Below, piece after piece: positions 1 through 64,000 of a stretch of 64,000 bases of DNA. The stretch lies in assembly GCA_900316795.1 (NCBI GenBank), contig ONEF01000001.1, positions 1 through 64,000 on the forward strand, given 5' to 3'. The translations under genes and the position numbers were made by a program. How positions within the stretch are numbered: position 1 is the first letter of the stretch; the number at the start of each line of letters is the position of its first letter. This DNA is from an uncultured Bacteroidales bacterium. Lineage in GTDB: Bacteria > Bacteroidota > Bacteroidia > Bacteroidales > UBA932. Under the pieces are notes generated by a model that was given only the letters and a program-made list of their open reading frames with translations, was not told the origin of the DNA and did not search any database.

Positions 1-118
1 TGTCTTCCATACTTCAAAGGTAAGGACTTTTGATACACAAACCTACCTTCAAGTATATGTTTATGTCACATTATGCCACGGAAGTTTGCAAGTGTCCCCA
101 AAAGTGGCGTTTTTTTAA
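1..118. other. Unassigned left edge
   Basis: No reading frame or structure can be supported here. The stretch directly precedes recognisable remains of an ATPase gene and may be further decayed sequence of that gene or of its insertion junction, but nothing in it identifies a family. Confidence 0.3.
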
Positions 119-615
119 TATAAACCCGGAGGTTTGCCTCTTATATAGTCTTTTAAGACTGAAGAAAAGAAAATCAACTACTTGAAGGATTTGTTTGAAA
201 CGGTTTATTTGGCAGATATTATCGAGAGGCATAAAATCAAAAATGATAATGAACTGCGTGAGTTGGTGCTTATTTTGGCATCATCTACAATGAACTTATC
301 ACACGTGGATATAGTGTGGACGCAGGAATGGTGGAAATCAAGAAGCAGGACAAGGATGGCAAGTGGGTGCGCATCCAACTTGAAGTGGACTTCATAGCCA
401 GTATCGGAAGCAAGAAATATTATGTACAGTCGGCTTTGTCTATACCTGACAGAGAAAAGGAGATACAGGAGTCTCGCTCGCTGACGAACATCAACGATTC
501 TTTCAAGAAGGTGATCATTGTGAAGGACCATATCATGCCACGCCGCAATGAAGAAGGCATACTGACAATAGGTCTTTTCGATTTCCTTCTAAAAGAGGAT
601 AGTTTGGATTTATAA
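119..615 (+). pseudogene. Remnant of DUF4143-type AAA ATPase
   Basis: Conceptual translation in pieces matches the C-terminal half of the Bacteroidetes ATP-binding protein family with a DUF4143 domain. One piece reads GGLPLI, an in-frame stop at 146-148, then SFKTEEKKINYLKDLF and VYLADIIERHKIKN. After about position 285 the frame changes and continues as IYNELITRGYSVDAGMVEI, then YVQSALSIP and ILTIGLFDFLL, the usual last residues of the family. Roughly 100 residues that normally separate LASS from IYNEL are missing, so there is an internal deletion with a frameshift. The Walker A/B half is absent. This is a dead gene. The intact protein would be a cytoplasmic ATPase of unknown cellular role, often carried on mobile or accessory DNA. 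Confidence 0.75.
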
Positions 616-748
616 AACAACACGTGCTTTACCGGAGGCTTACATTCAAACCAAACCAACTTTTCTTTAATGATGCTCAACTACAAAGAAACATCATTCC
701 ATATTATTCTACCTTTCCTGGCTTACAATTACGAGTAGCAAAACAATA

Positions 749-1691
749 TTATGATATTTTTATCTTCCAAATGGCAACGGTATGTGTTATAGCATTTTCA
801 GAGTCCTTGGACAAGTATATCAACTCTGTTCTTATTGACAAAGGATCTAAAATTCTTTCGTTATCCTTCCATTTGTAGGTTTCACAAAACTCTTTATATT
901 CTTTATGAGACTCATTATTGAACGATATTTGCTTGACGGGACTCTTTTTCTTAATAGAAAACACGTCATTTAAACTATTGCTTGTTGAGGACTTCGGCTT
1001 GTTTAAAGCAGCAATTTTAATTCTATTATAACGCTTGCTTTTCTTAAAGGCGCTTTTGAAATCGTCCTTTCTACCGCAAATCAGCAAATAAGATTCATAA
1101 CCATCAAGACAAGAATATGAGAGTCTAAAAACATCATTATAAATGAGTTGTACCTTTTCTGCAGATAAGTAATCCTTTAAATACTTTAGTTCAAGTGCAT
1201 AAGAACTCTCATTCATATTCCACACCATATCCATACGCCTCATTTTAAATGAAGGATGTAAGTGCTCAATGTTAATGTCTTGAGCTTGAGTCCGTCTCTC
1301 CAAGCACTCTATAATTGGGAATCTTAAAGAACTCTCAGAGAGTATTTCGGTGCAAGTGTTGTTCCGTAAGTAAGAACACCACAAAAGCACAGATTGTCCT
1401 ATTAAAGGTAGAATGTTCTCTTTATATGTCCTTTTCTCCAAAACTAAGATTATTAAAGTCAACAATTACAACCCTTATCCAGGGATTATCTAGATGACTG
1501 TCTACGAAGTCTATATATCCCCTATCTTTTGTATACTTCGCAATAGCCCTGTCTATGTCGTTTTTGGGGTGATCAGAATTGATATCAGCGATGAATACAA
1601 TAAGTTTTACATCGTTTTTATCAGACAAATCCTTTTCAAAAATTTTTAATTTCATTTGGTAGTGTTGCTGTCCACAAACAATTGTGGACAT
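749..1691 (-). pseudogene. Frameshifted PD-(D/E)XK-like nuclease gene
   Basis: Two overlapping reading frames on the minus strand appear to be one gene. The first part (1691 to 1422) begins MSTIVCGQQHYQMKLKIF and ends NNLSFGEKDI. The second part (from about 1436 down to 749) continues as RTYKENILPLIGQSVLLW. Removing one A from the A4 run near 1436 joins them into FGERTYKENI and gives a product of about 310 residues. The second part carries DMVW, then YALELKYLKDY about ten residues on, which fits the D-x(n)-ExK core of PD-(D/E)XK nucleases. This assignment is by pattern only. Low GC and the decayed neighbours suggest horizontally acquired DNA. A sequencing error in the A run would make the gene intact. 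Confidence 0.5.
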
Positions 1692-1755
1692 TTAAAATAA
1701 GGTTGAACAATCAAAGAACGTATACAAATCTTTAGTGGACAACAGAGAAATAATA

Positions 1756-2616
1756 TTACTCAGATTGATTTACAATAACTGCAGGGCTGCTCAGAGATGT
1801 GCTAAGAGAAATATTTATAACATTCTTGCAATTCCTCTTTACTTGAACAACTTGAGAGCCTAAGTCTTGCGAAACGCCTACTCCTCTAAGCCAGTTCATA
1901 CTAACTGTCACATTCTCTGTGTAATTGTCAGCATATTGCCAAGCATCATATAAGCTTGAGCAAGAGAAAAGCAAATTATCGCTATGATATTCTCCTGAAA
2001 TATCAGTCTTCTCTAAAAGAACATTATCTCCATTCTTAATTGTAATACTTGCTGTTCCGTCTGTAACACCCGTCACATTACATTGAAGGCCATAAACAAG
2101 ATGCTTCATTTCAATGGGTAGAGTATTATCATTACCTGTGATATTGCTAACAGAAAATTCCCCATAATAAGTAGTACCCTCAAATTCATTAATTCTAGAC
2201 ATCTGAAGATAACTATTTTGTATATAGTCAAATTTCCCAGAAAGAATAGAAAAAATATAAGAAAGTTTTTGAAACAAAAGATAGCTTTTTTGAGCATCTT
2301 TCCACCAGATTCTGGATTCTTTATTTGCCACTAATGCTTTAAAAGAATAAGATTCCCCAGAATGAAGATAAATATTTAAGTTGCTTATATCATCAAATAG
2401 CCCATAAGCATAAGGAGAACCGTCTTGATATACTTGGATTGCAATCAAGTCATTTGAATCAAACGCTTTTGTCAAAGGCTCCTCCTTAACAGTAACTTCA
2501 CCTGTCAGAGACAATTTTACTTCTATCAGATCTTCTTTATTGTTAACATCTGATAATAAATCTTTGCAAGAAGACAAGATTGTAAGAATTGCAAGTATTG
2601 ATAATATTTTTTTCAT
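1756..2616 (-). CDS. Fimbrillin-locus surface lipoprotein
   Basis: A 286-residue exported lipoprotein. The start at MKKILSILAILTILSSC is preferred over an in-frame upstream ATG because it directly begins a signal peptide with a lipobox (LSSC, Cys17). The mature part resembles its upstream neighbour: both have an IxVYxD...YAYGLFD segment followed by a short INLxSGxxYxF stretch near residues 65-110. This suggests an ancestral duplication. The pattern is that of fimbrillin or fimbrillin-accessory proteins (FimB/Mfa2-like) of Bacteroidales, which are lipidated, exported through the periplasm and assembled on the cell surface. It is the last gene of the leftward cluster, 16 bp after its neighbour. 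The exact structural or accessory role is not resolved. Confidence 0.6.
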   Translation of the reverse strand: MKKILSILAILTILSSCKDLLSDVNNKEDLIEVKLSLTGEVTVKEEPLTKAFDSNDLIAIQVYQDGSPYAYGLFDDISNLNIYLHSGESYSFKALVANKESRIWWKDAQKSYLLFQKLSYIFSILSGKFDYIQNSYLQMSRINEFEGTTYYGEFSVSNITGNDNTLPIEMKHLVYGLQCNVTGVTDGTASITIKNGDNVLLEKTDISGEYHSDNLLFSCSSLYDAWQYADNYTENVTVSMNWLRGVGVSQDLGSQVVQVKRNCKNVINISLSTSLSSPAVIVNQSE

Positions 2617-2632
2617 GTTCAATGATTTTAAA

Positions 2633-3646
2633 TTAGTCGTCACCTTCTTCATTAGGGTCAACGCCAACTACGATGACCCCATCAGAATTGAGGTATAGGA
2701 AAATATTATTATCCTCCCCAAAGGATTCATCTATAATACTTATGCCGCCAGAGGTATTGTCTGGAGTGCAAGACACTGTTACAGTTGTTAAGGTATTGCG
2801 CTTAAAAGCAACACTTTTTGTTCCGTTCTGATTCCACTGGTCAAAGACTGAACTTGTAAAAGTCCAATTTACCGTAGTCGGAATAGTGGGTTCGTTCAAC
2901 CAGCAAGCTCGGACATCTGGATAAGAGTAAAGAATAGCTCTACTGTCGTACAATTTATTTGTTGCAAGACCAGTAAGAATAGTTTCATCATTAACTTGAC
3001 AGTACGCTGAAAGTTGTCCTTCTGGCACCTTATCAATTATTAATCTGGCCGCAAAGACTGTTTTCTTCAGCGGGATTGTCACTGTGCCCCCAACAACTGG
3101 GGTATATCCGTCAATTTCACCATAATAGCGTTGAATAGATGGCATATTTTGTTCAATGTATCCAGTAGAAGATTTAACAGTAGCGGCTCCAGATGTAATT
3201 CCACTTAAATAAGTAGTACCATACACGAAAGAGTTAGATAGCATAGTTGAGGCCGAGCTGTTTGTTTGAAAAGGCTTAGCGTAACCAGAATAAGAATTGC
3301 CGCCATATTGCCCACAATATAGCATTGTCTTGCCATCCTTTACAAGAGTACACTCGAACTTGTAGGTATATCCACTTAAAAGATTAATGGTCATATCTTC
3401 TTTATTGTCAAATAGACCGTATGCGTAATGTGTGTTAGAGTTACCATCACGTTCTGGATCATAATAAACATTTATCCCGTACAAATTATTCGTGGAAATA
3501 CCTTTTGTTTGCAGGTTATCAGACACCCCTAAATGAACCGTAATATATTCACTCTCTTCTTCCGCTTTAATAGTGTCTGATTTTTGGCAAGACACAAAAC
3601 AGAAAAGAGCAAAGAAAAAAGTAAGAATAGTTATTAATTTTTTCAT
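2633..3646 (-). CDS. Fimbrillin-locus surface lipoprotein
   Basis: A 337-residue protein with a signal peptide ending in the lipobox FVSC (Cys20). The N-terminal third has the same YGINVYYD and YAYGLFDN elements as the downstream gene, so the two are paralogues. The middle is rich in Ser, Thr, Tyr and Gly (residues 110-170), typical of beta-sandwich surface proteins. The C-terminus ends in an acidic tail (DPNEEGDD). The gene lies 8 bp downstream of a fimbrillin-like lipoprotein gene and 16 bp upstream of its paralogue, so all are probably co-transcribed. Function as a minor fimbrial or accessory subunit is an inference from context and composition. Confidence 0.6.
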   Translation of the reverse strand: MKKLITILTFFFALFCFVSCQKSDTIKAEEESEYITVHLGVSDNLQTKGISTNNLYGINVYYDPERDGNSNTHYAYGLFDNKEDMTINLLSGYTYKFECTLVKDGKTMLYCGQYGGNSYSGYAKPFQTNSSASTMLSNSFVYGTTYLSGITSGAATVKSSTGYIEQNMPSIQRYYGEIDGYTPVVGGTVTIPLKKTVFAARLIIDKVPEGQLSAYCQVNDETILTGLATNKLYDSRAILYSYPDVRACWLNEPTIPTTVNWTFTSSVFDQWNQNGTKSVAFKRNTLTTVTVSCTPDNTSGGISIIDESFGEDNNIFLYLNSDGVIVVGVDPNEEGDD

Positions 3647-3654
3647 ATTTAATT

Positions 3655-4596
3655 CTAATTAATCGTTATCACTTCATCATCAGAGCCAAGATCCTTGTCA
3701 GAAGAATCAACCCCTTCTGGATAATTCGCTGCATACTCTGTAAAGCTGCTGCAAGTAAGACCATATCTTTTTCCCGCAAGGTATGGCCTTGATGGCGTCT
3801 TCTCACAAACATACTTGCGCCCGGTGCTTTCCGTTACGGTAACTGTTATGGTAACCCCATTCAAATCAACCGGAGCCAACATTATATATAAAGGCAATAC
3901 TGTTTCCTCTGATAATGAAAGATCTTCCAATTCCAATGAAATCGTTGAAGATTTCTTCGTACTAACTATGGCTGGATTTGAAGCAAACAGATTGTAGCGC
4001 CCCTCTGTTATAAACAAGTCGTTTTCAGTCGTTAGGGTTAATTTTGTATATACCCCTGCAGGGAGTGTGCAGTTCACATTTAGGATAGCATTAAGAATGT
4101 TGTAGCTGAATGTAAGCCCCCCAGACCCGTTGGAAACACCAGACGCCGCAAGATAAAAACGCGTGCTTCCAATAGGACTTGTTGTACTAACTTGTTTCTG
4201 TCCTTCAAATGAAACTGGTATTGATTTAGGATTAAGATAGAATTTCCCGACTAGGGGGAAATAACTATAATAGGAAGACGACTCTTTTAAAGCCCATCCT
4301 CCGCCGTCAAATGATGCCGAATTTGAGCCAACTCCATTTTCCATAGAAAAGAAAACCTGGCTTCCTTGATTTGGGAAAATGCCTACCGTATCGTTCGCCT
4401 CCCATTGGAAACCAATAGGATCTGTCTTTAAGGCAGCTTTTGAAGAAGGTGCGTCATCTGGATAGTAAGGAATATCAGGAACTATAAATTCTATGCTTTT
4501 GTATGAAGCGGCCGTTATTGCATCTTCTATCTTTTCTTTGCAAGAAGATATAGCAACAGTTGCTAATAATAAAACTAGTAATAAAGATCTTTTCAT
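3655..4596 (-). CDS. Fimbrillin family lipoprotein
   Basis: A 313-residue lipoprotein with lipobox AISSC (Cys19). The segment FQWEANDTVGIFP around residues 63-75 is a hallmark of the Bacteroidales fimbrillin family (the W..xDxVGIFP stretch). It is followed by YYSYFPL and a Gly-rich beta-sandwich. Residues near SRPYLAGKRYGL match the usual G..Y.L pattern close to the end of these subunits. In the known family the lipidated precursor is cleaved by a gingipain-like protease and polymerises by donor-strand exchange. Whether this copy is a stalk or an adaptor cannot be told. It follows the small peptide gene by 14 bp and precedes two related lipoprotein genes. Confidence 0.7.
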   Translation of the reverse strand: MKRSLLLVLLLATVAISSCKEKIEDAITAASYKSIEFIVPDIPYYPDDAPSSKAALKTDPIGFQWEANDTVGIFPNQGSQVFFSMENGVGSNSASFDGGGWALKESSSYYSYFPLVGKFYLNPKSIPVSFEGQKQVSTTSPIGSTRFYLAASGVSNGSGGLTFSYNILNAILNVNCTLPAGVYTKLTLTTENDLFITEGRYNLFASNPAIVSTKKSSTISLELEDLSLSEETVLPLYIMLAPVDLNGVTITVTVTESTGRKYVCEKTPSRPYLAGKRYGLTCSSFTEYAANYPEGVDSSDKDLGSDDEVITIN

Positions 4597-4610
4597 TTTG
4601 TCTTCTGGTA

Positions 4611-4766
4611 TTAATCATCACCACCATCCTCAGGATCTGGAACAACTCCTCCTGTTCCACCTGAAGTTTGAAGAATATCGACTTCTGGACTGATGTGAAT
4701 AATTTCACATTCAGGTGCAAAATACAGCCTGTCGGCTAAGTTTTTTTTGTCTGTAAGTTGATTCAT
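4611..4766 (-). CDS. 51-residue fimbrillin-locus peptide
   Basis: A short gene starting ATG at 4766 and encoding MNQLTDKKNLADRL, then YFAPECEIIHISPEVDIL, then a low-complexity tail with SGGTGG and DPEDGGDD. Short proteins of this plan (a central YxxPExExIxIxxE segment and a Gly/Asp-rich tail) are common in Bacteroidales, often next to surface-protein loci, and have no assigned function. There is no signal peptide. It is the first gene of the leftward fimbrillin cluster, 14 bp upstream of the fimbrillin gene. Codon structure and the conserved central motif support it as real. Confidence 0.6.
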   Translation of the reverse strand: MNQLTDKKNLADRLYFAPECEIIHISPEVDILQTSGGTGGVVPDPEDGGDD

Positions 4767-4799
4767 GATATATAATAACTATAACTTTATGATAAAGTA

Positions 4800-5067
4800 C
4801 TAGTGTTCTGTCTTAACATTGCTTATAGTGAGAGAAAAGCCTGTTGATGGATCGGGATTACCCGGCACATTATCCACTGTAATATCTTGTTTTAGGGTTT
4901 CATAAGATTTCTTAATCACATTAAACAGCTCCCGTAAAAAGATTATTGCCGTCTTGTTCTCAATAACTAAAACTTTTGTGCTCTGCTCCTCGCTTTTTAA
5001 TATGAAAGTATCCCTATTAATTAGTCGCTCCTTAAATATTATATAAATTATTATTAGCCTTTGGGAG
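4800..5067. other. Spacer with doubtful small reading frame
   Basis: A minus-strand frame is open from inside the barrel-protein gene down to the stop at 4800-4802, but it has no ATG in the spacer. Its tail reads GNPDPSTGFSLTISNVKTEH. An AAGGAG sequence is followed by only ATT or rarer candidate starts. It may be a decayed or non-ATG-initiated peptide, or only an open frame. Confidence 0.2.
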
Positions 5068-5679
5068 TTAGAAGAACAAAACCATTCCAACATTAAAGTT
5101 TCTATTGTGGGTTTTAAATCCGTCTTTACTAAGATTTGCCAACCCCCAATCATAACCAACTGTTAATCTGATCCGTTGAGAAAACTCAATACCAGCTTTT
5201 ATCCCAAGACCTACATCAATTTTTTTGAATTCATCTTTATTGGACGCGGAGTCTTTATGTTTTTCACCATCGTAAATGTCTTCTTCCTTCCATTTAGAAT
5301 TTACAAGAAAACCGGCATAAGGACCAGCCTCACCAAGTATACTAATATTCTCAGCAACTGGCAGTTTATATCCTATATGAAGAGGAACCTCTATGTAATT
5401 GGCTTGTTGCTTTGTAATAAACTTATCGCCTTCATCTTTTTCTTCAAGTTTATACCCTTTGTTTGAGTATAGCAAAGAAAGGTTTCCATAGAAGTTATTT
5501 GCTATTGATAACTCTCCAATAAAACCAGCGTTCCATCCGATTTTTGAGTCGGATGTTATTACCTTAAAATCCATTTTGCTGAGATTCATTCCTCCGGTTA
5601 CACCAAATTTAAATTTACTTTGCCCAAATGCCGCCGCTGAAACTATCAGCATAACAGCGATAATAGTCAGTTTTTTCAT
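5068..5679 (-). CDS. Outer-membrane beta-barrel protein (PorT-like)
   Basis: A 203-residue exported protein. The signal peptide MKKLTIIAVMLIVSAAAFGQ is followed by FKFGVTGGMNLS, the typical start of the OMP_b-brl_2 (PF13568, PorT-like) barrel family. Alternating hydrophobic strands run through to the C-terminal FNVGMVLFF, with an aromatic last residue as usual for outer-membrane barrels. Size is normal for the family (about 200 residues). It stands alone, upstream of the fimbrillin cluster on the same strand. No substrate can be named. Confidence 0.8.
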   Translation of the reverse strand: MKKLTIIAVMLIVSAAAFGQSKFKFGVTGGMNLSKMDFKVITSDSKIGWNAGFIGELSIANNFYGNLSLLYSNKGYKLEEKDEGDKFITKQQANYIEVPLHIGYKLPVAENISILGEAGPYAGFLVNSKWKEEDIYDGEKHKDSASNKDEFKKIDVGLGIKAGIEFSQRIRLTVGYDWGLANLSKDGFKTHNRNFNVGMVLFF

Positions 5680-5891
5680 AATTAGAGATTTATAGATTTC
5701 GCGTTTTTAATTAGAATCATTTATGTATAAACCGTTTGCTTCTCCAATGCGGCAACAAAATTCTGAAAGCCTTTGTTAAACATCAAGTTCAATCAAGTCC
5801 ATTTTATGCTTTTGCAAGAACATTTGCGAGTTTTCCAGATTCCAGGGGGATATTTTCTTTCTTGAGCAACGGCGGCGGTGGAGTTTTTAAT

Positions 5892-6173
5892 ATGGTGGTG
5901 GATGTTGTATCAGACCTAAGAAGCTCCAAGACAAGATTCAATAAAATCATGTTGGCCCGCAAGCGTAGGCATTTGTCTATGCAGGACATTGCAGACAGGG
6001 CTACCGTGACACGACTGACTGTCTCTAAAGTGGAGCATGGCAACCCTACGGTCTCCTTGGGTATTTATGCACGAGTACTCTTTGCTCTTAATTTGGAAAA
6101 CGACATCACATTGCTTGCTGCTGACGATGCTCTTGGCAGGCAGCTTCAGGATGCTGAATTACTGGGGAAATGA
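5892..6173 (+). CDS. hipB: HipB-like XRE antitoxin
   Basis: A 93-residue helix-turn-helix protein starting MVVDVVSDL. An upstream in-frame ATG at 5736 would add 52 residues unlike the family and is not used. The XRE domain spans about residues 20-75 (MLARKRRHLSMQDIADRA, then TVSKVEHGNPTVSLGIY). Its stop overlaps the hipA ATG by ATGA, the usual translational coupling of hipBA operons. HipB represses its own operon and neutralises the HipA kinase. Here the partner is destroyed, so this antitoxin is an orphan. It may still bind operators elsewhere. Confidence 0.75.
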   Translation: MVVDVVSDLRSSKTRFNKIMLARKRRHLSMQDIADRATVTRLTVSKVEHGNPTVSLGIYARVLFALNLENDITLLAADDALGRQLQDAELLGK

Positions 6174-6495
6174 AAAGAATAACCGTTTACGCTGATTTTG
6201 ATTTCCTTTCTTCTCCGCAGGAGATTGGCACCTTGGGGTATGAACGTCCCTTCGCTGCAATATCCTCGTGGAAGTGATTTTACATTCGGTTTTGTCAAGG
6301 ACTCCTTCCCAGACCGTTGGGGACGTCTGCTGCTTGACCGTAGGGAGAGGCTGATGGCAGAATCTTCGCGAACTATATCGCAGAGTGGCATTCAACATCA
6401 TTTTTGGCAACACAGACGACCACTTCCGTAATCATGGTTTTCTGCTCACCCCGAAAGTGCTAGAATCATATTCAGCTCATTGGGATAGTCTGTAA
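6170..6495 (+). pseudogene. hipA: Broken hipA kinase remnant
   Basis: The remnant starts correctly (MKRITVYADFDFLSSP, IGTLGYER), then loses frame at about 6255. A second frame gives RGSDFTFGFVKDSFPDRWGR and LLLDRRERLMAE, the HipA N-terminal segment. A third frame gives LYRRVAFNIIFGNTDDHFRN, then HGFLLTP, the kinase core around the NxDxHxRN catalytic and metal-binding motif, before a stop at 6493. Only about 105 codons of some 320-400 remain, so at least two deletions with frameshifts have occurred. HipA kinases phosphorylate aminoacyl-tRNA synthetases or related targets and induce growth arrest. This copy cannot. Confidence 0.8.
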
Positions 6496-6558
6496 AACTT
6501 TTACCCAACTCCTATCTGAATTGAAGTACCGCAAGGGTTGAAAGATATGTCACAGAAG

Positions 6559-6789
6559 TTATAATCGTTCCAGATATCTTGACAGAAATACATTATACAC
6601 TGAATATGAGGTACCGTCTTCCGTATTTTCTGCCAAAACAAGTTCCTTGTCCAATAAAGCATTGATGTTTCTGAGTGCGGTTGCTCCGGAGGCTATATCA
6701 TACTTTTTTAAGAACTCGGAAGAAGTGATTTGCCTGATACTGCCTTCTGTTGCAAAGGGTTATCGAACATAGCCATTTGTTTTCCACTA
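6559..6789 (-). pseudogene. C-terminal fragment of an AAA ATPase
   Basis: Minus-strand translation gives NYISGKQMAMFDN, then, after a one-base frame change near 6760, PFATEGSIRQITSSEFLKKY, then TALRNINALLDKELVLAEN and a terminal SVYNVFLSRYLERL. This is the winged-helix end of Bacteroidetes archaeal-type AAA ATPases (ATP-binding proteins of unknown role). There is no P-loop part nearby on the same strand, so it is a stranded fragment. It lies tail-to-tail with the hipA remnant. Confidence 0.55.
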
Positions 6790-6825
6790 ATGTAATTAAC
6801 AAAATGTAATTAACAAAATGTTAAT
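6790..6825. repeat. 14-bp tandem repeat
   Basis: Two exact copies of ATGTAATTAACAAA (6790-6803 and 6804-6817) are followed by a partial third copy (ATGTTAAT...). They sit at the upstream end of the ATPase fragment. They look like slippage products in decaying AT-rich DNA. Confidence 0.7.
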
Positions 6826-6828
6826 TGA

Positions 6829-7056
6829 GGTTTTTCTTCCTCCGCGATATCTTTCTTCCAACATAAGACGTGCCTGCGGTCAAAAGAACCGGATATAGAC
6901 GATTTCGAACGCTTCGGAGAGAGGATCGGCCTTGTGAAAAAACGCATCAAAAAGATACCGGACCGCTATATGTTTCTGCCAGATTCACAAGAGTGTGAAT
7001 ACTGTGATATGTGTGGCACGGTAAAGAGTTTTCCGAAAAAAACGGAACCTCTTTGA
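6829..7056 (+). pseudogene. Degraded coding-like stretch
   Basis: An open frame without a convincing start reads KEPDIDDFERFGERIGLVKK, then RIKKIPDRYMFLPDS, and ends at 7056. Composition is protein-like and the FERFGERIGL segment loosely resembles C-terminal parts of some HipA-family proteins, but I cannot confirm a family. It is best read as another fragment of the decayed hipA/ATPase region. Confidence 0.3.
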
Positions 7057-7062
7057 TTGCGT

Positions 7063-7872
7063 TTACCGCGAGAATTGAAGCACCAGTTCCGGGCGGTACT
7101 CAAAGTGCATAGTGTCATAGTGATACCATCTGCCGCCCCAGATGAAACCGTGCCTTTCAAATATCCTGACTATCTCCATCGGGATACGGTTGCGGTATTT
7201 GATCTGGTCGGATTCCTTTGCCTTGGGGTTGGACCAGAGCCAGTAGTCTGAATATGAGACATTGATGTCTATCGCGATGCCATAGCTGTGAGTGCTTTGC
7301 CGCTTTGCTCCCCTGACTTTTCTCCAGTAGTAGGAAGTGGAGTTGGTCAGATACTTTTTAAGATGCGGCCGTTCAGCCAGTTCAGCTGCAACCTTTTCCA
7401 GTTGCCTGGCGGCACCGTTGACCTTGCTGAACAGGAGTTTACGCCCAAACCATTCAACAATCACAAGGTTTTTCCGGGCTTCGGAATCTTTGCTTCCGTA
7501 CATCTTCTTGAAGAGTTCGTCGCAGCGGGCTCTGCCGCAATCGCTGAGATAAGAAGGTATGGTACTTACGGTATCATAATCCCTTGAAAACATGTCCTCA
7601 ACATCGCAGCTGTCCAGCATCCCGGTAAAGGTTTTCTGCTTGCCGTCATCACACAAAATTGCGGAGCTGTCCGGGAATATGAGACGGTTGTCAGAATACC
7701 TTATCCTGAAATCCGGATAGGCGTCTATTATTCTCCTGGCATAAACGGGGATGGTGTCTGTCTTCAAAGTGTCTTCAACCTCTTCAGCAGACAACACCTT
7801 CGCCCCTTGCTGATTGTTGCCACAACAAGCCAAGAGCAGACATATAAGTATTGATACCATAGACCGAACCAT
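7063..7872 (-). CDS. M15-family D-Ala-D-Ala carboxypeptidase-like lipoprotein
   Basis: A 269-residue lipoprotein with a short signal peptide and lipobox LLAC (near Cys16). The C-terminal 100 residues carry the zinc-peptidase core of the M15 family (Peptidase_M15_4 type): STHSYGIAIDINVSY near residue 195 supplies the His and Asp ligands, and WYHYDTMHFEYRPEL near residue 255 supplies the catalytic and third-ligand region. Such enzymes trim peptidoglycan stem peptides in the periplasm. The N-terminal 120 residues are not assignable. It is monocistronic and bounded on its 3' side by the decayed region. Confidence 0.8.
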   Translation of the reverse strand: MVRSMVSILICLLLACCGNNQQGAKVLSAEEVEDTLKTDTIPVYARRIIDAYPDFRIRYSDNRLIFPDSSAILCDDGKQKTFTGMLDSCDVEDMFSRDYDTVSTIPSYLSDCGRARCDELFKKMYGSKDSEARKNLVIVEWFGRKLLFSKVNGAARQLEKVAAELAERPHLKKYLTNSTSYYWRKVRGAKRQSTHSYGIAIDINVSYSDYWLWSNPKAKESDQIKYRNRIPMEIVRIFERHGFIWGGRWYHYDTMHFEYRPELVLQFSR

Positions 7873-8094
7873 TGTTTTTCAAACATTTGGATGAAATCAA
7901 CGTTGTAAAATTACTATTATTCTTCCTTATTCATCCGACATACTTTATACAGTGACAGGTGTTTTATTTCTAAAATTCATTATTTTTACAGAGTTTCGGA
8001 AAGCAGCAAGATTCTCCGGTTCGGGGAATTTGTTGAAAGTCTGTAAATATTCTAAACTTTGACGTTTGTGCAGCGGGATTAGAGAGGATTGTTA

Positions 8095-8102
8095 TATTTT
8101 TG
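8095..8102 (+). promoter_or_regulatory. Promoter -7 box for ksgA
   Basis: TATTTTTG matches TAnnTTTG. No clear TTTG -33 element is at the usual distance. It ends 8 nt before the chosen ATG. Confidence 0.45.
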
Positions 8103-8110
8103 CGGAAAGT

Positions 8111-9022
8111 ATGGGAAAAAGAAACTCTTACAGGAAAGACACCCGTGGCCCGAGATATGAGGGCGTAAGAGCCAAGAAGGCTCTGGGGCAGCATTTCCTC
8201 AGCGATGAGGATACTGCCATAGAGATTGTGGACTCTCTGCTCATCCCTGAGACGGGGCTGGATGAAAGCCCAACTGTTGACGGGGGCGTGAACGTGCTGG
8301 AGATAGGGCCGGGAACCGGAGTCCTGACCCGGTACCTGCTGATGGACAAGAGGATAAACCTGCAGCTGTGCGAGATAGACGAGGAGTCCATTGACAAGCT
8401 CCGGGGGCGGTTTCCGCAGTTCCTCTACACCCTTCAGCAGCGGGACTTCCTCAAGACGGAGCTCAACGACATCTTCCCTGAAGTGGAAACGGCAAAGCCT
8501 GGAACCAACGGCAACGAGGTTTATGTCATCGGAAATTTCCCGTACAACATATCTTCCCAGATTTTCTTCAAGATACTGGAAGACAAGGACAGGGTTACAC
8601 AGATTGTGTGCATGCTGCAGAAGGAAGTGGCTGAAAGACTGGCCGCCGGTCCGGGCGGAAAGGACTACGGGATTCTTTCCGTTTTGCTCCAGACCTGGTA
8701 CGACATTGAATACCTGTTCACGGTAGATGAAACCGTATTTGTACCTCAGCCAAAGGTAAAAAGCGGCGTGATAAGGCTTTGGAGAAACACCAGGGAGAAT
8801 CTTGAATGTGACTGGGAAATCTACAAGAACATCATCAAGACAACTTTCGGGCAGAGGAGGAAGACGCTGAGGAACTCCATCAGGCAGATCGTTTCTCCGG
8901 AAATCATCGCTGAGGACAAAGAGGCGGCACCGCTTCTTGACCTGAGGCCGGAACAGCTTGGAGTGGAAGAGTTCATACATCTGGCTCTCCTTGTTGAGAA
9001 CAACAAAAAGCCTGAGCAATAA
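8111..9022 (+). CDS. ksgA: 16S rRNA dimethyladenosine transferase
   Basis: A 303-residue enzyme that dimethylates the two adjacent adenosines in the 3'-terminal helix-45 loop of 16S rRNA, using SAM, late in 30S maturation. Motifs in order are KKALGQHFLSDED (residues 22-34), the SAM-binding LEIGPGTG (63-70), the catalytic NFPY (142-145, the Bacteroidetes form of NLPY), FGQRRKTLRNSI and the C-terminal RPEQLGVEEFI. The start at MGKRNSYRK is chosen over an in-frame ATG 45 bp upstream because a -7 box lies just before it. An unusual insertion of about 15 residues (46-61, ETGLDESPTVDGGVN) separates the GQHFL motif from the SAM motif. The next gene follows after 23 bp and may be co-transcribed. Confidence 0.95.
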   Translation: MGKRNSYRKDTRGPRYEGVRAKKALGQHFLSDEDTAIEIVDSLLIPETGLDESPTVDGGVNVLEIGPGTGVLTRYLLMDKRINLQLCEIDEESIDKLRGRFPQFLYTLQQRDFLKTELNDIFPEVETAKPGTNGNEVYVIGNFPYNISSQIFFKILEDKDRVTQIVCMLQKEVAERLAAGPGGKDYGILSVLLQTWYDIEYLFTVDETVFVPQPKVKSGVIRLWRNTRENLECDWEIYKNIIKTTFGQRRKTLRNSIRQIVSPEIIAEDKEAAPLLDLRPEQLGVEEFIHLALLVENNKKPEQ

Positions 9023-9045
9023 AGAATACGAATTAAAAAAAGGTT

Positions 9046-10374
9046 ATGGATATGCTGAAGAGTCTGGCACGGAGGGGAAGAGTTGTTCTGATACAGCTCA
9101 GAGAAGGCATAACCTTCACTTGGAACGAGCTTAAAAACAACAAGTTCCGTACCTTCCTTTCTCTGCTGGGGGTAAGCATAGGCATATTCACGATAGTTGC
9201 AATCTTCACTGCCATAGACGCCCTGAGGTCCAATGTCAAGAAAGGGTTTGAATCCTTGGCAAGCAACCAGGTACAAGTATCAAAATGGCCTATGATGCCG
9301 GAAGATGAAAACGGAAATCCTATTACCGGGAACGACGGTCCTGGACGAGGGATGGTGGAATACCGCTGGTGGGACTATATGAAAAGGCCGGACATCACCA
9401 TCAACGAATACAAATACCTGAAAGCCAATTCACATCTGGCGGACGACTTTTTCTTTTCCTACTCCGCCGGCAACAAAACCATAAAATACAACCGCAACTC
9501 CTCAGGTGGGGTAACGATTGTATGCGGAACAAGTGCCATGGACAAGGTGCTGAAGGTTTCCATAGACAAGGGAAGGATGATTACCAAGAACGAGTTTGAC
9601 GCAGGAAGTTTTGTGTGCATCCTCGGAAACGACTTGGCCTCGTCATTGTTCCAAGGGGAGAACCCTATCGGAAAGACGGTGAAGATAAACGGATATCCGC
9701 TTACCGTTGTGGGGGTTACACAAAAGCAAGGCGGCAGCATGATAGACATTTTTGAAACAGACAAGACCGCCTTCACCACCTACTTGGCCGGACAAAGCTT
9801 ATTCAGCTTCAGGGAGCCGGACGGTGAGCTGGACGCCCTTCCGAAAGAAGGAGTTTCACAGGAAGATTTCACGGCAGAACTTATCCAGCTGATGAGGCAG
9901 TATAGAAGAATCCGTCCCGGCCAGAAGAACAACTTCTCAATCAACCAGTTCTCAACCTTGGAAGGAATGATAGACCAGATACTGGGCGTCATACGGACAG
10001 TGGGGTGGATAATCGCCGCCTTCTCCCTTCTGATCGGAGGCTTCGGGATTGCAAACATTATGTTTGTGTCCGTAAAGGAAAGGACAAAGATCATCGGCAT
10101 ACAGAAAGCCCTGGGAGCCAAGAGATATTTCATTATGACACAGTTTCTTGCTGAAGCCCTGATACTTGCCGTGGCTGGAGCTTTGGTTGGTGTTCTTATT
10201 GTGGCGCTGATTCTGTGGATTGCGCCTATCCCTGCAGAATACGATGTTCATCTGACACTGGGCAACATTCTCTCCGGAGTGGCCATAGCATCAGCGATAG
10301 GAATACTCAGCGGACTGCTCCCTGCCTGGAGCGCCGCCCGCCTCAATCCGGTGGATGCAATAAACTCAAAGTAA
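9046..10374 (+). CDS. MacB-type ABC transporter permease
   Basis: A 442-residue inner-membrane protein with one N-terminal transmembrane helix (about residues 36-56), a large periplasmic domain of the MacB_PCD type (60-290) and three C-terminal helices of the FtsX type (about 318-342, 365-392, 403-425). This topology defines the MacB/LolC mechanotransmission permeases, which move lipoproteins, toxins or peptides across the envelope rather than importing solutes. The motif VSVKERTKIIGIQKALGAKR before helix 3 is the usual coupling segment. No ATPase or membrane-fusion gene is adjacent, so the partner must be encoded elsewhere. The substrate is unknown. Confidence 0.85.
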   Translation: MDMLKSLARRGRVVLIQLREGITFTWNELKNNKFRTFLSLLGVSIGIFTIVAIFTAIDALRSNVKKGFESLASNQVQVSKWPMMPEDENGNPITGNDGPGRGMVEYRWWDYMKRPDITINEYKYLKANSHLADDFFFSYSAGNKTIKYNRNSSGGVTIVCGTSAMDKVLKVSIDKGRMITKNEFDAGSFVCILGNDLASSLFQGENPIGKTVKINGYPLTVVGVTQKQGGSMIDIFETDKTAFTTYLAGQSLFSFREPDGELDALPKEGVSQEDFTAELIQLMRQYRRIRPGQKNNFSINQFSTLEGMIDQILGVIRTVGWIIAAFSLLIGGFGIANIMFVSVKERTKIIGIQKALGAKRYFIMTQFLAEALILAVAGALVGVLIVALILWIAPIPAEYDVHLTLGNILSGVAIASAIGILSGLLPAWSAARLNPVDAINSK

Positions 10375-10393
10375 ACAGGTTTAAAATCGCTGC

Positions 10394-13174
10394 CTATAAA
10401 CCCAATTCAGATTTGAGGCTTCGGAGGAGGTCGAAGGCCTGGAGCGGAGTCATGTTGTTCAGGTCAGACTCCTCGAGTTTGGTCTTGATGGCGGAAAGCG
10501 TAGGGTCATCAAGCTGGAAGAAAGACAGTTGCATGGAGTCTTCCTTTTTCCTCCGCGATGTGGTTTTCTGTCCGCCTTGCCATACGTCTTTCTTTTCCGC
10601 CTCCTGCTTTTCAAGGTCCGCCAGCATCTTTTCTGCTGAGGAAAGAAGAGGCTCAGGCATTCCGGCAAGCCTTGCCACATGGATTCCGAAACTATGAGCC
10701 ACTCCGCCCGGCCTTAGAAGACGGAGGAAGATGATTTCCTTTCCTGATTCCTTGACTTCTATATGGAAGTTCTTGACTCTCGGATATATGTTCTCCAGCT
10801 CGTTGAGCTCGTGATAATGTGTTGCAAATATGGTCTTTGGACGGCCCATCTGGTTCTGGTGGAGATACTCCACTATAGCCCAGGCTATGCTCATCCCGTC
10901 AAACGTGGAGGTTCCTCTTCCAATCTCGTCCAGAAGTACAAGGCTCTTGTTGGTGATGTTATGAAGTATGGCTGAAGTTTCCAGCATTTCAACCATGAAA
11001 GTTGACTCGCCCTGGGAGATGTTGTCAGAAGCCCCAACCCTTGTGAAGATCTTGTCAACAATTCCGATATGGGCGCTTTGGGCCGGAACAAAACTTCCGC
11101 ACTGGGCCAGCAGGACTATAAGAGCCGTCTGCCTCAGCAGAGCAGATTTACCGGACATGTTTGGACCTGTCAGGATTATAATCTGCTGGTTTTCATTGTC
11201 CAGAAGGAGGTCGTTGGCCACATATTCCTGCCCCGGTTCCATACGAGTTTCAAGAACAGGATGACGGCCCTGCTTTATTTCAATCGCTGAGGAATCATCA
11301 ACTATCGGCCGGCAGTAGTTCCTCTCTTTTGCCAAAACCGCAAAACCGCACAGGCAATCGATTTCGGAAATGAACCTGCAGCAGTCCTGGATGGTCTTGA
11401 TGTTCTTCTGGATCTCAACTACGAGATCAAGGAAAATACGTTGCTCTATGGAAACGATCCTTTCCTCAGCCCCCAGGATTTTTTCCTCGTATTCCTTGAG
11501 CTCCGGGGTTATGTATCTTTCAGCGTTTACCAAAGTCTGCTTGCGTATCCACTCCGGCGGAACGGAAGACTTGTATGTGTTCCTTACTTCCAGATAATAC
11601 CCGAAGACGTTGTTGTAACTTACTTTCAAAGAAGGGATTCCGGTACGCTCACTTTCTCTCTGCTGCATCTGGAGGAGATAGTCCTTGCTGTCTCTGGATA
11701 TCTTCCTCAGCTCGTCAAGCTCAGCATCCACGCCGTCCGCCACAATATCCCCCTTGCCGAATGTAGAGGCCGCATCCTCTTTGAGCGTCTTGAATATGAG
11801 ACCGTCCAGAGCCTCATATTTTTCCAGGTCGAGATAAAAATTCCGGGCGGACGGAATCTTCTCAAAAAGCCCCTCCATCCCTAAAACACCGCGCCTTCCC
11901 TCAACGCCCGTTCCTCCCCCAGAAGATACATCAACACCACGCCGGCCGTCAACGCCCGCTTCTTCAGCAGCATTCACGGAACACTCAAGCGCCGTGGCAA
12001 TCGGCCTCATCTGGGAAAGGGAACGGTGAAGCATCACCATCTCCCTCGGCGATATTTTCCCGGCAGAAGCCCTCGAGAGAATTCTTTCCATATCCCCCAC
12101 CTCGTCAAGGCTTTGCCTTATCGCAGAGGAAACGTCCGGATGCTGAAGGAAAAACTCCACGGCATCATATCTTTTACCTATTTGTTCAGGATCCAGAAGA
12201 GGCATCGCTATCCAGGACCTCAGCAGACGGGCTCCCATCGGAGAAACCGTCTTGTCAACAACATCTATCAATGAAGCCCCATCCTGTGAAAAAGAGCTGA
12301 ACACTTCGAGGTTCTTTATCGTGAACCTGTCCAGCCACACGAACTTGCCACGGTCTATTCTGGAAATGGAATTGATGTGGAACGTTCCGCTCTGACCCCT
12401 GATAACCACGGCGTCAAAACTTGCAAGATCAGATATTCTGTTCTGCTCCAGATAGAAAAGGATTGCACCCGCTGCTGTCTGAGCCAAGTTCATCTTCTCG
12501 ATTCCAAAACCTTTCAGAGCCTTGGCTCCGAACTGTTTTTCCAGCTTGTCAAGGCACGCTTCCTCCACAAAAGCCCACTCGTCCATCGGAGTTATGTACC
12601 AGCCTTCCCCGAAGTGTTTCCTGAAACCGGGCTCATACCCCTTGCAAAGAAGCACTTCCTTCGGAGAAAAATCGCTGAGGAGCACGTCCATGAAATCCAG
12701 CTTGCCCTGAGCCACCTTGAATTCTCCGGTGGATACATCCAGGAAAGCCGCTCCGCACATATCCCCGTCAAAGGCAAAGGAAGCCAGATAGTTGTTACTG
12801 CCCCTCTCCAGAATATCATCGTTATATGCCACTCCCGGAGTAACCAGCTCAGTAACTCCGCGCTTGACTAGAGTCTTGGTGGTCTTGGGATCTTCCAGCT
12901 GGTCGCATACGGCCACTTTGTAGCCGGCGCGCACCAGTTTCGGGAGATAGTTCTGGAGGCTGTGGTGCGGAAATCCGCAAAGCTCCATGGAATTCGGAAC
13001 CCCGTTGCTACGCTTGGTAAGCACGATTCCCAGCACCTTGCTCACCGTAAGGGCATCGTCTCCGTACGCCTCATAGAAATCCCCCACCCTCATCAGCAGA
13101 ACTGCCTGAGGGTACTGTGCCTTGAACTGCACATACTGCTTCATCAGCGGAGTATTCAGATTCCTTTCTCCCAT
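10394..13174 (-). CDS. mutS: DNA mismatch repair protein MutS
   Basis: A 926-residue mismatch-recognition ATPase. The N-terminal mismatch-binding motif is VGDFYEAYGDDA near residue 31 (Phe-X-Glu). The lever and clamp domains follow, then Walker A GPNMSGKS near residue 670, Walker B LVLLDEIGRGTSTFDG and ATHYHEL. It is longer than the roughly 860-residue norm, partly from a low-complexity Gly/Arg/Val insertion at about residues 398-430 that contains the near repeat GVDGRRGV / GVEGRRGV. The C-terminus ends with a short helical tail (LQAFDLLRSLKSELGL). It is convergent with the permease gene and divergent from the serine hydrolase gene. The promoter box abuts the ATG. Confidence 0.97.
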   Translation of the reverse strand: MGERNLNTPLMKQYVQFKAQYPQAVLLMRVGDFYEAYGDDALTVSKVLGIVLTKRSNGVPNSMELCGFPHHSLQNYLPKLVRAGYKVAVCDQLEDPKTTKTLVKRGVTELVTPGVAYNDDILERGSNNYLASFAFDGDMCGAAFLDVSTGEFKVAQGKLDFMDVLLSDFSPKEVLLCKGYEPGFRKHFGEGWYITPMDEWAFVEEACLDKLEKQFGAKALKGFGIEKMNLAQTAAGAILFYLEQNRISDLASFDAVVIRGQSGTFHINSISRIDRGKFVWLDRFTIKNLEVFSSFSQDGASLIDVVDKTVSPMGARLLRSWIAMPLLDPEQIGKRYDAVEFFLQHPDVSSAIRQSLDEVGDMERILSRASAGKISPREMVMLHRSLSQMRPIATALECSVNAAEEAGVDGRRGVDVSSGGGTGVEGRRGVLGMEGLFEKIPSARNFYLDLEKYEALDGLIFKTLKEDAASTFGKGDIVADGVDAELDELRKISRDSKDYLLQMQQRESERTGIPSLKVSYNNVFGYYLEVRNTYKSSVPPEWIRKQTLVNAERYITPELKEYEEKILGAEERIVSIEQRIFLDLVVEIQKNIKTIQDCCRFISEIDCLCGFAVLAKERNYCRPIVDDSSAIEIKQGRHPVLETRMEPGQEYVANDLLLDNENQQIIILTGPNMSGKSALLRQTALIVLLAQCGSFVPAQSAHIGIVDKIFTRVGASDNISQGESTFMVEMLETSAILHNITNKSLVLLDEIGRGTSTFDGMSIAWAIVEYLHQNQMGRPKTIFATHYHELNELENIYPRVKNFHIEVKESGKEIIFLRLLRPGGVAHSFGIHVARLAGMPEPLLSSAEKMLADLEKQEAEKKDVWQGGQKTTSRRKKEDSMQLSFFQLDDPTLSAIKTKLEESDLNNMTPLQAFDLLRSLKSELGL

Positions 13175-13178
13175 ACTG

Positions 13179-13186
13179 CAAATTTA
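13179..13186 (-). promoter_or_regulatory. Promoter -7 box for mutS
   Basis: On the minus strand this reads TAAATTTG, an exact TAnnTTTG. Only 4 nt separate it from the mutS ATG, so the transcript should begin at or next to the start codon. Confidence 0.5.
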
Positions 13187-13188
13187 AC

Positions 13189-13196
13189 TATCTTTG
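13189..13196 (+). promoter_or_regulatory. Promoter -7 box for serine hydrolase gene
   Basis: TATCTTTG is an exact TAnnTTTG, with TTTC about 20 bp upstream as a weak -33. It is back-to-back with the mutS box two bases away. Confidence 0.55.
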
Positions 13197-13210
13197 GAGA
13201 TAAAATAACA

Positions 13211-14458
13211 ATGCACAAAATGAAAAAGTCTGTATTCAATTCTATCAGAAAGGCCGCAATGGTTTTTGCAGCTTTCGCAGTATGCTCAGTTTTCAGCACT
13301 GGCGCCTATGCCCAGTTCCAGCAGGACGACTATTCCGGCGGAATAGACAAGGGCATCGAGAAAATTATGAATGACCTTGACGTGATCGGTCTGGGAGTTG
13401 CCGTGGTGGCTAACGGAAAAATCATCTACAAGAACAGCTGGGGTTACAAGAATCTTGAGACAAAGACTCCGCTGGCAGAAGACGATATTTTCAGAATAGC
13501 CTCTATCTCAAAGTCTTTCACCGCCACCTCCATCATGCAGCTGGCAGAACGGGGAATGATAGACCTGGATGCCGATATTTCAGACCTGGTGGGCTTCAAG
13601 GTAAGGAACCCTCATTTTCCTGACGTGAAGATTACTCCTTACATGCTGCTTTCCCACACATCTTCCATCGGCGACATGCAGGGTTATTTCAGGATGGACG
13701 TGTTGGATCCTTCAAAGAACCCGAACTGGGAGAAATGCTACTACAAATTCCGCCCGGGAACAAAATACATCTATTGCAACCTCAACTACAACACACTCGG
13801 AACTGTACTGGAAAGAGTAAGCCATATAAGGTTCGACCAGTATGTTGTAGGCAACGTGCTCAAGCCGCTCGGACTCGGATATGCCGGCTACTGGGTGGAG
13901 AGCCTGGACCAGAGCAAGTTCGTGACCCTCTACGAGAAAGACAAGAACGGAAACTGGGAACCTCAGCCAGAGGCATACGCCCCAAGGACAAAGGAGATTG
14001 CAAACTATCAGTTCGGATATTCCGCTCCTATTTTCTCACCGACCGGCGGAATGAAGATAAACCCTGTGGGCCTGGCAAAGGTGATGATGATGCACATGGG
14101 TCTGGGAACCTCTCCTGAGGGTGTGAAGATAATATCTTCCGAGAGCGCCCTTCTGATGCAGAGCCGCTTCACCGAAACCGGCAACGAAGAGGGCTATAAG
14201 GGAGGTAATCCCGTATATTACGGATTTGCTCTGTGGAACAACAAAGACCTCATCCCTGGAAAAACAATGGTCGGCCATACCGGCGGAGCATACGGAGTGC
14301 TTACCCTGATGACCTGGAACAAGGAAAGGACATTCGGCATCGTGATAATGACAAACGGATGCGCTGAAAAGAGGGAGAACGGCTTCCAGGCTATCCACAA
14401 CAGAGTTGCAAACTGCCTGTACCAAAACCTGATAAAGGGCACCGACGCGGATAAATAA
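13211..14458 (+). CDS. Serine beta-lactamase / class C PBP-like hydrolase
   Basis: A 415-residue exported serine hydrolase of the beta-lactamase (PF00144) family. A Sec signal peptide ends near GAYAQ. The three active-site elements are present: SISK (nucleophile Ser with Lys three residues on) in RIASISKSF, YCN in KYIYCNLNYN, and the HTG box in MVGHTGGAYG. The family includes class C beta-lactamases, D-aminopeptidases and esterases. Without the finer class C signatures this one is more likely a general D-peptide/ester hydrolase than a true antibiotic-resistance enzyme. An ATG three codons downstream (13220) is an equally good start. A longer reading frame upstream is ruled out by the promoter at 13189 and overlap with mutS. 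Confidence 0.85.
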   Translation: MHKMKKSVFNSIRKAAMVFAAFAVCSVFSTGAYAQFQQDDYSGGIDKGIEKIMNDLDVIGLGVAVVANGKIIYKNSWGYKNLETKTPLAEDDIFRIASISKSFTATSIMQLAERGMIDLDADISDLVGFKVRNPHFPDVKITPYMLLSHTSSIGDMQGYFRMDVLDPSKNPNWEKCYYKFRPGTKYIYCNLNYNTLGTVLERVSHIRFDQYVVGNVLKPLGLGYAGYWVESLDQSKFVTLYEKDKNGNWEPQPEAYAPRTKEIANYQFGYSAPIFSPTGGMKINPVGLAKVMMMHMGLGTSPEGVKIISSESALLMQSRFTETGNEEGYKGGNPVYYGFALWNNKDLIPGKTMVGHTGGAYGVLTLMTWNKERTFGIVIMTNGCAEKRENGFQAIHNRVANCLYQNLIKGTDADK

Positions 14459-14599
14459 ACACTGGCTGGGGAAGGAGTCCGTTTTTGCTAATCGCCTTAT
14501 AATAAACATATTATACAACTGAGGGGTGGTAAAAACGAATGGGGTTAAATATAACAAACTGTTGATTATAAGGAAGATACCGAAAACGCTAAATGTTTT

Positions 14600-16324
14600 A
14601 TGAAAGTACTCGTCATAACATATTACTGGCCCCCGTCAGGCGGAAGTGGTGTTCAGCGATGGTTGAAGACCTCAAAATACCTTCCGCAGTACGGATGGGA
14701 GCCGGTGATTTATACTCCGCTGAACCCGGATGTGAATTCTGTTGACGAGTCTCTTTTGAAAGATGTTTCCCCGGACCTCGAAGTCATAAAAAGGAAAATA
14801 GTGGAGCCTTACGGGTTCTACAAGGTTTTGACCGGCAAGAAGAAGGGGGAACTTCTCCAGGCCAACCTGATTACTGGAGGCGGTGAGTCTGTATCGGGAG
14901 GCAGGAGTGTATCTGCTAAGGGCACGGGCAAGAAAAAATCCGGGAGTTTGGCTGAAAGGATTTCCAGATACATAAGAGCCAACTGGTTTATCCCCGATCC
15001 GAGAATCTGGTGGGTAAGACCTTCCGTGAAATTCCTTTCAAAATACATACGCCAAAGCAATGCCCCCATTGCAGAGCAGAATGAGAGTTCTTCAGAAAAA
15101 AGGAACTGCAATGAGGGTGCCTTGGAAAAGAGGAACCGCAATGAGGGTGCCTTGGAAAAAAGGAACTGCAATGAAGATGCTTGGGAAAAGAATGCCGGAG
15201 GGTGCTGTCAGGAAAAGATTGCTGCGATTATCAGCACCGGGCCGCCACATTCCATGCATCTGATAGCAAGGCAGCTCCATAGAGACCTGAACATTCCTTG
15301 GATTGCGGATTTCAGAGATCCGTGGACCAATATCTTCTACTTCAAGCATCTTGGGCTGAGTGCCAAATCGCTGAGAAAACACAAGGCCCTTGAAAGAAGC
15401 GTTCTGGAAGAAGCGGACAAGATTGTGGTGGTTTCCAAACAGATGAAGAAAGAGTTTGTCCACAGTTTCTCCTGCAAAGAGGCTTCTGAGAGGGGGCTGA
15501 AAGAAGAGGGTTCTTTGGATGGCGGCGGATATCTGGACGGAAAGATCGTGGTGATTCCGAACGGATATGATCCGGATGACTTTGACGCCGAAAAGAACAC
15601 TGAGCTTGCTGCAGCGGAAAAGGATGTAGCAAGAATGACATCTTCTTGGAATGATGTAGTTGAAAAGCGTATTACAGGCAAGGTAGCGGACGGAGAGGAT
15701 GACGGAAAGAAGATGGATGGAATGGCGGAAGATGGGAGAAAGTTTGTGGTGGCACACACGGGCCTGATGCCGGAAAGCGCCAATCCGGACAAGTTCTGGA
15801 AAGTACTCGGCGATATGGTAAAGTCTGACCGGGAGCTGAAGGAAAAACTGCTGGTCGTCACGATGGGCCAGACGGACGGCATCGTAAAAAAAGACATTGC
15901 GGAGAACGGGCTTTCCGACAATTTCAAAGACCTTGGATATGTTCCTCACGCTCAAAGTGTGGCATGGCAGAAAAGGGCTGACATCCTGCTTCTTCTGCTG
16001 AGGAAGGAAGAGGAATCCAAGGCGATTCTTACCGGAAAGTTCTTTGAGTACCTTGCGGCGGGAAAACCGATACTCGCATTCGGCCCTACGGACGGAGACC
16101 TTGCAGACATTCTCAAGAAAACTTCCGCCGGAACAATATGTGAATTCGCAGATGAAGATTCTGTAAGGAAAGCTTTCACAAACCTTTGGGCCGGACGCGG
16201 AAAAATAACTGAAACAACCCCGGAAGCGGAAGAAGAAAGACAGAAGTTCTCCAGAAAAAAACAAGCAGGGGATTTTGCGGAAATGCTAAATCGCATTGCG
16301 TCCGGTACAATAAAAAAAGCGTGA
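14600..16324 (+). CDS. Family-4-like glycosyltransferase
   Basis: A 574-residue cytoplasmic or membrane-associated glycosyltransferase with the GT-B fold. The N-terminal motif YYWPPSGGSGVQRWLK (residues 9-24) is the acceptor-side Gly-rich loop of GT4 enzymes. ISTGPPHSMHLIA and IADFRDPW follow. The C-terminal nucleotide-sugar domain has VIPNGYDPDDF, AHTGLMP and GKFFEYLAAGKPILAF near residue 480. Two low-complexity stretches interrupt the fold: three 10-residue repeats at residues 166-195 (30-bp DNA repeat at 15095-15184) and a charged insert near residues 335-385. Donor and acceptor are unknown. The YfhO-family gene 49 bp downstream suggests a role in envelope glycan assembly. Confidence 0.8.
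   Translation: MKVLVITYYWPPSGGSGVQRWLKTSKYLPQYGWEPVIYTPLNPDVNSVDESLLKDVSPDLEVIKRKIVEPYGFYKVLTGKKKGELLQANLITGGGESVSGGRSVSAKGTGKKKSGSLAERISRYIRANWFIPDPRIWWVRPSVKFLSKYIRQSNAPIAEQNESSSEKRNCNEGALEKRNRNEGALEKRNCNEDAWEKNAGGCCQEKIAAIISTGPPHSMHLIARQLHRDLNIPWIADFRDPWTNIFYFKHLGLSAKSLRKHKALERSVLEEADKIVVVSKQMKKEFVHSFSCKEASERGLKEEGSLDGGGYLDGKIVVIPNGYDPDDFDAEKNTELAAAEKDVARMTSSWNDVVEKRITGKVADGEDDGKKMDGMAEDGRKFVVAHTGLMPESANPDKFWKVLGDMVKSDRELKEKLLVVTMGQTDGIVKKDIAENGLSDNFKDLGYVPHAQSVAWQKRADILLLLLRKEEESKAILTGKFFEYLAAGKPILAFGPTDGDLADILKKTSAGTICEFADEDSVRKAFTNLWAGRGKITETTPEAEEERQKFSRKKQAGDFAEMLNRIASGTIKKA
15095..15184 (+). repeat. Three 30-bp in-frame tandem repeats
   Basis: Units at 15095-15124, 15125-15154 and 15155-15184 encode EKRNCNEGAL, EKRNRNEGAL and EKRNCNEDAW. 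Units one and two differ at only two bases, so the expansion is recent. Copy-number change would keep the frame. Confidence 0.9.
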
Positions 16325-16373
16325 AGATACAGACAAATAAGATTTTTGTTTGAAGACATTTAAACGTAAAGAT

Positions 16374-18956
16374 ATGGCAGAAAAGAAAGACAACGGATTC
16401 TTGAAGAAGATACTTCCATACATTCTGGCAATTGCAGCGTTCATTGTTTTGGGCTATGCATACGCTCCATATACCCTTAGCGGCAAGGTTGTAAACCAGA
16501 GCGACATTTCCAGTTGGAAGGGTATGAGCCGTGAAATTGTGGAATGGAACGAGGCCCATCCGGACAATCCTACCTATTGGACCAATTCCATGTTCTCCGG
16601 TATGCCGGCTACCACCATTTCCGTAATCTATCACGGAGATGTGACAAAGTATCTTTATGATGTTTTGTTTATCGGGCAGAGACCGGCAAGTTATCTGATC
16701 ATCTGTATGGTTGGGGCGTTTCTGATGTTTCTGGCTTTCGGATGCAATATCTGGCTCGCGATTTTAGGGGCGGTTGCTGTTGCTTTCTGTTCTTATAACA
16801 TGCAGATCATACAGGTTGGGCACAACACCAAGATGGTGGCTATAGCATTCATGCCTTGGGTGATTGCCGCTTTGGTTTATGCATACAGGAAGAACTGGCT
16901 TCTTGGCGCCGCGCTGTTTGGTCTGGCCCTCAGCTTTCAGATAAAGGCCAATCATCCGCAGATTACATACTACCTGGCTCTGATTGTCATAGGTTTTGCG
17001 ATTTGGCAGTTCTGCAAGGCTATAAAGGAAAAAGCCTTCGGAAAATTCTTAAAGACATCCGTTGCCGTTCTGGTTGCCGGATTGCTTGGGGCGGCAGCAA
17101 ACATCAACCATCTGTGGCCCACATACGAATACGGACAACATACAATGAGAGGCGGTACAGAGCTGTCTGAGGGGGCGGACAATATGGCGGACAAGGCCCG
17201 CAGCGGACTTGATCTTGAATATGCCACCCAATGGTCATACGGAATAGAGGAAACTCCAAACCTTTTCATCCCCAACTTCAACGGAGGGGCTTCTTCCGGA
17301 GCATTGTCCACATCTTCCCAGACCTACAAGCTCCTTACCCAAAAGTTCAACTACCCTCCGATGCAGGCAGCGCAGGCTGTGCAGAACCTCCCGCTTTACT
17401 GGGGTCCACAATCCTTTACTGCCGGCCCTATGTACATGGGGGCTGTTTTCATTTTCCTTTTTGTCCTCGGGCTGTTTGTGGTTAAAGGCGGTCTGAAATG
17501 GTGGCTGGTGGGGGTAAGCGCCCTGGCTGTAATCCTCTCCTGGGGATACCACTTCATGGCACCTACGGAATTCTTCTTCAACTATATGCCTATGTACAAC
17601 AAGTTCCGTACGGTTTCAATGATTCTGGTTATCCTCCAAGTTACAGTTCCGGTGCTTGGAATCCTGGCTTTGGACAAGACGCTGAAATCGGTTGAAAACG
17701 GCACAAAGGAAGAGAAGAAAAAATTGCAGAAATCCATTTTGTGGTCAACTGTAATATGCGGCGGTTTCGCCCTGCTTTTTGCCCTTGTTCCTACCCTGGC
17801 CGGAAACTTCTCCTCTCCATACGACTCCCAGCTTCCTAAGGAAATTGCCGGAGCCATATCTCAGGACAGGATAGGCCTGTTGAGGTCTGACGCTTTCAGG
17901 AGCTTGTTCTTCGTGCTTGTCTCCGCCCTTATGATTTATCTCACCATTGCAAAGAAACTGAAAAGAGGTTGGTTTTACGGAGCGATGATTGCTCTTGTCC
18001 TGATAGACATGTGGGCCATAGACAAACGCTACCTGTCCGGAAAGGATTTCGTCACAAACCAGGAGTTCACTTCCGTCCTCAACAAGAGAGCTGTCGATGA
18101 CTACATACTGGAGAACGACAAGGATCCGGATTACAGGGTGCTTGACCTTACGGTCGATCCGTTCAACAACGCATACATTAGCTATCACCACAAGACAGTA
18201 GGAGGTTATTCCCCGGCCAAACTCCAGAGATACCAGGATCTAATAGACAGATATATCAGGAAAGAGATTTCTGACCTGGGAAGCGAGCTTCAGGGAGTTT
18301 CAACATACGACGAAGCCGCAACGGCAATAGGCTACCATCCTGTACTCAGCATGCTCAATACGCGTTACTTCATCATAAGCCCTGAGACCGCACCGCTTGC
18401 AAACCCTTATGCACAAGGCAACTGCTGGTTTGCTTCAAACATCGTTGAAGCAGAAAACGCAAATGATGAAATAGCAAAGCTTGGCACGATAGACCCAAGA
18501 AAACAAGCTGTTGTAAGCAAAGATTTCATCGCTGAGAATCAGGGGCTCAAGGAGATAAAAAGGGGTAGCGGGGCACAGCAGGATTCATTGACGGCAACAA
18601 GCGTGGCAAACGATTTCGCTTCCATATCATTGACGAGTTACGCACCAAACTCCCTCACCTACCGCTACAGTTCAGAGACTCCGCAAGCCGCAATATTCTC
18701 AGAGGTTTACTATCCTGGATGGAAAGCTGTTTTCAAGACAGCGAATGGAAAGGAAACAGAGCTGAAAATCTACCGCGCCAACTGGATACTCAGAGGCCTG
18801 CTGCTTCCTGCCGGAAACGGAGAGATAACTTTCACCTTCCAGCCGGAAAGTTTCATCAAGGGAGAAAGATACTCAGCGATAGCTTCCATTGCACTTGTCA
18901 TACTGCTGGTTGCAGCTGTATTCTTTTCTGCAAGGAAGAAAAAAGAGGCTGAATAG
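16374..18956 (+). CDS. YfhO-family polytopic membrane protein
   Basis: An 860-residue inner-membrane protein. About a dozen hydrophobic segments run from residue 14 to about 530, followed by a large soluble C-terminal region and one last helix (about 830-852, IALVILLVAAVFF). The sequence fits the bacterial YfhO family (PF09586), implicated in Gram-positive bacteria in glycosylating lipoteichoic acid. In Bacteroidetes the acceptor is unknown. Motifs such as FSGMPATT, GHNTKMVAIAFMPW and GGYSPAKLQRYQDL are typical of the family. The start is MAEKKDNG at 16374. An in-frame TTG 24 bp upstream is less likely. It follows the glycosyltransferase gene and is convergent with the symporter gene. Confidence 0.85.
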   Translation: MAEKKDNGFLKKILPYILAIAAFIVLGYAYAPYTLSGKVVNQSDISSWKGMSREIVEWNEAHPDNPTYWTNSMFSGMPATTISVIYHGDVTKYLYDVLFIGQRPASYLIICMVGAFLMFLAFGCNIWLAILGAVAVAFCSYNMQIIQVGHNTKMVAIAFMPWVIAALVYAYRKNWLLGAALFGLALSFQIKANHPQITYYLALIVIGFAIWQFCKAIKEKAFGKFLKTSVAVLVAGLLGAAANINHLWPTYEYGQHTMRGGTELSEGADNMADKARSGLDLEYATQWSYGIEETPNLFIPNFNGGASSGALSTSSQTYKLLTQKFNYPPMQAAQAVQNLPLYWGPQSFTAGPMYMGAVFIFLFVLGLFVVKGGLKWWLVGVSALAVILSWGYHFMAPTEFFFNYMPMYNKFRTVSMILVILQVTVPVLGILALDKTLKSVENGTKEEKKKLQKSILWSTVICGGFALLFALVPTLAGNFSSPYDSQLPKEIAGAISQDRIGLLRSDAFRSLFFVLVSALMIYLTIAKKLKRGWFYGAMIALVLIDMWAIDKRYLSGKDFVTNQEFTSVLNKRAVDDYILENDKDPDYRVLDLTVDPFNNAYISYHHKTVGGYSPAKLQRYQDLIDRYIRKEISDLGSELQGVSTYDEAATAIGYHPVLSMLNTRYFIISPETAPLANPYAQGNCWFASNIVEAENANDEIAKLGTIDPRKQAVVSKDFIAENQGLKEIKRGSGAQQDSLTATSVANDFASISLTSYAPNSLTYRYSSETPQAAIFSEVYYPGWKAVFKTANGKETELKIYRANWILRGLLLPAGNGEITFTFQPESFIKGERYSAIASIALVILLVAAVFFSARKKKEAE

Positions 18957-18962
18957 TGAGTT

Positions 18963-20312
18963 CTAATTCCCTATCAAGGAGTTGACTATAATTGTAGCCA
19001 CTACCAGAGGGGCTATGTATCTTACAAATACCCGGAGGGATTTAAGTATCCACTTCGGGATTTTGTATTTTCCGCCGCTGGTCAGCTCGTCATAGAAGTC
19101 TTCTTTCTTTATCTTCCATCCGGCAAATATGGCAGCAAGCAACGCTCCGATTGTCAGGAATAGATTGGAGGATATGTAGTCGAAGAAATCAAAGAATGTC
19201 TTTCCGAAAAGCTTCACGTTTGCCAGCAAGCCGAAGCTCAATGCGCATAAGACTGCAAACAGGAGCACGATGAAGAAAGATGTTATGACAGCCTTCAGGC
19301 GGCTGGTCCGGAACTCCTCTTTCATGAACGCCACTACCGGTTCAGTTATGGATATGGATGAAGAAAGAGCTGCTGCAAAGAGTATGAAATAGAACAGGAT
19401 GGAGATGATCTTGCCCATCGGCATGTTTGCAAATACATAAGGCAGGGAAACAAAGGCAAGTCCAGCTCCTTCACTTGGGCTCATTCCTGCGGAAAAAACT
19501 GCCGGAAGGATGGCAATTCCTGCAATTATGGCGAACGCGGTATCTGAAAGTGTCGTTATTGTCGTGGTCTTCAGAAGATTGGTCTCTTTCCTTGTGTAGG
19601 AAGCGTAGGTTATGATGGACCCGCATCCGATGCTAAGGCTCAGGAATCCCTGGCCGAGCGCATTGAGCGCGGTATCAAAATTGACCTTGGAAAAGTCCGG
19701 CTTGAACAAAAAGTCCAGACCCTGTTTTGCTCCCGGAAGGGTAAGCGAATAGACGGCAATCAAAACTATCAGCACAGCCAGCATGCTCATAAGATATTTG
19801 TTGGTGCGCTCTATTCCTTTCCTCACTCCGGCAAGAATCACAATCCCGTTGATTACCAGAAACAAAACCGTAAAGGAAAGTATCTCGCCAGTGGATGAAA
19901 CCATGTTGTTGAACTCTGCGGCAAAGTCTGTCTGCGAAGTGAACACCATCCTCAGCGATTTTACGAAATAGTCTATGGTCCAGCCTCCTACAACCACGTA
20001 GAATGAAAGCAGGGTGATGCAGGTAAGCACAGCCAGTGCTCCCGTGTGCTTCCATCCGCTGCCAGAGGAAAGTTTCTTGAAAGCCCCGAAAACATTGGCC
20101 TGGCTTCTTCTTCCGATCACAAACTCTCCAACCATGATAGGCATGCAGAGGAACACGATGCACACAAGGTAGATGATGATGAATGCGGCGCCACCGTTGG
20201 TCCCCACAAGATACGGGAACCTCCAGAGATTGCCCAAACCGATGGCGGAACCGATCAGAGCCAAAATCACTCCAAGGGAACTTTTGAAAGAATCTCTTTC
20301 TTTTGCAGACAT
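18963..20312 (-). CDS. Neurotransmitter:sodium symporter family transporter
   Basis: A 449-residue LeuT-fold transporter. Helix 1 has the unwound signature IGLGNLWRFPYLVG near residues 22-35, with the Gly and Asn that coordinate Na+. YVVVGGWTIDYF marks helix 3 and LSLSIGCGSIITYASYT the helix 6 region that binds substrate. Eleven to twelve hydrophobic segments are visible. Bacterial members take up amino acids or related amines with Na+; the substrate cannot be named. A promoter box ends 4 nt before the ATG. The stop lies 6 bp from the convergent YfhO-family stop. Confidence 0.9.
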   Translation of the reverse strand: MSAKERDSFKSSLGVILALIGSAIGLGNLWRFPYLVGTNGGAAFIIIYLVCIVFLCMPIMVGEFVIGRRSQANVFGAFKKLSSGSGWKHTGALAVLTCITLLSFYVVVGGWTIDYFVKSLRMVFTSQTDFAAEFNNMVSSTGEILSFTVLFLVINGIVILAGVRKGIERTNKYLMSMLAVLIVLIAVYSLTLPGAKQGLDFLFKPDFSKVNFDTALNALGQGFLSLSIGCGSIITYASYTRKETNLLKTTTITTLSDTAFAIIAGIAILPAVFSAGMSPSEGAGLAFVSLPYVFANMPMGKIISILFYFILFAAALSSSISITEPVVAFMKEEFRTSRLKAVITSFFIVLLFAVLCALSFGLLANVKLFGKTFFDFFDYISSNLFLTIGALLAAIFAGWKIKKEDFYDELTSGGKYKIPKWILKSLRVFVRYIAPLVVATIIVNSLIGN

Positions 20313-20316
20313 AGTA

Positions 20317-20324
20317 CAAAACTA
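20317..20324 (-). promoter_or_regulatory. Promoter -7 box for symporter gene
   Basis: On the minus strand this reads TAGTTTTG, an exact TAnnTTTG, ending 4 nt before the ATG. Confidence 0.45.
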
Positions 20325-20332
20325 TTAGGGCC

Positions 20333-20357
20333 CGCCAGAGCAATTTACACTCTGGCG
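20333..20357. terminator. Inverted repeat between folA and symporter gene
   Basis: CGCCAGAG and CTCTGGCG form an 8-bp stem with a 9-base loop just after the folA stop (minus strand). A T-run is lacking, so it may be a weak terminator or an mRNA-end stabiliser. Confidence 0.4.
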
Positions 20358-20372
20358 CGGCAAAAGTTAACC

Positions 20373-20915
20373 TTATTTACGTGGTTTCTTCCTCTTGCAG
20401 GTGATGAACTGATAGTCTATATCGTTTTCCTCATCGTGTTGCAGAGGAGATGTTTCTGCTGTTTCCCACTCGTCTTCCTTTATCTCCGGGAAGAATGTGT
20501 CTGCTTTTTCAGGAGTGGCGAAAATCCTGGTGATGTAAAGCCGGTCTGCAAACTTGAAAGCTGCATTGTAAACGCTGCCTCCGCCTATGACAAAGTACTC
20601 CTCTTTTCCCTTCCTCCTCAGCGATTTGAGCAGCACCTCCAAGTCCTCCACCTGTTCTATGCTGGTGTTTGAAGGGGTTCCGTCTTTCTTGAACTTCGGG
20701 GGCTGCGGAAGTTCAAGTCTTGAGCGCGAGACAACGATGTTCCTTCTGCCCGGCAGCGGCCTTCCTATGCTCTCGAAAGTCTTTCTTCCCATTATCACGG
20801 GATGACCGGTAGTGACAGCCTTGAAATACTTCAGGTCACCTGCTATGTGCCAAAGGAGCTGGTTGCCGTTTCCGATGGCGTTGTTCTCTGCTACCGCTGC
20901 TATAAGTGAAATCAT
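20373..20915 (-). CDS. folA: Dihydrofolate reductase
   Basis: A 180-residue NADPH-dependent enzyme reducing dihydrofolate to tetrahydrofolate. Recognised by ISLIAAVAENNAIG at the N-terminus, the substrate loop LLWHIAGDLKYFK with the catalytic acidic residue, the cofactor segment IMGRKTFESIGRPLPGRRN and VIGGGSVYNAAF. A short insert (residues 72-88, with KFKKDGTPSNTS) lengthens the central region against the usual 160 residues. It lies 17 bp downstream of thyA on the same strand, the common pairing because thymidylate synthase produces the dihydrofolate this enzyme recycles. Confidence 0.95.
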   Translation of the reverse strand: MISLIAAVAENNAIGNGNQLLWHIAGDLKYFKAVTTGHPVIMGRKTFESIGRPLPGRRNIVVSRSRLELPQPPKFKKDGTPSNTSIEQVEDLEVLLKSLRRKGKEEYFVIGGGSVYNAAFKFADRLYITRIFATPEKADTFFPEIKEDEWETAETSPLQHDEENDIDYQFITCKRKKPRK

Positions 20916-20932
20916 ATTGCTGAATATTATTG

Positions 20933-21727
20933 TCAGACGGCAACCGGTGCCTTTATCGCAGGATATGGATCATATCCCACTAATTCAAAATCTTCATAAT
21001 TGAAGGAGAAAATGTCTTTCTGGTCTCCGTGGATGATCATCTTAGGAAGCGGCCTCGGAGTGCGGGAAAGCTGCTCCTTAACCTGCTCAAAATGATTGAG
21101 GTAGATGTGAGTATCCCCAGTGGTGTGCACAAAATCGCCGAGGGAGAAACCGCACACTTTTGCAATCATCATCGTAAGTAGGGCGTAAGATGCAATGTTG
21201 AAAGGAACTCCAAGGAAAGTGTCCGCGCTTCTCTGGTAAAGCTGGCAGGAAAGCTTTCCGTCGGCAACATAGAACTGGAACAGGCTGTGGCAAGGCGGAA
21301 GGGCCATCTTGTCTATCTGGGCCACATTCCAGGAAGAGATAATGATGCGGCGGGAGTCAGGATTGGTCTTGAGCGTGTCCATCACGTTCTGGAGCTGGTC
21401 TATTGTCTGGCCGTTTCCGCAGTCCCATCTTCTCCACTGGGCTCCGTAAACAGGTCCAAGCTCGCCGTTCTCGTCCGCCCACTCATCCCAGATGCTCACA
21501 CCGTGGTCTTTCAGATACTTGATGTTGGTATCTCCGTTGATAAACCACAAAAGCTCGTATATGATTGATTTCAAATGGACTTTCTTTGTGGTAAGAAGCG
21601 GAAACCCGGCACTGAGGTCAAACCTCATCTGATGGCCAAAGATGCTTTTTGTGCCTACTCCGGTGCGGTCTTTCTTTACCACACCATCCTCCATTATCTT
21701 CCTGAGTAAATCCAAATATTGCTTCAT
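20933..21727 (-). CDS. thyA: Thymidylate synthase
   Basis: A 264-residue enzyme of the Escherichia coli type that methylates dUMP to dTMP with methylene-tetrahydrofolate. The catalytic Cys is residue 146 in [12 protein letters not shown]. Other landmarks are [52 protein letters not shown] and [10 protein letters not shown]. The start at MKQYLDLL is chosen; six upstream in-frame residues (MIKFVT) would lie across the promoter box. First gene of a thyA-folA pair. Confidence 0.97.
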
Positions 21728-21732
21728 AGTTA

Positions 21733-21740
21733 CAAATTTA
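21733..21740 (-). promoter_or_regulatory. Promoter -7 box for thyA
   Basis: On the minus strand this reads TAAATTTG, an exact TAnnTTTG, ending 5 nt before the ATG. It also rules out the longer start. Confidence 0.5.
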
Positions 21741-21791
21741 ATCAAAATGAGTCCTAATTGACATTTTGAGAAATAAAATGTACCTTTAAAA

Positions 21792-21824
21792 AAGAGGATG
21801 ACTGAAGTTCCCAGTCACCCTCTT
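21792..21824. terminator. Bidirectional Rho-independent terminator
   Basis: AAGAGG/CCTCTT and TGACTG/CAGTCA arms with one A-C mismatch enclose a 7-base loop. T-runs are present on both strands. It follows the small exported-protein gene on the minus strand and insulates thyA. Confidence 0.85.
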
Positions 21825-21926
21825 TTGTTTTTGAGCTATTATTTCATTAGTGCTAGAAAAAAGACAACAGCACAACGCACAATGTCAATATTTGAATATT
21901 TGCTTTCATTTTAAAAACATTCTTAA

Positions 21927-22475
21927 TCACCGAATTCTCTTCACGGAATCTTTTGGTACCTCTGTTAAATGCCTCTTTACAAAACTTATATCTGATAAGT
22001 AGTCTTCCCTTATATAGAAATAGTTGGCGGAATCATCCCTACCATCCCCTGATGGAGATTTAATAACTAAAAGACTGTCAGATAATTCTTTTATTTCTTC
22101 TGGTTTGTTTAATAGGTTAATACTATGGAGTGTACCTTTTGATAAATCTTCAGGTGATATATAGGCCCCAGAAAGGTTCTTAAAATCTTTCTGATTTAAG
22201 GATTTAACATGTTCGATTACCTCTTCCAAACTATTTTGTACAAATATTGATATCTTTTTAGTGCCATTTTTATCGAAGATCCATGTTATGGAAGCGTAGG
22301 CAGTGTCTTTAGAGTTAGTGATCAATAATGCAGTCCATTTATATTCAGTCAGGTTCTTGAGTAAAAATACTTTAGAGGGGGACTCTGCCGAATCTATAAT
22401 TCTTTTACTATTATTTTGCGCAAATGTAATAATGCAACATTGCAACAGAAAAAGAACAACTATAATTCTTTTCAT
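21927..22475 (-). CDS. Small exported protein of unknown function
   Basis: A 182-residue protein starting MKRIIVVLFLLQCC with a Sec signal peptide that ends near ITFAQ. An alternative ATG at 22508 would overlap the upstream gene and precede the signal peptide, so it is not used. The mature part has FLLKNLTEYKWTALLITN and a C-terminal basic tail; no known family is recognised. It is the last gene of an operon after the Cys-rich lipoprotein gene (13-bp gap) and is followed by a strong terminator. Location is periplasm or outside the cell. Function may be tied to the lipoprotein peptidase, for example as substrate, inhibitor or partner. Confidence 0.65.
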   Translation of the reverse strand: MKRIIVVLFLLQCCIITFAQNNSKRIIDSAESPSKVFLLKNLTEYKWTALLITNSKDTAYASITWIFDKNGTKKISIFVQNSLEEVIEHVKSLNQKDFKNLSGAYISPEDLSKGTLHSINLLNKPEEIKELSDSLLVIKSPSGDGRDDSANYFYIREDYLSDISFVKRHLTEVPKDSVKRIR

Positions 22476-22488
22476 TACGTGATACATG

Positions 22489-24060
22489 CTATTTACCATC
22501 TTTGGCACCAGTTATTGCAATTGATTTGTCTATATCTATATAATAGGTTCCTTCTGTCAAATATCCATAAGTAGGGTCATAAACAATTTGTGTCCCATCT
22601 GCCTCATAACCAACAACTACAAGAGCATGTAATGATTCTCCATCATCGTTGTAAAATAAAATAAAATTATGAGAATCAATGCAGTTTATCATATTACCAT
22701 CATAGGCTGTGGTATAAAACAAATAGTTTACAAAGCCTATAAAATGCTGAGGATTAAAGCCAATGGTAATTGAATTTATGAGCTCTTCTGATGAAGTATG
22801 GCCAATTTGAAATAAATATTCGGTATATCTAGAAGCGATTTTACCATCATTTGAAATTGAATTTCCGCAATTATTTAAGATATATCGAATAGCATTGTAA
22901 AGGCATGTACTGTTTGTGATTTGACTTTGAAACTCAGTAATTAAATTATTAATGACCAATACATCACCGTTCTTTCTAACGTATTTGATGCCACCATCTG
23001 GTTCCCCGTTATTTCCATAATTTCCATTACCAGATCCTCCTCCAGTACCTCCTTCATGATAACAGTTACAGTGTTCCCAAAGAAAACCACATACCGGACA
23101 ACACTCATCTTCGTCTGGGTCTGGGTATGGATCTATGTTAGGGTCAGGATTATTATTTCCGCATATACAATTTGCCTCTAACTTTCCACAAACACTACAG
23201 AAGAAATACAATTCTCCTCCGCCTATTTCTTCAGCTGGGAGCCCACACTTTGAGCAGACCAAACGGTCTGAACCATTGATGGTACCAAGAACCCATGTGG
23301 TTGTCTGATGGCATGTATAGCAATAGGCCATATCATCTTCTCCTGTGCTGTTGCCACCATCACCTCCCTTGGTCATTGGCTTAGAGCCTCTGAATATAAA
23401 CCCGACAGAACCTTTGTTGCTTTTGGAGTTTATATGGTCATGGATATCGTCGTCTTTTGAAATATGCATCTTGAATCTTCGGCCATTAACATAGTAATAT
23501 GCCAGTTGTGCTTCACCTGATTCAGATGAAACAATAAAAAGACCATTGAAATGTCTTCTGCTTCCAGTGTAGAGATATGGCTTCTCTGATGATGTCCTAT
23601 TGCCACTGTCACCTATAGATGTGGTTATAAATCTTTTGACAGTGCCGTCATGTCTCTTTTCTACGACCAAATATGATTTCACTGTCTCATCTTTATGATA
23701 ATAGGTGCGGTATCTTCCAATGCTCAAGTTTAACTTTGCCTTAAGATTACCCGGTAATGTAATTGGAATCATATAAGCAACACCCGCTTCTTTTTGACCG
23801 AATGATGCATTATCCCAGTCTGGAACGATATTTTCCCAATCTGTTTCGCCTTCAGACTTGGTTCTTGCCTTGTTTAAATTCTGAGATTGAAGAAAGCTGA
23901 CAAGTTTCAAATCTGCAGCATTGTTCTCAAAGTTAGCCCTAGCCTGTTCTAAGGTAAAGGAATCCTCTTCATTTCTTTCAAGTAACGAGTTCTCGACTGT
24001 GCAAGAACTCACAAATAGAATGCACAGAATTGCGCATACTTTTAAATAAATCTTTTTCAT
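22489..24060 (-). CDS. Cys-rich lipoprotein with papain-like domain
   Basis: A 523-residue lipoprotein (lipobox VSSC, Cys20). Three parts are visible. Residues 30-230 form an unassigned domain ending in SVGFIFRGSKP. Residues about 245-350 hold paired-Cys modules: CYTC with CSKCG, CSVCGKLEANCICG, and CCPVCGFLWEHCNCYH. These look like zinc ribbons but sit in an exported protein, and are joined by Pro/Asp- and Gly/Asn-rich linkers. Residues 370-523 look like a papain-fold (C39-like) peptidase: nucleophile in NSTCLYNAIRYIL, His in SLHALVVVGYE, Asp in IVYDPTYG. The start overlaps the upstream membrane-protein stop by ATGA, so the two are translationally coupled. Peptidase activity is inferred from the ordered Cys-His-Asp only. 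Confidence 0.6.
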   Translation of the reverse strand: MKKIYLKVCAILCILFVSSCTVENSLLERNEEDSFTLEQARANFENNAADLKLVSFLQSQNLNKARTKSEGETDWENIVPDWDNASFGQKEAGVAYMIPITLPGNLKAKLNLSIGRYRTYYHKDETVKSYLVVEKRHDGTVKRFITTSIGDSGNRTSSEKPYLYTGSRRHFNGLFIVSSESGEAQLAYYYVNGRRFKMHISKDDDIHDHINSKSNKGSVGFIFRGSKPMTKGGDGGNSTGEDDMAYCYTCHQTTTWVLGTINGSDRLVCSKCGLPAEEIGGGELYFFCSVCGKLEANCICGNNNPDPNIDPYPDPDEDECCPVCGFLWEHCNCYHEGGTGGGSGNGNYGNNGEPDGGIKYVRKNGDVLVINNLITEFQSQITNSTCLYNAIRYILNNCGNSISNDGKIASRYTEYLFQIGHTSSEELINSITIGFNPQHFIGFVNYLFYTTAYDGNMINCIDSHNFILFYNDDGESLHALVVVGYEADGTQIVYDPTYGYLTEGTYYIDIDKSIAITGAKDGK

Positions 24061-25814
24061 AAATTCGAATAGTTTAACTTGTTAATAAAATGTTTTGCCT
24101 GGTTCTTAGAACGGACTACCAATGAGCCCGTTATTTTATATCTGTTGTTCAAGATTCTTTCTGCTGTCAGTTTGGCTCCGGATATATCATTGTTTTCTAT
24201 CTGCAGATTGAAAAGCTTGATCAGTGGAGTTATCATTCCAGGGACCATGTAAAAAGCTTCCTTGTATGCAAGGCAAGCATTGGCATAATTGCCTGATTGG
24301 GCATATAAGTCACCGAGGTCGCAAATCATGTCTGATGTGGCTATGGTGTTCTCTGAAATGCGGTTAATAACGGTTATGCTCTCTTGTGGTGCACCGTGAA
24401 GAAAAATTTGTTTAGAGAGGATTAGTGCAAAGCTGATGTCTTCTTCTATAATAGATTTGTATTTGTTGTCGATACAAGAATATGATAGGTCATTTTTCAT
24501 AAAAGCTCTAAGGTTTGATTGAGCTAGTTTAATATCCCTTACACTAAAGAAACTGAGCAAAAGAGAGCCTATTGATAGTGTGGTTATAATAACGGGATTC
24601 CACCAGCCTCTGCGTGTCTTTTCGTCATCGTCAGTTTCCTCAGCCTCTGAAAATCTTGAACCCAATAGAATGGGCAGCATACAAAAAATCGGGCCAATGT
24701 CTGATGTATAGAGGAAACAAGAAACAACGACCAATGAGATTAAAGCCAATTGCAAAATCAAATGTCGTTGGCGTTTGAGCCATATAATCATCGCCGAACA
24801 AATTAGAAACAAACCAACTACGCCCTCTTCATATAAAATATGTAGGGGTTCATTGAATGACTGGTAGTTATTGTCAGCAGTTGCCCAATATTTAGAATCA
24901 GGGTGACTTCTAAAATAGTCTGCTTGAAGGTGCATATAATCCCGGGCAAGTGATAAAGTGCCCTTTCCAAAGAAAGGATTCTTAGTGTATTCTCTTGACG
25001 CTACCTTCCAGATTAAAAGCCTCGAATCAGCAGACTTGGGTCTGATGTAATATAAAAGGAATGAAGAGAGAATAGCCGCTGAAGCTAAAAGAATAAAAAG
25101 AGTCTTTCTGGTTTTTGTTGAATAGGTCTTGTTTGTACAGAAATACAATAGAAAAGAGATAATGACAGCCGCAATGGCTCCCCTGGAGGTAATGAGAAGT
25201 ATGAAAACAACTATAAGTGCGGCAGAGGTGCGGAATAACCATTTGGCCATTTTAGATGTCTGGCTATCTGCTAATACAAGAGGCACTGGAAAAAGAACAG
25301 CGAGGAAAACAGCCAAATGTCCTGGATTTGAAAACTGCGCAGTGGCACTGAATGGATTAAAGAAGACCTCTGAATGCAGAAGCTTCTGTACGAGAAAGAT
25401 AAAACACTGAATTAAAGCCGAGAAAACAAGGCTATATAATATAACATTCAGAATACGATTATTGTTTGATAAACATCGTATTGTCAGATATATACTGAAG
25501 AATGTCGTCCACTTAATTAAAACAGCACCGTTTATTTCTTTGCCATTAAAAATAGTATTGAGAGCGGCAAAAAGAAAATAACAGCAAAGAAGAACATCAA
25601 TAACATCTATCTTAAAAACTGTTTTCCTCGGAAACAAGAATGATTGAATCCATATAAAGAGAATCGTTAGCACAGGAACTGTTAATGACAACGTTGAAAA
25701 GAAGCTATGCGTATTCATACCTGTGCTTTTTGACCAAAGCATAGGCAATAAACAAATTCCAGCACCAATGATTGCTGCTACAGGAATTTGGGATATACTC
25801 GATGGACTCCTCAT
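24057..25814 (-). CDS. O-antigen ligase/Wzy_C-like membrane protein with repeat tail
   Basis: A 585-residue inner-membrane protein with about a dozen hydrophobic segments between residues 10 and 430. Between late helices lies a periplasmic loop (around residues 270-340, with LARDYMHLQADYFRSHPDSK and NEPLHILYEEGVVGLFLI), as in the Wzy_C superfamily of O-antigen ligases, polymerases and PglL-type O-oligosaccharyltransferases. The last 120 residues resemble tetratricopeptide repeats (GDLYAQSGNYANACLAYKEA). The ATG at 25814 is used; an in-frame TTG at 25829 would fall within the promoter box. It leads a three-gene operon with the Cys-rich lipoprotein. The glycan and acceptor are unknown. Confidence 0.75.
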   Translation of the reverse strand: MRSPSSISQIPVAAIIGAGICLLPMLWSKSTGMNTHSFFSTLSLTVPVLTILFIWIQSFLFPRKTVFKIDVIDVLLCCYFLFAALNTIFNGKEINGAVLIKWTTFFSIYLTIRCLSNNNRILNVILYSLVFSALIQCFIFLVQKLLHSEVFFNPFSATAQFSNPGHLAVFLAVLFPVPLVLADSQTSKMAKWLFRTSAALIVVFILLITSRGAIAAVIISFLLYFCTNKTYSTKTRKTLFILLASAAILSSFLLYYIRPKSADSRLLIWKVASREYTKNPFFGKGTLSLARDYMHLQADYFRSHPDSKYWATADNNYQSFNEPLHILYEEGVVGLFLICSAMIIWLKRQRHLILQLALISLVVVSCFLYTSDIGPIFCMLPILLGSRFSEAEETDDDEKTRRGWWNPVIITTLSIGSLLLSFFSVRDIKLAQSNLRAFMKNDLSYSCIDNKYKSIIEEDISFALILSKQIFLHGAPQESITVINRISENTIATSDMICDLGDLYAQSGNYANACLAYKEAFYMVPGMITPLIKLFNLQIENNDISGAKLTAERILNNRYKITGSLVVRSKNQAKHFINKLNYSNL

Positions 25815-25826
25815 AATATAGTCCGG

Positions 25827-25834
25827 CAAATATA
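25827..25834 (-). promoter_or_regulatory. Promoter -7 box for Wzy_C-like operon
   Basis: On the minus strand this reads TATATTTG, an exact TAnnTTTG, 12 nt before the ATG and preceded by very AT-rich DNA (25840-25906). Confidence 0.5.
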
Positions 25835-25906
25835 TTGATAAATTTTTATTTTTAATTAATTAAATGATTTATTTTTTTTATTAATAAAAATTTGAGGTTT
25901 TTATTT

Positions 25907-26812
25907 TTAATATGAAAGTTTCATTAAGATGGGCAGGTGGTCGCTGGCTCCACCGTTGAAGCGTGGCCCGATGAAGGTTCTTTTTGTTTTGTATCCGAGG
26001 TACTTTTTGTCTTGCTGCAGAAGATGATCAAAGGAAAGGATTTGAATATTTCCGTTTATTGTTTTTGATACAAGGAACTGGTCAAGCATCTCCCATCTTC
26101 CTTTGTATCTGTGTGTTCCGGTTATAGAAGCCCTTGCTTTTTTCAGGGAGTCTTTCAGCCTCAGCGACAAGTTCTCAAGAGATGTTATGCTTTGGAGGGA
26201 GGGTGACGAGGGGCTGTCGTTGAAATCTCCCATCGCTATTATCCTGGCATCAGGATTTACTGTCTGGACAGAATCCACTATATGGCGGAGAAGGTTTGCA
26301 GCCTCCATCCTTCTGGGAAGTGATTTCTTCTCTCCTCCAAGTTTTGAAGGCCAGTGGTTTACCAGAAAATGGACGGTGTCTTTCAGTTCCACTGAAAGCA
26401 TCTTTGCATAGAGGATGTCTCTTGTTTTGAAAGATTTGATTTCAAAGAAGGAATACTCCAGAAGTATCATCCGGTCATCTCTGTACAGAAGGGCAACGTC
26501 TATGCCTCTGCTGTCCGGAGAATCCTTGTGCAGAATCCTGTAGCCGAGTCTGGAAAGCGGAGTGTCATAGACCAGGTTCCTGAGGGTCTTAAGGTTCTCC
26601 ACCTCACAGACGCCTATCACTGAAGGATATGCTCCATCTTTGTCTTTTATCGCGATGATGGTTTTTGATATAAGGTCTCGCTTTGCCCTGAACCTTTTCC
26701 AGGTGACAACCTTCTCTCCGGAAGAAAAATCCACGTCTTTCTGCGGATAGAAGAAATTCTCAAGATTCCAGAACATAATGAGCAGTGTGGCTATTCTGAC
26801 TGTTGTTTCCAT
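25907..26812 (-). CDS. Endonuclease/exonuclease/phosphatase family protein
   Basis: A 301-residue hydrolase of the EEP (DNase I-like) superfamily. Metal-site motifs in order: FWNLENFF (residues 14-21, the Asn), CEVENL (Glu), LVNHWPSK, AMGDFNDSPSSPSL (Asp/Asn pair) and the terminal GGASDHLPILMKL with the Asp-His dyad. Bacteroidetes members act on DNA, phosphoinositides or other phosphodiesters; this substrate is not identifiable. The N-terminus includes one short hydrophobic stretch but no clear signal peptide. Single gene between an operon on the same strand and divergent ychF. Confidence 0.85.
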   Translation of the reverse strand: METTVRIATLLIMFWNLENFFYPQKDVDFSSGEKVVTWKRFRAKRDLISKTIIAIKDKDGAYPSVIGVCEVENLKTLRNLVYDTPLSRLGYRILHKDSPDSRGIDVALLYRDDRMILLEYSFFEIKSFKTRDILYAKMLSVELKDTVHFLVNHWPSKLGGEKKSLPRRMEAANLLRHIVDSVQTVNPDARIIAMGDFNDSPSSPSLQSITSLENLSLRLKDSLKKARASITGTHRYKGRWEMLDQFLVSKTINGNIQILSFDHLLQQDKKYLGYKTKRTFIGPRFNGGASDHLPILMKLSY

Positions 26813-26908
26813 GGTGATAAAAATAAGTCAGAAGCTTTTCTTTCGGAAGCCAAACCGTAAAATTGACAATGTCCGCCCCCTGCTTTTTCCTCCCTCGTCT
26901 CTTTTTGC

Positions 26909-26916
26909 TAAATTTG
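26909..26916 (+). promoter_or_regulatory. Promoter -7 box for ychF
   Basis: TAAATTTG is an exact TAnnTTTG, 23 nt before the ATG. Confidence 0.5.
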
Positions 26917-26939
26917 CGAGGTCTTAAAAACAAAAGATT

Positions 26940-28043
26940 ATGAGCGTAAAATGTGGAATAGTGGGTCTTCCGAATGTGGGGAAGAGCACTCTTTTCAACT
27001 GTATAAGTTCAGCGAAGGCTGAGGCGGCAAATTTTCCTTTCTGCACAATCAATCCGCAGATCGGTTCTACGGCCGTTCCGGACAAGAGGCTGGAGAAACT
27101 GGTGGAGATGGTCCATCCGAGAAATGTGGTGCCGGCAACCGTGGAGATTGTGGACATAGCCGGGCTGGTGAAGGGGGCAAGCAAAGGAGAAGGTCTTGGT
27201 AACCAGTTCCTTGCAAACATCAGGGAGACTGATGCCATACTTCATGTGCTCAGATGCTTTGACGACCCTAACATCGCCCATGTGGACGGGAGCGTGGATC
27301 CGGTAAGAGACAAGGAGGTGATAGACACGGAGCTTCAGCTCAAAGACCTGGAGACTGTGGAAAACCGTCTGGCAAAAGTAGGGAAGCAGGCAAAGATGGG
27401 AGCAGACAAGGAAGCCCAGAAGATGTGCGCCGTTCTGGAACAGTACAAGGCCGTTCTGGAAAAAGGCCAGAACGCCCGTAGCGTTACATTTGACAAGCCG
27501 GATGACATCAAGCTTGCAAAGAGCCTTTTCCTGCTCACGGCAAAGCCGGTGATGTATGTCTGCAATGTGGATGAGGCCAGCGCCGCCAAGGGAAACGCAT
27601 ATGTGGATGCCGTAAGGGAGGCTGTAAAGGATGAAGGAGCGGAGATTCTGGTACTGGCTGCCAAGATAGAGTCAGACATCGCGGAGATGGAATCTTTTGA
27701 AGACAAGCAGATGTTCCTACAGGACTTGGGACTCCAGGAATCCGGCATCGTGCGTCTTGTCCAGAGCGCATACAGGCTTCTGGGGCTCCAGACCTACTTT
27801 ACGCAAGGCGAGCCTGAAGTCAGGGCCTGGACATTCAAGAAAGGCGACAAGGCTCCCCAGGCAGCCGGAGTCATACACTCGGATTTTGAAAGAGGGTTCA
27901 TCAGGGCTGAGGTGATAAAGTTCGACGACTTTGTCAAGTACGGAAGCGAAAGCGCCTGCCGCGCCGCAGGCAAACTGGCCACGGAAGGTAAGGACTATGT
28001 GGTTCAGGACGGGGATATAATGCACTTTTTGTTCAACGTGTAA
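26940..28043 (+). CDS. ychF: Ribosome-associated GTPase/ATPase YchF
   Basis: A 367-residue Obg-family P-loop protein. Walker A is GLPNVGKS (residues 9-16), followed by FPFCTINPQIG (switch I), DIAGLVKGASKGEGLGNQFL and, in place of the usual NKxD, an altered YVCNVDE, which accounts for the preference for ATP in this subfamily. A coiled-coil hairpin (about residues 130-200) and a C-terminal TGS domain (from about 280, ending VVQDGDIMHFLFNV) complete the family plan. It binds ribosomes and is linked to stress and redox control of translation. Length is normal. Monocistronic. Confidence 0.96.
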   Translation: MSVKCGIVGLPNVGKSTLFNCISSAKAEAANFPFCTINPQIGSTAVPDKRLEKLVEMVHPRNVVPATVEIVDIAGLVKGASKGEGLGNQFLANIRETDAILHVLRCFDDPNIAHVDGSVDPVRDKEVIDTELQLKDLETVENRLAKVGKQAKMGADKEAQKMCAVLEQYKAVLEKGQNARSVTFDKPDDIKLAKSLFLLTAKPVMYVCNVDEASAAKGNAYVDAVREAVKDEGAEILVLAAKIESDIAEMESFEDKQMFLQDLGLQESGIVRLVQSAYRLLGLQTYFTQGEPEVRAWTFKKGDKAPQAAGVIHSDFERGFIRAEVIKFDDFVKYGSESACRAAGKLATEGKDYVVQDGDIMHFLFNV

Positions 28044-28106
28044 TATCTTTCAGGGCTTATTTGAGGCTTTTTTGCTCCAGTTATTAGCACTTGCCCCTTT
28101 TTTTAT

Positions 28107-28114
28107 TACTTTTG
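28107..28114 (+). promoter_or_regulatory. Promoter -7 box for PpiD-like gene
   Basis: TACTTTTG is an exact TAnnTTTG followed by GC, 66 nt before the ATG. The leader contains a CACACGCGTGTGTGCG palindrome-like stretch at about 28125-28140. Confidence 0.55.
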
Positions 28115-28180
28115 CAGTCCTTTGCACACGCGTGTGTGCGCGTACTTTGTTATTGATAAACTTTAGATGATTTAAATTAT

Positions 28181-30289
28181 ATGGCAGTTCTTGAAAAAAT
28201 GCGCAAAAGGATGGGGGTTTTCATCTCCATCGTTATCGCACTTGCATTGTTGGCCTTCATCGTCAATCCGGACGATCTGCAGAGGGTAATGTCTATGTTC
28301 TCTTCAAAGTATGATGTTGGCAAGATTGCCGGCAAAAGCATCTCACATCAGGACTTTGACAAGAGGCGTGAATCTTACAACAGAATTCTCGGCCTTACCA
28401 ACCCAAACATGGACAGAGAGGAAGAAACTGAGATGGTGAACAATGTCACCTGGCAGAGTTTCATAGCAGACAATGTACTCATCCCTGCATGCGAAAAAGC
28501 TGGCATCAAGGTCGGTGAAGAAGAAATGGTACAGATGACCAAAAATGGTTTGGACGTATCACCGGTACTTTTGAGTGAAGGAGCTTTCATCAACGAGAAC
28601 GGAATGCTTGATGAAGAGCGCCTCCAGCAGTTCGTGCAGAACATCCAGTATGATGAGAGCGGACAATACAACGAGTACTGGAACTACCTGCAGAACAATA
28701 TGCTCCAGGACAGGATGTTCACAAAGTATTCAGTTATGCTTGCAAAAAGCGCTTACTCAAACAACCTCCAGGTTCGCAGAGACATCGCTGACAACAACAA
28801 TTCGTTTGACGTTGACTTTATCCTCCAGCCGATACCTTTCACTCCGGATTCTACCGTAAAGGTTTCAAATGCTGAGATAAAGGAGTACTACGAGCAGATC
28901 AAGCCTTCTTTGAAGAAAGTTGAGACAAGAGATGCTGAAATAGTTGTCTTCGATATAGCTCCGTCTGAAAAGGACATAGCTGCAGCCAAGGCTGATATAG
29001 AAAAGCTCTATGCCGAGTTCACGGCTCTGCCAGATTCTGAAATCAAGAATTTCATCGAGAGAAATTCAGACACTCCTTTCAACGATTTTTATGTAAAGAA
29101 CGGAGAGCTCAGGGAGTGGTCTGCAATCCTTGATGACTTTGTTTCTGCAAATTCAAAGGGAGCTTTGCTTGAACCTCAGCCTTATGACAACATCTTTGTA
29201 TCTGCAAAAATACTGGATGTGGCACAGAGGCCTGACTCTGTTTACCTAAAGTACATCCCTGTTTCCGAGGAGAAGACCGCAGACAGTCTGATGTCCACAA
29301 TCAAGACCAGCGAGGAATTCTCCTCTGTAGCTGCTTTGTATGCTCCTCAGCAGAGGGGCGTTGAGCCTGGAACTATCGGTTGGGTCAACGAGGCTGTGAC
29401 ATACGCCCAGCTTCCTGCAGAGTTTATGAAGGCTTTCACGTCCAAGAAGGGTGATATGTTCAAGGTAGAGAGCAACGGCGCTTACATTATCGTAAGGGTG
29501 GACAACGTTACAAGCCCTGTCAGAAAAGCAAAGGTAGCCGTGCTTTCAAGGCAGTCATCTGCAAGCCAGGAGACATTCTCAAATGTTTATGCAGAAGCCG
29601 GCAAACTCAAGGACGGAGCAAAGGCCGGAATGGCTGCTTTTGAGAAATATGCACTTGACAATCATCTCAACCTCATTCCGGTAGATAATATCGTCGGAGG
29701 TGCAAAGACCATGGGTTCTTATGACAAGATGAGTGAAGTAAGCCGTTGGGTGTTTGAGGCAAAGGAAGGCAACATCTCAGATGTGTTCACCATTGACAAC
29801 AAGTATTATGTGATTGCCGCCCTGAAGAAGATACATCCTGCAGGATATGCTGAAATGAGCGAATTCTCAACTCAGATCAAAGAATTCCTGAACATGAAGA
29901 AGAGGGTTGCAAAGATGGCTGAGGAAACAAAGGCTAAGCTGGAAGGCGTTGAAAGCATTGAGGCTGCTTCTGAAAAACTTGCGCTTCCGGTAAGTTCCGT
30001 AAACGATGTTACCTTCTCCTCTCTTTCTGCCGGAAACCAGACAGACCCGATTCTCATCGGTTACATCTCAAAGGCCGGAGCTGAGAACAACCGTAACCTT
30101 GTCGGTCCTGTAAAGGGAAGCCTTGGAGTAGCTTACTTCCAGATAAAGGATGCAAAGAACGGAGCTTTCTACACAGAAAGCGACGCTCAGAAGAAGAACG
30201 AGCAGAAAATCTACAGCATCCTCAACGTACTGCCTCAGGTTATGAGTGATGATGCCGGAATAGAAGACCAGCGTTACAAGTTCTACTAG
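28181..30289 (+). CDS. PpiD/SurA-type periplasmic peptidyl-prolyl isomerase
   Basis: A 702-residue membrane-anchored chaperone. One N-terminal transmembrane helix (about residues 12-30, VFISIVIALALLAFIV) is followed by a SurA_N-type helical domain (45-230). A parvulin-like domain spans roughly 345-450 (VYLKYIPVSEEKTADS ... GTIGWVNEAVTYAQLP ... YIIVRVDNV), and a degenerate second unit follows to the end. PpiD-like proteins sit at the Sec exit and help fold outer-membrane proteins. Its stop lies 1 bp from the convergent CNNM-family stop. Confidence 0.85.
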   Translation: MAVLEKMRKRMGVFISIVIALALLAFIVNPDDLQRVMSMFSSKYDVGKIAGKSISHQDFDKRRESYNRILGLTNPNMDREEETEMVNNVTWQSFIADNVLIPACEKAGIKVGEEEMVQMTKNGLDVSPVLLSEGAFINENGMLDEERLQQFVQNIQYDESGQYNEYWNYLQNNMLQDRMFTKYSVMLAKSAYSNNLQVRRDIADNNNSFDVDFILQPIPFTPDSTVKVSNAEIKEYYEQIKPSLKKVETRDAEIVVFDIAPSEKDIAAAKADIEKLYAEFTALPDSEIKNFIERNSDTPFNDFYVKNGELREWSAILDDFVSANSKGALLEPQPYDNIFVSAKILDVAQRPDSVYLKYIPVSEEKTADSLMSTIKTSEEFSSVAALYAPQQRGVEPGTIGWVNEAVTYAQLPAEFMKAFTSKKGDMFKVESNGAYIIVRVDNVTSPVRKAKVAVLSRQSSASQETFSNVYAEAGKLKDGAKAGMAAFEKYALDNHLNLIPVDNIVGGAKTMGSYDKMSEVSRWVFEAKEGNISDVFTIDNKYYVIAALKKIHPAGYAEMSEFSTQIKEFLNMKKRVAKMAEETKAKLEGVESIEAASEKLALPVSSVNDVTFSSLSAGNQTDPILIGYISKAGAENNRNLVGPVKGSLGVAYFQIKDAKNGAFYTESDAQKKNEQKIYSILNVLPQVMSDDAGIEDQRYKFY

Positions 30290-30290
30290 T

Positions 30291-31547
30291 CTATTTCAGA
30301 ATTTTGAGGGAGACGGTTTCTATCCGCTTCTTTGAAGTTTTGAGAACTGTGAAGGAGATGTTTCCGATGCGGAACGTCTCCTTTTCCTTTGGTATGGAAC
30401 CAAGGTTGTACAGAACAAGTCCGGCAAGTGTTTCATAGGCGTCATCTTCCGGAAGTGAAAGGTCGTGACGGCGGTTGATGTCCTTCACGTCCAGACGGGC
30501 GGAAAATACCCATTCGTTGTCAGATACCTGTTTTTCAACAAACTCATTGCGGTCAAGTTCATCATCAATCTCGCCGAAAATCTCCTCTATGAGGTCTTCC
30601 AGGGTGATGATACCTTCTGTTCCGCCATATTCGTCAGAAACAGCCACTATATTCTCTTTCCGGGCTGTCATTTTCTCAAGCAAGGTTTTGGCATCCATAT
30701 CCATTGGAACATGGGTGATGGGGCGCAGTATCTCCTTCACTGACCTTCTCTCGTCGCCGAGAAGATCCTTGCTCAAGACATAGCCTACAATATCATCCAG
30801 GGTTTCCCTGTAAACGATTATCCTTGAGTAACCTGTATCCACAAACAGAGACAAAAGGTCTTCTATGCTGTCTTCTATGTCAATGGCTGCAACTTCCGTC
30901 CTTGGTATGAGACACTCCTTGATTTTGGTTGAGGAAAAATCCATCGCATTCTGGAAAATCTCAATATCGGACGGCACGTCATCCCCTTGCGCATCCTCAA
31001 CCTCTTCTGAAAGATTTAACAAATCCGCGCGGTCAAATTTACCCGCAGGCTGCACATTCTGTTGGGCAGAAGATTTGCCTATCATCAGATAGGCAAGACG
31101 GTTGGTTATCCAGGTAAGCGGCCACAGCAGATAATAGAAAAACAGGATTATCCTGTATAGAGAAGAAAACACTCTGTTGGCGTTGAGCAGACAGAGAGCC
31201 TTTGGCAGATATTCCGCCGTTATCATCACTATAATTGTGGCAACAATGGTCTCTATTATTATTATCAGCGATGTGGAACTGGTAATATGGGCTTGCAGGA
31301 ACGGGTTCAGAAGACGGGCTGCCGCTATACTGTAAATCACCACGAATATGTTGTTGCCCATCAGCAAGGATGATATCAGATCCCCTTCGTTGTTTATGAA
31401 GCGGTCCATCGCTATGGCGTATTTCTTGCCCTCTTTTTTGTCAAGAGCCACCTTCAGGCGGTTGCAGTGCAGAAAAGCCATCTCGTACCCGGAAAACAAG
31501 GCACAAAAGCAAAGTGATACTACAACTATGATAATGTTTGCCAACAT
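30291..31547 (-). CDS. CNNM/CorC-family transporter-like protein
   Basis: A 418-residue inner-membrane protein. The N-terminal DUF21 (CNNM) domain has three to four helices (residues 1-150, with ALFSGYEMAFLHCNRLKV). A CBS pair spans about residues 195-320, including TGYSRIIVYRETLDDIVGYV and DEYGGTEGIITLEDLIEEIFG, and a CorC_HlyC domain ends the protein. The family exports Mg2+/Co2+ in other bacteria. In Bacteroidetes a member (GldE) supports gliding and protein secretion, but that role cannot be claimed here. Last gene in a leftward cluster, 6 bp after lptC. Confidence 0.85.
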   Translation of the reverse strand: MLANIIIVVVSLCFCALFSGYEMAFLHCNRLKVALDKKEGKKYAIAMDRFINNEGDLISSLLMGNNIFVVIYSIAAARLLNPFLQAHITSSTSLIIIIETIVATIIVMITAEYLPKALCLLNANRVFSSLYRIILFFYYLLWPLTWITNRLAYLMIGKSSAQQNVQPAGKFDRADLLNLSEEVEDAQGDDVPSDIEIFQNAMDFSSTKIKECLIPRTEVAAIDIEDSIEDLLSLFVDTGYSRIIVYRETLDDIVGYVLSKDLLGDERRSVKEILRPITHVPMDMDAKTLLEKMTARKENIVAVSDEYGGTEGIITLEDLIEEIFGEIDDELDRNEFVEKQVSDNEWVFSARLDVKDINRRHDLSLPEDDAYETLAGLVLYNLGSIPKEKETFRIGNISFTVLKTSKKRIETVSLKILK

Positions 31548-31553
31548 ATTGTG

Positions 31554-32213
31554 CTATTTGGCTTTAAGAGTTGTCTCTATCTTGGACGGATCCAGTATAG
31601 GCCCTACAAAATTGGCCGTGTCAACATAGGTTGAGTCTTCCGCCAGGCGGCTGAAAGAATCAAACGGACGGAGAATCTGGGCGTTGCGTGCCATCTCGTC
31701 ACTCTCCATTCCATATCCCTGCATATATCCCTGAGGAGAGGACATTTTTACAAAACAGTGAGTGAATATACGGTGTCCGAATCTGTCCCAATACAAGGTA
31801 TCTGTTTCCATCCTCTGCCCGTTGATGAAATTGGTTATGACAACATCGCCGAAGACCTCCCATTTTTCTTCCTTGCCCTTTACATCCGTATGCTTGGCAA
31901 CTTTCGCGTGGATGTGGGTTTCTATGTCGGAACCTTTGTATGTATAAACATCAAAGCCGGCCGGAAAAAGTTCGTAGGAAGAAGTGTCGGTTTCGTATTT
32001 TTCCATCCTGGCCGCTTCCATCCTTAACGTGGTTTCCCCGTTAAGGCTCTGGGTGGCAAATATGCTGTCGCCGGTCTGTCTTGGAACAGAGCTCATATCC
32101 ACCTGGTCCGCCACTTCGGTACCGGTGGAACAAGAATGAAAAACGAAAGCAGCAGCAGCCAAAAAGACCGCTGCTGCCCGTATTATTGCTCTCTGTCCGT
32201 CAGACTTAGCCAT
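31554..32213 (-). CDS. lptC: LPS export periplasmic protein LptC
   Basis: A 219-residue protein with an N-terminal hydrophobic segment and potential lipobox (FHSC). The LptC jellyroll follows (SLNGETTLRMEAARMEKY, YELFPAGFDVYTY, WEVFGDVVITNFINGQRMET), with the family's FPxGxxV pattern. It takes lipopolysaccharide from the LptBFG ABC transporter and passes it to the LptA bridge. The C-terminal 50 residues, past the jellyroll, are specific to Bacteroidetes. It lies 2 bp after the TPR gene and 6 bp before the CNNM gene, the arrangement found in other Bacteroidales. Confidence 0.85.
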   Translation of the reverse strand: MAKSDGQRAIIRAAAVFLAAAAFVFHSCSTGTEVADQVDMSSVPRQTGDSIFATQSLNGETTLRMEAARMEKYETDTSSYELFPAGFDVYTYKGSDIETHIHAKVAKHTDVKGKEEKWEVFGDVVITNFINGQRMETDTLYWDRFGHRIFTHCFVKMSSPQGYMQGYGMESDEMARNAQILRPFDSFSRLAEDSTYVDTANFVGPILDPSKIETTLKAK

Positions 32214-32215
32214 AT

Positions 32216-33544
32216 TTATTTGATTGTCCTTACGGTTGTAGATGCGCTCATGCCGTTGCAGGATACAGAATAAGACTGACCGTTGACGATATCGTACATG
32301 AAAGCATCCTCAGCCTTAGGGAAGTAAGCGCTATAGCGTGCAATGTTCCTGTTGCACTCGTCTGCAAGAGAAGGATCCTTTGCCTTTGCCCTCTGCATAT
32401 AATCTGTAGCAACCCAGAACTTTGCTCTCTTTGCAATCTCATCTCCACCGCAAGGGCTTGCTGCCCAAATGGTACCTATGAGCATCTCGGCCTTTCCGGC
32501 ATACTTCGGATTGAGTTCGGCTGCCTGGCGTGCAACCTGTACAGCCTGGCCGAACTGGTGGTTGGAGTAATGGATTGTTGCGAGCTCGTACATGTAAGTA
32601 CCCTTGTCAACTCCTGTGGCAACATTTGCAGCTTCCTTCAGATAGTTGAGCGCTTCTGCCTTGTCTCCCTTAGAATTGAAGAATCTGTAAAGATAATATG
32701 CAGATCCGGCGGTAGGCTCCAGCTTGTACATCTGGGCAACAACCTGGGAGAAAAGTTCGCTGTCTGTACATTCATTGCTGTTCAGAAGGCTGGATATAAC
32801 CTTCAGGGCAGCCATATCCTCCTTGTTCTGCTCGAATCGCGGAGTAAACACTTTAATCAGGTTCTCGCAAGTTGCAACGCCTGAATTGATGAATGCGTTC
32901 TGGAGCATAGCCTCAGCTGCATCTATTGTTGTGTCGTTAGGCATTGCGGCACGTTTTGCCTCAAAGATATCATTGTACTTAGAGTACAGGTTCATTATAT
33001 CCTCATCATTGAGCTGCTGTTCCTTGTAAAGTTCAGTAGCCTTGATCATGGCGTTTACAACCATCTCGTGGTCTGCCTCTGCTCCAAACTCGGTTGCATA
33101 CTTGTCCAGATTCTCATAGATGAACTTTGTCTTTGCAGGATTCTGTCCGTAGAACACCATTATGTCTGACAACCTTCCTTCCATGGCCTTCTTGGCATTC
33201 TTCGGGAACAGGTTGGCTCTTTTTTGAGCCAATTCCAGAAGTGAATCTATCAGCACCTCTCTACCTGCAGCATCTCCGTTATAGTTGTTTATGCGGTGAA
33301 GCATAATCTTCCTTCCGTTGATGTACAAGTTCTGGGAAACCTTAGGAGGGCAATACTTCATGGCCTGTACCCAATTGGCATAAGCCTCATTCATATTTCC
33401 CTGTCTGAGGTAATCCTGGTAGAAATTAAGGTTGTTGACACAATCAGCACTGTCCTTGCCAAATCTTCCCTGAGCAGAAGAGTTGGCCGGAACAACAATC
33501 AGGGCTGCTGCCAAAAGATAGAAAGCTAGTCTTAACTTTTTCAT
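32216..33544 (-). CDS. Exported tetratricopeptide repeat protein
   Basis: A 442-residue periplasmic protein with a Sec signal peptide (MKKLRLAFYLLAAALIVVPA, cleaved near SSAQ). Helical repeat pairs run throughout, clearest at YLYRFFNSKGDKAEALNYLKEA, then ELATIHYSNHQFGQAVQVARQAAELNP. The C-terminus has two Cys (SVSCNGMS) and a Cys-rich AASPCGG. It shares an operon with lptC and the OMP gene, which suggests envelope assembly. Function is unknown; conserved in Bacteroidales by gene order. Confidence 0.75.
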   Translation of the reverse strand: MKKLRLAFYLLAAALIVVPANSSAQGRFGKDSADCVNNLNFYQDYLRQGNMNEAYANWVQAMKYCPPKVSQNLYINGRKIMLHRINNYNGDAAGREVLIDSLLELAQKRANLFPKNAKKAMEGRLSDIMVFYGQNPAKTKFIYENLDKYATEFGAEADHEMVVNAMIKATELYKEQQLNDEDIMNLYSKYNDIFEAKRAAMPNDTTIDAAEAMLQNAFINSGVATCENLIKVFTPRFEQNKEDMAALKVISSLLNSNECTDSELFSQVVAQMYKLEPTAGSAYYLYRFFNSKGDKAEALNYLKEAANVATGVDKGTYMYELATIHYSNHQFGQAVQVARQAAELNPKYAGKAEMLIGTIWAASPCGGDEIAKRAKFWVATDYMQRAKAKDPSLADECNRNIARYSAYFPKAEDAFMYDIVNGQSYSVSCNGMSASTTVRTIK

Positions 33545-33560
33545 AGTGTGATATTTTTAA

Positions 33561-33568
33561 CAAATTTA
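33561..33568 (-). promoter_or_regulatory. Promoter -7 box within the lptC cluster
   Basis: On the minus strand this reads TAAATTTG, an exact TAnnTTTG, 16 nt before the TPR-protein ATG. It suggests an internal promoter in addition to read-through from coaX. Confidence 0.45.
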
Positions 33569-33574
33569 ATCAAA

Positions 33575-34861
33575 TTACTGATACTTCGGCTTAATGAACC
33601 AGAGGTCATGCAGGCTGATGCTCAAAATGAAATTAATGTAATTTTCCCTTACCAGGTTGCCTGTCTTGGAGCCCCTCTGTCCGAAATCGACTGCAATGTT
33701 GAACGAGTTGTTCAAACGGTACACCGGAATTGAGGTTCCCAAGGTTATTCCCATCTGGTTTATGCTCTTCCCGTCCAAACTGACATAAGATTTGTCATAA
33801 TGGAAACCTGCTCTGTAGGTCATCCGCTTATAACGGTATCTGATGTCATAACGGTTAGGTACAAATTCTATTCCAACCCTTACAGACTGGGCTGTCTGGG
33901 CCTTGTAAGCCACACCCGGGGTTTCTCCGAAGCCGGCTTTGGTCCAGTCTTGCCTTTCGTAATCCAATCCGGCCTTCCATTTGTCGCCCTTGGTCAAAAC
34001 AACTCCTACGGCAAATCTGGAAGGTATTGACATACCGCTCTTTGAAGGGTTGAAAGCCACGGTGTCTGACACTTCTCCGTCTGTCAGGTAAGCATATCTT
34101 GTGACGGACCCTCTAAGCTTGTTTTTCATCCTGTATGAGGCGCCGGCTGTAAGAGTGTAATCTTCAGCCGGATTAAATGTGCCCTGGACCGCTGCTTCAA
34201 AAGAGAAACTGTGAGGAGTGAACTTCCAGCCGGTTACTATTGTACGCATCTCGCTGTTGGAAAAAACAACATCGCTGTGGTTTGTCTGGCTTCCAAAGTA
34301 ATAGATACCCTGTATGCCGGCGGATATGTTCTTGTTGATCTTTACCGCGCCGCCCAAAAACAGCTGGTTGATGTTTCCGTTTCCGTACTTGCGGTATTTG
34401 ATGTCTCCGTATTTGCTTATCAGGCCGGCATCCGTCTCTTCTGTCTCAAATTTGTAGCCCATATTTGAAAAAGGCATTACTCCAAACAGGAGGGAATGTT
34501 TGTCCTTGATCGGCACAGAAATCACAAAGTTGTTGATGTTGACGGAGTTGAATGCAGACTTCGTGTTCCTGTCCTTCAGGTACATGTTTTTGCCGTACAT
34601 CCCGAAGTCAAGCATGAAAGACAGCGTGTCTCTTTCTGTAATTGATGCTATGTTCTTGACGTTTATGTATCTGGGATCCCTGATGCCCATTCCTATTCCG
34701 CCCATTCCAAGCAATGATGCCGTGTTGGAACCGTGAAGGTCTCCCACTCCGAACAGTGAATATGGAGTAAAGGTACCAAGTGCATCCAGATCCTGGGCCG
34801 GAGCCTTGCTGCAGCAAACAATTGCAGCAAGAAGAATTAATATTGCTTTTCTTGCTTTCAT
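33575..34861 (-). CDS. Outer-membrane barrel protein (FadL/PorV-like)
   Basis: A 428-residue exported protein; the signal peptide ends near KAPAQ. The mature N-terminus (PYSLFGVGDL, LLGMGGIGMGIRDPRYINV) is typical of Bacteroidetes outer-membrane proteins related to FadL or PorV. Long amphipathic strands follow to a C-terminus with INFILSISLHDLWFIKPKYQ. It lies 1 bp from coaX and 30 bp from the TPR gene and is probably co-transcribed. Substrate unknown. Confidence 0.75.
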   Translation of the reverse strand: MKARKAILILLAAIVCCSKAPAQDLDALGTFTPYSLFGVGDLHGSNTASLLGMGGIGMGIRDPRYINVKNIASITERDTLSFMLDFGMYGKNMYLKDRNTKSAFNSVNINNFVISVPIKDKHSLLFGVMPFSNMGYKFETEETDAGLISKYGDIKYRKYGNGNINQLFLGGAVKINKNISAGIQGIYYFGSQTNHSDVVFSNSEMRTIVTGWKFTPHSFSFEAAVQGTFNPAEDYTLTAGASYRMKNKLRGSVTRYAYLTDGEVSDTVAFNPSKSGMSIPSRFAVGVVLTKGDKWKAGLDYERQDWTKAGFGETPGVAYKAQTAQSVRVGIEFVPNRYDIRYRYKRMTYRAGFHYDKSYVSLDGKSINQMGITLGTSIPVYRLNNSFNIAVDFGQRGSKTGNLVRENYINFILSISLHDLWFIKPKYQ

Positions 34862-34862
34862 C

Positions 34863-35594
34863 CTACTTCTTATAATAATCTGCTATAAAAGCCAATCCCT
34901 GCAGAACCATATCCTGGGTTGCAAAGACGGTGTTCTTTATCTTGTGGGCAAAATAGAACGCATCGCCGCCTGTAAAGATGATGGTATGCTGCGGAAATCT
35001 CTTTATATAGCCTTCTACTTCAAACATCAGGCCGAAAACCACTCCGGCGCTCATGGCTCCTGTGGTTGTAACTCCGACAGGTGGAAATTCCTCATCGGGA
35101 GTTATGAAAGGAAGCAAGCCGGTAAATTCGTTCAACGCGCGGAAACGGGAGCGCATGCCAAGAGAAATGTTTCCTCCAAGATAACGTCCGTTACGGTCTA
35201 TGAAATCTATGGTCATGGCCGTGCCGAAGTCAAACTTTATGCAGTCCTGCCCCTTGAACATGCAGGCAACGGCAACGGCTGCCGCAATCCTGTCAGCTCC
35301 AAGTTCTGTGGCGTCAAACCCGTAATCCAAGTTTACCGGAAGCTCTGTCTTGTAATCCAGCATTATCAGACGGCGGCAAAGAGGTTTCAAAGCCTCCTCT
35401 ACCGGAGCATTGGCTGTGCGCACATTGCTTACAACCATTGTATCTATTTGAAAATCACCAGACTCTATAACAGACTTGACAAACTTCACCGCATCTCTTT
35501 CAGATGAACGGTGGAGTTTTCCCATAGTCCCGTTATAGTAGAAAACCACTTTGGCGTTGGTGTTTCCTATATCTACAAGAAGATTTGTTTCCAT
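34863..35594 (-). CDS. coaX: Type III pantothenate kinase
   Basis: A 243-residue acetate/sugar-kinase-fold enzyme that phosphorylates pantothenate, the first step to coenzyme A. Motifs: DIGNTNAKVVFYYNG at the N-terminus (phosphate loop), YGFDATELGADRIAAAVAV, FDFGTAMTIDFID, GGNISLGMRSRFRALNEFT and FTGGDAFYFA. Length is normal. First gene of the leftward cluster; the -7 box ends 8 nt before the ATG. Unlike type I enzymes, this class needs a monovalent cation and resists CoA feedback. Confidence 0.95.
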   Translation of the reverse strand: METNLLVDIGNTNAKVVFYYNGTMGKLHRSSERDAVKFVKSVIESGDFQIDTMVVSNVRTANAPVEEALKPLCRRLIMLDYKTELPVNLDYGFDATELGADRIAAAVAVACMFKGQDCIKFDFGTAMTIDFIDRNGRYLGGNISLGMRSRFRALNEFTGLLPFITPDEEFPPVGVTTTGAMSAGVVFGLMFEVEGYIKRFPQHTIIFTGGDAFYFAHKIKNTVFATQDMVLQGLAFIADYYKK

Positions 35595-35602
35595 ATAAGG
35601 CT

Positions 35603-35610
35603 CAAATATA
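35603..35610 (-). promoter_or_regulatory. Promoter -7 box for coaX cluster
   Basis: On the minus strand this reads TATATTTG, an exact TAnnTTTG, ending 8 nt before the ATG. Confidence 0.5.
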
Positions 35611-35638
35611 GTGATAAAATAAATACGAATGAATTATA

Positions 35639-38600
35639 TCATTTCAAAGAACGCAATATGTCATAAGCTTTGCTTATGGAGTCCACTCCCGGAACTTTTA
35701 TCCAAAGTTTGTTCTGCTCCTGCTTGTAATTGACCTTTCCTATCCTCCGCGATGCCACAAGACTCATTATCCTCTGATACTGCTCTGTCTTGTAATAGGC
35801 TGAAGAAGCGTCAGAGATGAAATACATAAGCATCACTCCCTGCCGGAGGACTATTTTCTCAAAACCCATCTTGACTGCAAGATGCCTGATCCTTACAACA
35901 AATGAAAGCTGCTTCACTTCCTCAGGAGGAGGTCCGAACCTGTCTTCCAAAGAAGCCATGAAGGCATCTATGCCGTCATCTTCTTTCATTGCGTCAAGCT
36001 CCTTGTAGAGTTTTATCTTTTCGGTGGTCTGGGACACATAATCGTCTGGGATGTAAAGCTCCATATCGGTTTCCACTGCACAGTCAGCGACAAACTGCAC
36101 GTCTTCCGAAGGAACATCCACAATATCCTGACGCTGGGAATTAATCTCTATGAACGCCTCGTTGAGTATCCTCTGGTATGTTTCAAATCCCATATCGGCG
36201 ATGAATCCGCTCTGTTCCCCTCCCAAAAGGTTTCCGGCTCCTCTTATGTCCAGATCCTGCATCGCGATGTTGAATCCGCTGCCGAGTTCGCTGAAGGCTT
36301 CTATGGCTTTTATCCTTCTTCTGGCATCATCGCTGAGAGATGTGGCAGGAGGAACTATCAGATAGCAATAGGCCTTCACGCTGGAGCGGCCAACCCTTCC
36401 TCTGAGCTGATGCAGATCGCTCAGGCCGAACATGTGCGCCTGGTTGATTATCATGGTATTGGCGTTAGGAATATCTATGCCGTTCTCTATGATGGTGGTG
36501 GAGATAAGGACATCATAATCTCCCCTTATGAAATCCAGCATCCTGTTCTCCAGGAGGGTAGGTTCCATTTTGCCGTGCCCTGTTATGGTCTTGGCCTTTG
36601 GACATATACGGTTTATCATCTGTTCCACGGCTGCAATGTCTTCAACCCTGTTGTGCACGAAAAATACCTGACCTCCTCTTTCCAGCTCGTTGTCAATGGC
36701 CTGTTTTATATACTCCTCGTTGAAGTCTATTATGTCTGTCTGCACAGGAAGCCTGTTCGGCGGCGGAGTGTTGATTATGGAAAGGTCTCTGGCTCCCAGA
36801 AGCGAGAACTGCAGCGTGCGAGGAATAGGAGTGGCTGTAAGGGTAAGGGTATCAACCTCTACCTTCAGCTGTCTCAGCCTTTCCTTGGCGCTGACTCCAA
36901 ACTTCTGTTCCTCGTCTATGATGAGAAGCCCCAGGTCCTTGAACTTGATGTTCTTGTTCAAAAGACGATGGGTTCCTATTATTATGTCTGTCTTCCCTGA
37001 TTCCAGATTCTTTGTTATCTCCTTGATATCCTTTGCGCTTCTGAGACGGGAGATATAGTCTATCTTGCAGGGGAACTTTCCAAGCCTTTCCGTAAATGTC
37101 TTGTAGTGCTGGAGAGCCAGTATGGTGGTAGGAACCAGGACGCATACCTGCTTGCTGTCGCACACGGCCTTGAATGCTGCACGTATGGCAACTTCTGTCT
37201 TGCCGAAGCCCACATCTCCGCACACCAGACGGTCCATCGGGTTTGGACTTTCCATATCGTGTTTAACTGCCTTGGTGGCGGCGGACTGGTCCGGAGTGTC
37301 TTCATACATGAATGATGCTTCCAGCTCGTCCTGCAGATAAGTGTCTGCGGAAAAGGCGAACCCTTTGGTGCGCTTCCTTTCGGCATAAAGGGCTATAAGT
37401 TCTTTGGCAATATCCTTTATCTTGGCTTTAGTGGTGGTTTTCAGCTTGTTCCAGGCACCGCTGCCAAGCTTGTAAATCTTTGGAGGAACCCCGTCTTTGC
37501 TCTTGTATTTGGATATCTTGTGCAGGCTGTGGACAGAGACGAATATTACATCTCCATCGCGATACATAATCTTGATGGCTTCCTGTACCCTGCCTCCTAT
37601 ATTGGTCTTGAGCAGGCCTCCGAAAACACCAACCCCGTGGTCTATATGAACTATGTAGTCTCCGACATGGAAAGCGTTAAGGTCTTCAATTGCCAGACGT
37701 TCACTTCTTTCAACCTCCCTGCGTACCCTTACCCTGTGATATCTTTCAAATATCTGATGGTCCGTGTAAAGGCATATCTTGGTGTCCGGACACACAAACC
37801 CTTCGTGGACAGAATACCGGAGATGTTCAAAACGCGGATAATCTCCAGAGGACATTATATGGGAGGAATCCTTGAATATGCTCCTGACCCTCTCCGCCTG
37901 CTCTACGGAAGATGAACTTATATATACTGTGTAACCCTCTGCGTTCCTTTTCCTTATATCATCAGCCAAAAGGGCGAAGTTCTTGTTGAAACTCGGCTGC
38001 GGAGAACATGGAACCTCCACCTGCATCACATTCAAAGAAGAGCTGTCATCTTCATAATATGTCTTTCTGCCATTAAGGGAAATTACCCTGTAACCTTTAT
38101 AGAGTTCTTCGATATGTTCAAATGTATCGTGCCAGATGACAGTGTTTTCCTCTCCTGCATATTCAAAGACAGTCTGGCCTCCCATAGCCATTACTGAACC
38201 GGAGGTATGTATATCAGGAAATATATCCACAGACTGCACTTTATCCGTGGATCTCTGGCTGTCTATGTTGAACTTGTGGATGGAGTCAACCTCATTACCG
38301 AAAAAGTCTATCCTGTAAGGCACATTGTCTGAATAAGAGAATATGTCCACGATACCTCCCCTTACGGCAAACTGGCCCGGTTCTGAAACAAAATCCACCC
38401 TCTCGAATCCAGAAGAAGAGAGCTTTTCCTTCAGAAGTTCAAAGTCCAGTGTCTCTCCCGTCTTTATGCAGATAATGTTTTCAGTAACAGATCTTTTGTT
38501 GACTGTAAGCTCTTTGACTGAATCAGGATAGGTCACTATGAATATGTTTCCCTTTTCCGGAGAAAAACCGTTTATGGCTTCAAGGGTGATGCTTCTCTGG

Positions 38601-38923
38601 ACTTTGTTGGAAGCGTCCTTTATTGATATTACCTTTGAAGAACCTGAACGGGAAGACGGGAAATAGAACACGTTGTCACCCAAAAGAGGATAAAGGTCGT
38701 TGCACATGTATTCGGCAGCTTCTTTTGAGTCCTCAACTATGATATGGATGTGTCCTGAAGAAGATTTCCTGACGGCAGAGCACAAGAAATACCCTTTGGA
38801 AGAAGCGAAAAGGCCCTTTATCAAAACCGATGAATGATTATTTTCCTCATCGATGAACAAAGAGACCTTGCCTGCTGCCTCCAAACCGGAAAAAGCACCG
38901 ACTATATCCTCAATCATTCCCAT
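35639..38923 (-). CDS. mfd: Transcription-repair coupling factor
   Basis: A 1094-residue translocase that removes RNA polymerase stalled at DNA damage and recruits UvrA. Domains in order: UvrB-like N-terminus (residues 1-380), RNA polymerase-binding CarD-like domain with HVGDYIVHIDHGVGVFGGL, helicase domain 1 with Walker A CGDVGFGKTEVAIRAA and DEEQKFG, helicase domain 2 with DFIRGDYDVLISTTIIENGI and HQLRGRVGRS, and the TRCF C-terminus. The ATG at 38923 (or 38917) is used: a frame open to 39016 would cross the promoter box at 38933. Confidence 0.96.
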   Translation of the reverse strand: MGMIEDIVGAFSGLEAAGKVSLFIDEENNHSSVLIKGLFASSKGYFLCSAVRKSSSGHIHIIVEDSKEAAEYMCNDLYPLLGDNVFYFPSSRSGSSKVISIKDASNKVQRSITLEAINGFSPEKGNIFIVTYPDSVKELTVNKRSVTENIICIKTGETLDFELLKEKLSSSGFERVDFVSEPGQFAVRGGIVDIFSYSDNVPYRIDFFGNEVDSIHKFNIDSQRSTDKVQSVDIFPDIHTSGSVMAMGGQTVFEYAGEENTVIWHDTFEHIEELYKGYRVISLNGRKTYYEDDSSSLNVMQVEVPCSPQPSFNKNFALLADDIRKRNAEGYTVYISSSSVEQAERVRSIFKDSSHIMSSGDYPRFEHLRYSVHEGFVCPDTKICLYTDHQIFERYHRVRVRREVERSERLAIEDLNAFHVGDYIVHIDHGVGVFGGLLKTNIGGRVQEAIKIMYRDGDVIFVSVHSLHKISKYKSKDGVPPKIYKLGSGAWNKLKTTTKAKIKDIAKELIALYAERKRTKGFAFSADTYLQDELEASFMYEDTPDQSAATKAVKHDMESPNPMDRLVCGDVGFGKTEVAIRAAFKAVCDSKQVCVLVPTTILALQHYKTFTERLGKFPCKIDYISRLRSAKDIKEITKNLESGKTDIIIGTHRLLNKNIKFKDLGLLIIDEEQKFGVSAKERLRQLKVEVDTLTLTATPIPRTLQFSLLGARDLSIINTPPPNRLPVQTDIIDFNEEYIKQAIDNELERGGQVFFVHNRVEDIAAVEQMINRICPKAKTITGHGKMEPTLLENRMLDFIRGDYDVLISTTIIENGIDIPNANTMIINQAHMFGLSDLHQLRGRVGRSSVKAYCYLIVPPATSLSDDARRRIKAIEAFSELGSGFNIAMQDLDIRGAGNLLGGEQSGFIADMGFETYQRILNEAFIEINSQRQDIVDVPSEDVQFVADCAVETDMELYIPDDYVSQTTEKIKLYKELDAMKEDDGIDAFMASLEDRFGPPPEEVKQLSFVVRIRHLAVKMGFEKIVLRQGVMLMYFISDASSAYYKTEQYQRIMSLVASRRIGKVNYKQEQNKLWIKVPGVDSISKAYDILRSLK

Positions 38924-38932
38924 CTGGCGGCG

Positions 38933-38940
38933 CAAAGTTA
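38933..38940 (-). promoter_or_regulatory. Promoter -7 box for mfd
   Basis: On the minus strand this reads TAACTTTG, an exact TAnnTTTG, ending 9 nt before the first candidate ATG. Confidence 0.5.
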
Positions 38941-39191
38941 AAAAATATGTTAGCAACCATGTTGAAAACTTTGTTGAAAATATGGGGAATAAAATAATTG
39001 GTGGAAAACACCTCAATTACCAACACTCCAACCAAAAGTTTTTCCACATCGCTGAGGGATAAAAAAGCCTGTTCAAAATATATGAGAAGCCGTTTTTTAG
39101 ACTTATCCACATTTTCCACAGCGTATTATTATCATCATTTGATTTAAAATAAAATAGATAATAATTATAGTTTGTGTAAAAGGGGATTTTA

Positions 39192-39199
39192 TATCTTTG
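39192..39199 (+). promoter_or_regulatory. Promoter for ruvB
   Basis: TATCTTTG is an exact TAnnTTTG with a TTTG -33 element at 39171-39174 (17-bp gap). The box ends 6 nt before the ATG. Confidence 0.6.
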
Positions 39200-39205
39200 T
39201 CATAT

Positions 39206-40243
39206 ATGATTTCAGACAGAGAAGAAATAGAGAAATTCAATCCCAGAGAGATTGAACCCACTTCGGACCGCGAGCTTGAGACCTTGGTAAGGCCAAAGGA
39301 ATTCCAGGACTTTTCCGGACAGGAGAAGGTTGTGGAGAACCTGAAGGTTTTCGTGAAGGCTGCCAGGATGAGAGGGGAAAGTCTGGACCATACGCTGCTG
39401 TTCGGGCCTCCGGGTCTTGGAAAGACAACTCTTGCCAACATCATAGCAAACGAGATGGGAGTTGACATGAAGGTCACCTCCGGCCCTATACTGGACAAAC
39501 CGGGAGATCTTGCCGGCCTGCTGACTTCTCTTGAAACCGGAGACGTGCTTTTCATAGACGAGATCCACCGCCTTCCTAAAATCGTTGAGGAATATCTTTA
39601 CTCAGCGATGGAGGATTTCCGGATAGACATAATGATAGACAAAGGGCCTGGCGCCAGAAGCGTTCAGATCACCCTCAACCCGTTCACCCTTGTCGGAGCC
39701 ACGACAAGGAGCGGCCTGCTGTCTTCACCTTTGAGGGCAAGGTTCGGAATAAACTGTCACCTTGAATATTACAATACTGAAACGCTGAAAAAAATAGTCA
39801 AGCGTTCCGCAGGTATATTGGATATAGACATTGATGACCAGGCTGCCAAGGAAATCGCCTGCCGCAGCCGTGGAACTCCTCGTATAGCAAACTCACTCTT
39901 GAGAAGGGTAAGGGATTTTGCCCAGGTGAAAGGCAACGGAGATGTGGATCTTGAAATAACAAGATATTCCCTGGATGCCTTGAATATAGACAAGAGAGGT
40001 CTTGACCAGATGGACAACAAGATCCTGTCCACCATTATTTCAAAGTTCAAAGGCGGACCTGTAGGTATTACCACAATAGCTACGGCTGTAGGAGAAGATG
40101 CGGGTACCATTGAGGAAGTTTATGAGCCTTTCCTCATACAGGAAGGCTTCATAAGAAGGACTCCGAGAGGAAGGGAAGTAACTGAATTAAGTTACAAGCA
40201 TCTCGGTATAGATATGTACCGGAACGACCTTTCACTCTTCTGA
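39206..40243 (+). CDS. ruvB: Holliday junction branch-migration helicase RuvB
   Basis: A 345-residue AAA+ motor. Walker [16 protein letters not shown], Walker [12 protein letters not shown], sensor 1 GATTRSGLL, the arginine finger region PLRARFGI, and the C-terminal winged helix with [22 protein letters not shown]. The ATG start [11 protein letters not shown] is used; a TTG nine bases upstream lies inside the promoter box. RuvB hexamers work with RuvA (encoded here at 57.9 kb) to move Holliday junctions. It stands alone in a divergent pair with mfd. Confidence 0.97.
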
Positions 40244-40301
40244 CACTTTATCCTGCTTTAACAGACAAGTCTAAAAAAAGAATCTTAAATAGTAAAAGAT
40301 T

Positions 40302-41534
40302 ATGAAAAAGCTTCTTGCACTTATTCTCATCTCATTATTGTCAGCCGATATATTCGCCTGCACCTCAGCGATATTCACTGGCAAATGCACCAAGGACGGA
40401 AGGCCTTTGATGTGGAAAAACCGCGATACCGGAGAGCTCAACAACCGTCTGGAATATTTCAAGGGAAAGAAATACACTTTCGTGGGACTTGTCAATTCTC
40501 CTTCCAAAGGAGGAGAAGTCTGGGCAGGAAGCAATGAAGCCGGTTTCTGTATAATGAACACCGCAAGCTACAACCTTGCAATTCCTGAAGAGAAAGATCT
40601 TCAGGATGGAGAGGGTGAAGTGATGTTCAAGGCTCTTGGCATCTGCCGCACACTCAAGGATTTTGAAAAATTCCTGGACACGATAAGAAAGCCTCTGGCT
40701 GTTGAGGCTAACTTCGGAGTAATAGATGCGGAAGGCGGAGCTGCTTATTATGAGGTAAATACGAGAACCTGGAAGAAGTTTGACGCAAATGACGAAAAAC
40801 TCGCTCCTGAAGGATACCTTATCTGGACCAATTATTCAAGGTCAGGAAAGACAGACCAAGGTATGGGATATGTAAGATGGGGCAACGCAACAGACATCGT
40901 TGACAAGGCTTACAAGGAGGGAGTGAAATTCACCCCTGAATGGATAATGGAAAACCTGTCAAGAAGCTTCTATCATTCAATTTTGAAGGCGGACCTGAGG
41001 AACTCTGACATCGCGGAGAAGACAAACGGATGGTTCATAGACCAGGATTTCATCCCAAGGAAATCCACAAGTGCTATCTCAATCTTCCAGGGGGTTGCAA
41101 AAGGAGAAAAGGCAAAACATACAATCTTCTGGTGCGGAATGGGTTACGGCCCTCTTGCAGTTCTTGTTCCTGTTATTATGACACACACCAAACTTATTCC
41201 TTCAACCCTTGCAAAAGGCTCTTCAGTAGGAAAGGACAAGAAAAAAGGTAACCCAAACAACTGCTTCGTATGTGACCAGGTACTAAACCTGAAGAAAAAA
41301 ATCTTCCCTATAAAGAGAGGAAACGGCAACAAGTACTTCAATTTCCACAAACTCTACAACCCTCAAGGAACAGGTTACAGCCAGCAGCTGAAGAAGACCG
41401 AAGAGGCCATACTTAAGAAATCTGCGGAGGCCATTGAAATCCTGAGAAACGGAGACCTTGACGAAAAGAAACACAAGCATTTCAACAGCGAGATTGACGA
41501 GATCCTCACTGCTGCATACAACAACCTTAAGTAA
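40302..41534 (+). CDS. Exported C45/choloylglycine-type Ntn hydrolase
   Basis: A 410-residue protein. The signal peptide MKKLLALILISLLSADIFA is followed at once by Cys20 (CTSAIFTGK), the N-terminal nucleophile position of the penicillin-V-acylase/C45 acyltransferase Ntn family. Signal cleavage would therefore expose the catalytic Cys without other processing. Family landmarks: RDGRPLMWKNRDTGE-like segment (residues 29-44), GSNEAGFCIMNTASYNL and NFGVIDAEGGAAYYEVN. The enzyme cleaves or transfers N-acyl groups on linear amides. The substrate is unknown. It lies between ruvB (same strand) and a convergent hexosaminidase gene. Confidence 0.8.
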   Translation: MKKLLALILISLLSADIFACTSAIFTGKCTKDGRPLMWKNRDTGELNNRLEYFKGKKYTFVGLVNSPSKGGEVWAGSNEAGFCIMNTASYNLAIPEEKDLQDGEGEVMFKALGICRTLKDFEKFLDTIRKPLAVEANFGVIDAEGGAAYYEVNTRTWKKFDANDEKLAPEGYLIWTNYSRSGKTDQGMGYVRWGNATDIVDKAYKEGVKFTPEWIMENLSRSFYHSILKADLRNSDIAEKTNGWFIDQDFIPRKSTSAISIFQGVAKGEKAKHTIFWCGMGYGPLAVLVPVIMTHTKLIPSTLAKGSSVGKDKKKGNPNNCFVCDQVLNLKKKIFPIKRGNGNKYFNFHKLYNPQGTGYSQQLKKTEEAILKKSAEAIEILRNGDLDEKKHKHFNSEIDEILTAAYNNLK

Positions 41535-41549
41535 AACCTCAATAGATTT

Positions 41550-44003
41550 CTAATAAATCCTAAGCGGCGGCAGGAAGAAATTCTGGCCGTCGCTTTCTCC
41601 TGTCACTGTGATTCTAACGCTCTTGACCTTCTTTCCGTCAGGAGTAAGCACAATCCGGCTGCAGTCAACTTCTGTCTTTCCGGTGTAGTTGACACCGTCT
41701 TCAGAGTATTCCGCATAACCTTTCGTGAGCCCGTAGAAATCTACATTTGCCCTTCCTGTAACTATATCTATCACTGAACATTGTACTGGTTGGTCAAATA
41801 TGAATGTTATGTAGTCTCCTTTCTTTGCTCTTCCGTCAAAACGGCAATATGCCTTATCATTGTATTCCTTGAGGATTTTAAGGTTCTTTTCTGAAGTATG
41901 CATATTTGTCTCGATGGTAAGGCTTGGCTGGATGAGAACCGGCTGAAGCGGAATGTTTGACACTGCAACTCCAACTGAATGCAAGGTGTCAGAGACGAAA
42001 GTTGCAAACCTGTAATTTGCTATATGCTTTGTAATTATAGGTTCCGTATAGACATACTTGTAATTGGTGGTGTCTTTCTGGCCCCTTATGTTTCCGATTT
42101 CAGTCTGAGGGGAAACTATGGCATATCTTATCTGGGCTCCTTCAAACGGAGGAGTGACAGTTATCTTGTAAGGCCTCATATAGGATTCGCTTCTGAGGAC
42201 ATCAAGTTTGGTGAATGCTTCAGGTTCTGCAGTTACTTCCGGATATGGAACCCTGAACCTTATTCCCATATTCTCAAGCCTTGCAAAATGAGCCTGTGTC
42301 AGACGGTCATAGAAATACTTGTAATTGGCAGCACTGTCTGCAATGTTGCGGCTTGTGCCCCATCCGATTTCAGCAAGAGCGCAAAGTCTTGGAAACATCT
42401 GGTATTCTACAAAATTGTCCGGGCGGTTACCAAGTTCTTCCCACAGACCGGCCTGCACTCCCTTGACATGTTTCTTTGCAAGTACAAGGTTTGAAACAGC
42501 CTTTCCGGCATCCGGACCGGCAGCGGCCAAAGCTATTGGGTCGTATGAATAAGTTATGTCCAGAGGAATTACCCTGGCCCAGTTGTGTCCTCTTTCAATC
42601 GGGGACTGCTGCATGTCGAGATAAACATATTCAGCAGCCTGCATCACGCAGTCAAATCCGTTCTGTACAGCTTGCGGACCAAACTTTTTCCGGTGCCAGA
42701 CATATATGAGAGAATTGTCCTGGATTCCGTCCGCCATCATTATCTCCTCCCACCCGGCAATCTTCTTCCCGTACTTCTTTGCTATCTCGTTCACTCTCCT
42801 TACGAAATACTCGTGCAGCTGGTGAGTGCTCTTCATACCTTTTTCTTTCATAAGAGCCTGGCAGTCCGGGCATCTTGTCCAGTTATGCTGGTTGACCTCG
42901 TCTCCTCCCATATTTATGATTTCAGAAGGGAACATATCGGCCATTTCCTTGATGATCTTTTCTATGATCTCATAATTGCTTTCCTTGGCGACACACCAAA
43001 TCTCCCTGCTGAAACCTGTATTGTTCACCGATGTGTCTTCTGGAGCGTTGCACAGGATTTGGGGATAGCTTCCTGCTATCGCGGCGCTGTGCCCCGGAGT
43101 CTCAATCTCAGGAATAATCTCTATTCCCCTGTCAGCTGCATACTTTACTATATCCTTGATCTGCTGCTGGGTATAGTATCCTCCATATCTCTTGTTCCCC
43201 GATCCGAAACTTGACGGAATCACTTCATCCGGTCCTCTCCACGCTCCCTTTTCCGTAAGCAGAGGCAGAGACTTTATCTCCACTCTCCATCCCTGGTCAT
43301 CCGTAAGATGCCAGTGGAATTTGTTCAGCTTGTGATATGCCATCCAGTCCAGCACCTTGTAAATATCCTCGGCCGGCCTCCAGGTCCTTGAAACATCCAG
43401 TTCAAAACCACGGTAGGAAAACTCAGGGGCATCATCAATTACTCCTTGGGGTATATTGCATTTTTTTATAAAATCCCTATTCTCTACATTATATACTTTT
43501 GGAGGCAACAATTGTAATAAAGTGTGTACGCCGTTTAACAAACCATGGTTATCAAATCCAGTTATTAGTAGTATATTATGATAAACTTTCAGATAATAGT
43601 AACCTTCTTTGAACTGTAGGGGATTGATTCTGTCATCATGATGAATCATGTGTCTTATGACTATGTAATTGGTCTTTTTGAGATTAGTTTCTACCATCTC
43701 ATTTAAATTGACCACCTTTATTTTTTTCCCAAGAAGATTTGACAATTTAGAATTCAGATAATCGGCAACAAAAGGCTCGTTTGGCTCGTCGGTAAGGATA
43801 ACAGTATTTTCCGTCAAAACAAAAGGTCTAACATTCAGATTATAATTAACTGTTTGAGGTTGCGGAATCAGTTGGGTATATGGATTGTCCTTGTCAAATG
43901 CAATTGTCGTTTTGCTTTCTTTTGCGTTCTGGGCAATGGCATTTGCTGAAACAAACATCACCGCAAGAGCGGTGATGAAAGTATATAATCGTCTGATAAA
44001 CAT
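41550..44003 (-). CDS. GH20 beta-N-acetylhexosaminidase
   Basis: An 817-residue secreted glycosidase (signal peptide to about ANAIAQ). A GH20b-type N-domain (40-165) with LIPQPQTVNY and GLLNGVHTLLQLL is followed by the TIM barrel: FRGFELDVSR-type entry, KFHWHLTDDQGWRVEIK, IIPEIETPGHS and the catalytic pair Asp368-Glu369 in NMGGDEVNQHN. A C-terminal beta region (from about 690, FDGRAKKGDYITFIFDQP) resembles a discoidin-type carbohydrate-binding domain. It removes terminal GlcNAc/GalNAc from host glycans or peptidoglycan fragments using substrate-assisted catalysis. It precedes no PUL genes here. Confidence 0.93.
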   Translation of the reverse strand: MFIRRLYTFITALAVMFVSANAIAQNAKESKTTIAFDKDNPYTQLIPQPQTVNYNLNVRPFVLTENTVILTDEPNEPFVADYLNSKLSNLLGKKIKVVNLNEMVETNLKKTNYIVIRHMIHHDDRINPLQFKEGYYYLKVYHNILLITGFDNHGLLNGVHTLLQLLPPKVYNVENRDFIKKCNIPQGVIDDAPEFSYRGFELDVSRTWRPAEDIYKVLDWMAYHKLNKFHWHLTDDQGWRVEIKSLPLLTEKGAWRGPDEVIPSSFGSGNKRYGGYYTQQQIKDIVKYAADRGIEIIPEIETPGHSAAIAGSYPQILCNAPEDTSVNNTGFSREIWCVAKESNYEIIEKIIKEMADMFPSEIINMGGDEVNQHNWTRCPDCQALMKEKGMKSTHQLHEYFVRRVNEIAKKYGKKIAGWEEIMMADGIQDNSLIYVWHRKKFGPQAVQNGFDCVMQAAEYVYLDMQQSPIERGHNWARVIPLDITYSYDPIALAAAGPDAGKAVSNLVLAKKHVKGVQAGLWEELGNRPDNFVEYQMFPRLCALAEIGWGTSRNIADSAANYKYFYDRLTQAHFARLENMGIRFRVPYPEVTAEPEAFTKLDVLRSESYMRPYKITVTPPFEGAQIRYAIVSPQTEIGNIRGQKDTTNYKYVYTEPIITKHIANYRFATFVSDTLHSVGVAVSNIPLQPVLIQPSLTIETNMHTSEKNLKILKEYNDKAYCRFDGRAKKGDYITFIFDQPVQCSVIDIVTGRANVDFYGLTKGYAEYSEDGVNYTGKTEVDCSRIVLTPDGKKVKSVRITVTGESDGQNFFLPPLRIY

Positions 44004-44024
44004 ATTATTGTATCGCGATAAAAA

Positions 44025-44621
44025 TTATTTTTGTTTTGGTTCAGGCCTTGCTTCAAGCCTTCCGGTATAGGTTATCAGATCCCTGTACTGGCTTTCAACC
44101 TTTATGTAACTTGTGCCGTTCTTGTACAGGTCTATCATGAAGTAGAATATCTCCGAATTGTACTTGCTCTTGAAGGTGAATTCTATGAAAGCATAGCAGT
44201 TCTTGTGCGGAGGGTTCATCGTGACCTTCATGTTGACAGGAACGTTCTTGGCATCGATGGCAATGGCGTTGTCATTGGTGAATGAATATCTTACCTCACC
44301 TATATAAGGCAAATAGCAGTTGAGTGTATTGTCCTTTATTGAGATTGTATAACCGTCCATGGTTTCTTTCGGAGGCATCTTCTTTGGGACAATTCTTTCT
44401 ATCTCTATGTAGAAATCTTTGTTGTCCAGAGCGGACGACACGGCAGCGGAAGCCGGAGAAGATGAATATGTAGGTTCGGCCGATGCCGGAAGAGGAATAC
44501 CTCCACCTGCTTCGGCAGCGCTTCCAATCACAGCTTTTCTGGATGTACCGCATCCGGAGAGAAAGATTCCGGCAGAAAATACTGACAGGCAAGCAATTGT
44601 CTTGAACAAATTCTTTTTCAT
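44025..44621 (-). CDS. DUF4251-family lipoprotein
   Basis: A 198-residue lipoprotein with lipobox LSGC (Cys24). After a low-complexity linker (residues 30-60), the core matches DUF4251: FYIEIERIVPKKMPPKETM, GYTISIKDNTLNCYLPYIGE and a C-terminal beta segment ending VESQYRDLITYTGRL. DUF4251 proteins are small Bacteroidetes envelope proteins of unknown role. It lies 16 bp downstream of a related gene, and the hexosaminidase gene follows after 21 bp. Confidence 0.75.
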   Translation of the reverse strand: MKKNLFKTIACLSVFSAGIFLSGCGTSRKAVIGSAAEAGGGIPLPASAEPTYSSSPASAAVSSALDNKDFYIEIERIVPKKMPPKETMDGYTISIKDNTLNCYLPYIGEVRYSFTNDNAIAIDAKNVPVNMKVTMNPPHKNCYAFIEFTFKSKYNSEIFYFMIDLYKNGTSYIKVESQYRDLITYTGRLEARPEPKQK

Positions 44622-44637
44622 AGCCGTAATATAATGA

Positions 44638-45237
44638 TTAGTCTGTCAGTGGATTACCTTCTTGTGGAGCTGGCCTTTCCATTACCTCTCCCTCGTATGA
44701 CATTGACTCGAATCCAGGAATCTTCACCATTGCATATACCTTTCCTGAAGGGTATATCTGGATGGTGATGGTTACCTGCATGGCCATGGCGTTGTCTGTG
44801 TCCGTGTTGTTGTTCCAGAAAATGCACTGGAACAGATAGCTCTTCTGTTTTTCCTGCCAGCCACCCATTATGGTAGTAATTTGGTTTTCAGAGAAAATAC
44901 TGATGTCAGTGTTGGTGTTGCTGTAAGCCTGGCGGGATTTTGTTTCTGCCAGAGCCTCGAACGGCAGGTTGCAGGAAATGCGGTCTTTGTTAAGATCGAT
45001 GTAATAGCTGTTGGCGCTGTTGATGGTCTGGAAGTTGAAGTTGAAATTGTTGTTCTTGTTGAAACTTCTGGAAATGCCGATGAAAACATCTTTCTTGTAG
45101 GCACCGTCGTTGACCATCTTGGCAATTCTTTCTTTCCTTTCTTTTGCAGTCTCCCTTTTCTTCTTCTGTGCATAAGAAGGTGAACAGATCATAATAGCGG
45201 CAGCAACGCAGGCTGCAATCATCAGAATCCTTTTCAT
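44638..45237 (-). CDS. DUF4251-like exported protein
   Basis: A 199-residue protein starting MKRILMIAACVAAAIMICS, with a Sec signal cleaved near SYAQ and a Lys/Arg/Glu-rich stretch after it. The core (ISRSFNKNNNFNFNFQTINS, YYIDLNKDRISCNLPFEA) follows the DUF4251 layout, and the end (MVKIPGFESMSYEGEVMERP) matches its neighbour's last strand. The two genes are probably diverged tandem paralogues. Nine residues upstream of this ATG are also open but lie outside the signal peptide. Function unknown. Confidence 0.65.
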   Translation of the reverse strand: MKRILMIAACVAAAIMICSPSYAQKKKRETAKERKERIAKMVNDGAYKKDVFIGISRSFNKNNNFNFNFQTINSANSYYIDLNKDRISCNLPFEALAETKSRQAYSNTNTDISIFSENQITTIMGGWQEKQKSYLFQCIFWNNNTDTDNAMAMQVTITIQIYPSGKVYAMVKIPGFESMSYEGEVMERPAPQEGNPLTD

Positions 45238-45283
45238 ATCGTTATATTTTAGAGTAATAATCACCTTTTTTTGTCAAGCCAAA

Positions 45284-45291
45284 CAAATATA
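45284..45291 (-). promoter_or_regulatory. Promoter -7 box for DUF4251 pair
   Basis: On the minus strand this reads TATATTTG, an exact TAnnTTTG, 46 nt before the ATG. Confidence 0.45.
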
Positions 45292-45332
45292 ATGATTTAA
45301 TCTTTTGAAATAAGGGAAAAAGTGGTTAAAAT

Positions 45333-45341
45333 TGTGGATAA
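45333..45341 (-). other. Isolated perfect DnaA box
   Basis: TGTGGATAA, the complement of TTATCCACA, lies in the spacer between the DUF4251 genes and frdA. No other strong box is beside it. Confidence 0.4.
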
Positions 45342-45373
45342 ATTCAAAAACGTAAATATTTAACACAATACAA

Positions 45374-47323
45374 ATGTCAGATACAAAACTTATATCCAAC
45401 GTTCCTGACGGTCCTCTGTCGGAAAAATGGAAAAAGCGTAAGGCAGAAATAAAGGTTGTAAGCCCTGCCAACAAAAGGAAACTTGAAATAATAGTTGTTG
45501 GAACCGGACTTGCAGGTGCTTCTGCCGCCGCATCTCTGGGAGAGATGGGGTACAACGTAAAGATCTTTTGCATCAGCGATTCACCAAGAAGAGCGCACTC
45601 CATTGCAGCTCAGGGAGGTATCAATGCCGCAAAGAACTATCAGAACGACAATGACTCCATATATCGTCTGTTCGTAGATACCGTAAAAGGCGGTGATTTC
45701 CGCAGCCGCGAGGCTAACGTTTACCGTCTTGCCGAGGTAAGTAACCTCATTATAGACCATTGTGTTGCACAGGGAGTTCCTTTTGCAAGGGAATACGGCG
45801 GACTTCTTGCCAACCGTTCTTTCGGCGGAGCGCAGGTAAGCCGTACATTCTATGCAAGAGGCCAGACCGGTCAGCAGCTTCTTCTCGGAGCCTATGCTTC
45901 ACTCAACAAGGAAATCAAGAACGGTACCGTAAAGAGCTATCCAAGGCATGAGATGCTGGACCTTGTACTTATCAACGGCCAGGCAAAGGGTATTATTGCC
46001 CGTAACATCTCAACAGGCGAGATAGAAAGATTCGGCGCCCATGCAGTTGTCCTTGCTACAGGTGGTTACGGAAATGTTTATTTCCTTTCAACCAACGCCA
46101 TGAACTCCAACGGATCAGCTGCTTGGCAGTGCTACAAGAAGGGGGCTTTCTTCGGAAACCCTTGCTTTGCCCAGATCCACCCTACCTGTATTCCTGTTCA
46201 CGGAACCCAGCAGTGCAAGCTTACCCTGATGAGCGAGTCGCTGAGAAACGACGGCCGTATCTGGGTTCCTAAGAAGATGGAAGACGTGATGAAACTCCGC
46301 AAGGGAGAGATCAAGGCTTCCCAGATTCCAGAAGAAGACAGAGACTACTATCTTGAGAGAAGATATCCTGCGTTCGGAAACCTTGTTCCCCGTGACATAG
46401 CTTCCCGCGCAGCAAAGGAAAGATGCGATGCCGGATATGGCGTAAACGAGACCGGAAAGGCTGTTTTCCTTGACTTCAAGACTGCTATCGAGAGACTTGG
46501 AGAAGACAAGATAAGGGAGAGATACGGTAACCTCTTCCAGATGTATGAGGAAATCACTGACGTGAATGCTTACAAGGAACCGATGATGATTTATCCTGCC
46601 ATCCACTACACTATGGGCGGACTTTGGGTAGATTATGATCTCCAGACAACTATTCCTGGCCTGTTTGCTATCGGAGAGGCCAACTTCTCAGACCACGGCG
46701 GAAACCGTCTTGGCGCCTCTGCTCTTATGCAGGGTCTGGCAGACGGATATTTCATCCTGCCTTACACCATCGGCGGATACCTTGCAAAGAAAATCCAGGA
46801 GCCTAAGACAGACATCAACGCTCCTGAATTTGACCAGGCTGAAAAAGCAGTCAAAGACAGGATTGCAAAACTGTTTGCAATCAAGGGCAAGAAATCTCCT
46901 GACGAAATCCACAAGGAACTTGGAAACATCATGTGGGAATATGTCGGAATGGGCCGTACAGAAGAGGGTCTGAAAAAGGCCATCGTTGAAATCAAGAAAC
47001 TCAAGGAAGAGTTCTGGAAGAATGTTTATGTTTCAGGAGAAAACGGCGAGTTCAACCAGGAGCTTGAGAAGGCTATGAGACTTGCAGACTTCTTCGAGAT
47101 CGGAGACCTTATGGCTCGCGACGCTCTCAACAGAAGGGAAAGCTGCGGCGGACACTTCAGGGAAGAGATGCAGACAGAAGAAGGCGAGGCCAAGCGTGAC
47201 GACGAGAACTTCATGTATGTTTCAGCTTGGGAATACAAGGGAGAAGACAAGGAGCCTGAACTCCACAAAGAACCTCTTGTATATGAAGGAATAAAAGTAG
47301 CAACCAGAAATTATAAAGACTAG
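45374..47323 (+). CDS. frdA: Fumarate reductase/succinate dehydrogenase flavoprotein
   Basis: A 649-residue FAD subunit of the Bacteroidetes menaquinone-linked complex. FAD binding is seen in [15 protein letters not shown] (about residue 40). [15 protein letters not shown] holds the His that covalently carries FAD. The active site has [19 protein letters not shown] and HPTCIPVHG. The capping and helical domains end normally. In vivo these enzymes reduce fumarate as the end of anaerobic respiration in gut Bacteroidetes. The iron-sulfur subunit follows after 3 bp. The cytochrome b subunit gene, usually immediately upstream, is not in this window. Confidence 0.95.
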
Positions 47324-47326
47324 TCT

Positions 47327-48157
47327 ATGAAATTCAAGATAAAAGTTTGGAGACAGAAAAATGCCAAGAGCAAAGGGCATTTCGAGACTTATGACATTGA
47401 CAACATAAGTCCTGATTCTTCTTTCCTGGAAATGCTGGACATTCTCAACGACAAGCTGGTTCACCAGAATTCTGACCCTGTTGCTTTCAGCAAGGGCTGT
47501 GAAGGCGGCGAGGCTTGCTCAGGAGAGAAATACAAGCAGGCAAAGGCCGAAGGAAAGGCTCTTCCTATCAGTTTTGACCACGACTGCCGCGAGGGTATAT
47601 GCGGAGCATGTTCGCTTTATATCAACGGCCGTGCACACGGACCTGAGAACGAGGTAACCACATGCCAGCTGTTCATGCGTAAATTCAAGGACGGCAGCAC
47701 CATCACCATAGAACCTTGGAGAAGTGCCGCATTCCCTGTAATCAAAGACCTGGTAGTTGACCGCAGCGCTCTTGACAAGATCATGCAGGCAGGCGGTTTT
47801 GTTGATGTACGTACAGGAAGCGCCCAGGATGCAAACAACATCCTCATCCCTAAAGAGAAGGCAGACGAGAGTATGGATGCAGCAAGCTGCATCGGTTGCG
47901 GTGCTTGCGTTGCAACCTGCAAGAACGGTTCTGCAATGTTGTTCATCGGCGCAAGGGTAAGTTCACTCGCTCTCCTTCCTCAGGGAAAGGTAGAGAGCAC
48001 CAGAAGAGCTATGAACATGATAGCCAAGATGGACGAACTTGGATTCGGTAACTGCACCAACACCAGAGCCTGCGAAATGGAATGTCCTAAACACGTTACC
48101 ATCAGCCATATCGCGAGACTCAACCGCGAGTTCCTCAAGGGGTGGCTCAAGAAATAA
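47327..48157 (+). CDS. frdB: Fumarate reductase/succinate dehydrogenase iron-sulfur subunit
   Basis: A 276-residue protein with three clusters: [2Fe-2S] in [16 protein letters not shown] plus Cys from TTCQLF; [4Fe-4S] in [14 protein letters not shown]; [3Fe-4S] in [14 protein letters not shown] 29-residue insertion (about residues 55-83) splits the usual [11 protein letters not shown] junction and contributes two extra Cys (GCEGGEAC) and a Lys-rich helix. It passes electrons between the flavoprotein and a membrane quinone site. Followed by a strong terminator. Confidence 0.95.
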
Positions 48158-48176
48158 CGATGCTTTGGCAAAAGAA

Positions 48177-48206
48177 AACGGGGTCTGTTCGCGGCCCCGT
48201 TTTTTT
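48177..48206 (+). terminator. Rho-independent terminator after frdB
   Basis: AACGGGG and CCCCGTT form a 7-bp stem with a 10-base loop followed by seven T. It overlaps the end of the convergent hflX gene. Confidence 0.85.
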
Positions 48207-49404
48207 ATTCTTCGTCAAAGTTCTGCCAGAGGAAACCGGTGAAAGGATATCTTCCCCGGATGGTTTCCCCTACCATTTTGTAGAGGTCGTTCCTCAGTTT
48301 GTCTATTCCGGTTTTCTCTTTTGCTGAAATGAAGATGGCCGGAGAGTTTTCCTTGGCTATCCAGGATTCTTCAAGTTGCCTCAGCGATATTTTTCCCGGC
48401 CGGTCTTCCGCGAGGTCAAACTCACTCTTCGGAACGAACTTGTAGGCGTCTATCTTGTTGAAAACCATAAAGACAGGCTTGTTGGCGGCGCCTATTTCCT
48501 CTAGGGTTTTCTTTACCACCTTTATCTGGTCCTCAAAGTTAGGGTGCGATACATCCACCACATGCATCAGGATGTCCGCTTCCCTGACCTCATCCAAAGT
48601 GCTCTTGAAAGATTCCACCAGCTGGTGCGGAAGCTTGCGTATGAAACCTACGGTATCGCTGAGGAGGAAAGGGGTATTGTCTATTACAACTTTCCTTACC
48701 GTGGTGTCCAGGGTTGCAAAGAGTTTGTTTTCTGCAAAGACATTGCTCTTGGAAAGGAGATTCATTATGGTGCTCTTTCCCACGTTGGTGTATCCTACAA
48801 GGGATACTCTGACCATTCTTCCGCGGTTGCTTCTCTGGGTGGCCATCTGACGGTCTATCTTCTTGAGCTGGTCTTTGAGCTGGCTTATCTTGTCCATTAC
48901 GATACGGCGGTCTGTCTCCAGCTGCTTTTCACCGGCTCCGCCACGGGTTCCTCTTCCTCCCCTCTGTCTTTCAAGGTGGCTCCACATACCTGTCAGTCTT
49001 GGCAGTATGTACTGGTAACGGGCCAGTTGCACCTGAGTCTTTGCGTATGCAGTCTGCGCCCTCATGGCAAAAATATCCAGGATGAGGGAGGTGCGGTCCA
49101 GGATGGAGCAGCAGAGCTCCTTCTCAAGGTTTCTGACCTGGGCTCCTGAAAGTTCATCGTCGAACACGGCGAGAGGTATCTCGTTTTCAGCGATGTATTC
49201 CTTGATTTCCTGAAGTTTTCCCTTTCCTACGTATGTGCTTGAAATAGGTCTGTCAAGCCTTTGTGTGAATCTCTTGACGCCTTCTATGGATGCTGTCATT
49301 GCCAGGAATTCCAGTTCGTCCAGATATTCATTTGCTTGAAGTTCAGTTATATCAGGTGTGACGGCACTGACGAGTACCGCCTTTTCCATTTTCTTCTCCG
49401 TCAT
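48205..49404 (-). CDS. hflX: Ribosome-splitting GTPase HflX
   Basis: A 399-residue GTPase that dissociates stalled or heat-stressed 70S ribosomes. The N-terminal HflX domain (residues 10-170) ends in the coiled segment RGGRGTRGGAGEKQLETDRR. G motifs: LVGYTNVGKSTIMNLL (G1), DTVGFIRKLPHQLVESF (G3) and FNKIDAYK (G4). The start MTEKKMEKAVLVS is used; a further 25 upstream codons are open but unlike the family. Length normal. Convergent with frdAB. Confidence 0.95.
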   Translation of the reverse strand: MTEKKMEKAVLVSAVTPDITELQANEYLDELEFLAMTASIEGVKRFTQRLDRPISSTYVGKGKLQEIKEYIAENEIPLAVFDDELSGAQVRNLEKELCCSILDRTSLILDIFAMRAQTAYAKTQVQLARYQYILPRLTGMWSHLERQRGGRGTRGGAGEKQLETDRRIVMDKISQLKDQLKKIDRQMATQRSNRGRMVRVSLVGYTNVGKSTIMNLLSKSNVFAENKLFATLDTTVRKVVIDNTPFLLSDTVGFIRKLPHQLVESFKSTLDEVREADILMHVVDVSHPNFEDQIKVVKKTLEEIGAANKPVFMVFNKIDAYKFVPKSEFDLAEDRPGKISLRQLEESWIAKENSPAIFISAKEKTGIDKLRNDLYKMVGETIRGRYPFTGFLWQNFDEE

Positions 49405-49486
49405 TCTCCAAAAAACTAAAACGGTGCAATTTACATTTTTTTCCTTTTTACGCGGGGATTGTACCCGTTTTACCCCCAATTTGCAT

Positions 49487-49494
49487 TATCTTTG
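49487..49494 (+). promoter_or_regulatory. Promoter -7 box for P1/S58 peptidase gene
   Basis: TATCTTTG is an exact TAnnTTTG, 19 nt before the ATG. Confidence 0.5.
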
Positions 49495-49513
49495 AACAAC
49501 AAATACACATGCC

Positions 49514-50674
49514 ATGTCAAGAAAATCATTCTATTTAGTATTAGCTATCGCTGTTGTTATGGGAACATTTGCAGATTCATCCGCCCAGAAAAAGAGGATG
49601 AGAGACTATGGTCTTTCTTATGGAGTTTTCAAAACAGGAAAATACAACGCCATTACAGATGTGGCCGGAGTTACTGTCGGTCAGGTAACTCTGAACCAAG
49701 GAGATGACATGCGGACAGGTGTCACTGCCATACTTCCCCATCAGGGTAACATCTTCCGCAAGAAGGTTCCGGCAGCTATCTATCTTGGCAACGGGTTCGG
49801 AAAACTTGCCGGCTACAGCCAGGTAAAAGAACTTGGAAACATTGAAACCCCTATCATACTTACAAACACGCTGAGCATTGCCTCAGGATTGGACGGACTG
49901 ATTACTTACACCATCAACCAGCCTGGAAACGAGAACGTAAGGAGCGTGAACGGAGTTGTGGGAGAGACCAACGACGGTGGCCTGAACAACATCAGGGCAA
50001 GATATGTGAAACCTGAACACGTGCTTCAAGCCATCTCCCAGGCAAAAGGCGGTCCTGTAGATGAGGGTTGCGTAGGCGCCGGCACCGGAACTATCTGCTT
50101 CAGCTGGAAGGGGGGAATAGGAACATCTTCCAGGGTGCTTCCGGCAAATCTTGGCGGTTACACTATCGGAGTCCTGGTGCAGACAAATTATGGAGGAATC
50201 CTTGAGATATGCGGGGTTGAGGTAGGCCGTAAGCTCGGCGATTATTCATACCGCAAAAGCGTTGAAAACAAGGCATACAATGAAGAAGAAAAGAAAGGCG
50301 ACGGTTCTTGCATGATAGTGGTTGCAACAGATGCACCTGTAGATGCCCGCCAGCTTGAGAGAATGGCAAAGAGAGCTTTCATGGCTCTTGCCAAGACCGG
50401 AAGCTTCGCCTCCAACGGAAGCGGTGACTATGTGATAGCTTTCTCAGCCAATCCTGACAATTTTGTTGAAGGTGAAGAAACCCATACCGTAAAAGTCCTG
50501 GATAATGACCAGATGTCTCCTCTGTTTGCCGCTACCGTGGAAGCTACAGCTGAGGCTCTCTGGAACAGCCTCTTTGCGGCGGAAACCACCAAGGGTGTTG
50601 ACGGAAAGGTTATAGAGGCTCTGCCTGTTGAAAAAGTAGTCAAGATGATAAAGAAGGAGAAAGGGATAAAATAG
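49514..50674 (+). CDS. P1/S58-family aminopeptidase (DmpA-like)
   Basis: A 386-residue exported enzyme (signal peptide to about DSSAQ). The DmpA fold is self-processing: the nucleophile is the Ser in GDGSCMIVVATDAP (Ser265), which becomes the new N-terminus after autocleavage. Other landmarks: GKYNAITDVAGVTVGQVT, TGVTAILPH, GVVGETNDGGLN and GCVGAGTGTICFSWKGGIG. Substrates of the family range from D-Ala amides to beta-peptides. An exported location suggests peptidoglycan or dietary peptide turnover. Monocistronic, with promoter and terminator. Confidence 0.88.
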   Translation: MSRKSFYLVLAIAVVMGTFADSSAQKKRMRDYGLSYGVFKTGKYNAITDVAGVTVGQVTLNQGDDMRTGVTAILPHQGNIFRKKVPAAIYLGNGFGKLAGYSQVKELGNIETPIILTNTLSIASGLDGLITYTINQPGNENVRSVNGVVGETNDGGLNNIRARYVKPEHVLQAISQAKGGPVDEGCVGAGTGTICFSWKGGIGTSSRVLPANLGGYTIGVLVQTNYGGILEICGVEVGRKLGDYSYRKSVENKAYNEEEKKGDGSCMIVVATDAPVDARQLERMAKRAFMALAKTGSFASNGSGDYVIAFSANPDNFVEGEETHTVKVLDNDQMSPLFAATVEATAEALWNSLFAAETTKGVDGKVIEALPVEKVVKMIKKEKGIK

Positions 50675-50690
50675 CTTCCGTTTCCAGCAT

Positions 50691-50724
50691 AAAAAAAGAG
50701 ACCTTTTCAGGCCTCTTTTTTTTT
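50691..50724 (+). terminator. Rho-independent terminator
   Basis: An AAAAAAGAG-A-CC / GG-C-CTCTTTTTT hairpin with a T-run ends the S58 peptidase transcript. The A-run side gives a T-run on the other strand too. Confidence 0.75.
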
Positions 50725-50737
50725 CTTGTACCAGAGA

Positions 50738-51430
50738 TTAGTGCAACTGGAATATGATAGGGAATGTGTACTTTACCTTTGCAGGTTTTCCCCTCTGCTT
50801 TCCAGGAGACCATTTAGGTGATTTCTGGATAACTCTTACTGCAGCATTGTCAAGTGAAGAGTCAACACCTCTGAGGACTTTGACATCCTTTACGGTACCG
50901 TCCTTGTCTATGGTGAACTGTACGGTTACACGTCCCTGGATACCATTTTCCTTTGCAATTTCAGGATACTCGATGTTATTGTAAACCCATTTTGTGAATT
51001 CATTTGCATCTTTGCCCTGGAAGGTTGGTTTTTCCTCGATGATGGCAAAAGGAATCTCTTCCTCTACCTCAACCTCTTCCTCAACAGGTTTTGCTTCCAC
51101 GTAAGGTTTGATTTCAATCTTCTGGTCAGAGTCATCAGTACTGATGAAGTCTGTTTCAACCTTCACGTCGTTTTCAACGATCTGGAGCTCTTCGGTCATA
51201 ACCGGCTCCTTGATCTGCTCTGGAGGTGGTGGAGGAGTCTCCTGGGTGATAGGAGCCTGCTCGTCTTCAATAGCTACTACCGGACCGGTAACCAGAGTAG
51301 CGGCTTCCTTATCGTGAGTAGTGTATTCGAAAAGGAAAAGTACCAGTCCGAGAGACACGATAAGTCCAATCTCACGGAACAAGGTTTTCTTGTTCTCAAG
51401 GTTGGCTTTTGGAGATTTTTTGATTTCCAT
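50738..51430 (-). CDS. tonB: TonB-family energy transducer
   Basis: A 230-residue inner-membrane protein. A cytoplasmic Lys-rich start precedes one helix (about residues 22-37, EIGLIVSLGLVLFLF), a long periplasmic Pro/Glu spacer (TPPPPPEQIKEPV and VEEEVEVEEEI) and a C-terminal TonB domain (from about 150): WVYNNIEYPEIAKENGIQG, VTVQFTIDKDGTVKD, VLRGVDSSLDNAAVR. TonB couples the proton gradient via ExbBD to outer-membrane SusC/TonB-dependent receptors. No exbBD is adjacent. Directly downstream of mdh (15 bp) on the same strand. Confidence 0.93.
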   Translation of the reverse strand: MEIKKSPKANLENKKTLFREIGLIVSLGLVLFLFEYTTHDKEAATLVTGPVVAIEDEQAPITQETPPPPPEQIKEPVMTEELQIVENDVKVETDFISTDDSDQKIEIKPYVEAKPVEEEVEVEEEIPFAIIEEKPTFQGKDANEFTKWVYNNIEYPEIAKENGIQGRVTVQFTIDKDGTVKDVKVLRGVDSSLDNAAVRVIQKSPKWSPGKQRGKPAKVKYTFPIIFQLH

Positions 51431-51445
51431 ATAAAACTAGTTTAA

Positions 51446-52387
51446 TTAGATAATATTCTGTTCCTTAAGCACGTTGGCAGTGTTCCTGGTAGCATCTGCG
51501 CTGGCCTTGAAGAGAGCCTTCTCTTCATCGTTGAGTTCAAGTTCAACGATTTTCTCCCAACCGTTCTTTCCTACGATTGCAGGAACGCCGATGCAGATGT
51601 CATTCTCGCCATATTCGCCTTCCAGATAGCAGCAGCAAGGGATCATCTTCCTTTCGTTCATGACGATGGATTTAGCCATTGTGGCTGCGCTCATTCCAGG
51701 AGCATACCATGCGCTGGTTCCCAGAAGCTTGGTGAGGGTAGCGCCACCTACCATAGTGTCAGCAACTACCTTGTCGCACTGTTCTTTGGTAAGGAGCTTG
51801 GTAACAGGAATTCCCTTGTAAGTTGCAAAGCGGATGAGAGGAATCATGGTCTTGTCTCCGTGTCCTCCGATAACCATGCACTCGATGTCACTTACCGGAA
51901 CGTCCAGAGCCTGGGCGAGATAATAGGTGAAACGGCTTGAATCCAGCTGGCCGCCCATACCTACAATCTGATGTTTAGGAAGGTTGTTCTTCTTGAGTGT
52001 AAGGTAAGTCATAGGGTCCATAGGGTTAGCTATGACCATAATGACAGCCTTAGGAGAGAATTTGAGGACATTCTCAGTAACTCCTGAAACAATCTTTGAA
52101 TTTACGCCGATGAGTTCCTCTCTTGTCATTCCCGGTTTTCTAGGAACGCCGGAGGTTATGATAACTACATCAGAATCAGCTGTTTTGGAATAATCGTTGG
52201 TTACTCCTGTTATTTTTGTGTTTGTTCCGTACTGCTTAGCAGCCTGCATCATATCCATAGCCTTTCCTTCAGAAATTCCTTCCTTTATATCAAGCAGAAC
52301 TATTTCTGAGCAGAAATTGAGGTGAAGCATAGCTTCTACACATGAGGCGCCTACATTACCGGCACCAATGACAGATACTTTAGCCAT
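51446..52387 (-). CDS. mdh: Malate dehydrogenase
   Basis: A 313-residue NAD-dependent enzyme interconverting malate and oxaloacetate, here likely feeding fumarate for reduction. NAD binding in VIGAGNVGASC; substrate Arg in GVPRKPGMTREEL, with a Arg at the malate-specific position; VIANPMDPMTYL; catalytic His in VIGGHGDKTM. Length matches the LDH-like tetrameric MDH group of Bacteroidetes. A CCCC-like cluster (IPCCCYLEG) is unusual for its three consecutive Cys. It probably drives tonB too. Confidence 0.95.
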   Translation of the reverse strand: MAKVSVIGAGNVGASCVEAMLHLNFCSEIVLLDIKEGISEGKAMDMMQAAKQYGTNTKITGVTNDYSKTADSDVVIITSGVPRKPGMTREELIGVNSKIVSGVTENVLKFSPKAVIMVIANPMDPMTYLTLKKNNLPKHQIVGMGGQLDSSRFTYYLAQALDVPVSDIECMVIGGHGDKTMIPLIRFATYKGIPVTKLLTKEQCDKVVADTMVGGATLTKLLGTSAWYAPGMSAATMAKSIVMNERKMIPCCCYLEGEYGENDICIGVPAIVGKNGWEKIVELELNDEEKALFKASADATRNTANVLKEQNII

Positions 52388-52400
52388 AAACTCTTTTTTT

Positions 52401-52408
52401 TAAATTTG
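52401..52408 (+). promoter_or_regulatory. Promoter -7 box for ybeY-mnmG
   Basis: TAAATTTG is an exact TAnnTTTG, 60 nt before the ybeY ATG. It overlaps the reach of the mdh promoter on the other strand. Confidence 0.5.
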
Positions 52409-52414
52409 CGGTAG

Positions 52415-52422
52415 CAAAGTTA
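52415..52422 (-). promoter_or_regulatory. Promoter -7 box for mdh
   Basis: On the minus strand this reads TAACTTTG, an exact TAnnTTTG, with CTTG near 19 bp upstream. It lies 27 nt before the ATG. Confidence 0.5.
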
Positions 52423-52468
52423 TAACAATGCCCAAACCAGACAAGTTATCTTTATCAATAAAACATCA

Positions 52469-52945
52469 ATGTTACATTTTACAGACCAGGATACAAAGAG
52501 CGGGCTCAAAGGTAAGCGGATACTTTCAAAGTGGGTAGCCAACATTCTGAAAGCCAGAGGATACAGAGTAGGTGAAATCAATGTAGTGCTATGTTCTGAC
52601 GAGTATATCCTCAACCTCAACAGAACTTCCTTGGGCCATGATTATTATACAGACATCATAACATTTGATTATGTAGAAGGGAATATTGTAAGTGGAGACC
52701 TTTTCATAAGTCTGGATACTGTCTCTGCAAACTCCAGATCATATCGGCAGATGTTTTCTCCTGGCGTTGTATGTGAATTGTGCCGTGTCATCATTCACGG
52801 CGTACTTCATCTCAGCGGTGAAGACGATATCACGGACTATCAGAAGCGGAAGATGAGAAAAGCTGAAAATGATTCTCTGAAAGTTCTCTTGTCTGATTTT
52901 GGTATCAGCGGTATTTCACTTGGCTCCCGTTGGTTTGCTTTTTAG
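52469..52945 (+). CDS. ybeY: Endoribonuclease YbeY
   Basis: A 158-residue metalloribonuclease acting in 16S rRNA 3'-end maturation and ribosome quality control. The metal motif is HGVLHLSGEDD, where the usual third His of HGxLHLxGYDH is replaced by Asp. I believe this variant is common in Bacteroidetes. The N-terminal half has VLCSDEYILNLNRTSLGHDY and DIITFDY, standard family elements. It lies 15 bp upstream of mnmG and is probably co-transcribed. Confidence 0.93.
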   Translation: MLHFTDQDTKSGLKGKRILSKWVANILKARGYRVGEINVVLCSDEYILNLNRTSLGHDYYTDIITFDYVEGNIVSGDLFISLDTVSANSRSYRQMFSPGVVCELCRVIIHGVLHLSGEDDITDYQKRKMRKAENDSLKVLLSDFGISGISLGSRWFAF

Positions 52946-52960
52946 ATTTATCCAGGAAAT

Positions 52961-54976
52961 ATGAATCCAACCAGGAAATTTGATGTCATTGTCATAGGCG
53001 CCGGACATGCAGGGTGTGAAGCCGCGTTGGCTGCTGCCAGGATGGGATGCTGCACATTGTTAGTTACGATGGACATGAACAAGATTGCCCAGATGTCTTG
53101 TAATCCTGCTGTTGGCGGTATAGCTAAAGGACAAATAGTCAGAGAAATAGACGCGCTTGGCGGTGGTATGGGCCTTGTTACAGATGCTTCAACGATCCAG
53201 TTCAGGATGCTCAACAGCTCCAAGGGACCTGCTGTCTGGAGCCCTCGCGCCCAGTGTGACCGTCAGTATTTTATCCTCAACTGGAGATACCTTCTTGAAC
53301 ATACTCCGAACCTTCATATCTGGCAGGATACTGTAGCTTCCTTTTTGATAGAATCATATAAGCGGCCTTATAAGGGATATAGCCATGTTGTAAAGGGAGT
53401 GCGGACTGCTATGGGAGCGGAGTTTTCCGCATCAAAGGTAATTATTACGGCTGGGACATTTCTTAACGGCAGGCTCTTTATCGGTCAGAATTCCGCGGAA
53501 GGCGGAAGGATCGGCGAGCCATCATCCCTTTCCTTGACGCAGCAATTGTCTCTCTACGGAATCCTGAGTGGAAGGATGAAGACAGGTACTCCACCGCGTA
53601 TAGATATCAAGTCTGTTGACATATCCAGGTTGGAGGTGCAACCAGGTAGTGACAACCCATCCAGATTTTCGTTTTTGAATGTGCCTTCTTCTGTCCAGAC
53701 CAATGTGCAGCAGAAATGCTGTTACCTTGTGCATACCAATCCAAAAGTGCACGCGGAGCTCAGGAAAGGATTCAAGGATTCCCCTCTTTTCTCAGGTAAG
53801 ATCAAGGGTATTGGTCCGCGATATTGTCCGAGCATTGAAGACAAGCTGCGTACTTTTTCAGACAAGGACCAGCATCTTCTTTTTCTTGAGCCGGAGGGAT
53901 GGAACACCAACGAGTATTATCTCCAGGGTTTTTCCTCTTCCCTACCTATGGATGTCCAGCTTAAGGCTCTTCATAGAATCGAGGGTCTTGAAGAGTGCGA
54001 AATATACCGTCCGGCCTATGCAGTGGAATATGATTATTTTCCGCCGACACAGCTTTGGCACAGTCTGGAATCCAAGTTTGTTTCCGGGCTGTATTTTGCC
54101 GGGCAGGTAAATGGAACAACCGGCTATGAAGAAGCCGCTGCGCAGGGATTGATGGCAGCCGTAAATGCGGTTCTTTCTATCAGAAAACAAGAGCCGCTGG
54201 TCCTCAGGAGAAATCAGTCTTATATTGGAGTCTTAATAGATGACCTTGTTACCAAAGGTGTGGACGAGCCATACAGAATGTTTACTTCAAGGGCTGAATA
54301 TCGTATCCTTCTTCGTCAGGATAATGCTGACAAAAGGTTAACTCCTGTTGGATATGAAATAGGATTGGCATCCAAAGAGAGAATGGATCTCGTAAAAGAC
54401 AAATATCACGTTATAGATGATATTGTTTCTGTTCTCGACGATGATACGGTTTCACCTGTTCCATTCAATGATAAGGTGAAATCTGCTACTGCAAAGATTA
54501 CCGAAGGAAAGAAAGCCTCTTCTCTTCTGATGAGGCCAGACGTTTATTTAAGCGATCTTTTGGATATTGTTCCTCGTGGAACATTAATAAGAAATAAGCT
54601 TTCCGAGCTTGAAATAAAGCATCCTTCATCTGTTTTTGCAGACGGACTTGCACTTCCTTACCGTCCATACGGATTCACGGAGGAATACGGCAAAGATTTC
54701 AATTGTGGTTTGGCAGATCTTGTTTTGACTGATGTAGAAACGGCCGTCAAATATCGCGGATATGTGCAGAGAGAACAAGCAGTAGCTGACAGAATGATGC
54801 GCCTGGAGGCGCTAAAGATACCACAAAACTTTGATTTTATGAAAGTTACCTCTATTTCTATGGAGGGTCGTCTGAAGCTTGTCAAGTACCGTCCGCAAAC
54901 AATTGCGCAGGCTTCGAGAATTCCTGGTGTTTCACCGGCAGACATTTCAGTCCTTTTGGTTTATTTTGGGCGTTAA
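52961..54976 (+). CDS. mnmG: tRNA uridine-34 carboxymethylaminomethyl enzyme MnmG
   Basis: A 671-residue FAD protein that with MnmE modifies wobble U34 of certain tRNAs. FAD motif [19 protein letters not shown] (residues 11-29), [51 protein letters not shown] and the C-terminal MnmE-binding helices (to [13 protein letters not shown]). Slightly longer than the usual 620-630 residues. A parS-like 16-mer lies inside its coding region (54568-54583). The gene is often near oriC in bacteria. Confidence 0.96.
54568..54583. promoter_or_regulatory. parS-like site 1 (inside mnmG)
   Basis: TGTTCCTCGTGGAACA, one base from the perfect palindrome TGTTCCACGTGGAACA, resembles the parS consensus bound by ParB. 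With two flanking bases it is identical over 18 bp to the site at 55178. Confidence 0.5.
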
Positions 54977-55177
54977 ATAAGCTTAAGTGTTACTATCAAT
55001 GATATTTTTAGTTTACTTAAAAACAGCTTGATATATTTAATTATCTAAAGTAAAGCTTTATTGTCTGTTTTTACCCGAAATCCGGCATTTTGAGAGTCGC
55101 TAAAAAATGCTTTCACATCAAGCATTGCTTTAATAAAATAGCATAAATACTTAAAATATAGCATTTTAATTAAAAAT

Positions 55178-55193
55178 TGTTCCTCGTGGAACA
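55178..55193. promoter_or_regulatory. parS-like site 2
   Basis: Same TGTTCCTCGTGGAACA sequence as site 1, 610 bp away, in non-coding DNA. It is not followed by a T-run, so it is unlikely to be a terminator. Confidence 0.5.
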
Positions 55194-55276
55194 AGGAAAA
55201 ATCCGGCCTTCAAAAACGGCCCTATTTTAAGCGTTCTTCCTGTTTGGCAGGTAAATCTTCCTATAACATAAAAATC

Positions 55277-55317
55277 GCCCGGATTTTAGCTTTTTTTGCC
55301 AAATCCGGGCTTTTTTT
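55277..55317. terminator. Terminator between mnmG and ltaE
   Basis: GCCCGGATTT and AAATCCGGGC form a perfect 10-bp stem with a 14-base loop, followed by seven T. A shorter A-run on the left suggests partial use for ltaE as well. Confidence 0.88.
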
Positions 55318-55338
55318 GAGCTTTTGACGTGTCAAAAA

Positions 55339-56400
55339 TTAATTCTTGAGGAGATTTTCAAGATCTTCAACAAAACAGTTTATGTCTTCTTCGGTAGTTC
55401 TGAAGGAGCACATCAGGCGGACTTCCTTGATGTTTTCTCTCCAGAAATAGAAAATGTACTTTTCCTGGAGGAAGGCCATCTGTTTGTCAGAAAGTGGAGC
55501 CAGGGAAATATAGACTCCGTTTGTTTCTACTTTCTGGGTGAAGTAAACTCCCTTCTGCATCGCTGAGGATTCTCTCAGTTTTTTCTCAAGATATTTGGCC
55601 ATTGTGTTTGAATGTGCTGCCATCTTGAGATACAATTCGTCTTTGAGATAAGCTTCAAATTGGGCTGCGATAAATCTGTTTTTGGAATACAGCTGGGTGG
55701 CCTGCTTGCGTATGTAGATGAAATTGTCTGCAACCTCCCGGTTCTTTTCCAAGTTGAAAACAACCACAGCCTCCCCTATCAGAAGACCGTTTTTTGTGCC
55801 GCCGAAGCTGAGCACATCCACCCCAGTGTCTGCTATCATCTCCTTGATGGAAACGTTCATTGCAGCTGCAGCGTTGGAAATCCTGGACCCGTCCACGTGG
55901 ATATATCCACCAGCTGAAAGCATCAGGTCCGCAAGGGCCTTGATTTCATCCGCGGTGTAAAGGGTTTCAAATTCCGTAGGCTGGGAAATCGAGAGGATTG
56001 CCGGCTGGACCTTGTGCTGGTCTCCGAATTTCAGGTACTCCTTTACGGTTTCAGGCTTCACCTTTCCGCCTTCTTGCGGCAGAGGAGTTATCCTGCAGGA
56101 TGAAAATCTTTCTACCGCGCCACATTCATCCTCGATGATGTGAGCGCAGGATGGAGCAAGTATGGTGCTGAAAGGCTTCAGAAATGAAGCCAGGGAGACT
56201 ACGTTTGCACCGGTTCCGTTGAGAACAAAAAGGGCCTTGCAGTCACCACCGAGCAAGGCCTCAATTTGTCTCAGAACCCCTTCCGTGTATTCATCTTCTC
56301 CATAGCCGAAGCAATAGCCCTCGTTTGCACGCTCTATGGCCTCAAGTATGGAAGGATGGACACCGGAGTGATTGTCACTCCCGAAAGAGCATTTCTTCAT
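55339..56400 (-). CDS. ltaE: Low-specificity L-threonine aldolase
   Basis: A 353-residue PLP enzyme (aspartate aminotransferase fold) splitting L-threonine or L-allo-threonine to glycine and acetaldehyde. The start at MKKCSFGSDNHSGVHP is chosen. Landmarks: NGTGANVVSLASFL, HIIEDECGAVERF, YIHVDGSRISNAAAAM and the PLP-Lys in DVLSFGGTKNGLLIGEAVV. It lies 7 bp downstream of gcvH on the same strand, which joins glycine production to glycine cleavage. Confidence 0.92.
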   Translation of the reverse strand: MKKCSFGSDNHSGVHPSILEAIERANEGYCFGYGEDEYTEGVLRQIEALLGGDCKALFVLNGTGANVVSLASFLKPFSTILAPSCAHIIEDECGAVERFSSCRITPLPQEGGKVKPETVKEYLKFGDQHKVQPAILSISQPTEFETLYTADEIKALADLMLSAGGYIHVDGSRISNAAAAMNVSIKEMIADTGVDVLSFGGTKNGLLIGEAVVVFNLEKNREVADNFIYIRKQATQLYSKNRFIAAQFEAYLKDELYLKMAAHSNTMAKYLEKKLRESSAMQKGVYFTQKVETNGVYISLAPLSDKQMAFLQEKYIFYFWRENIKEVRLMCSFRTTEEDINCFVEDLENLLKN

Positions 56401-56407
56401 AAACCGT

Positions 56408-56785
56408 TTATTTGCAGATACTCTCGTAAGCTGCAGCGTCAAGAAGAGCGTCAACCTCTGAAGGGTTGGTCATCTCAACCTTGATCAGCCAGCCGGCTCC
56501 GTAAGGATCTTTGTTTACGCTCTCCGGAGCACCCTCGAGGTCCGGGTTTATTTCTACAACCTTTCCGCTTACAGGCATCAGAGCGTCAGCCACGGTCTTT
56601 ACGGCCTCGATGCTTCCGAACTGGTCTCCTGCCGCAAGGGTTTCACCCTCGCAGGTGATGTCGAGGAAGACGATGTCTCCCAGCTCGCTCTGAGCGAAAT
56701 CTGTAATGCCTACAGTTGCAATGTTGCCCTCTACGCTAACCCACTCGTGGTCGTTAGAGTACTTGAGATTTGAAGGAATATTCAT
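56408..56785 (-). CDS. gcvH: Glycine cleavage system H protein
   Basis: A 125-residue lipoyl carrier that shuttles the aminomethyl group between the P, T and L proteins of glycine cleavage. [20 protein letters not shown] is followed by LGDIVFLD and the lipoylation hairpin [19 protein letters not shown] with the acceptor Lys. The C-terminus is [10 protein letters not shown]. The gcvP and gcvT genes are absent nearby. First gene of the gcvH-ltaE pair. Confidence 0.96.
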
Positions 56786-56854
56786 ATTCAGAAATTATTT
56801 TATGTGATTGTCTGTAAATATTTTGTCTATGACAGAAGGCGAAGTTATGAAATA

Positions 56855-57898
56855 TCAGCCATTAAACCAAAACTGCAATGTCAGAACCACAATGGAAGTT
56901 GTCAATAACAGGCTGAAAATCAAAATGTTTTTAGATGTTTTGCCAAGGATGGCGTTCAATCCCCGACCTCGGTTTATCTGGACCATTTTCCTGTGTGCGG
57001 AATACAGGAATGGCAGAAACAGAAGGGGAATCAGAAGATGGAACGGAAAAAAGGACTCTATTTGCGGCCCGGTGCCGGAATAATATTTTTTCATCCAGCC
57101 CCCTATCAGGAGCGCACCGGCAACGGCAACACATCCGTTTATTAGGTAAAGCCACTCCGCCGCTTTTTTGCCAAGCCTGACCACCAACGTGTTCTTACCG
57201 TTTTTACGGTCTTCTTCCACATCGCGATAATTATTGACAATAAGCAGATTGTCTGTTACAAAACCCATCGCGAAACCTGCTACGACAGCCAGCGCCCCGC
57301 AGAGAAGGTATGATGCTAAGGGACCTTTGTCCGGTACGGATGATGTGGATGTAAACCAGGTGAAAAACACAGGGACTATTCCGAAGTACAGAATCACCAT
57401 TAGATCTCCCAGCCCCTGGTAAGAGAGCCTTGTGGTGTAAAGGAACGCTCCAAAAACGCAGAGTATGCCGACTATGAGCATTGCCCAGCCTCCGTAGAAT
57501 ATCAGCGGCAGTCCGCACAGGAAAGCCAGGATTGTGGTAACTGTTATTCCTGTTTTCATTGCAGCCGGAGTTATCCAGCCTTGCGTGCAAGCCCTTTCCG
57601 GCCCGAGTCTTTCAGAAGTGTCAGAACCTTTTTTGAAGTCGAAATAATCATTGATGAAGTTTGCGTCTATCTGCATCAGGAGGGCGAATACCAAACAGAT
57701 GGAAGACGGAATTATCCAGGATGAAGAAAAGATGTTTCCGGATATGGATACAAGCGTAGCCCAGCTAAGCGCAGCTCCGACAATTACAGGGGCGGCCGCT
57801 CCCGCCAGGGTCTTTGGCCTTGAAGCCAGGACCCACGCTTTCAGGGAGTTGCATCTGACAGCAGTTGATGCGGTTTGCTTGCCGGTATCTGTGTTCAT
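56855..57898 (-). CDS. menA: DHNA polyprenyltransferase (menaquinone synthesis)
   Basis: A 347-residue UbiA-family integral membrane enzyme that adds the isoprenoid tail to 1,4-dihydroxy-2-naphthoate. Eight to nine helices are visible. The two Asp motifs are NDYFDFKKGSD (after DANFI) and NNYRDVEEDRKNGKNTL. Menaquinone serves the fumarate reductase encoded at 45.4 kb. It lies 19 bp downstream of ruvA on the same strand. Confidence 0.92.
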   Translation of the reverse strand: MNTDTGKQTASTAVRCNSLKAWVLASRPKTLAGAAAPVIVGAALSWATLVSISGNIFSSSWIIPSSICLVFALLMQIDANFINDYFDFKKGSDTSERLGPERACTQGWITPAAMKTGITVTTILAFLCGLPLIFYGGWAMLIVGILCVFGAFLYTTRLSYQGLGDLMVILYFGIVPVFFTWFTSTSSVPDKGPLASYLLCGALAVVAGFAMGFVTDNLLIVNNYRDVEEDRKNGKNTLVVRLGKKAAEWLYLINGCVAVAGALLIGGWMKKYYSGTGPQIESFFPFHLLIPLLFLPFLYSAHRKMVQINRGRGLNAILGKTSKNILIFSLLLTTSIVVLTLQFWFNG

Positions 57899-57917
57899 TG
57901 TGAGGGCAAAAACTTTC

Positions 57918-58505
57918 TTAGAGGCGTTTCAGAGCAAGTTTTATGAGCTGCTCCACGGAAGAATCCGGTTTTTCGCGGAGGATTTCACCTACCGCCTTTT
58001 CTGATGCCTGCTTGTTGAAACCGAGCATCATGAGAGCGCCGAGAGCTTCTTCTGCCACAGGAGATTTGGCGGCCGGACCGAGAGGCAGGGTTGCACTGTC
58101 CGCGCCCTTCTGGATTTTGTCCTTGAGCTCTATGATGATCTTCTGTGCGGTCTTGAGTCCGATTCCCTTGACGCCTTTTATTTTGCTCACGTCGTCTGAG
58201 AGAATCGCCGTTTTCAGCTCATTGGTGCTCAGCGATGAAAGTATCATCCTTGCAGTGTTTGGGCCCACTCCGTTGACGTTTATAAGTAAAAGGAAAAGAG
58301 CTCTTTCATCTTTGCTGGCAAAGCCGTACCACATTGCAATGTCTTCTTTTACATAGTAATAGATATACAGCTTGACTTCTTTGCTGTTCTGGATATCGGT
58401 GAAGGTCTGGAGAGAAATCTCCAGCTTGTAGCCGATGCCGCCAGCTTCAACGATGGCCTGAGTCGGGGTTGCCTCAACCAACAGGCCCTTTATGTAATCG
58501 TACAT
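57918..58505 (-). CDS. ruvA: Holliday junction protein RuvA
   Basis: A 195-residue protein that tetramerises on Holliday junctions and loads RuvB. The OB fold starts MYDYIKGLLVE; two helix-hairpin-helix motifs are GVGPNTARMILSSL and GIGLKTAQKIIIEL. The flexible linker (residues 135-150) leads to the RuvB-binding domain EEALGALMMLGFN ... VEQLIKLALKRL. Separate from ruvB, which is at 39.2 kb. Followed by menA. Confidence 0.96.
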   Translation of the reverse strand: MYDYIKGLLVEATPTQAIVEAGGIGYKLEISLQTFTDIQNSKEVKLYIYYYVKEDIAMWYGFASKDERALFLLLINVNGVGPNTARMILSSLSTNELKTAILSDDVSKIKGVKGIGLKTAQKIIIELKDKIQKGADSATLPLGPAAKSPVAEEALGALMMLGFNKQASEKAVGEILREKPDSSVEQLIKLALKRL

Positions 58506-58572
58506 ATATCCGAATAATTATGTTTCAAATAAAGTTGATGTGAAACAGCCGCTTCTTAATTTCCCCGGCTGT

Positions 58573-59337
58573 TTATTCCTCCCTGAAGATTACGCTTCCG
58601 CTGGCCTGGTGTGTTGCCAGGATGAGCACCTCCGCTATCTGCACATGCTCAGGTGCGCTTGCAGCATAGAAAGCCACGTCAGCAATGTCTGCTCCGCTCA
58701 GAGGCTTTATACCCTTGTAAACCTTGTCTGCGCGGGCATTGTCTCCATGGAAGCGGGTGTTGCTGAAATTGGTTTCAACCAGACCCGGCTTGAGGTTGGT
58801 CACGCGGAGAGGAGTGTGGGCCAGATCTATGCGGAGGCCGTCGCTGAGGGCCTTTACAGCAGCTTTGGTTGCACAATAGACATTGCCGTTTGCGTAAGCG
58901 GCGTCTCCGGCAACAGAGCCGATATTTATGATATGGCCCTTTTTTCTTGCCACCATACCAGGTACTATGAGCCTTGTCATGTACAGAAGGCCCTTGATGT
59001 TGGTGTCTATCATCGTCTCCCAGTCGTCAATGTCTCCTTCGTATTCCGGATCGAGGCCTAATGCAAGGCCGGCGTTGTTCACCAGCACGTCTATGTCTGC
59101 CCAGTCTTTTGGCAGAGACATTACTGCCTTTTGTACAGCCTCTTTGTCTCTGACATCAAAGATGAGAGGATAGGTCTCGATGTTAGGGCACAGGGATAGA
59201 ATCTCCTTTTCTGCAGCAGAAACTTTTTCTTTGGTTCTTCCGGTGAGGATAATGTCATACCCTCCTTGCGCAAACCTTACGGCGCAGGCCTTGCCTATGC
59301 CGCTGGTTGCTCCTGTTATCAATACTGTCTTGTTCAT
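58573..59337 (-). CDS. Short-chain dehydrogenase (YdfG-like)
   Basis: A 254-residue NAD(P)-dependent oxidoreductase. Rossmann motif ITGATSGIGKACAVRF (about residues 6-21), LVNNAGLALG, NIKGLLYM, the Ser of NIGSVAGDAAY and YCATK (Tyr and Lys of the active site). The C-terminal half has LKPGLVETNFSNTRF, as in the 3-hydroxy acid/serine dehydrogenase YdfG group. The exact substrate is unproven. The ATG at 59337 is used since the promoter box ends 6 nt upstream of it. Divergent from sufS. Confidence 0.88.
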   Translation of the reverse strand: MNKTVLITGATSGIGKACAVRFAQGGYDIILTGRTKEKVSAAEKEILSLCPNIETYPLIFDVRDKEAVQKAVMSLPKDWADIDVLVNNAGLALGLDPEYEGDIDDWETMIDTNIKGLLYMTRLIVPGMVARKKGHIINIGSVAGDAAYANGNVYCATKAAVKALSDGLRIDLAHTPLRVTNLKPGLVETNFSNTRFHGDNARADKVYKGIKPLSGADIADVAFYAASAPEHVQIAEVLILATHQASGSVIFREE

Positions 59338-59343
59338 ATAGAG

Positions 59344-59351
59344 CAAAATTA
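59344..59351 (-). promoter_or_regulatory. Promoter -7 box for SDR gene
   Basis: On the minus strand this reads TAATTTTG, an exact TAnnTTTG, ending 6 nt before the ATG. Confidence 0.5.
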
Positions 59352-59447
59352 AAACATTAAATCAAATTTTCAGCTATCAGGAATCCGTTTTGAAATTATT
59401 TCAGACAATTCAAGGCGTTTTCTGGGCCAGATTATGCCAAAAGATTG

Positions 59448-59455
59448 TATTTTTG
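59448..59455 (+). promoter_or_regulatory. Promoter -7 box for sufS operon
   Basis: TATTTTTG is an exact TAnnTTTG, 11 nt before the ATG at 59467. It argues against an earlier in-frame ATG at 59434. Confidence 0.5.
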
Positions 59456-59466
59456 TCTTTTGCATT

Positions 59467-60741
59467 ATGGAAAGCGCAAGAGAAGAAATATTATCTGGTG
59501 TAAGAGCACACGTTCCTGCCCTGGGGCTGAAGATGAACGGAGAGCCCCTTGTGTATCTGGACAATGCGGCGACAACACAAAAGCCGTCAACTGTCCTGGA
59601 TTTTCTCAGCGATGCTCTTCGTGAGGGCAATGCCAATGTACACCGTTCCATGTATGCTCTTTCCGACCGCTCAACAGAGGCTTATGAGGCGGCCAGGGAG
59701 AAAGTCCGTGCTTTCATCAACGCTCCTTCCAGGGAGAATGTGGTTTTCACAAGCGGCACCACGGCATCCATCAATCTTGTCGCCGATACTTTCTGCCGCC
59801 GGCTTGGCAAGGGGGATGTTATCCTGATAGAGGCTGATTCACATCACTCCAACATAGTTCCCTGGCAGCTGGCCGCAGAACGGACCGGCGCTTTTGTAAA
59901 GGTTATACCTACAGACGTGCTTTTGGGGATTGGACGTAGCGGAAGGGTTGCGGCCGAGGAAGTTGACAATCTGTTGGATGACAAAGTGAAGATCCTGGCA
60001 ATCACCCAGATATCCAATATAACCGGATTCCTCAATCCTGTTTCAGAGATAATAGCCAAAGCTCATGCAAAGGGAATCCCCGTACTTGTGGACGGAGCCC
60101 AGGGAATAGTGCACGGCGGTGTGGATGTACGGGAGATGGACTGTGATTTCTACGCGTTCTCGGCCCACAAGATATATGGCGCCACCGGTGTCGGAATCCT
60201 TTACGGCAAGAAAGAAATGCTGGAAAGCCTCCCTCCATACATGGGCGGCGGTGATATGGTTGAAACCGTTACATACGCCAAGACCACATACGCTCCGCTT
60301 CCTTTGAGGTTTGAGGCGGGGACTCCTAACTTTATAGGCGCAGCGTCTTTGCTTCCCGCCCTTGAGTTTGCGGAATATCTTTCCTCCGGAGAAACAGGGA
60401 AGGTCATCAAGGAAGAAGAAGCTCGCATTACCGGCTATATGCTGGAGCGCTTGACCAAAGATCCGCTTGTTGAGCTTTATGGCAATCCGGCTCTATGTGA
60501 AGGCGTTTGCAAGGCTCCGATATTTACCTTCAACATTAAAGGTATCAATGCAGGTGATTTGGCTCAACTCCTTGATAAAATGGGGGTTGCGGTACGTTCT
60601 GGAATGATGTGTGCCGAGCCGCTTCTCAACAGTTTTGGAGTGCCGTCCGCCCTGCGCGCGTCATTTGCTCCGTACAACACTTTGGAAGAGGCTGAATTTT
60701 TTGTGAGATGTCTTGACAGGGCAAGAGCGATGCTTCTGTGA
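59467..60741 (+). CDS. sufS: Cysteine desulfurase SufS
   Basis: A 424-residue PLP enzyme, group II (SufS/CsdA), that takes sulfur from cysteine for Fe-S cluster assembly. Landmarks: YLDNAATTQKPSTVLDFL, NVHRSMYALSDRSTEAYE, HHSNIVPWQLAAE, VDGAQGIVHG, the PLP-Lys in FSAHKIYGATGVGILYG and the catalytic Cys in RSGMMCAEPLLNSFG. The start MESAREEI is set by the promoter box. Leads sufS-sufE/DUF59-folK-glyS. Confidence 0.94.
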   Translation: MESAREEILSGVRAHVPALGLKMNGEPLVYLDNAATTQKPSTVLDFLSDALREGNANVHRSMYALSDRSTEAYEAAREKVRAFINAPSRENVVFTSGTTASINLVADTFCRRLGKGDVILIEADSHHSNIVPWQLAAERTGAFVKVIPTDVLLGIGRSGRVAAEEVDNLLDDKVKILAITQISNITGFLNPVSEIIAKAHAKGIPVLVDGAQGIVHGGVDVREMDCDFYAFSAHKIYGATGVGILYGKKEMLESLPPYMGGGDMVETVTYAKTTYAPLPLRFEAGTPNFIGAASLLPALEFAEYLSSGETGKVIKEEEARITGYMLERLTKDPLVELYGNPALCEGVCKAPIFTFNIKGINAGDLAQLLDKMGVAVRSGMMCAEPLLNSFGVPSALRASFAPYNTLEEAEFFVRCLDRARAMLL

Positions 60742-60793
60742 TAACATAAAGGGAGCGTAGGGTATAAGAGCATCAGACACCTTGTGATAACAA

Positions 60794-61630
60794 ATGACAA
60801 TGAATATGAGTATAAAAGAAATAGAACAGCAGATAGTCGAGGAATTTTCAATCTTTGACAACTGGATGGACAAATACCAGTATATCATAGATTTGGGTAA
60901 ATCCATGCCTGTTATCGCTGAAGAAAAGAAAAAAGACGAGAACCTTATCAAGGGTTGTCAGAGCAGGGTATGGCTGGATTGCCGCCAGGAAGACGGAAAG
61001 CTTTACTTCTCCGCAGACAGCGATGCCATAATCACGAAGGGAATCATATCCCTCTTGATCCGTGTGTATGACGGGCACACTCCAAAAGAGATACTTGACT
61101 CGGAAATAGATTTCATAGACACGATCGGACTCCGGTCTAACCTTTCTCCAACAAGGGCTAACGGACTTGTATCAATGCTTAAACAAATTAAACTTTATGC
61201 GTTGGCTTTCAATGAGATAAATGAGGAAAGCACAGCCACCGCAGAGCCATCCAAGGAGAACGCGTCCGACGTGCCTTCTGATGAAAATGCTACGGCCGGG
61301 CAACATTCACCGGGAAAATATACGGTAGAGGAAGTGCAGAAAAATGTCATAAGAGCGCTCAAGCAGGTGTTTGATCCCGAGATACCCGTGAATGTCTATG
61401 ACCTCGGGCTTATTTACGAGCTTAGGGTTGAAGACAACCTGAATGTCTATATAAAGATGACGATGACATCTCCCACCTGCCCTATGGCTGAGGATGTTGT
61501 CAACGATGTCAACAACGCCGTCAGCGATGCTCCTGGAGTTGCAGGCGTTCAGATAGAACTCACTTTTGAGCCGGAGTGGGATGAGAGCAGGATGACAGAG
61601 GAGGCCCGCCTTGAACTTGGGCTAATATAA
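60794..61630 (+). CDS. sufE: SufE fused to a DUF59/MIP18 domain
   Basis: A 278-residue fusion. Residues 1-142 are SufE, the sulfur acceptor for SufS, with the catalytic Cys in KGCQSRVWLDC. A flexible linker of about 30 residues (Ser/Glu/Pro-rich) leads to a DUF59 (MIP18/SufT-like) domain: VFDPEIPVNVYDLGLIYEL and MTMTSPTCPMAEDVVNDV, with the conserved Cys. The parts are normally separate Fe-S genes. ATGs at 60800 and 60806 (MSIKEIEQQ) are also possible starts. The stop overlaps the folK ATG by one base. Confidence 0.9.
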   Translation: MTMNMSIKEIEQQIVEEFSIFDNWMDKYQYIIDLGKSMPVIAEEKKKDENLIKGCQSRVWLDCRQEDGKLYFSADSDAIITKGIISLLIRVYDGHTPKEILDSEIDFIDTIGLRSNLSPTRANGLVSMLKQIKLYALAFNEINEESTATAEPSKENASDVPSDENATAGQHSPGKYTVEEVQKNVIRALKQVFDPEIPVNVYDLGLIYELRVEDNLNVYIKMTMTSPTCPMAEDVVNDVNNAVSDAPGVAGVQIELTFEPEWDESRMTEEARLELGLI

Positions 61631-62193
61631 TGGAGAACAGGGTTCTATATAAGGTGATATTGCTTTTGGGGAGCAATCTTCCTCTTGGGAAAATGTCTCC
61701 GGAGCAGATAATAGAAGAGGCCGACAAGGAGCTTATTGACGCCCTTTTGCCGGATTACCTGGAGGTAGGGGCTTTGGAGGAGGCTGTTTTTACCACACCG
61801 GTCATACAGACAGAGCCGGTAGGGAAGTTTGAAGAAGAAAAGACCGCAGACGGGAGACCGGTTAAAACTCCTGTCTTTTCAAACCAGATACTTTTGTGTC
61901 TTACGGACAAGGATCCGATGGAAGTGCTGGATCAGATCCAGAGGATAGAGAATCTGTTCGGAAGGATGAGGACCTACAAGGAAAAAGGCCTGGTTTACCA
62001 GAGCCGGACACTGGATATAGACATACTGAAAGTCTTTAAAACAGCCGGGGCGGACAAGAAGGCGGACGCGGTGGCGGACAAACAGGCTTTTTGGACTGAG
62101 TTAGAGATAGATAACGAGAGGCTGACCATTCCTCATCCCCAGGTGGAAAGCAGGCCTTTCGTAAAGGAACTGCTGGATATGCTGCCTCGCTGA
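61630..62193 (+). CDS. folK: HPPK folate-pathway enzyme FolK
   Basis: A 187-residue 6-hydroxymethyl-7,8-dihydropterin pyrophosphokinase-family protein. Landmarks: ILLLGSNLPLG near the start, the segment IQRIENLFGRMRTY and YQSRTLDIDIL with the metal-binding Asp pair, and IPHPQVESRPFVKELL at the end. An extra Ala/Asp/Lys-rich loop (about residues 138-152) is present. It is translationally coupled to the SufE fusion and followed by glyS. Assignment rests on the DIDIL and IPHP signatures. Confidence 0.85.
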   Translation: MENRVLYKVILLLGSNLPLGKMSPEQIIEEADKELIDALLPDYLEVGALEEAVFTTPVIQTEPVGKFEEEKTADGRPVKTPVFSNQILLCLTDKDPMEVLDQIQRIENLFGRMRTYKEKGLVYQSRTLDIDILKVFKTAGADKKADAVADKQAFWTELEIDNERLTIPHPQVESRPFVKELLDMLPR

Positions 62194-62241
62194 GGAGGAT
62201 TGAAGGCAAAAGATCAGGATAGTAAAATATATATAATAGAT

Positions 62242-63780
62242 ATGACACAGGAAGAAATTTTCAAGAATCTGATTTCCCATACCAAGGAGTATGGATTCAT
62301 TTTCCCGTCCAGCGAAATATATGACGGGCTCAGCGCAGTTTATGATTACGGCCAGATGGGAAGCGAGCTGAAAAGCAATATAAAGAAGTACTGGTGGGAT
62401 TCTATGGTAAAGCTCAACGAGAATATCGTGGGTATAGACTCCTGCATCTTCATGCACCCGAAAATCTGGAAGGCATCCGGCCACGTGGATGCATTCAACG
62501 ATCCGCTTATAGACAACAAGGACTCGAAAAAGAGATACCGTGCAGACGTTCTTCTGGAAGACTATATCGCGAAGATAGAAGCCAAGATAGACAAGGAGGT
62601 GGCAAAGGGAAAGAAGAGGTTCGGCGATGCCTTTGACGAGGCCCAGTTCCGTGCCACAAATCCAAATGTGCTCCGCGAGCAGAAAAAGGCTGACGATGTC
62701 CGCCAGAAGATGGTCAAGGCTCTCAATGACAATGACCTTGCGGCTCTGCGCCAGCTTATCATAGATTGCGAGATTGTGGATCCTATTTCCGGAACCCGCA
62801 ACTGGACAGACGTAAGGCAGTTCAACCTGATGTTCTCCACCCAGCTTGGAAACATTTCCGGTGAAGACGGTACACTTTATCTGCGCCCAGAAACCGCACA
62901 GGGAATTTTCGTTAACTTTCTCAATGTGCAGAAGAGCGGCAGGATGAAGATTCCTTTTGGAATAGCGCAGATAGGAAAGGCTTTCAGAAACGAGATTGTC
63001 GCCCGCCAGTTCATATTCAGGATGAGGGAGTTCGAGCAGATGGAAATGCAGTTCTTCGTTCGTCCGGGCCAGGAACTTGAATGGTTCCGCCACTGGAAGC
63101 AGAAGAGACTTGCCTGGCACCTTGCAATGGGAATGGGAGATGAGAATTACCGATTCCACGACCACGAGAAACTGGCTCACTATGCAAACGCTGCCACCGA
63201 TATCGAATTCAACTTCCCGTTTGGCTTCAAGGAGCTTGAGGGTGTCCACTCAAGAACGGACTTTGACCTTCGCCGCCATCAGGAATTCAGCGGAAGGAAG
63301 ATACAGTACTTTGACCCTGAACTTAACGAGAGCTACATACCTTATGTAATAGAGACTTCTATCGGAGTTGACCGCACCGTGCTTGCCGTCCTTAGTTCTG
63401 CTTATCGTCAGGAAAAGCTCGAGAACGGAGAAGAGAGGGTTGTGATGAAGTTCCATCCGGCCTTGGCACCTGTAAAGGTTGCAGTCCTTCCTCTTGTCAA
63501 GAAAGAAGAACTTACTAACGTGGCCCAGAAGATTATGGACGAGCTGAAATTCGACTTCAACTGCCAGTACGAGGAAAAAGACACCATCGGACGCCGCTAC
63601 CGCCGCCAGGACGCTATAGGAACCCCATATTGCGTAACCGTTGATTTTGACACAATTACAGACGGAAAGGTAACTCTCAGAGACAGAGATACCATGGAGC
63701 AGGAGAGGGTTCCGGTTGCTGATCTCCACTCAATTGTGGAAAAGAAGGTTTCCATGAAGAGGCTTCTGGAGAAGATCTGA
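62242..63780 (+). CDS. glyS: Glycyl-tRNA synthetase (homodimeric type)
   Basis: A 512-residue class II synthetase of the alpha2 type. Landmarks: IFPSSEIYDGLSAVYDYGQMG, WKASGHVDAFNDPL, the motif-2 region RPETAQGIFVNF and AFRNEIVARQFIFRMREFEQ, and SIGVDRTVLAVL (motif 3). The C-terminal anticodon-binding domain runs from about residue 410 (APVKVAVLPLV). The start MTQEEIFKN is chosen over an in-frame ATG 42 bp upstream, since the family begins there. Last protein gene of the operon. Confidence 0.95.
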   Translation: MTQEEIFKNLISHTKEYGFIFPSSEIYDGLSAVYDYGQMGSELKSNIKKYWWDSMVKLNENIVGIDSCIFMHPKIWKASGHVDAFNDPLIDNKDSKKRYRADVLLEDYIAKIEAKIDKEVAKGKKRFGDAFDEAQFRATNPNVLREQKKADDVRQKMVKALNDNDLAALRQLIIDCEIVDPISGTRNWTDVRQFNLMFSTQLGNISGEDGTLYLRPETAQGIFVNFLNVQKSGRMKIPFGIAQIGKAFRNEIVARQFIFRMREFEQMEMQFFVRPGQELEWFRHWKQKRLAWHLAMGMGDENYRFHDHEKLAHYANAATDIEFNFPFGFKELEGVHSRTDFDLRRHQEFSGRKIQYFDPELNESYIPYVIETSIGVDRTVLAVLSSAYRQEKLENGEERVVMKFHPALAPVKVAVLPLVKKEELTNVAQKIMDELKFDFNCQYEEKDTIGRRYRRQDAIGTPYCVTVDFDTITDGKVTLRDRDTMEQERVPVADLHSIVEKKVSMKRLLEKI

Positions 63781-63811
63781 CATCGGTGACAAGGATATTT
63801 TTTGAAAAAAA

Positions 63812-63842
63812 TTTGTTAATTCAAAAAAACCTTATACTTTTG
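63812..63842 (+). promoter_or_regulatory. Promoter for tRNA-Pro
   Basis: TTTG (63812-63815) and TACTTTTG (63835-63842) with a 19-bp gap match the Bacteroidetes -33/-7 consensus exactly. Confidence 0.75.
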
Positions 63843-63860
63843 CAGTCCCAATTAGGGAAT

Positions 63861-63938
63861 CGGGGTGTGGCGCAGTTGGCTTAGCGCACCTGCTTTGGGA
63901 GCAGGGGGTCCTCCGTTCGAGTCGGAGTACCCCGACCA
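63861..63938 (+). tRNA. tRNA-Pro (anticodon TGG)
   Basis: A 78-nt cloverleaf with encoded CCA. The acceptor CGGGGTG pairs with TACCCCG. The anticodon stem CCTGC/GCAGG holds loop TTTGGGA with anticodon TGG. The T arm is CTCCG-TTCGAGT-CGGAG. It reads CCN proline codons. Confidence 0.97.
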
Positions 63939-63967
63939 ACAAGATCGTTTTCATACTATGTTTTTTT

Positions 63968-64000
63968 GACCAATTGCGGGTTCTCCGCAGTTGGTCTTTT
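63968..64000 (+). terminator. Terminator after tRNA-Pro
   Basis: GACCAATTGCGG and CCGCAGTTGGTC form a 12-bp stem (one G-T pair) with a 5-base loop, followed by TTTT at the window edge. Confidence 0.85.

What the first reader, a model, noticed from the sequence alone, without database searches (positions are those of the whole stretch)
21927..25834. Operon of Wzy_C-like ligase, Cys-rich papain-like lipoprotein and small exported protein
A polytopic Wzy_C/PglL-like protein with a repeat tail is coupled by ATGA overlap to a lipoprotein combining three paired-Cys modules with a papain-like Cys-His-Asp domain, then a small exported protein. Promoter at 25827 and terminator at 21792 mark it as one unit. 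Zinc-ribbon-like modules on an outer lipoprotein are unusual. A dedicated glycan-to-protein or peptide-processing surface system is possible. I know of no described system with this exact composition.
Basis: partly seen in the sequence, partly recalled or inferred. Interest (0 to 1): 0.62.

Follow-up and report, generated by a model that had tools for sequence, protein, structure and literature searches.

The report
Lipoprotein effector with matching immunity gene
In a gut-type Bacteroidales bacterium, a three-gene insertion seems to encode a lipid-anchored protease weapon with an interchangeable business end, a matching protective protein, and a glycan-ligase-like membrane partner; if right, it is a little-noticed way in which Bacteroidota attack their neighbours.

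Summary
Their best reading is different. Gene 2 belongs to a Bacteroidales lipoprotein family with a conserved N-terminal domain, Cys modules or a Gly linker, and an interchangeable C-terminus: papain/C39-like, HExxH, JAMM, M23, phospholipase-like, or InlB repeats only. A small exported gene follows, and its family tracks the C-terminus (0 of 20,000 permutations match). For the JAMM branch, the partner (DUF6705) occurs in arrays of up to four behind one effector. It also survives alone where the effector has been deleted, including in the window's own genome. Gene 3 survives in another species beside a dead 80-codon relic of the gene 2 C-terminus. The papain model's top PDB matches are interbacterial protease toxins. 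I read the operon as a polymorphic effector-immunity pair on a lipoprotein carrier, inserted between an exonuclease gene and thyA, which are adjacent in about 25 congeners. The Wzy_C-TPR gene lies beside 16 of 23 Cys-module relatives, so the link is genuine, but its job (glycosylating the carrier?) is unproven. Toxicity, delivery and zinc binding are untested. It is a new variant of a known kind.

The parts
24057..25814 (-). gene 1: polytopic Wzy_C (O-antigen-ligase-like) protein with TPR-like tail, 585 aa from ATG 25814 (590 aa from TTG 25829)
   Evidence: Pfam Wzy_C 50.7 bits vs cut-off 31.7; homologues beside gene 2-type lipoproteins
22489..24060 (-). gene 2: 523-aa lipoprotein effector candidate
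   Evidence: ATGA overlap with gene 1
24001..24060 (-). lipoprotein signal peptide and lipobox cysteine C20 (VSSC)
   Evidence: sequence; conserved in homologues
23341..24000 (-). conserved N-terminal carrier domain (residues 21-240)
   Evidence: profile A2 finds it in 14/39 congeneric genomes and in 9/26 genera of the family
23062..23322 (-). three four-Cys modules, zinc-ribbon-like (residues 247-333)
   Evidence: most of the Cys invariant or nearly so in alignment A2; one of 11 members hits Pfam Zn_ribbon_3 at 2.8e-6
22990..23061 (-). Gly-rich linker (residues 334-357)
   Evidence: sequence; shared by homologues
22492..22989 (-). papain/C39-like C-terminal domain (residues 358-523), triad C386/H478/D495
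   Evidence: sister L149 copy passes Pfam Peptidase_C39_2
21927..22475 (-). gene 3: 182-aa exported protein, candidate immunity protein
   Evidence: type I signal peptide; orphan 84%-identical copy in G003
21903..22728 (-). cassette shared with G003: last 80 codons of gene 2 plus all of gene 3, 88% identical DNA, no homology on either side
21790..21826 (-). intrinsic terminator hairpin
25827..25834 (-). TAnnTTTG promoter element (tatatttg)
   Evidence: sequence; upstream box not clear
21746..25906 (-). whole insertion between exonuclease gene (25907-26812) and thyA (20933-21745)
   Evidence: the two genes are adjacent or overlapping in about 25 congeneric genomes

Best explanation
The operon encodes a polymorphic effector-immunity pair on a lipoprotein carrier, with a Wzy_C-TPR membrane partner. 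Gene 2 is exported by Sec, lipidated and carried to the outer membrane (inferred), where the conserved N-domain and Cys modules present an interchangeable C-terminal enzyme, here a papain/C39-like cysteine protease. It acts on neighbouring, probably related, cells by contact or by membrane vesicles (inferred). Gene 3 is secreted into the periplasm and binds the protease to protect the producer (inferred). The Wzy_C protein probably modifies or helps display the Cys-module type of carrier (inferred from gene neighbourhood only). Shown here: the conserved carrier with variable C-terminus, partner families that follow the C-terminus, orphan partners and relic cassettes, and the operon as an insertion. 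Not shown: toxicity, neutralisation, delivery, surface location, zinc binding, ligase activity.
For: Conserved N-domain with at least five C-terminal enzyme classes (M23, C39_2 and InlB by Pfam, the rest by motif). Downstream-gene family tracks C-terminus class: 40 of 45 same-partner pairs share the class, 0 of 20,000 permutations reach that. JAMM effectors with intact flanks are always followed by DUF6705, whereas DUF6705 is often alone or in arrays: four behind one effector in L127 and up to four in Flavobacteriales behind JAMM lipoproteins. At the gpmI-dnaE slot the effector is present in G004 and G001 but absent in G028, G003 and the window's own genome, with the partner intact; in G028 and G000 the last codons of the lost effector remain. 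Gene 3: intact orphan in G003 behind an 80-codon relic of the papain domain that lacks the Cys and has an in-frame stop; dN/dS 0.34-0.39. Top Foldseek hits of the model: papain-like toxin/immunity pair 9l5u and the CdiA-CT toxin 8ssm. The operon sits in an otherwise closed exonuclease-thyA junction.
Against: Many Cys-module relatives carry only InlB repeats, or no extra domain, with partners (TonB_C-like, DUF4136-like by eye, MG2-like) that do not look like immunity proteins, so the carrier is not used for toxins alone. The four papain-type members each have a different partner, so C-terminus/partner tracking cannot be shown within that class. One papain copy (L149, second) has lost Cys and His. 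Foldseek E-values are modest (2.5e-3) and the model is weak outside the C-terminus. No killing assay or known delivery route. The window's own N-terminus lacks the C-x-K-(D/E)2 surface-export signal that several relatives have.
Confidence: 0.6

Rival explanations
1. Surface protease with dedicated inhibitor or chaperone: gene 2 is a housekeeping or host/nutrient-directed surface protease (like interpain or the C10 proteases) and gene 3 keeps it inactive during export. No interbacterial conflict is involved.
For: Papain fold close to staphopain, SpeB and interpain; known protease-inhibitor operons such as staphopain-staphostatin (PDB 1y4h/1pxv).
Against: An inhibitor or chaperone has no use without its enzyme, yet partners persist alone after effector deletion and in arrays. 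The same carrier holds unrelated enzyme classes.
Confidence: 0.2
2. Dedicated glycoprotein display system: gene 1 is an O-oligosaccharyltransferase whose cis-encoded substrate is the Cys-rich lipoprotein; the variable C-termini are surface functions such as adhesion or enzymes, displayed on a glycosylated stalk.
For: Wzy_C gene within 4 kb of 16 of 23 Cys-module loci and 0 of 5 without the modules, Fisher p 0.008 (loci not all independent). PglL-type ligases often lie beside their substrates (PMC3643930). InlB-only members fit a display role.
Against: No D(S/T)(A/L/V/I/M/T) sites in gene 2 (0 vs 1.5 expected). The His at WaaL H338/PglL H349 seems not conserved in this subfamily (by eye). It does not explain orphan partners. 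It could be true together with the best explanation.
Confidence: 0.15
3. Effector aimed at eukaryotic hosts: lipoprotein effectors with shared N-domain and many enzymes, like the Amoebophilus APD1/APD2 proteins (PMC3482391).
For: Same architecture: lipobox, shared N-domain, polymorphic C-termini including papain-like peptidases.
Against: Host-directed effectors need no exported partner genes, arrays or orphans.
Confidence: 0.05

Closest known systems
SitA/SitI lipoprotein polymorphic toxins of myxobacteria (PMC5562445)
   Same: Polymorphic lipoprotein toxins with shared N-terminus, unrelated C-termini, downstream cognate immunity gene, and an overlapping upstream accessory gene
   Different: SitA toxins studied there are nucleases delivered by outer membrane exchange and the accessory SitB is a predicted beta-barrel; here the upstream gene is a Wzy_C ligase-like protein, C-termini are mostly peptidases, partners are exported, and no exchange machinery is known
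MAFB-N, Microscilla-N and Amoebophilus APD1/APD2 lineage-specific carrier domains (PMC3482391, section 37)
   Same: Constant lineage-specific N-domain after a signal peptide (lipobox in APD1/2), very variable C-terminal effectors
   Different: Different lineages; homology of the N-domains was not tested; APD effectors are predicted to be host-directed and are not described with immunity genes
Cpe1/Cpi1 papain-like protease toxin and immunity (PMC12136450) and CdiA-CT 8ssm
   Same: Papain-like fold for the C-terminal domain; toxin next to immunity gene; related to C39 peptidases
   Different: Cpe1 is associated with T6SS or CDI delivery and cuts GyrB/ParE in the cytoplasm; here the partner is exported, so the target is probably periplasmic or at the surface
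Tox-JAB-1/Imm65 of Bacteroidetes (PMC3482391)
   Same: JAB/JAMM toxin paired with a lipobox-bearing exported immunity protein in Bacteroidetes, like the JAMM-DUF6705 branch of this family
   Different: Described on RHS-repeat proteins; whether DUF6705 equals Imm65 was not tested
Bacteroidota CDCL toxins with lipoprotein immunity BcdI (PMC11169675)
   Same: Bacteroidota antagonism with a surface lipoprotein immunity gene in the toxin operon
   Different: Pore-forming toxins, not modular enzyme-bearing lipoproteins
PglL/WaaL O-oligosaccharyltransferases beside their substrates (PMC3643930)
   Same: Wzy_C protein encoded next to a candidate substrate
   Different: Substrates there are mostly pilins; here the ligase has a TPR tail and no activity is known

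Membership tests
Polymorphic toxin systems | Conserved N-terminal trafficking region with interchangeable C-terminal toxin domains | tested here: met
   Alignments and neighbourhoods of about 40 loci
Polymorphic toxin systems | Downstream immunity gene specific to the C-terminal domain | tested here: met
   Permutation test 0/20,000; met for the JAMM and part of the HExxH branches, not resolvable inside the papain branch
Polymorphic toxin systems | Standalone cassettes and orphan immunity genes | tested here: met
   DUF6705 arrays and orphans with effector remnants; gene 3 orphan with relic in G003
Polymorphic toxin systems | C-terminal domain has a fold known from toxins | tested here: met
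   9l5u and 8ssm are the best Foldseek hits, VIA Z 9.7 and 8.6
Polymorphic toxin systems | Toxicity neutralised by the cognate partner | not testable with these tools
   needs expression and competition assays
SitA lipoprotein toxins | Type II signal peptide on a polymorphic toxin with downstream immunity gene | tested here: met
   lipobox C20 and homologues
SitA lipoprotein toxins | SitB accessory gene with type I signal and predicted beta-barrel | tested here: not met
   the upstream overlapping gene is Wzy_C
SitA lipoprotein toxins | Transfer by TraA-dependent outer membrane exchange | not tested
   no search for TraA/TraB was made
Papain-like C39 peptidases | Papain fold with Cys-His-Asp triad | tested here: met
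   C386/H478/D495; staphopain Z 11.7, PCAT1 Z 10.5
Papain-like C39 peptidases | Match to Pfam Peptidase_C39_2 above cut-off | tested here: inconclusive
   sister copy in L149 passes (29.5 vs 24 bits); the window protein itself gives no hit
Wzy_C O-antigen ligase / PglL | Wzy_C domain above Pfam cut-off | tested here: met
   50.7 vs 31.7 bits
Wzy_C O-antigen ligase / PglL | Conserved residues equivalent to WaaL R215, R288, H338 | tested here: inconclusive
   R216 and R270 conserved in 25-26 of 26; the His before the invariant N326 is present in 1 of 26, mapped by eye
Wzy_C O-antigen ligase / PglL | Glycan transfer to the neighbouring protein | not testable with these tools
   gene 2 lacks the Bacteroidetes D(S/T)(A/L/V/I/M/T) site
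Zinc ribbon | Metal-binding CxxC...CxxC knuckles | tested here: inconclusive
   Cys largely invariant, one member hits Zn_ribbon_3; the region is unfolded in the model

The most novel reading that the evidence does not exclude
A Bacteroidota-wide class of interbacterial weapons in which lipoproteins carry interchangeable enzymes on a constant N-domain, protected by exported immunity proteins kept in arrays, with a branch that uses a dedicated Wzy_C glycan ligase to modify its Cys-module carrier for display or delivery.
Probability: 0.3. Interest if true: 0.82.

Novelty: new variant of a known kind. Interest (0 to 1): 0.64.

Why it matters
Lipoprotein-carried polymorphic toxins are known mainly from myxobacteria. 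A Bacteroidales family with interchangeable enzymes, exported immunity arrays and a glycan-ligase neighbour would be a second, independent case in a dominant gut phylum, and raises a testable question of delivery (contact, membrane vesicles, or modification by the ligase). It also gives a function hypothesis for DUF6705 (immunity to JAMM lipoprotein effectors) and for other exported partners of unknown function such as DUF5043.

Tried and rejected
A second structure prediction, of gene 3 alone, failed (mean pLDDT 40), so its fold is unknown; its weak DUF6705 hit (E 0.0045, below cut-off) is only a lead. Profile A2 had no stretch conserved enough for the search for related loci; a two-sequence alignment found only two loci. 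Phage and plasmid collections gave no match, so no mobile-element carrier is shown. I looked for a target-site duplication at the window insertion: none is obvious. The idea that gene 3 is a universal third component was rejected: it is in only 2 genomes, apart from a third, weak match in a broken frame. The reading that all family members are toxins was rejected because InlB-only members exist. No paper mentions NVEALA or DUF6705 in the held library.
Full report
OBSERVATION. The operon is as described. Gene 1 (24057-25814 from ATG; TTG 25829 possible) is a Wzy_C protein with a weak TPR tail. Gene 2 (22489-24060) overlaps it by ATGA and is a 523-residue lipoprotein: lipobox at C20, a beta-rich N-domain, three four-Cys modules, a Gly linker, and a papain-like end with C386/H478/D495. 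Gene 3 (21927-22475) is a 182-residue exported protein. A strong terminator follows.

FOLD OF THE C-TERMINUS. The AlphaFold2 model of gene 2, built on four sequences, is poor overall (pLDDT 51), but residues 385-520 reach about 75. Foldseek's best PDB hits are a papain-like toxin/immunity pair (9l5u, E 2.5e-3) and a CdiA-CT toxin (8ssm, 8.6e-3); VIA gives staphopain Z 11.7, PCAT1 C39 10.5, 9l5u 9.7, all on residues 358-523. A sister copy passes Pfam Peptidase_C39_2. The papain-like reading stands. 9l5u is probably the Cpe1/Cpi1 complex of PMC12136450; the entry code is not in that text, so this is an inference.

THE FAMILY. Searching 149 genomes found homologues of gene 2 only in the same genus, with the same N-domain but other C-termini. 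A profile of N-domain plus Cys modules (A2) hits 14 of 39 genomes of the genus, 29 of 250 of the family (9 of 26 genera) and 6 of 247 of the order (the last two include the genus or own genome). Reading about 40 loci shows a constant carrier with variable ends: papain/C39, HExxH or EExxH metallopeptidase, JAMM (HxHP...S..D), M23 (Pfam 1.8e-12), a helical zinc phospholipase/S1-P1-like end (by eye), InlB repeats alone, or nothing. Zhang and colleagues list papain, JAB, Het-C/phospholipase and other peptidase domains among polymorphic toxin ends (PMC3482391).

PARTNERS. Nearly every lipoprotein is followed by a small exported gene whose family follows the C-terminus: six of six JAMM with DUF6705, four HExxH with another family, InlB ends with TonB_C-like, DUF4136-like (named by eye) or MG2-like proteins. 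Permuting partners never reached the observed agreement (0 of 20,000; 40 of 45 pairs in the set found by the N-domain alone). The C-terminus and partner classes were partly assigned by hand from motifs and BLAST groups, and loci of one genus are not fully independent.

IMMUNITY SIGNATURE. DUF6705 occurs in 18 of 149 relatives. Effectors with JAMM ends always have it; it is often without an effector. One JAMM lipoprotein in L127 is followed by four copies. Between gpmI and dnaE, G004 and G001 carry effector plus DUF6705; G028, G003 and the window's own genome (C20:75964) carry DUF6705 only, and in G028 and G000 the last codons of the lost effector still precede it. In G011 the effector was cut from within its signal peptide into that of DUF6705, leaving a usable signal. 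In Flavobacteriales, DUF6705 arrays of up to four lie behind JAMM-type lipoproteins in most of 17 loci read. Losing the enzyme while keeping the partner is what immunity predicts and what an inhibitor or chaperone does not. For the window's own pair there is one case: G003 has an 829-bp block, 88% identical, that starts abruptly inside the papain domain (no catalytic Cys, a stop just before the His) and ends just after gene 3, with gene 3 intact and under purifying selection (dN/dS 0.34-0.39).

INSERTION. The exonuclease and thyA genes that flank the operon touch, overlap or lie close in about 25 congeners, so the 4.2-kb operon is an addition in this species. Some effector cassettes elsewhere begin with a 60-70-bp copy of the 5' end of the neighbouring housekeeping gene (L193, L198, L200), a hint at how they enter. 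The window's insertion shows no such copy.

GENE 1. Wzy_C homologues lie within 4 kb of 16 of 23 lipoprotein genes with at least three CxxC, and of 0 of 5 without (Fisher p 0.008). Several counted loci share ancestry or a contig, so the true weight is lower. In more distant Bacteroidales the same ligase family lies beside other exported proteins. PglL-type ligases often sit next to their substrates (PMC3643930). Against glycosylation: gene 2 has no Bacteroidetes O-glycosylation site (the site motif itself is from my own knowledge) and the family seems to lack the His of WaaL/PglL (by eye; residues).

LOCATION. Many relatives begin C-Q-K-D-(D/E), which fits the C-x-K-(D/E)2 surface-export signal of Bacteroidetes (PMC5080379). 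The window copy (C-T-V-E-N) does not. Surface exposure of this copy is therefore an inference.

MECHANISM. Best reading, 0.6: a lipoprotein-borne polymorphic effector (papain protease) and exported immunity protein, with the Wzy_C protein as an accessory of the Cys-module branch. It works like SitA/SitI (PMC5562445) but is not a SitA: the upstream accessory is not a SitB-type barrel. The family as a whole is not only toxins, because InlB-only members exist.

NOVELTY. The text search found no paper on this family, on DUF6705 or on this gene set, within a library that lacks most subscription journals. The principle is known, the carrier and the ligase link appear new: a new variant of a known kind.

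Noticed in passing
window 21825-21909, minus strand: Relic of another exported gene (MKANIQILTLCVVLLSFF, then frameshifted SSTNEIIAQKQK) between gene 3 and the terminator; perhaps a decayed second partner gene.
   Followed up: partly
own genome G000:C20:75964-76527 (L190), outside the window: Orphan DUF6705 gene between gpmI and dnaE, preceded by the last codons of a deleted effector.
   Followed up: yes
L193 3851-3920 and 6404-6473; L198 and L200 5' ends: Effector cassettes carry a 60-70-bp copy of the 5' end of the adjacent housekeeping gene, so the effector ORF begins with dnaE's first codons; possibly a trace of how cassettes insert.
   Followed up: partly
L149 (JAFZLJ010000090.1): Contig titled Treponema carries two tandem papain-type Bacteroidales cassettes; probably a misbinned contig. 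The second papain domain has lost Cys and His and is followed by an exported DnaJ-TonB_C protein.
   Followed up: partly
L015, L026, L117, L119, L120, L123: Large (about 850 aa) exported protein with an alpha-2-macroglobulin MG2-like start next to these lipoproteins.
   Followed up: no
G000:C9:105695-106696 (L113) and G000:C3:70665 (L114): The own genome has a second intact Cys-module lipoprotein (InlB end) and a truncated third beside a partial Wzy_C gene at a contig end.
   Followed up: partly
L139-L146: In other Bacteroidales the same Wzy_C-TPR family lies beside short exported NVEALA-like peptides and about 640-aa lipoproteins; the link of this ligase family to small exported proteins may be general.
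   Followed up: no
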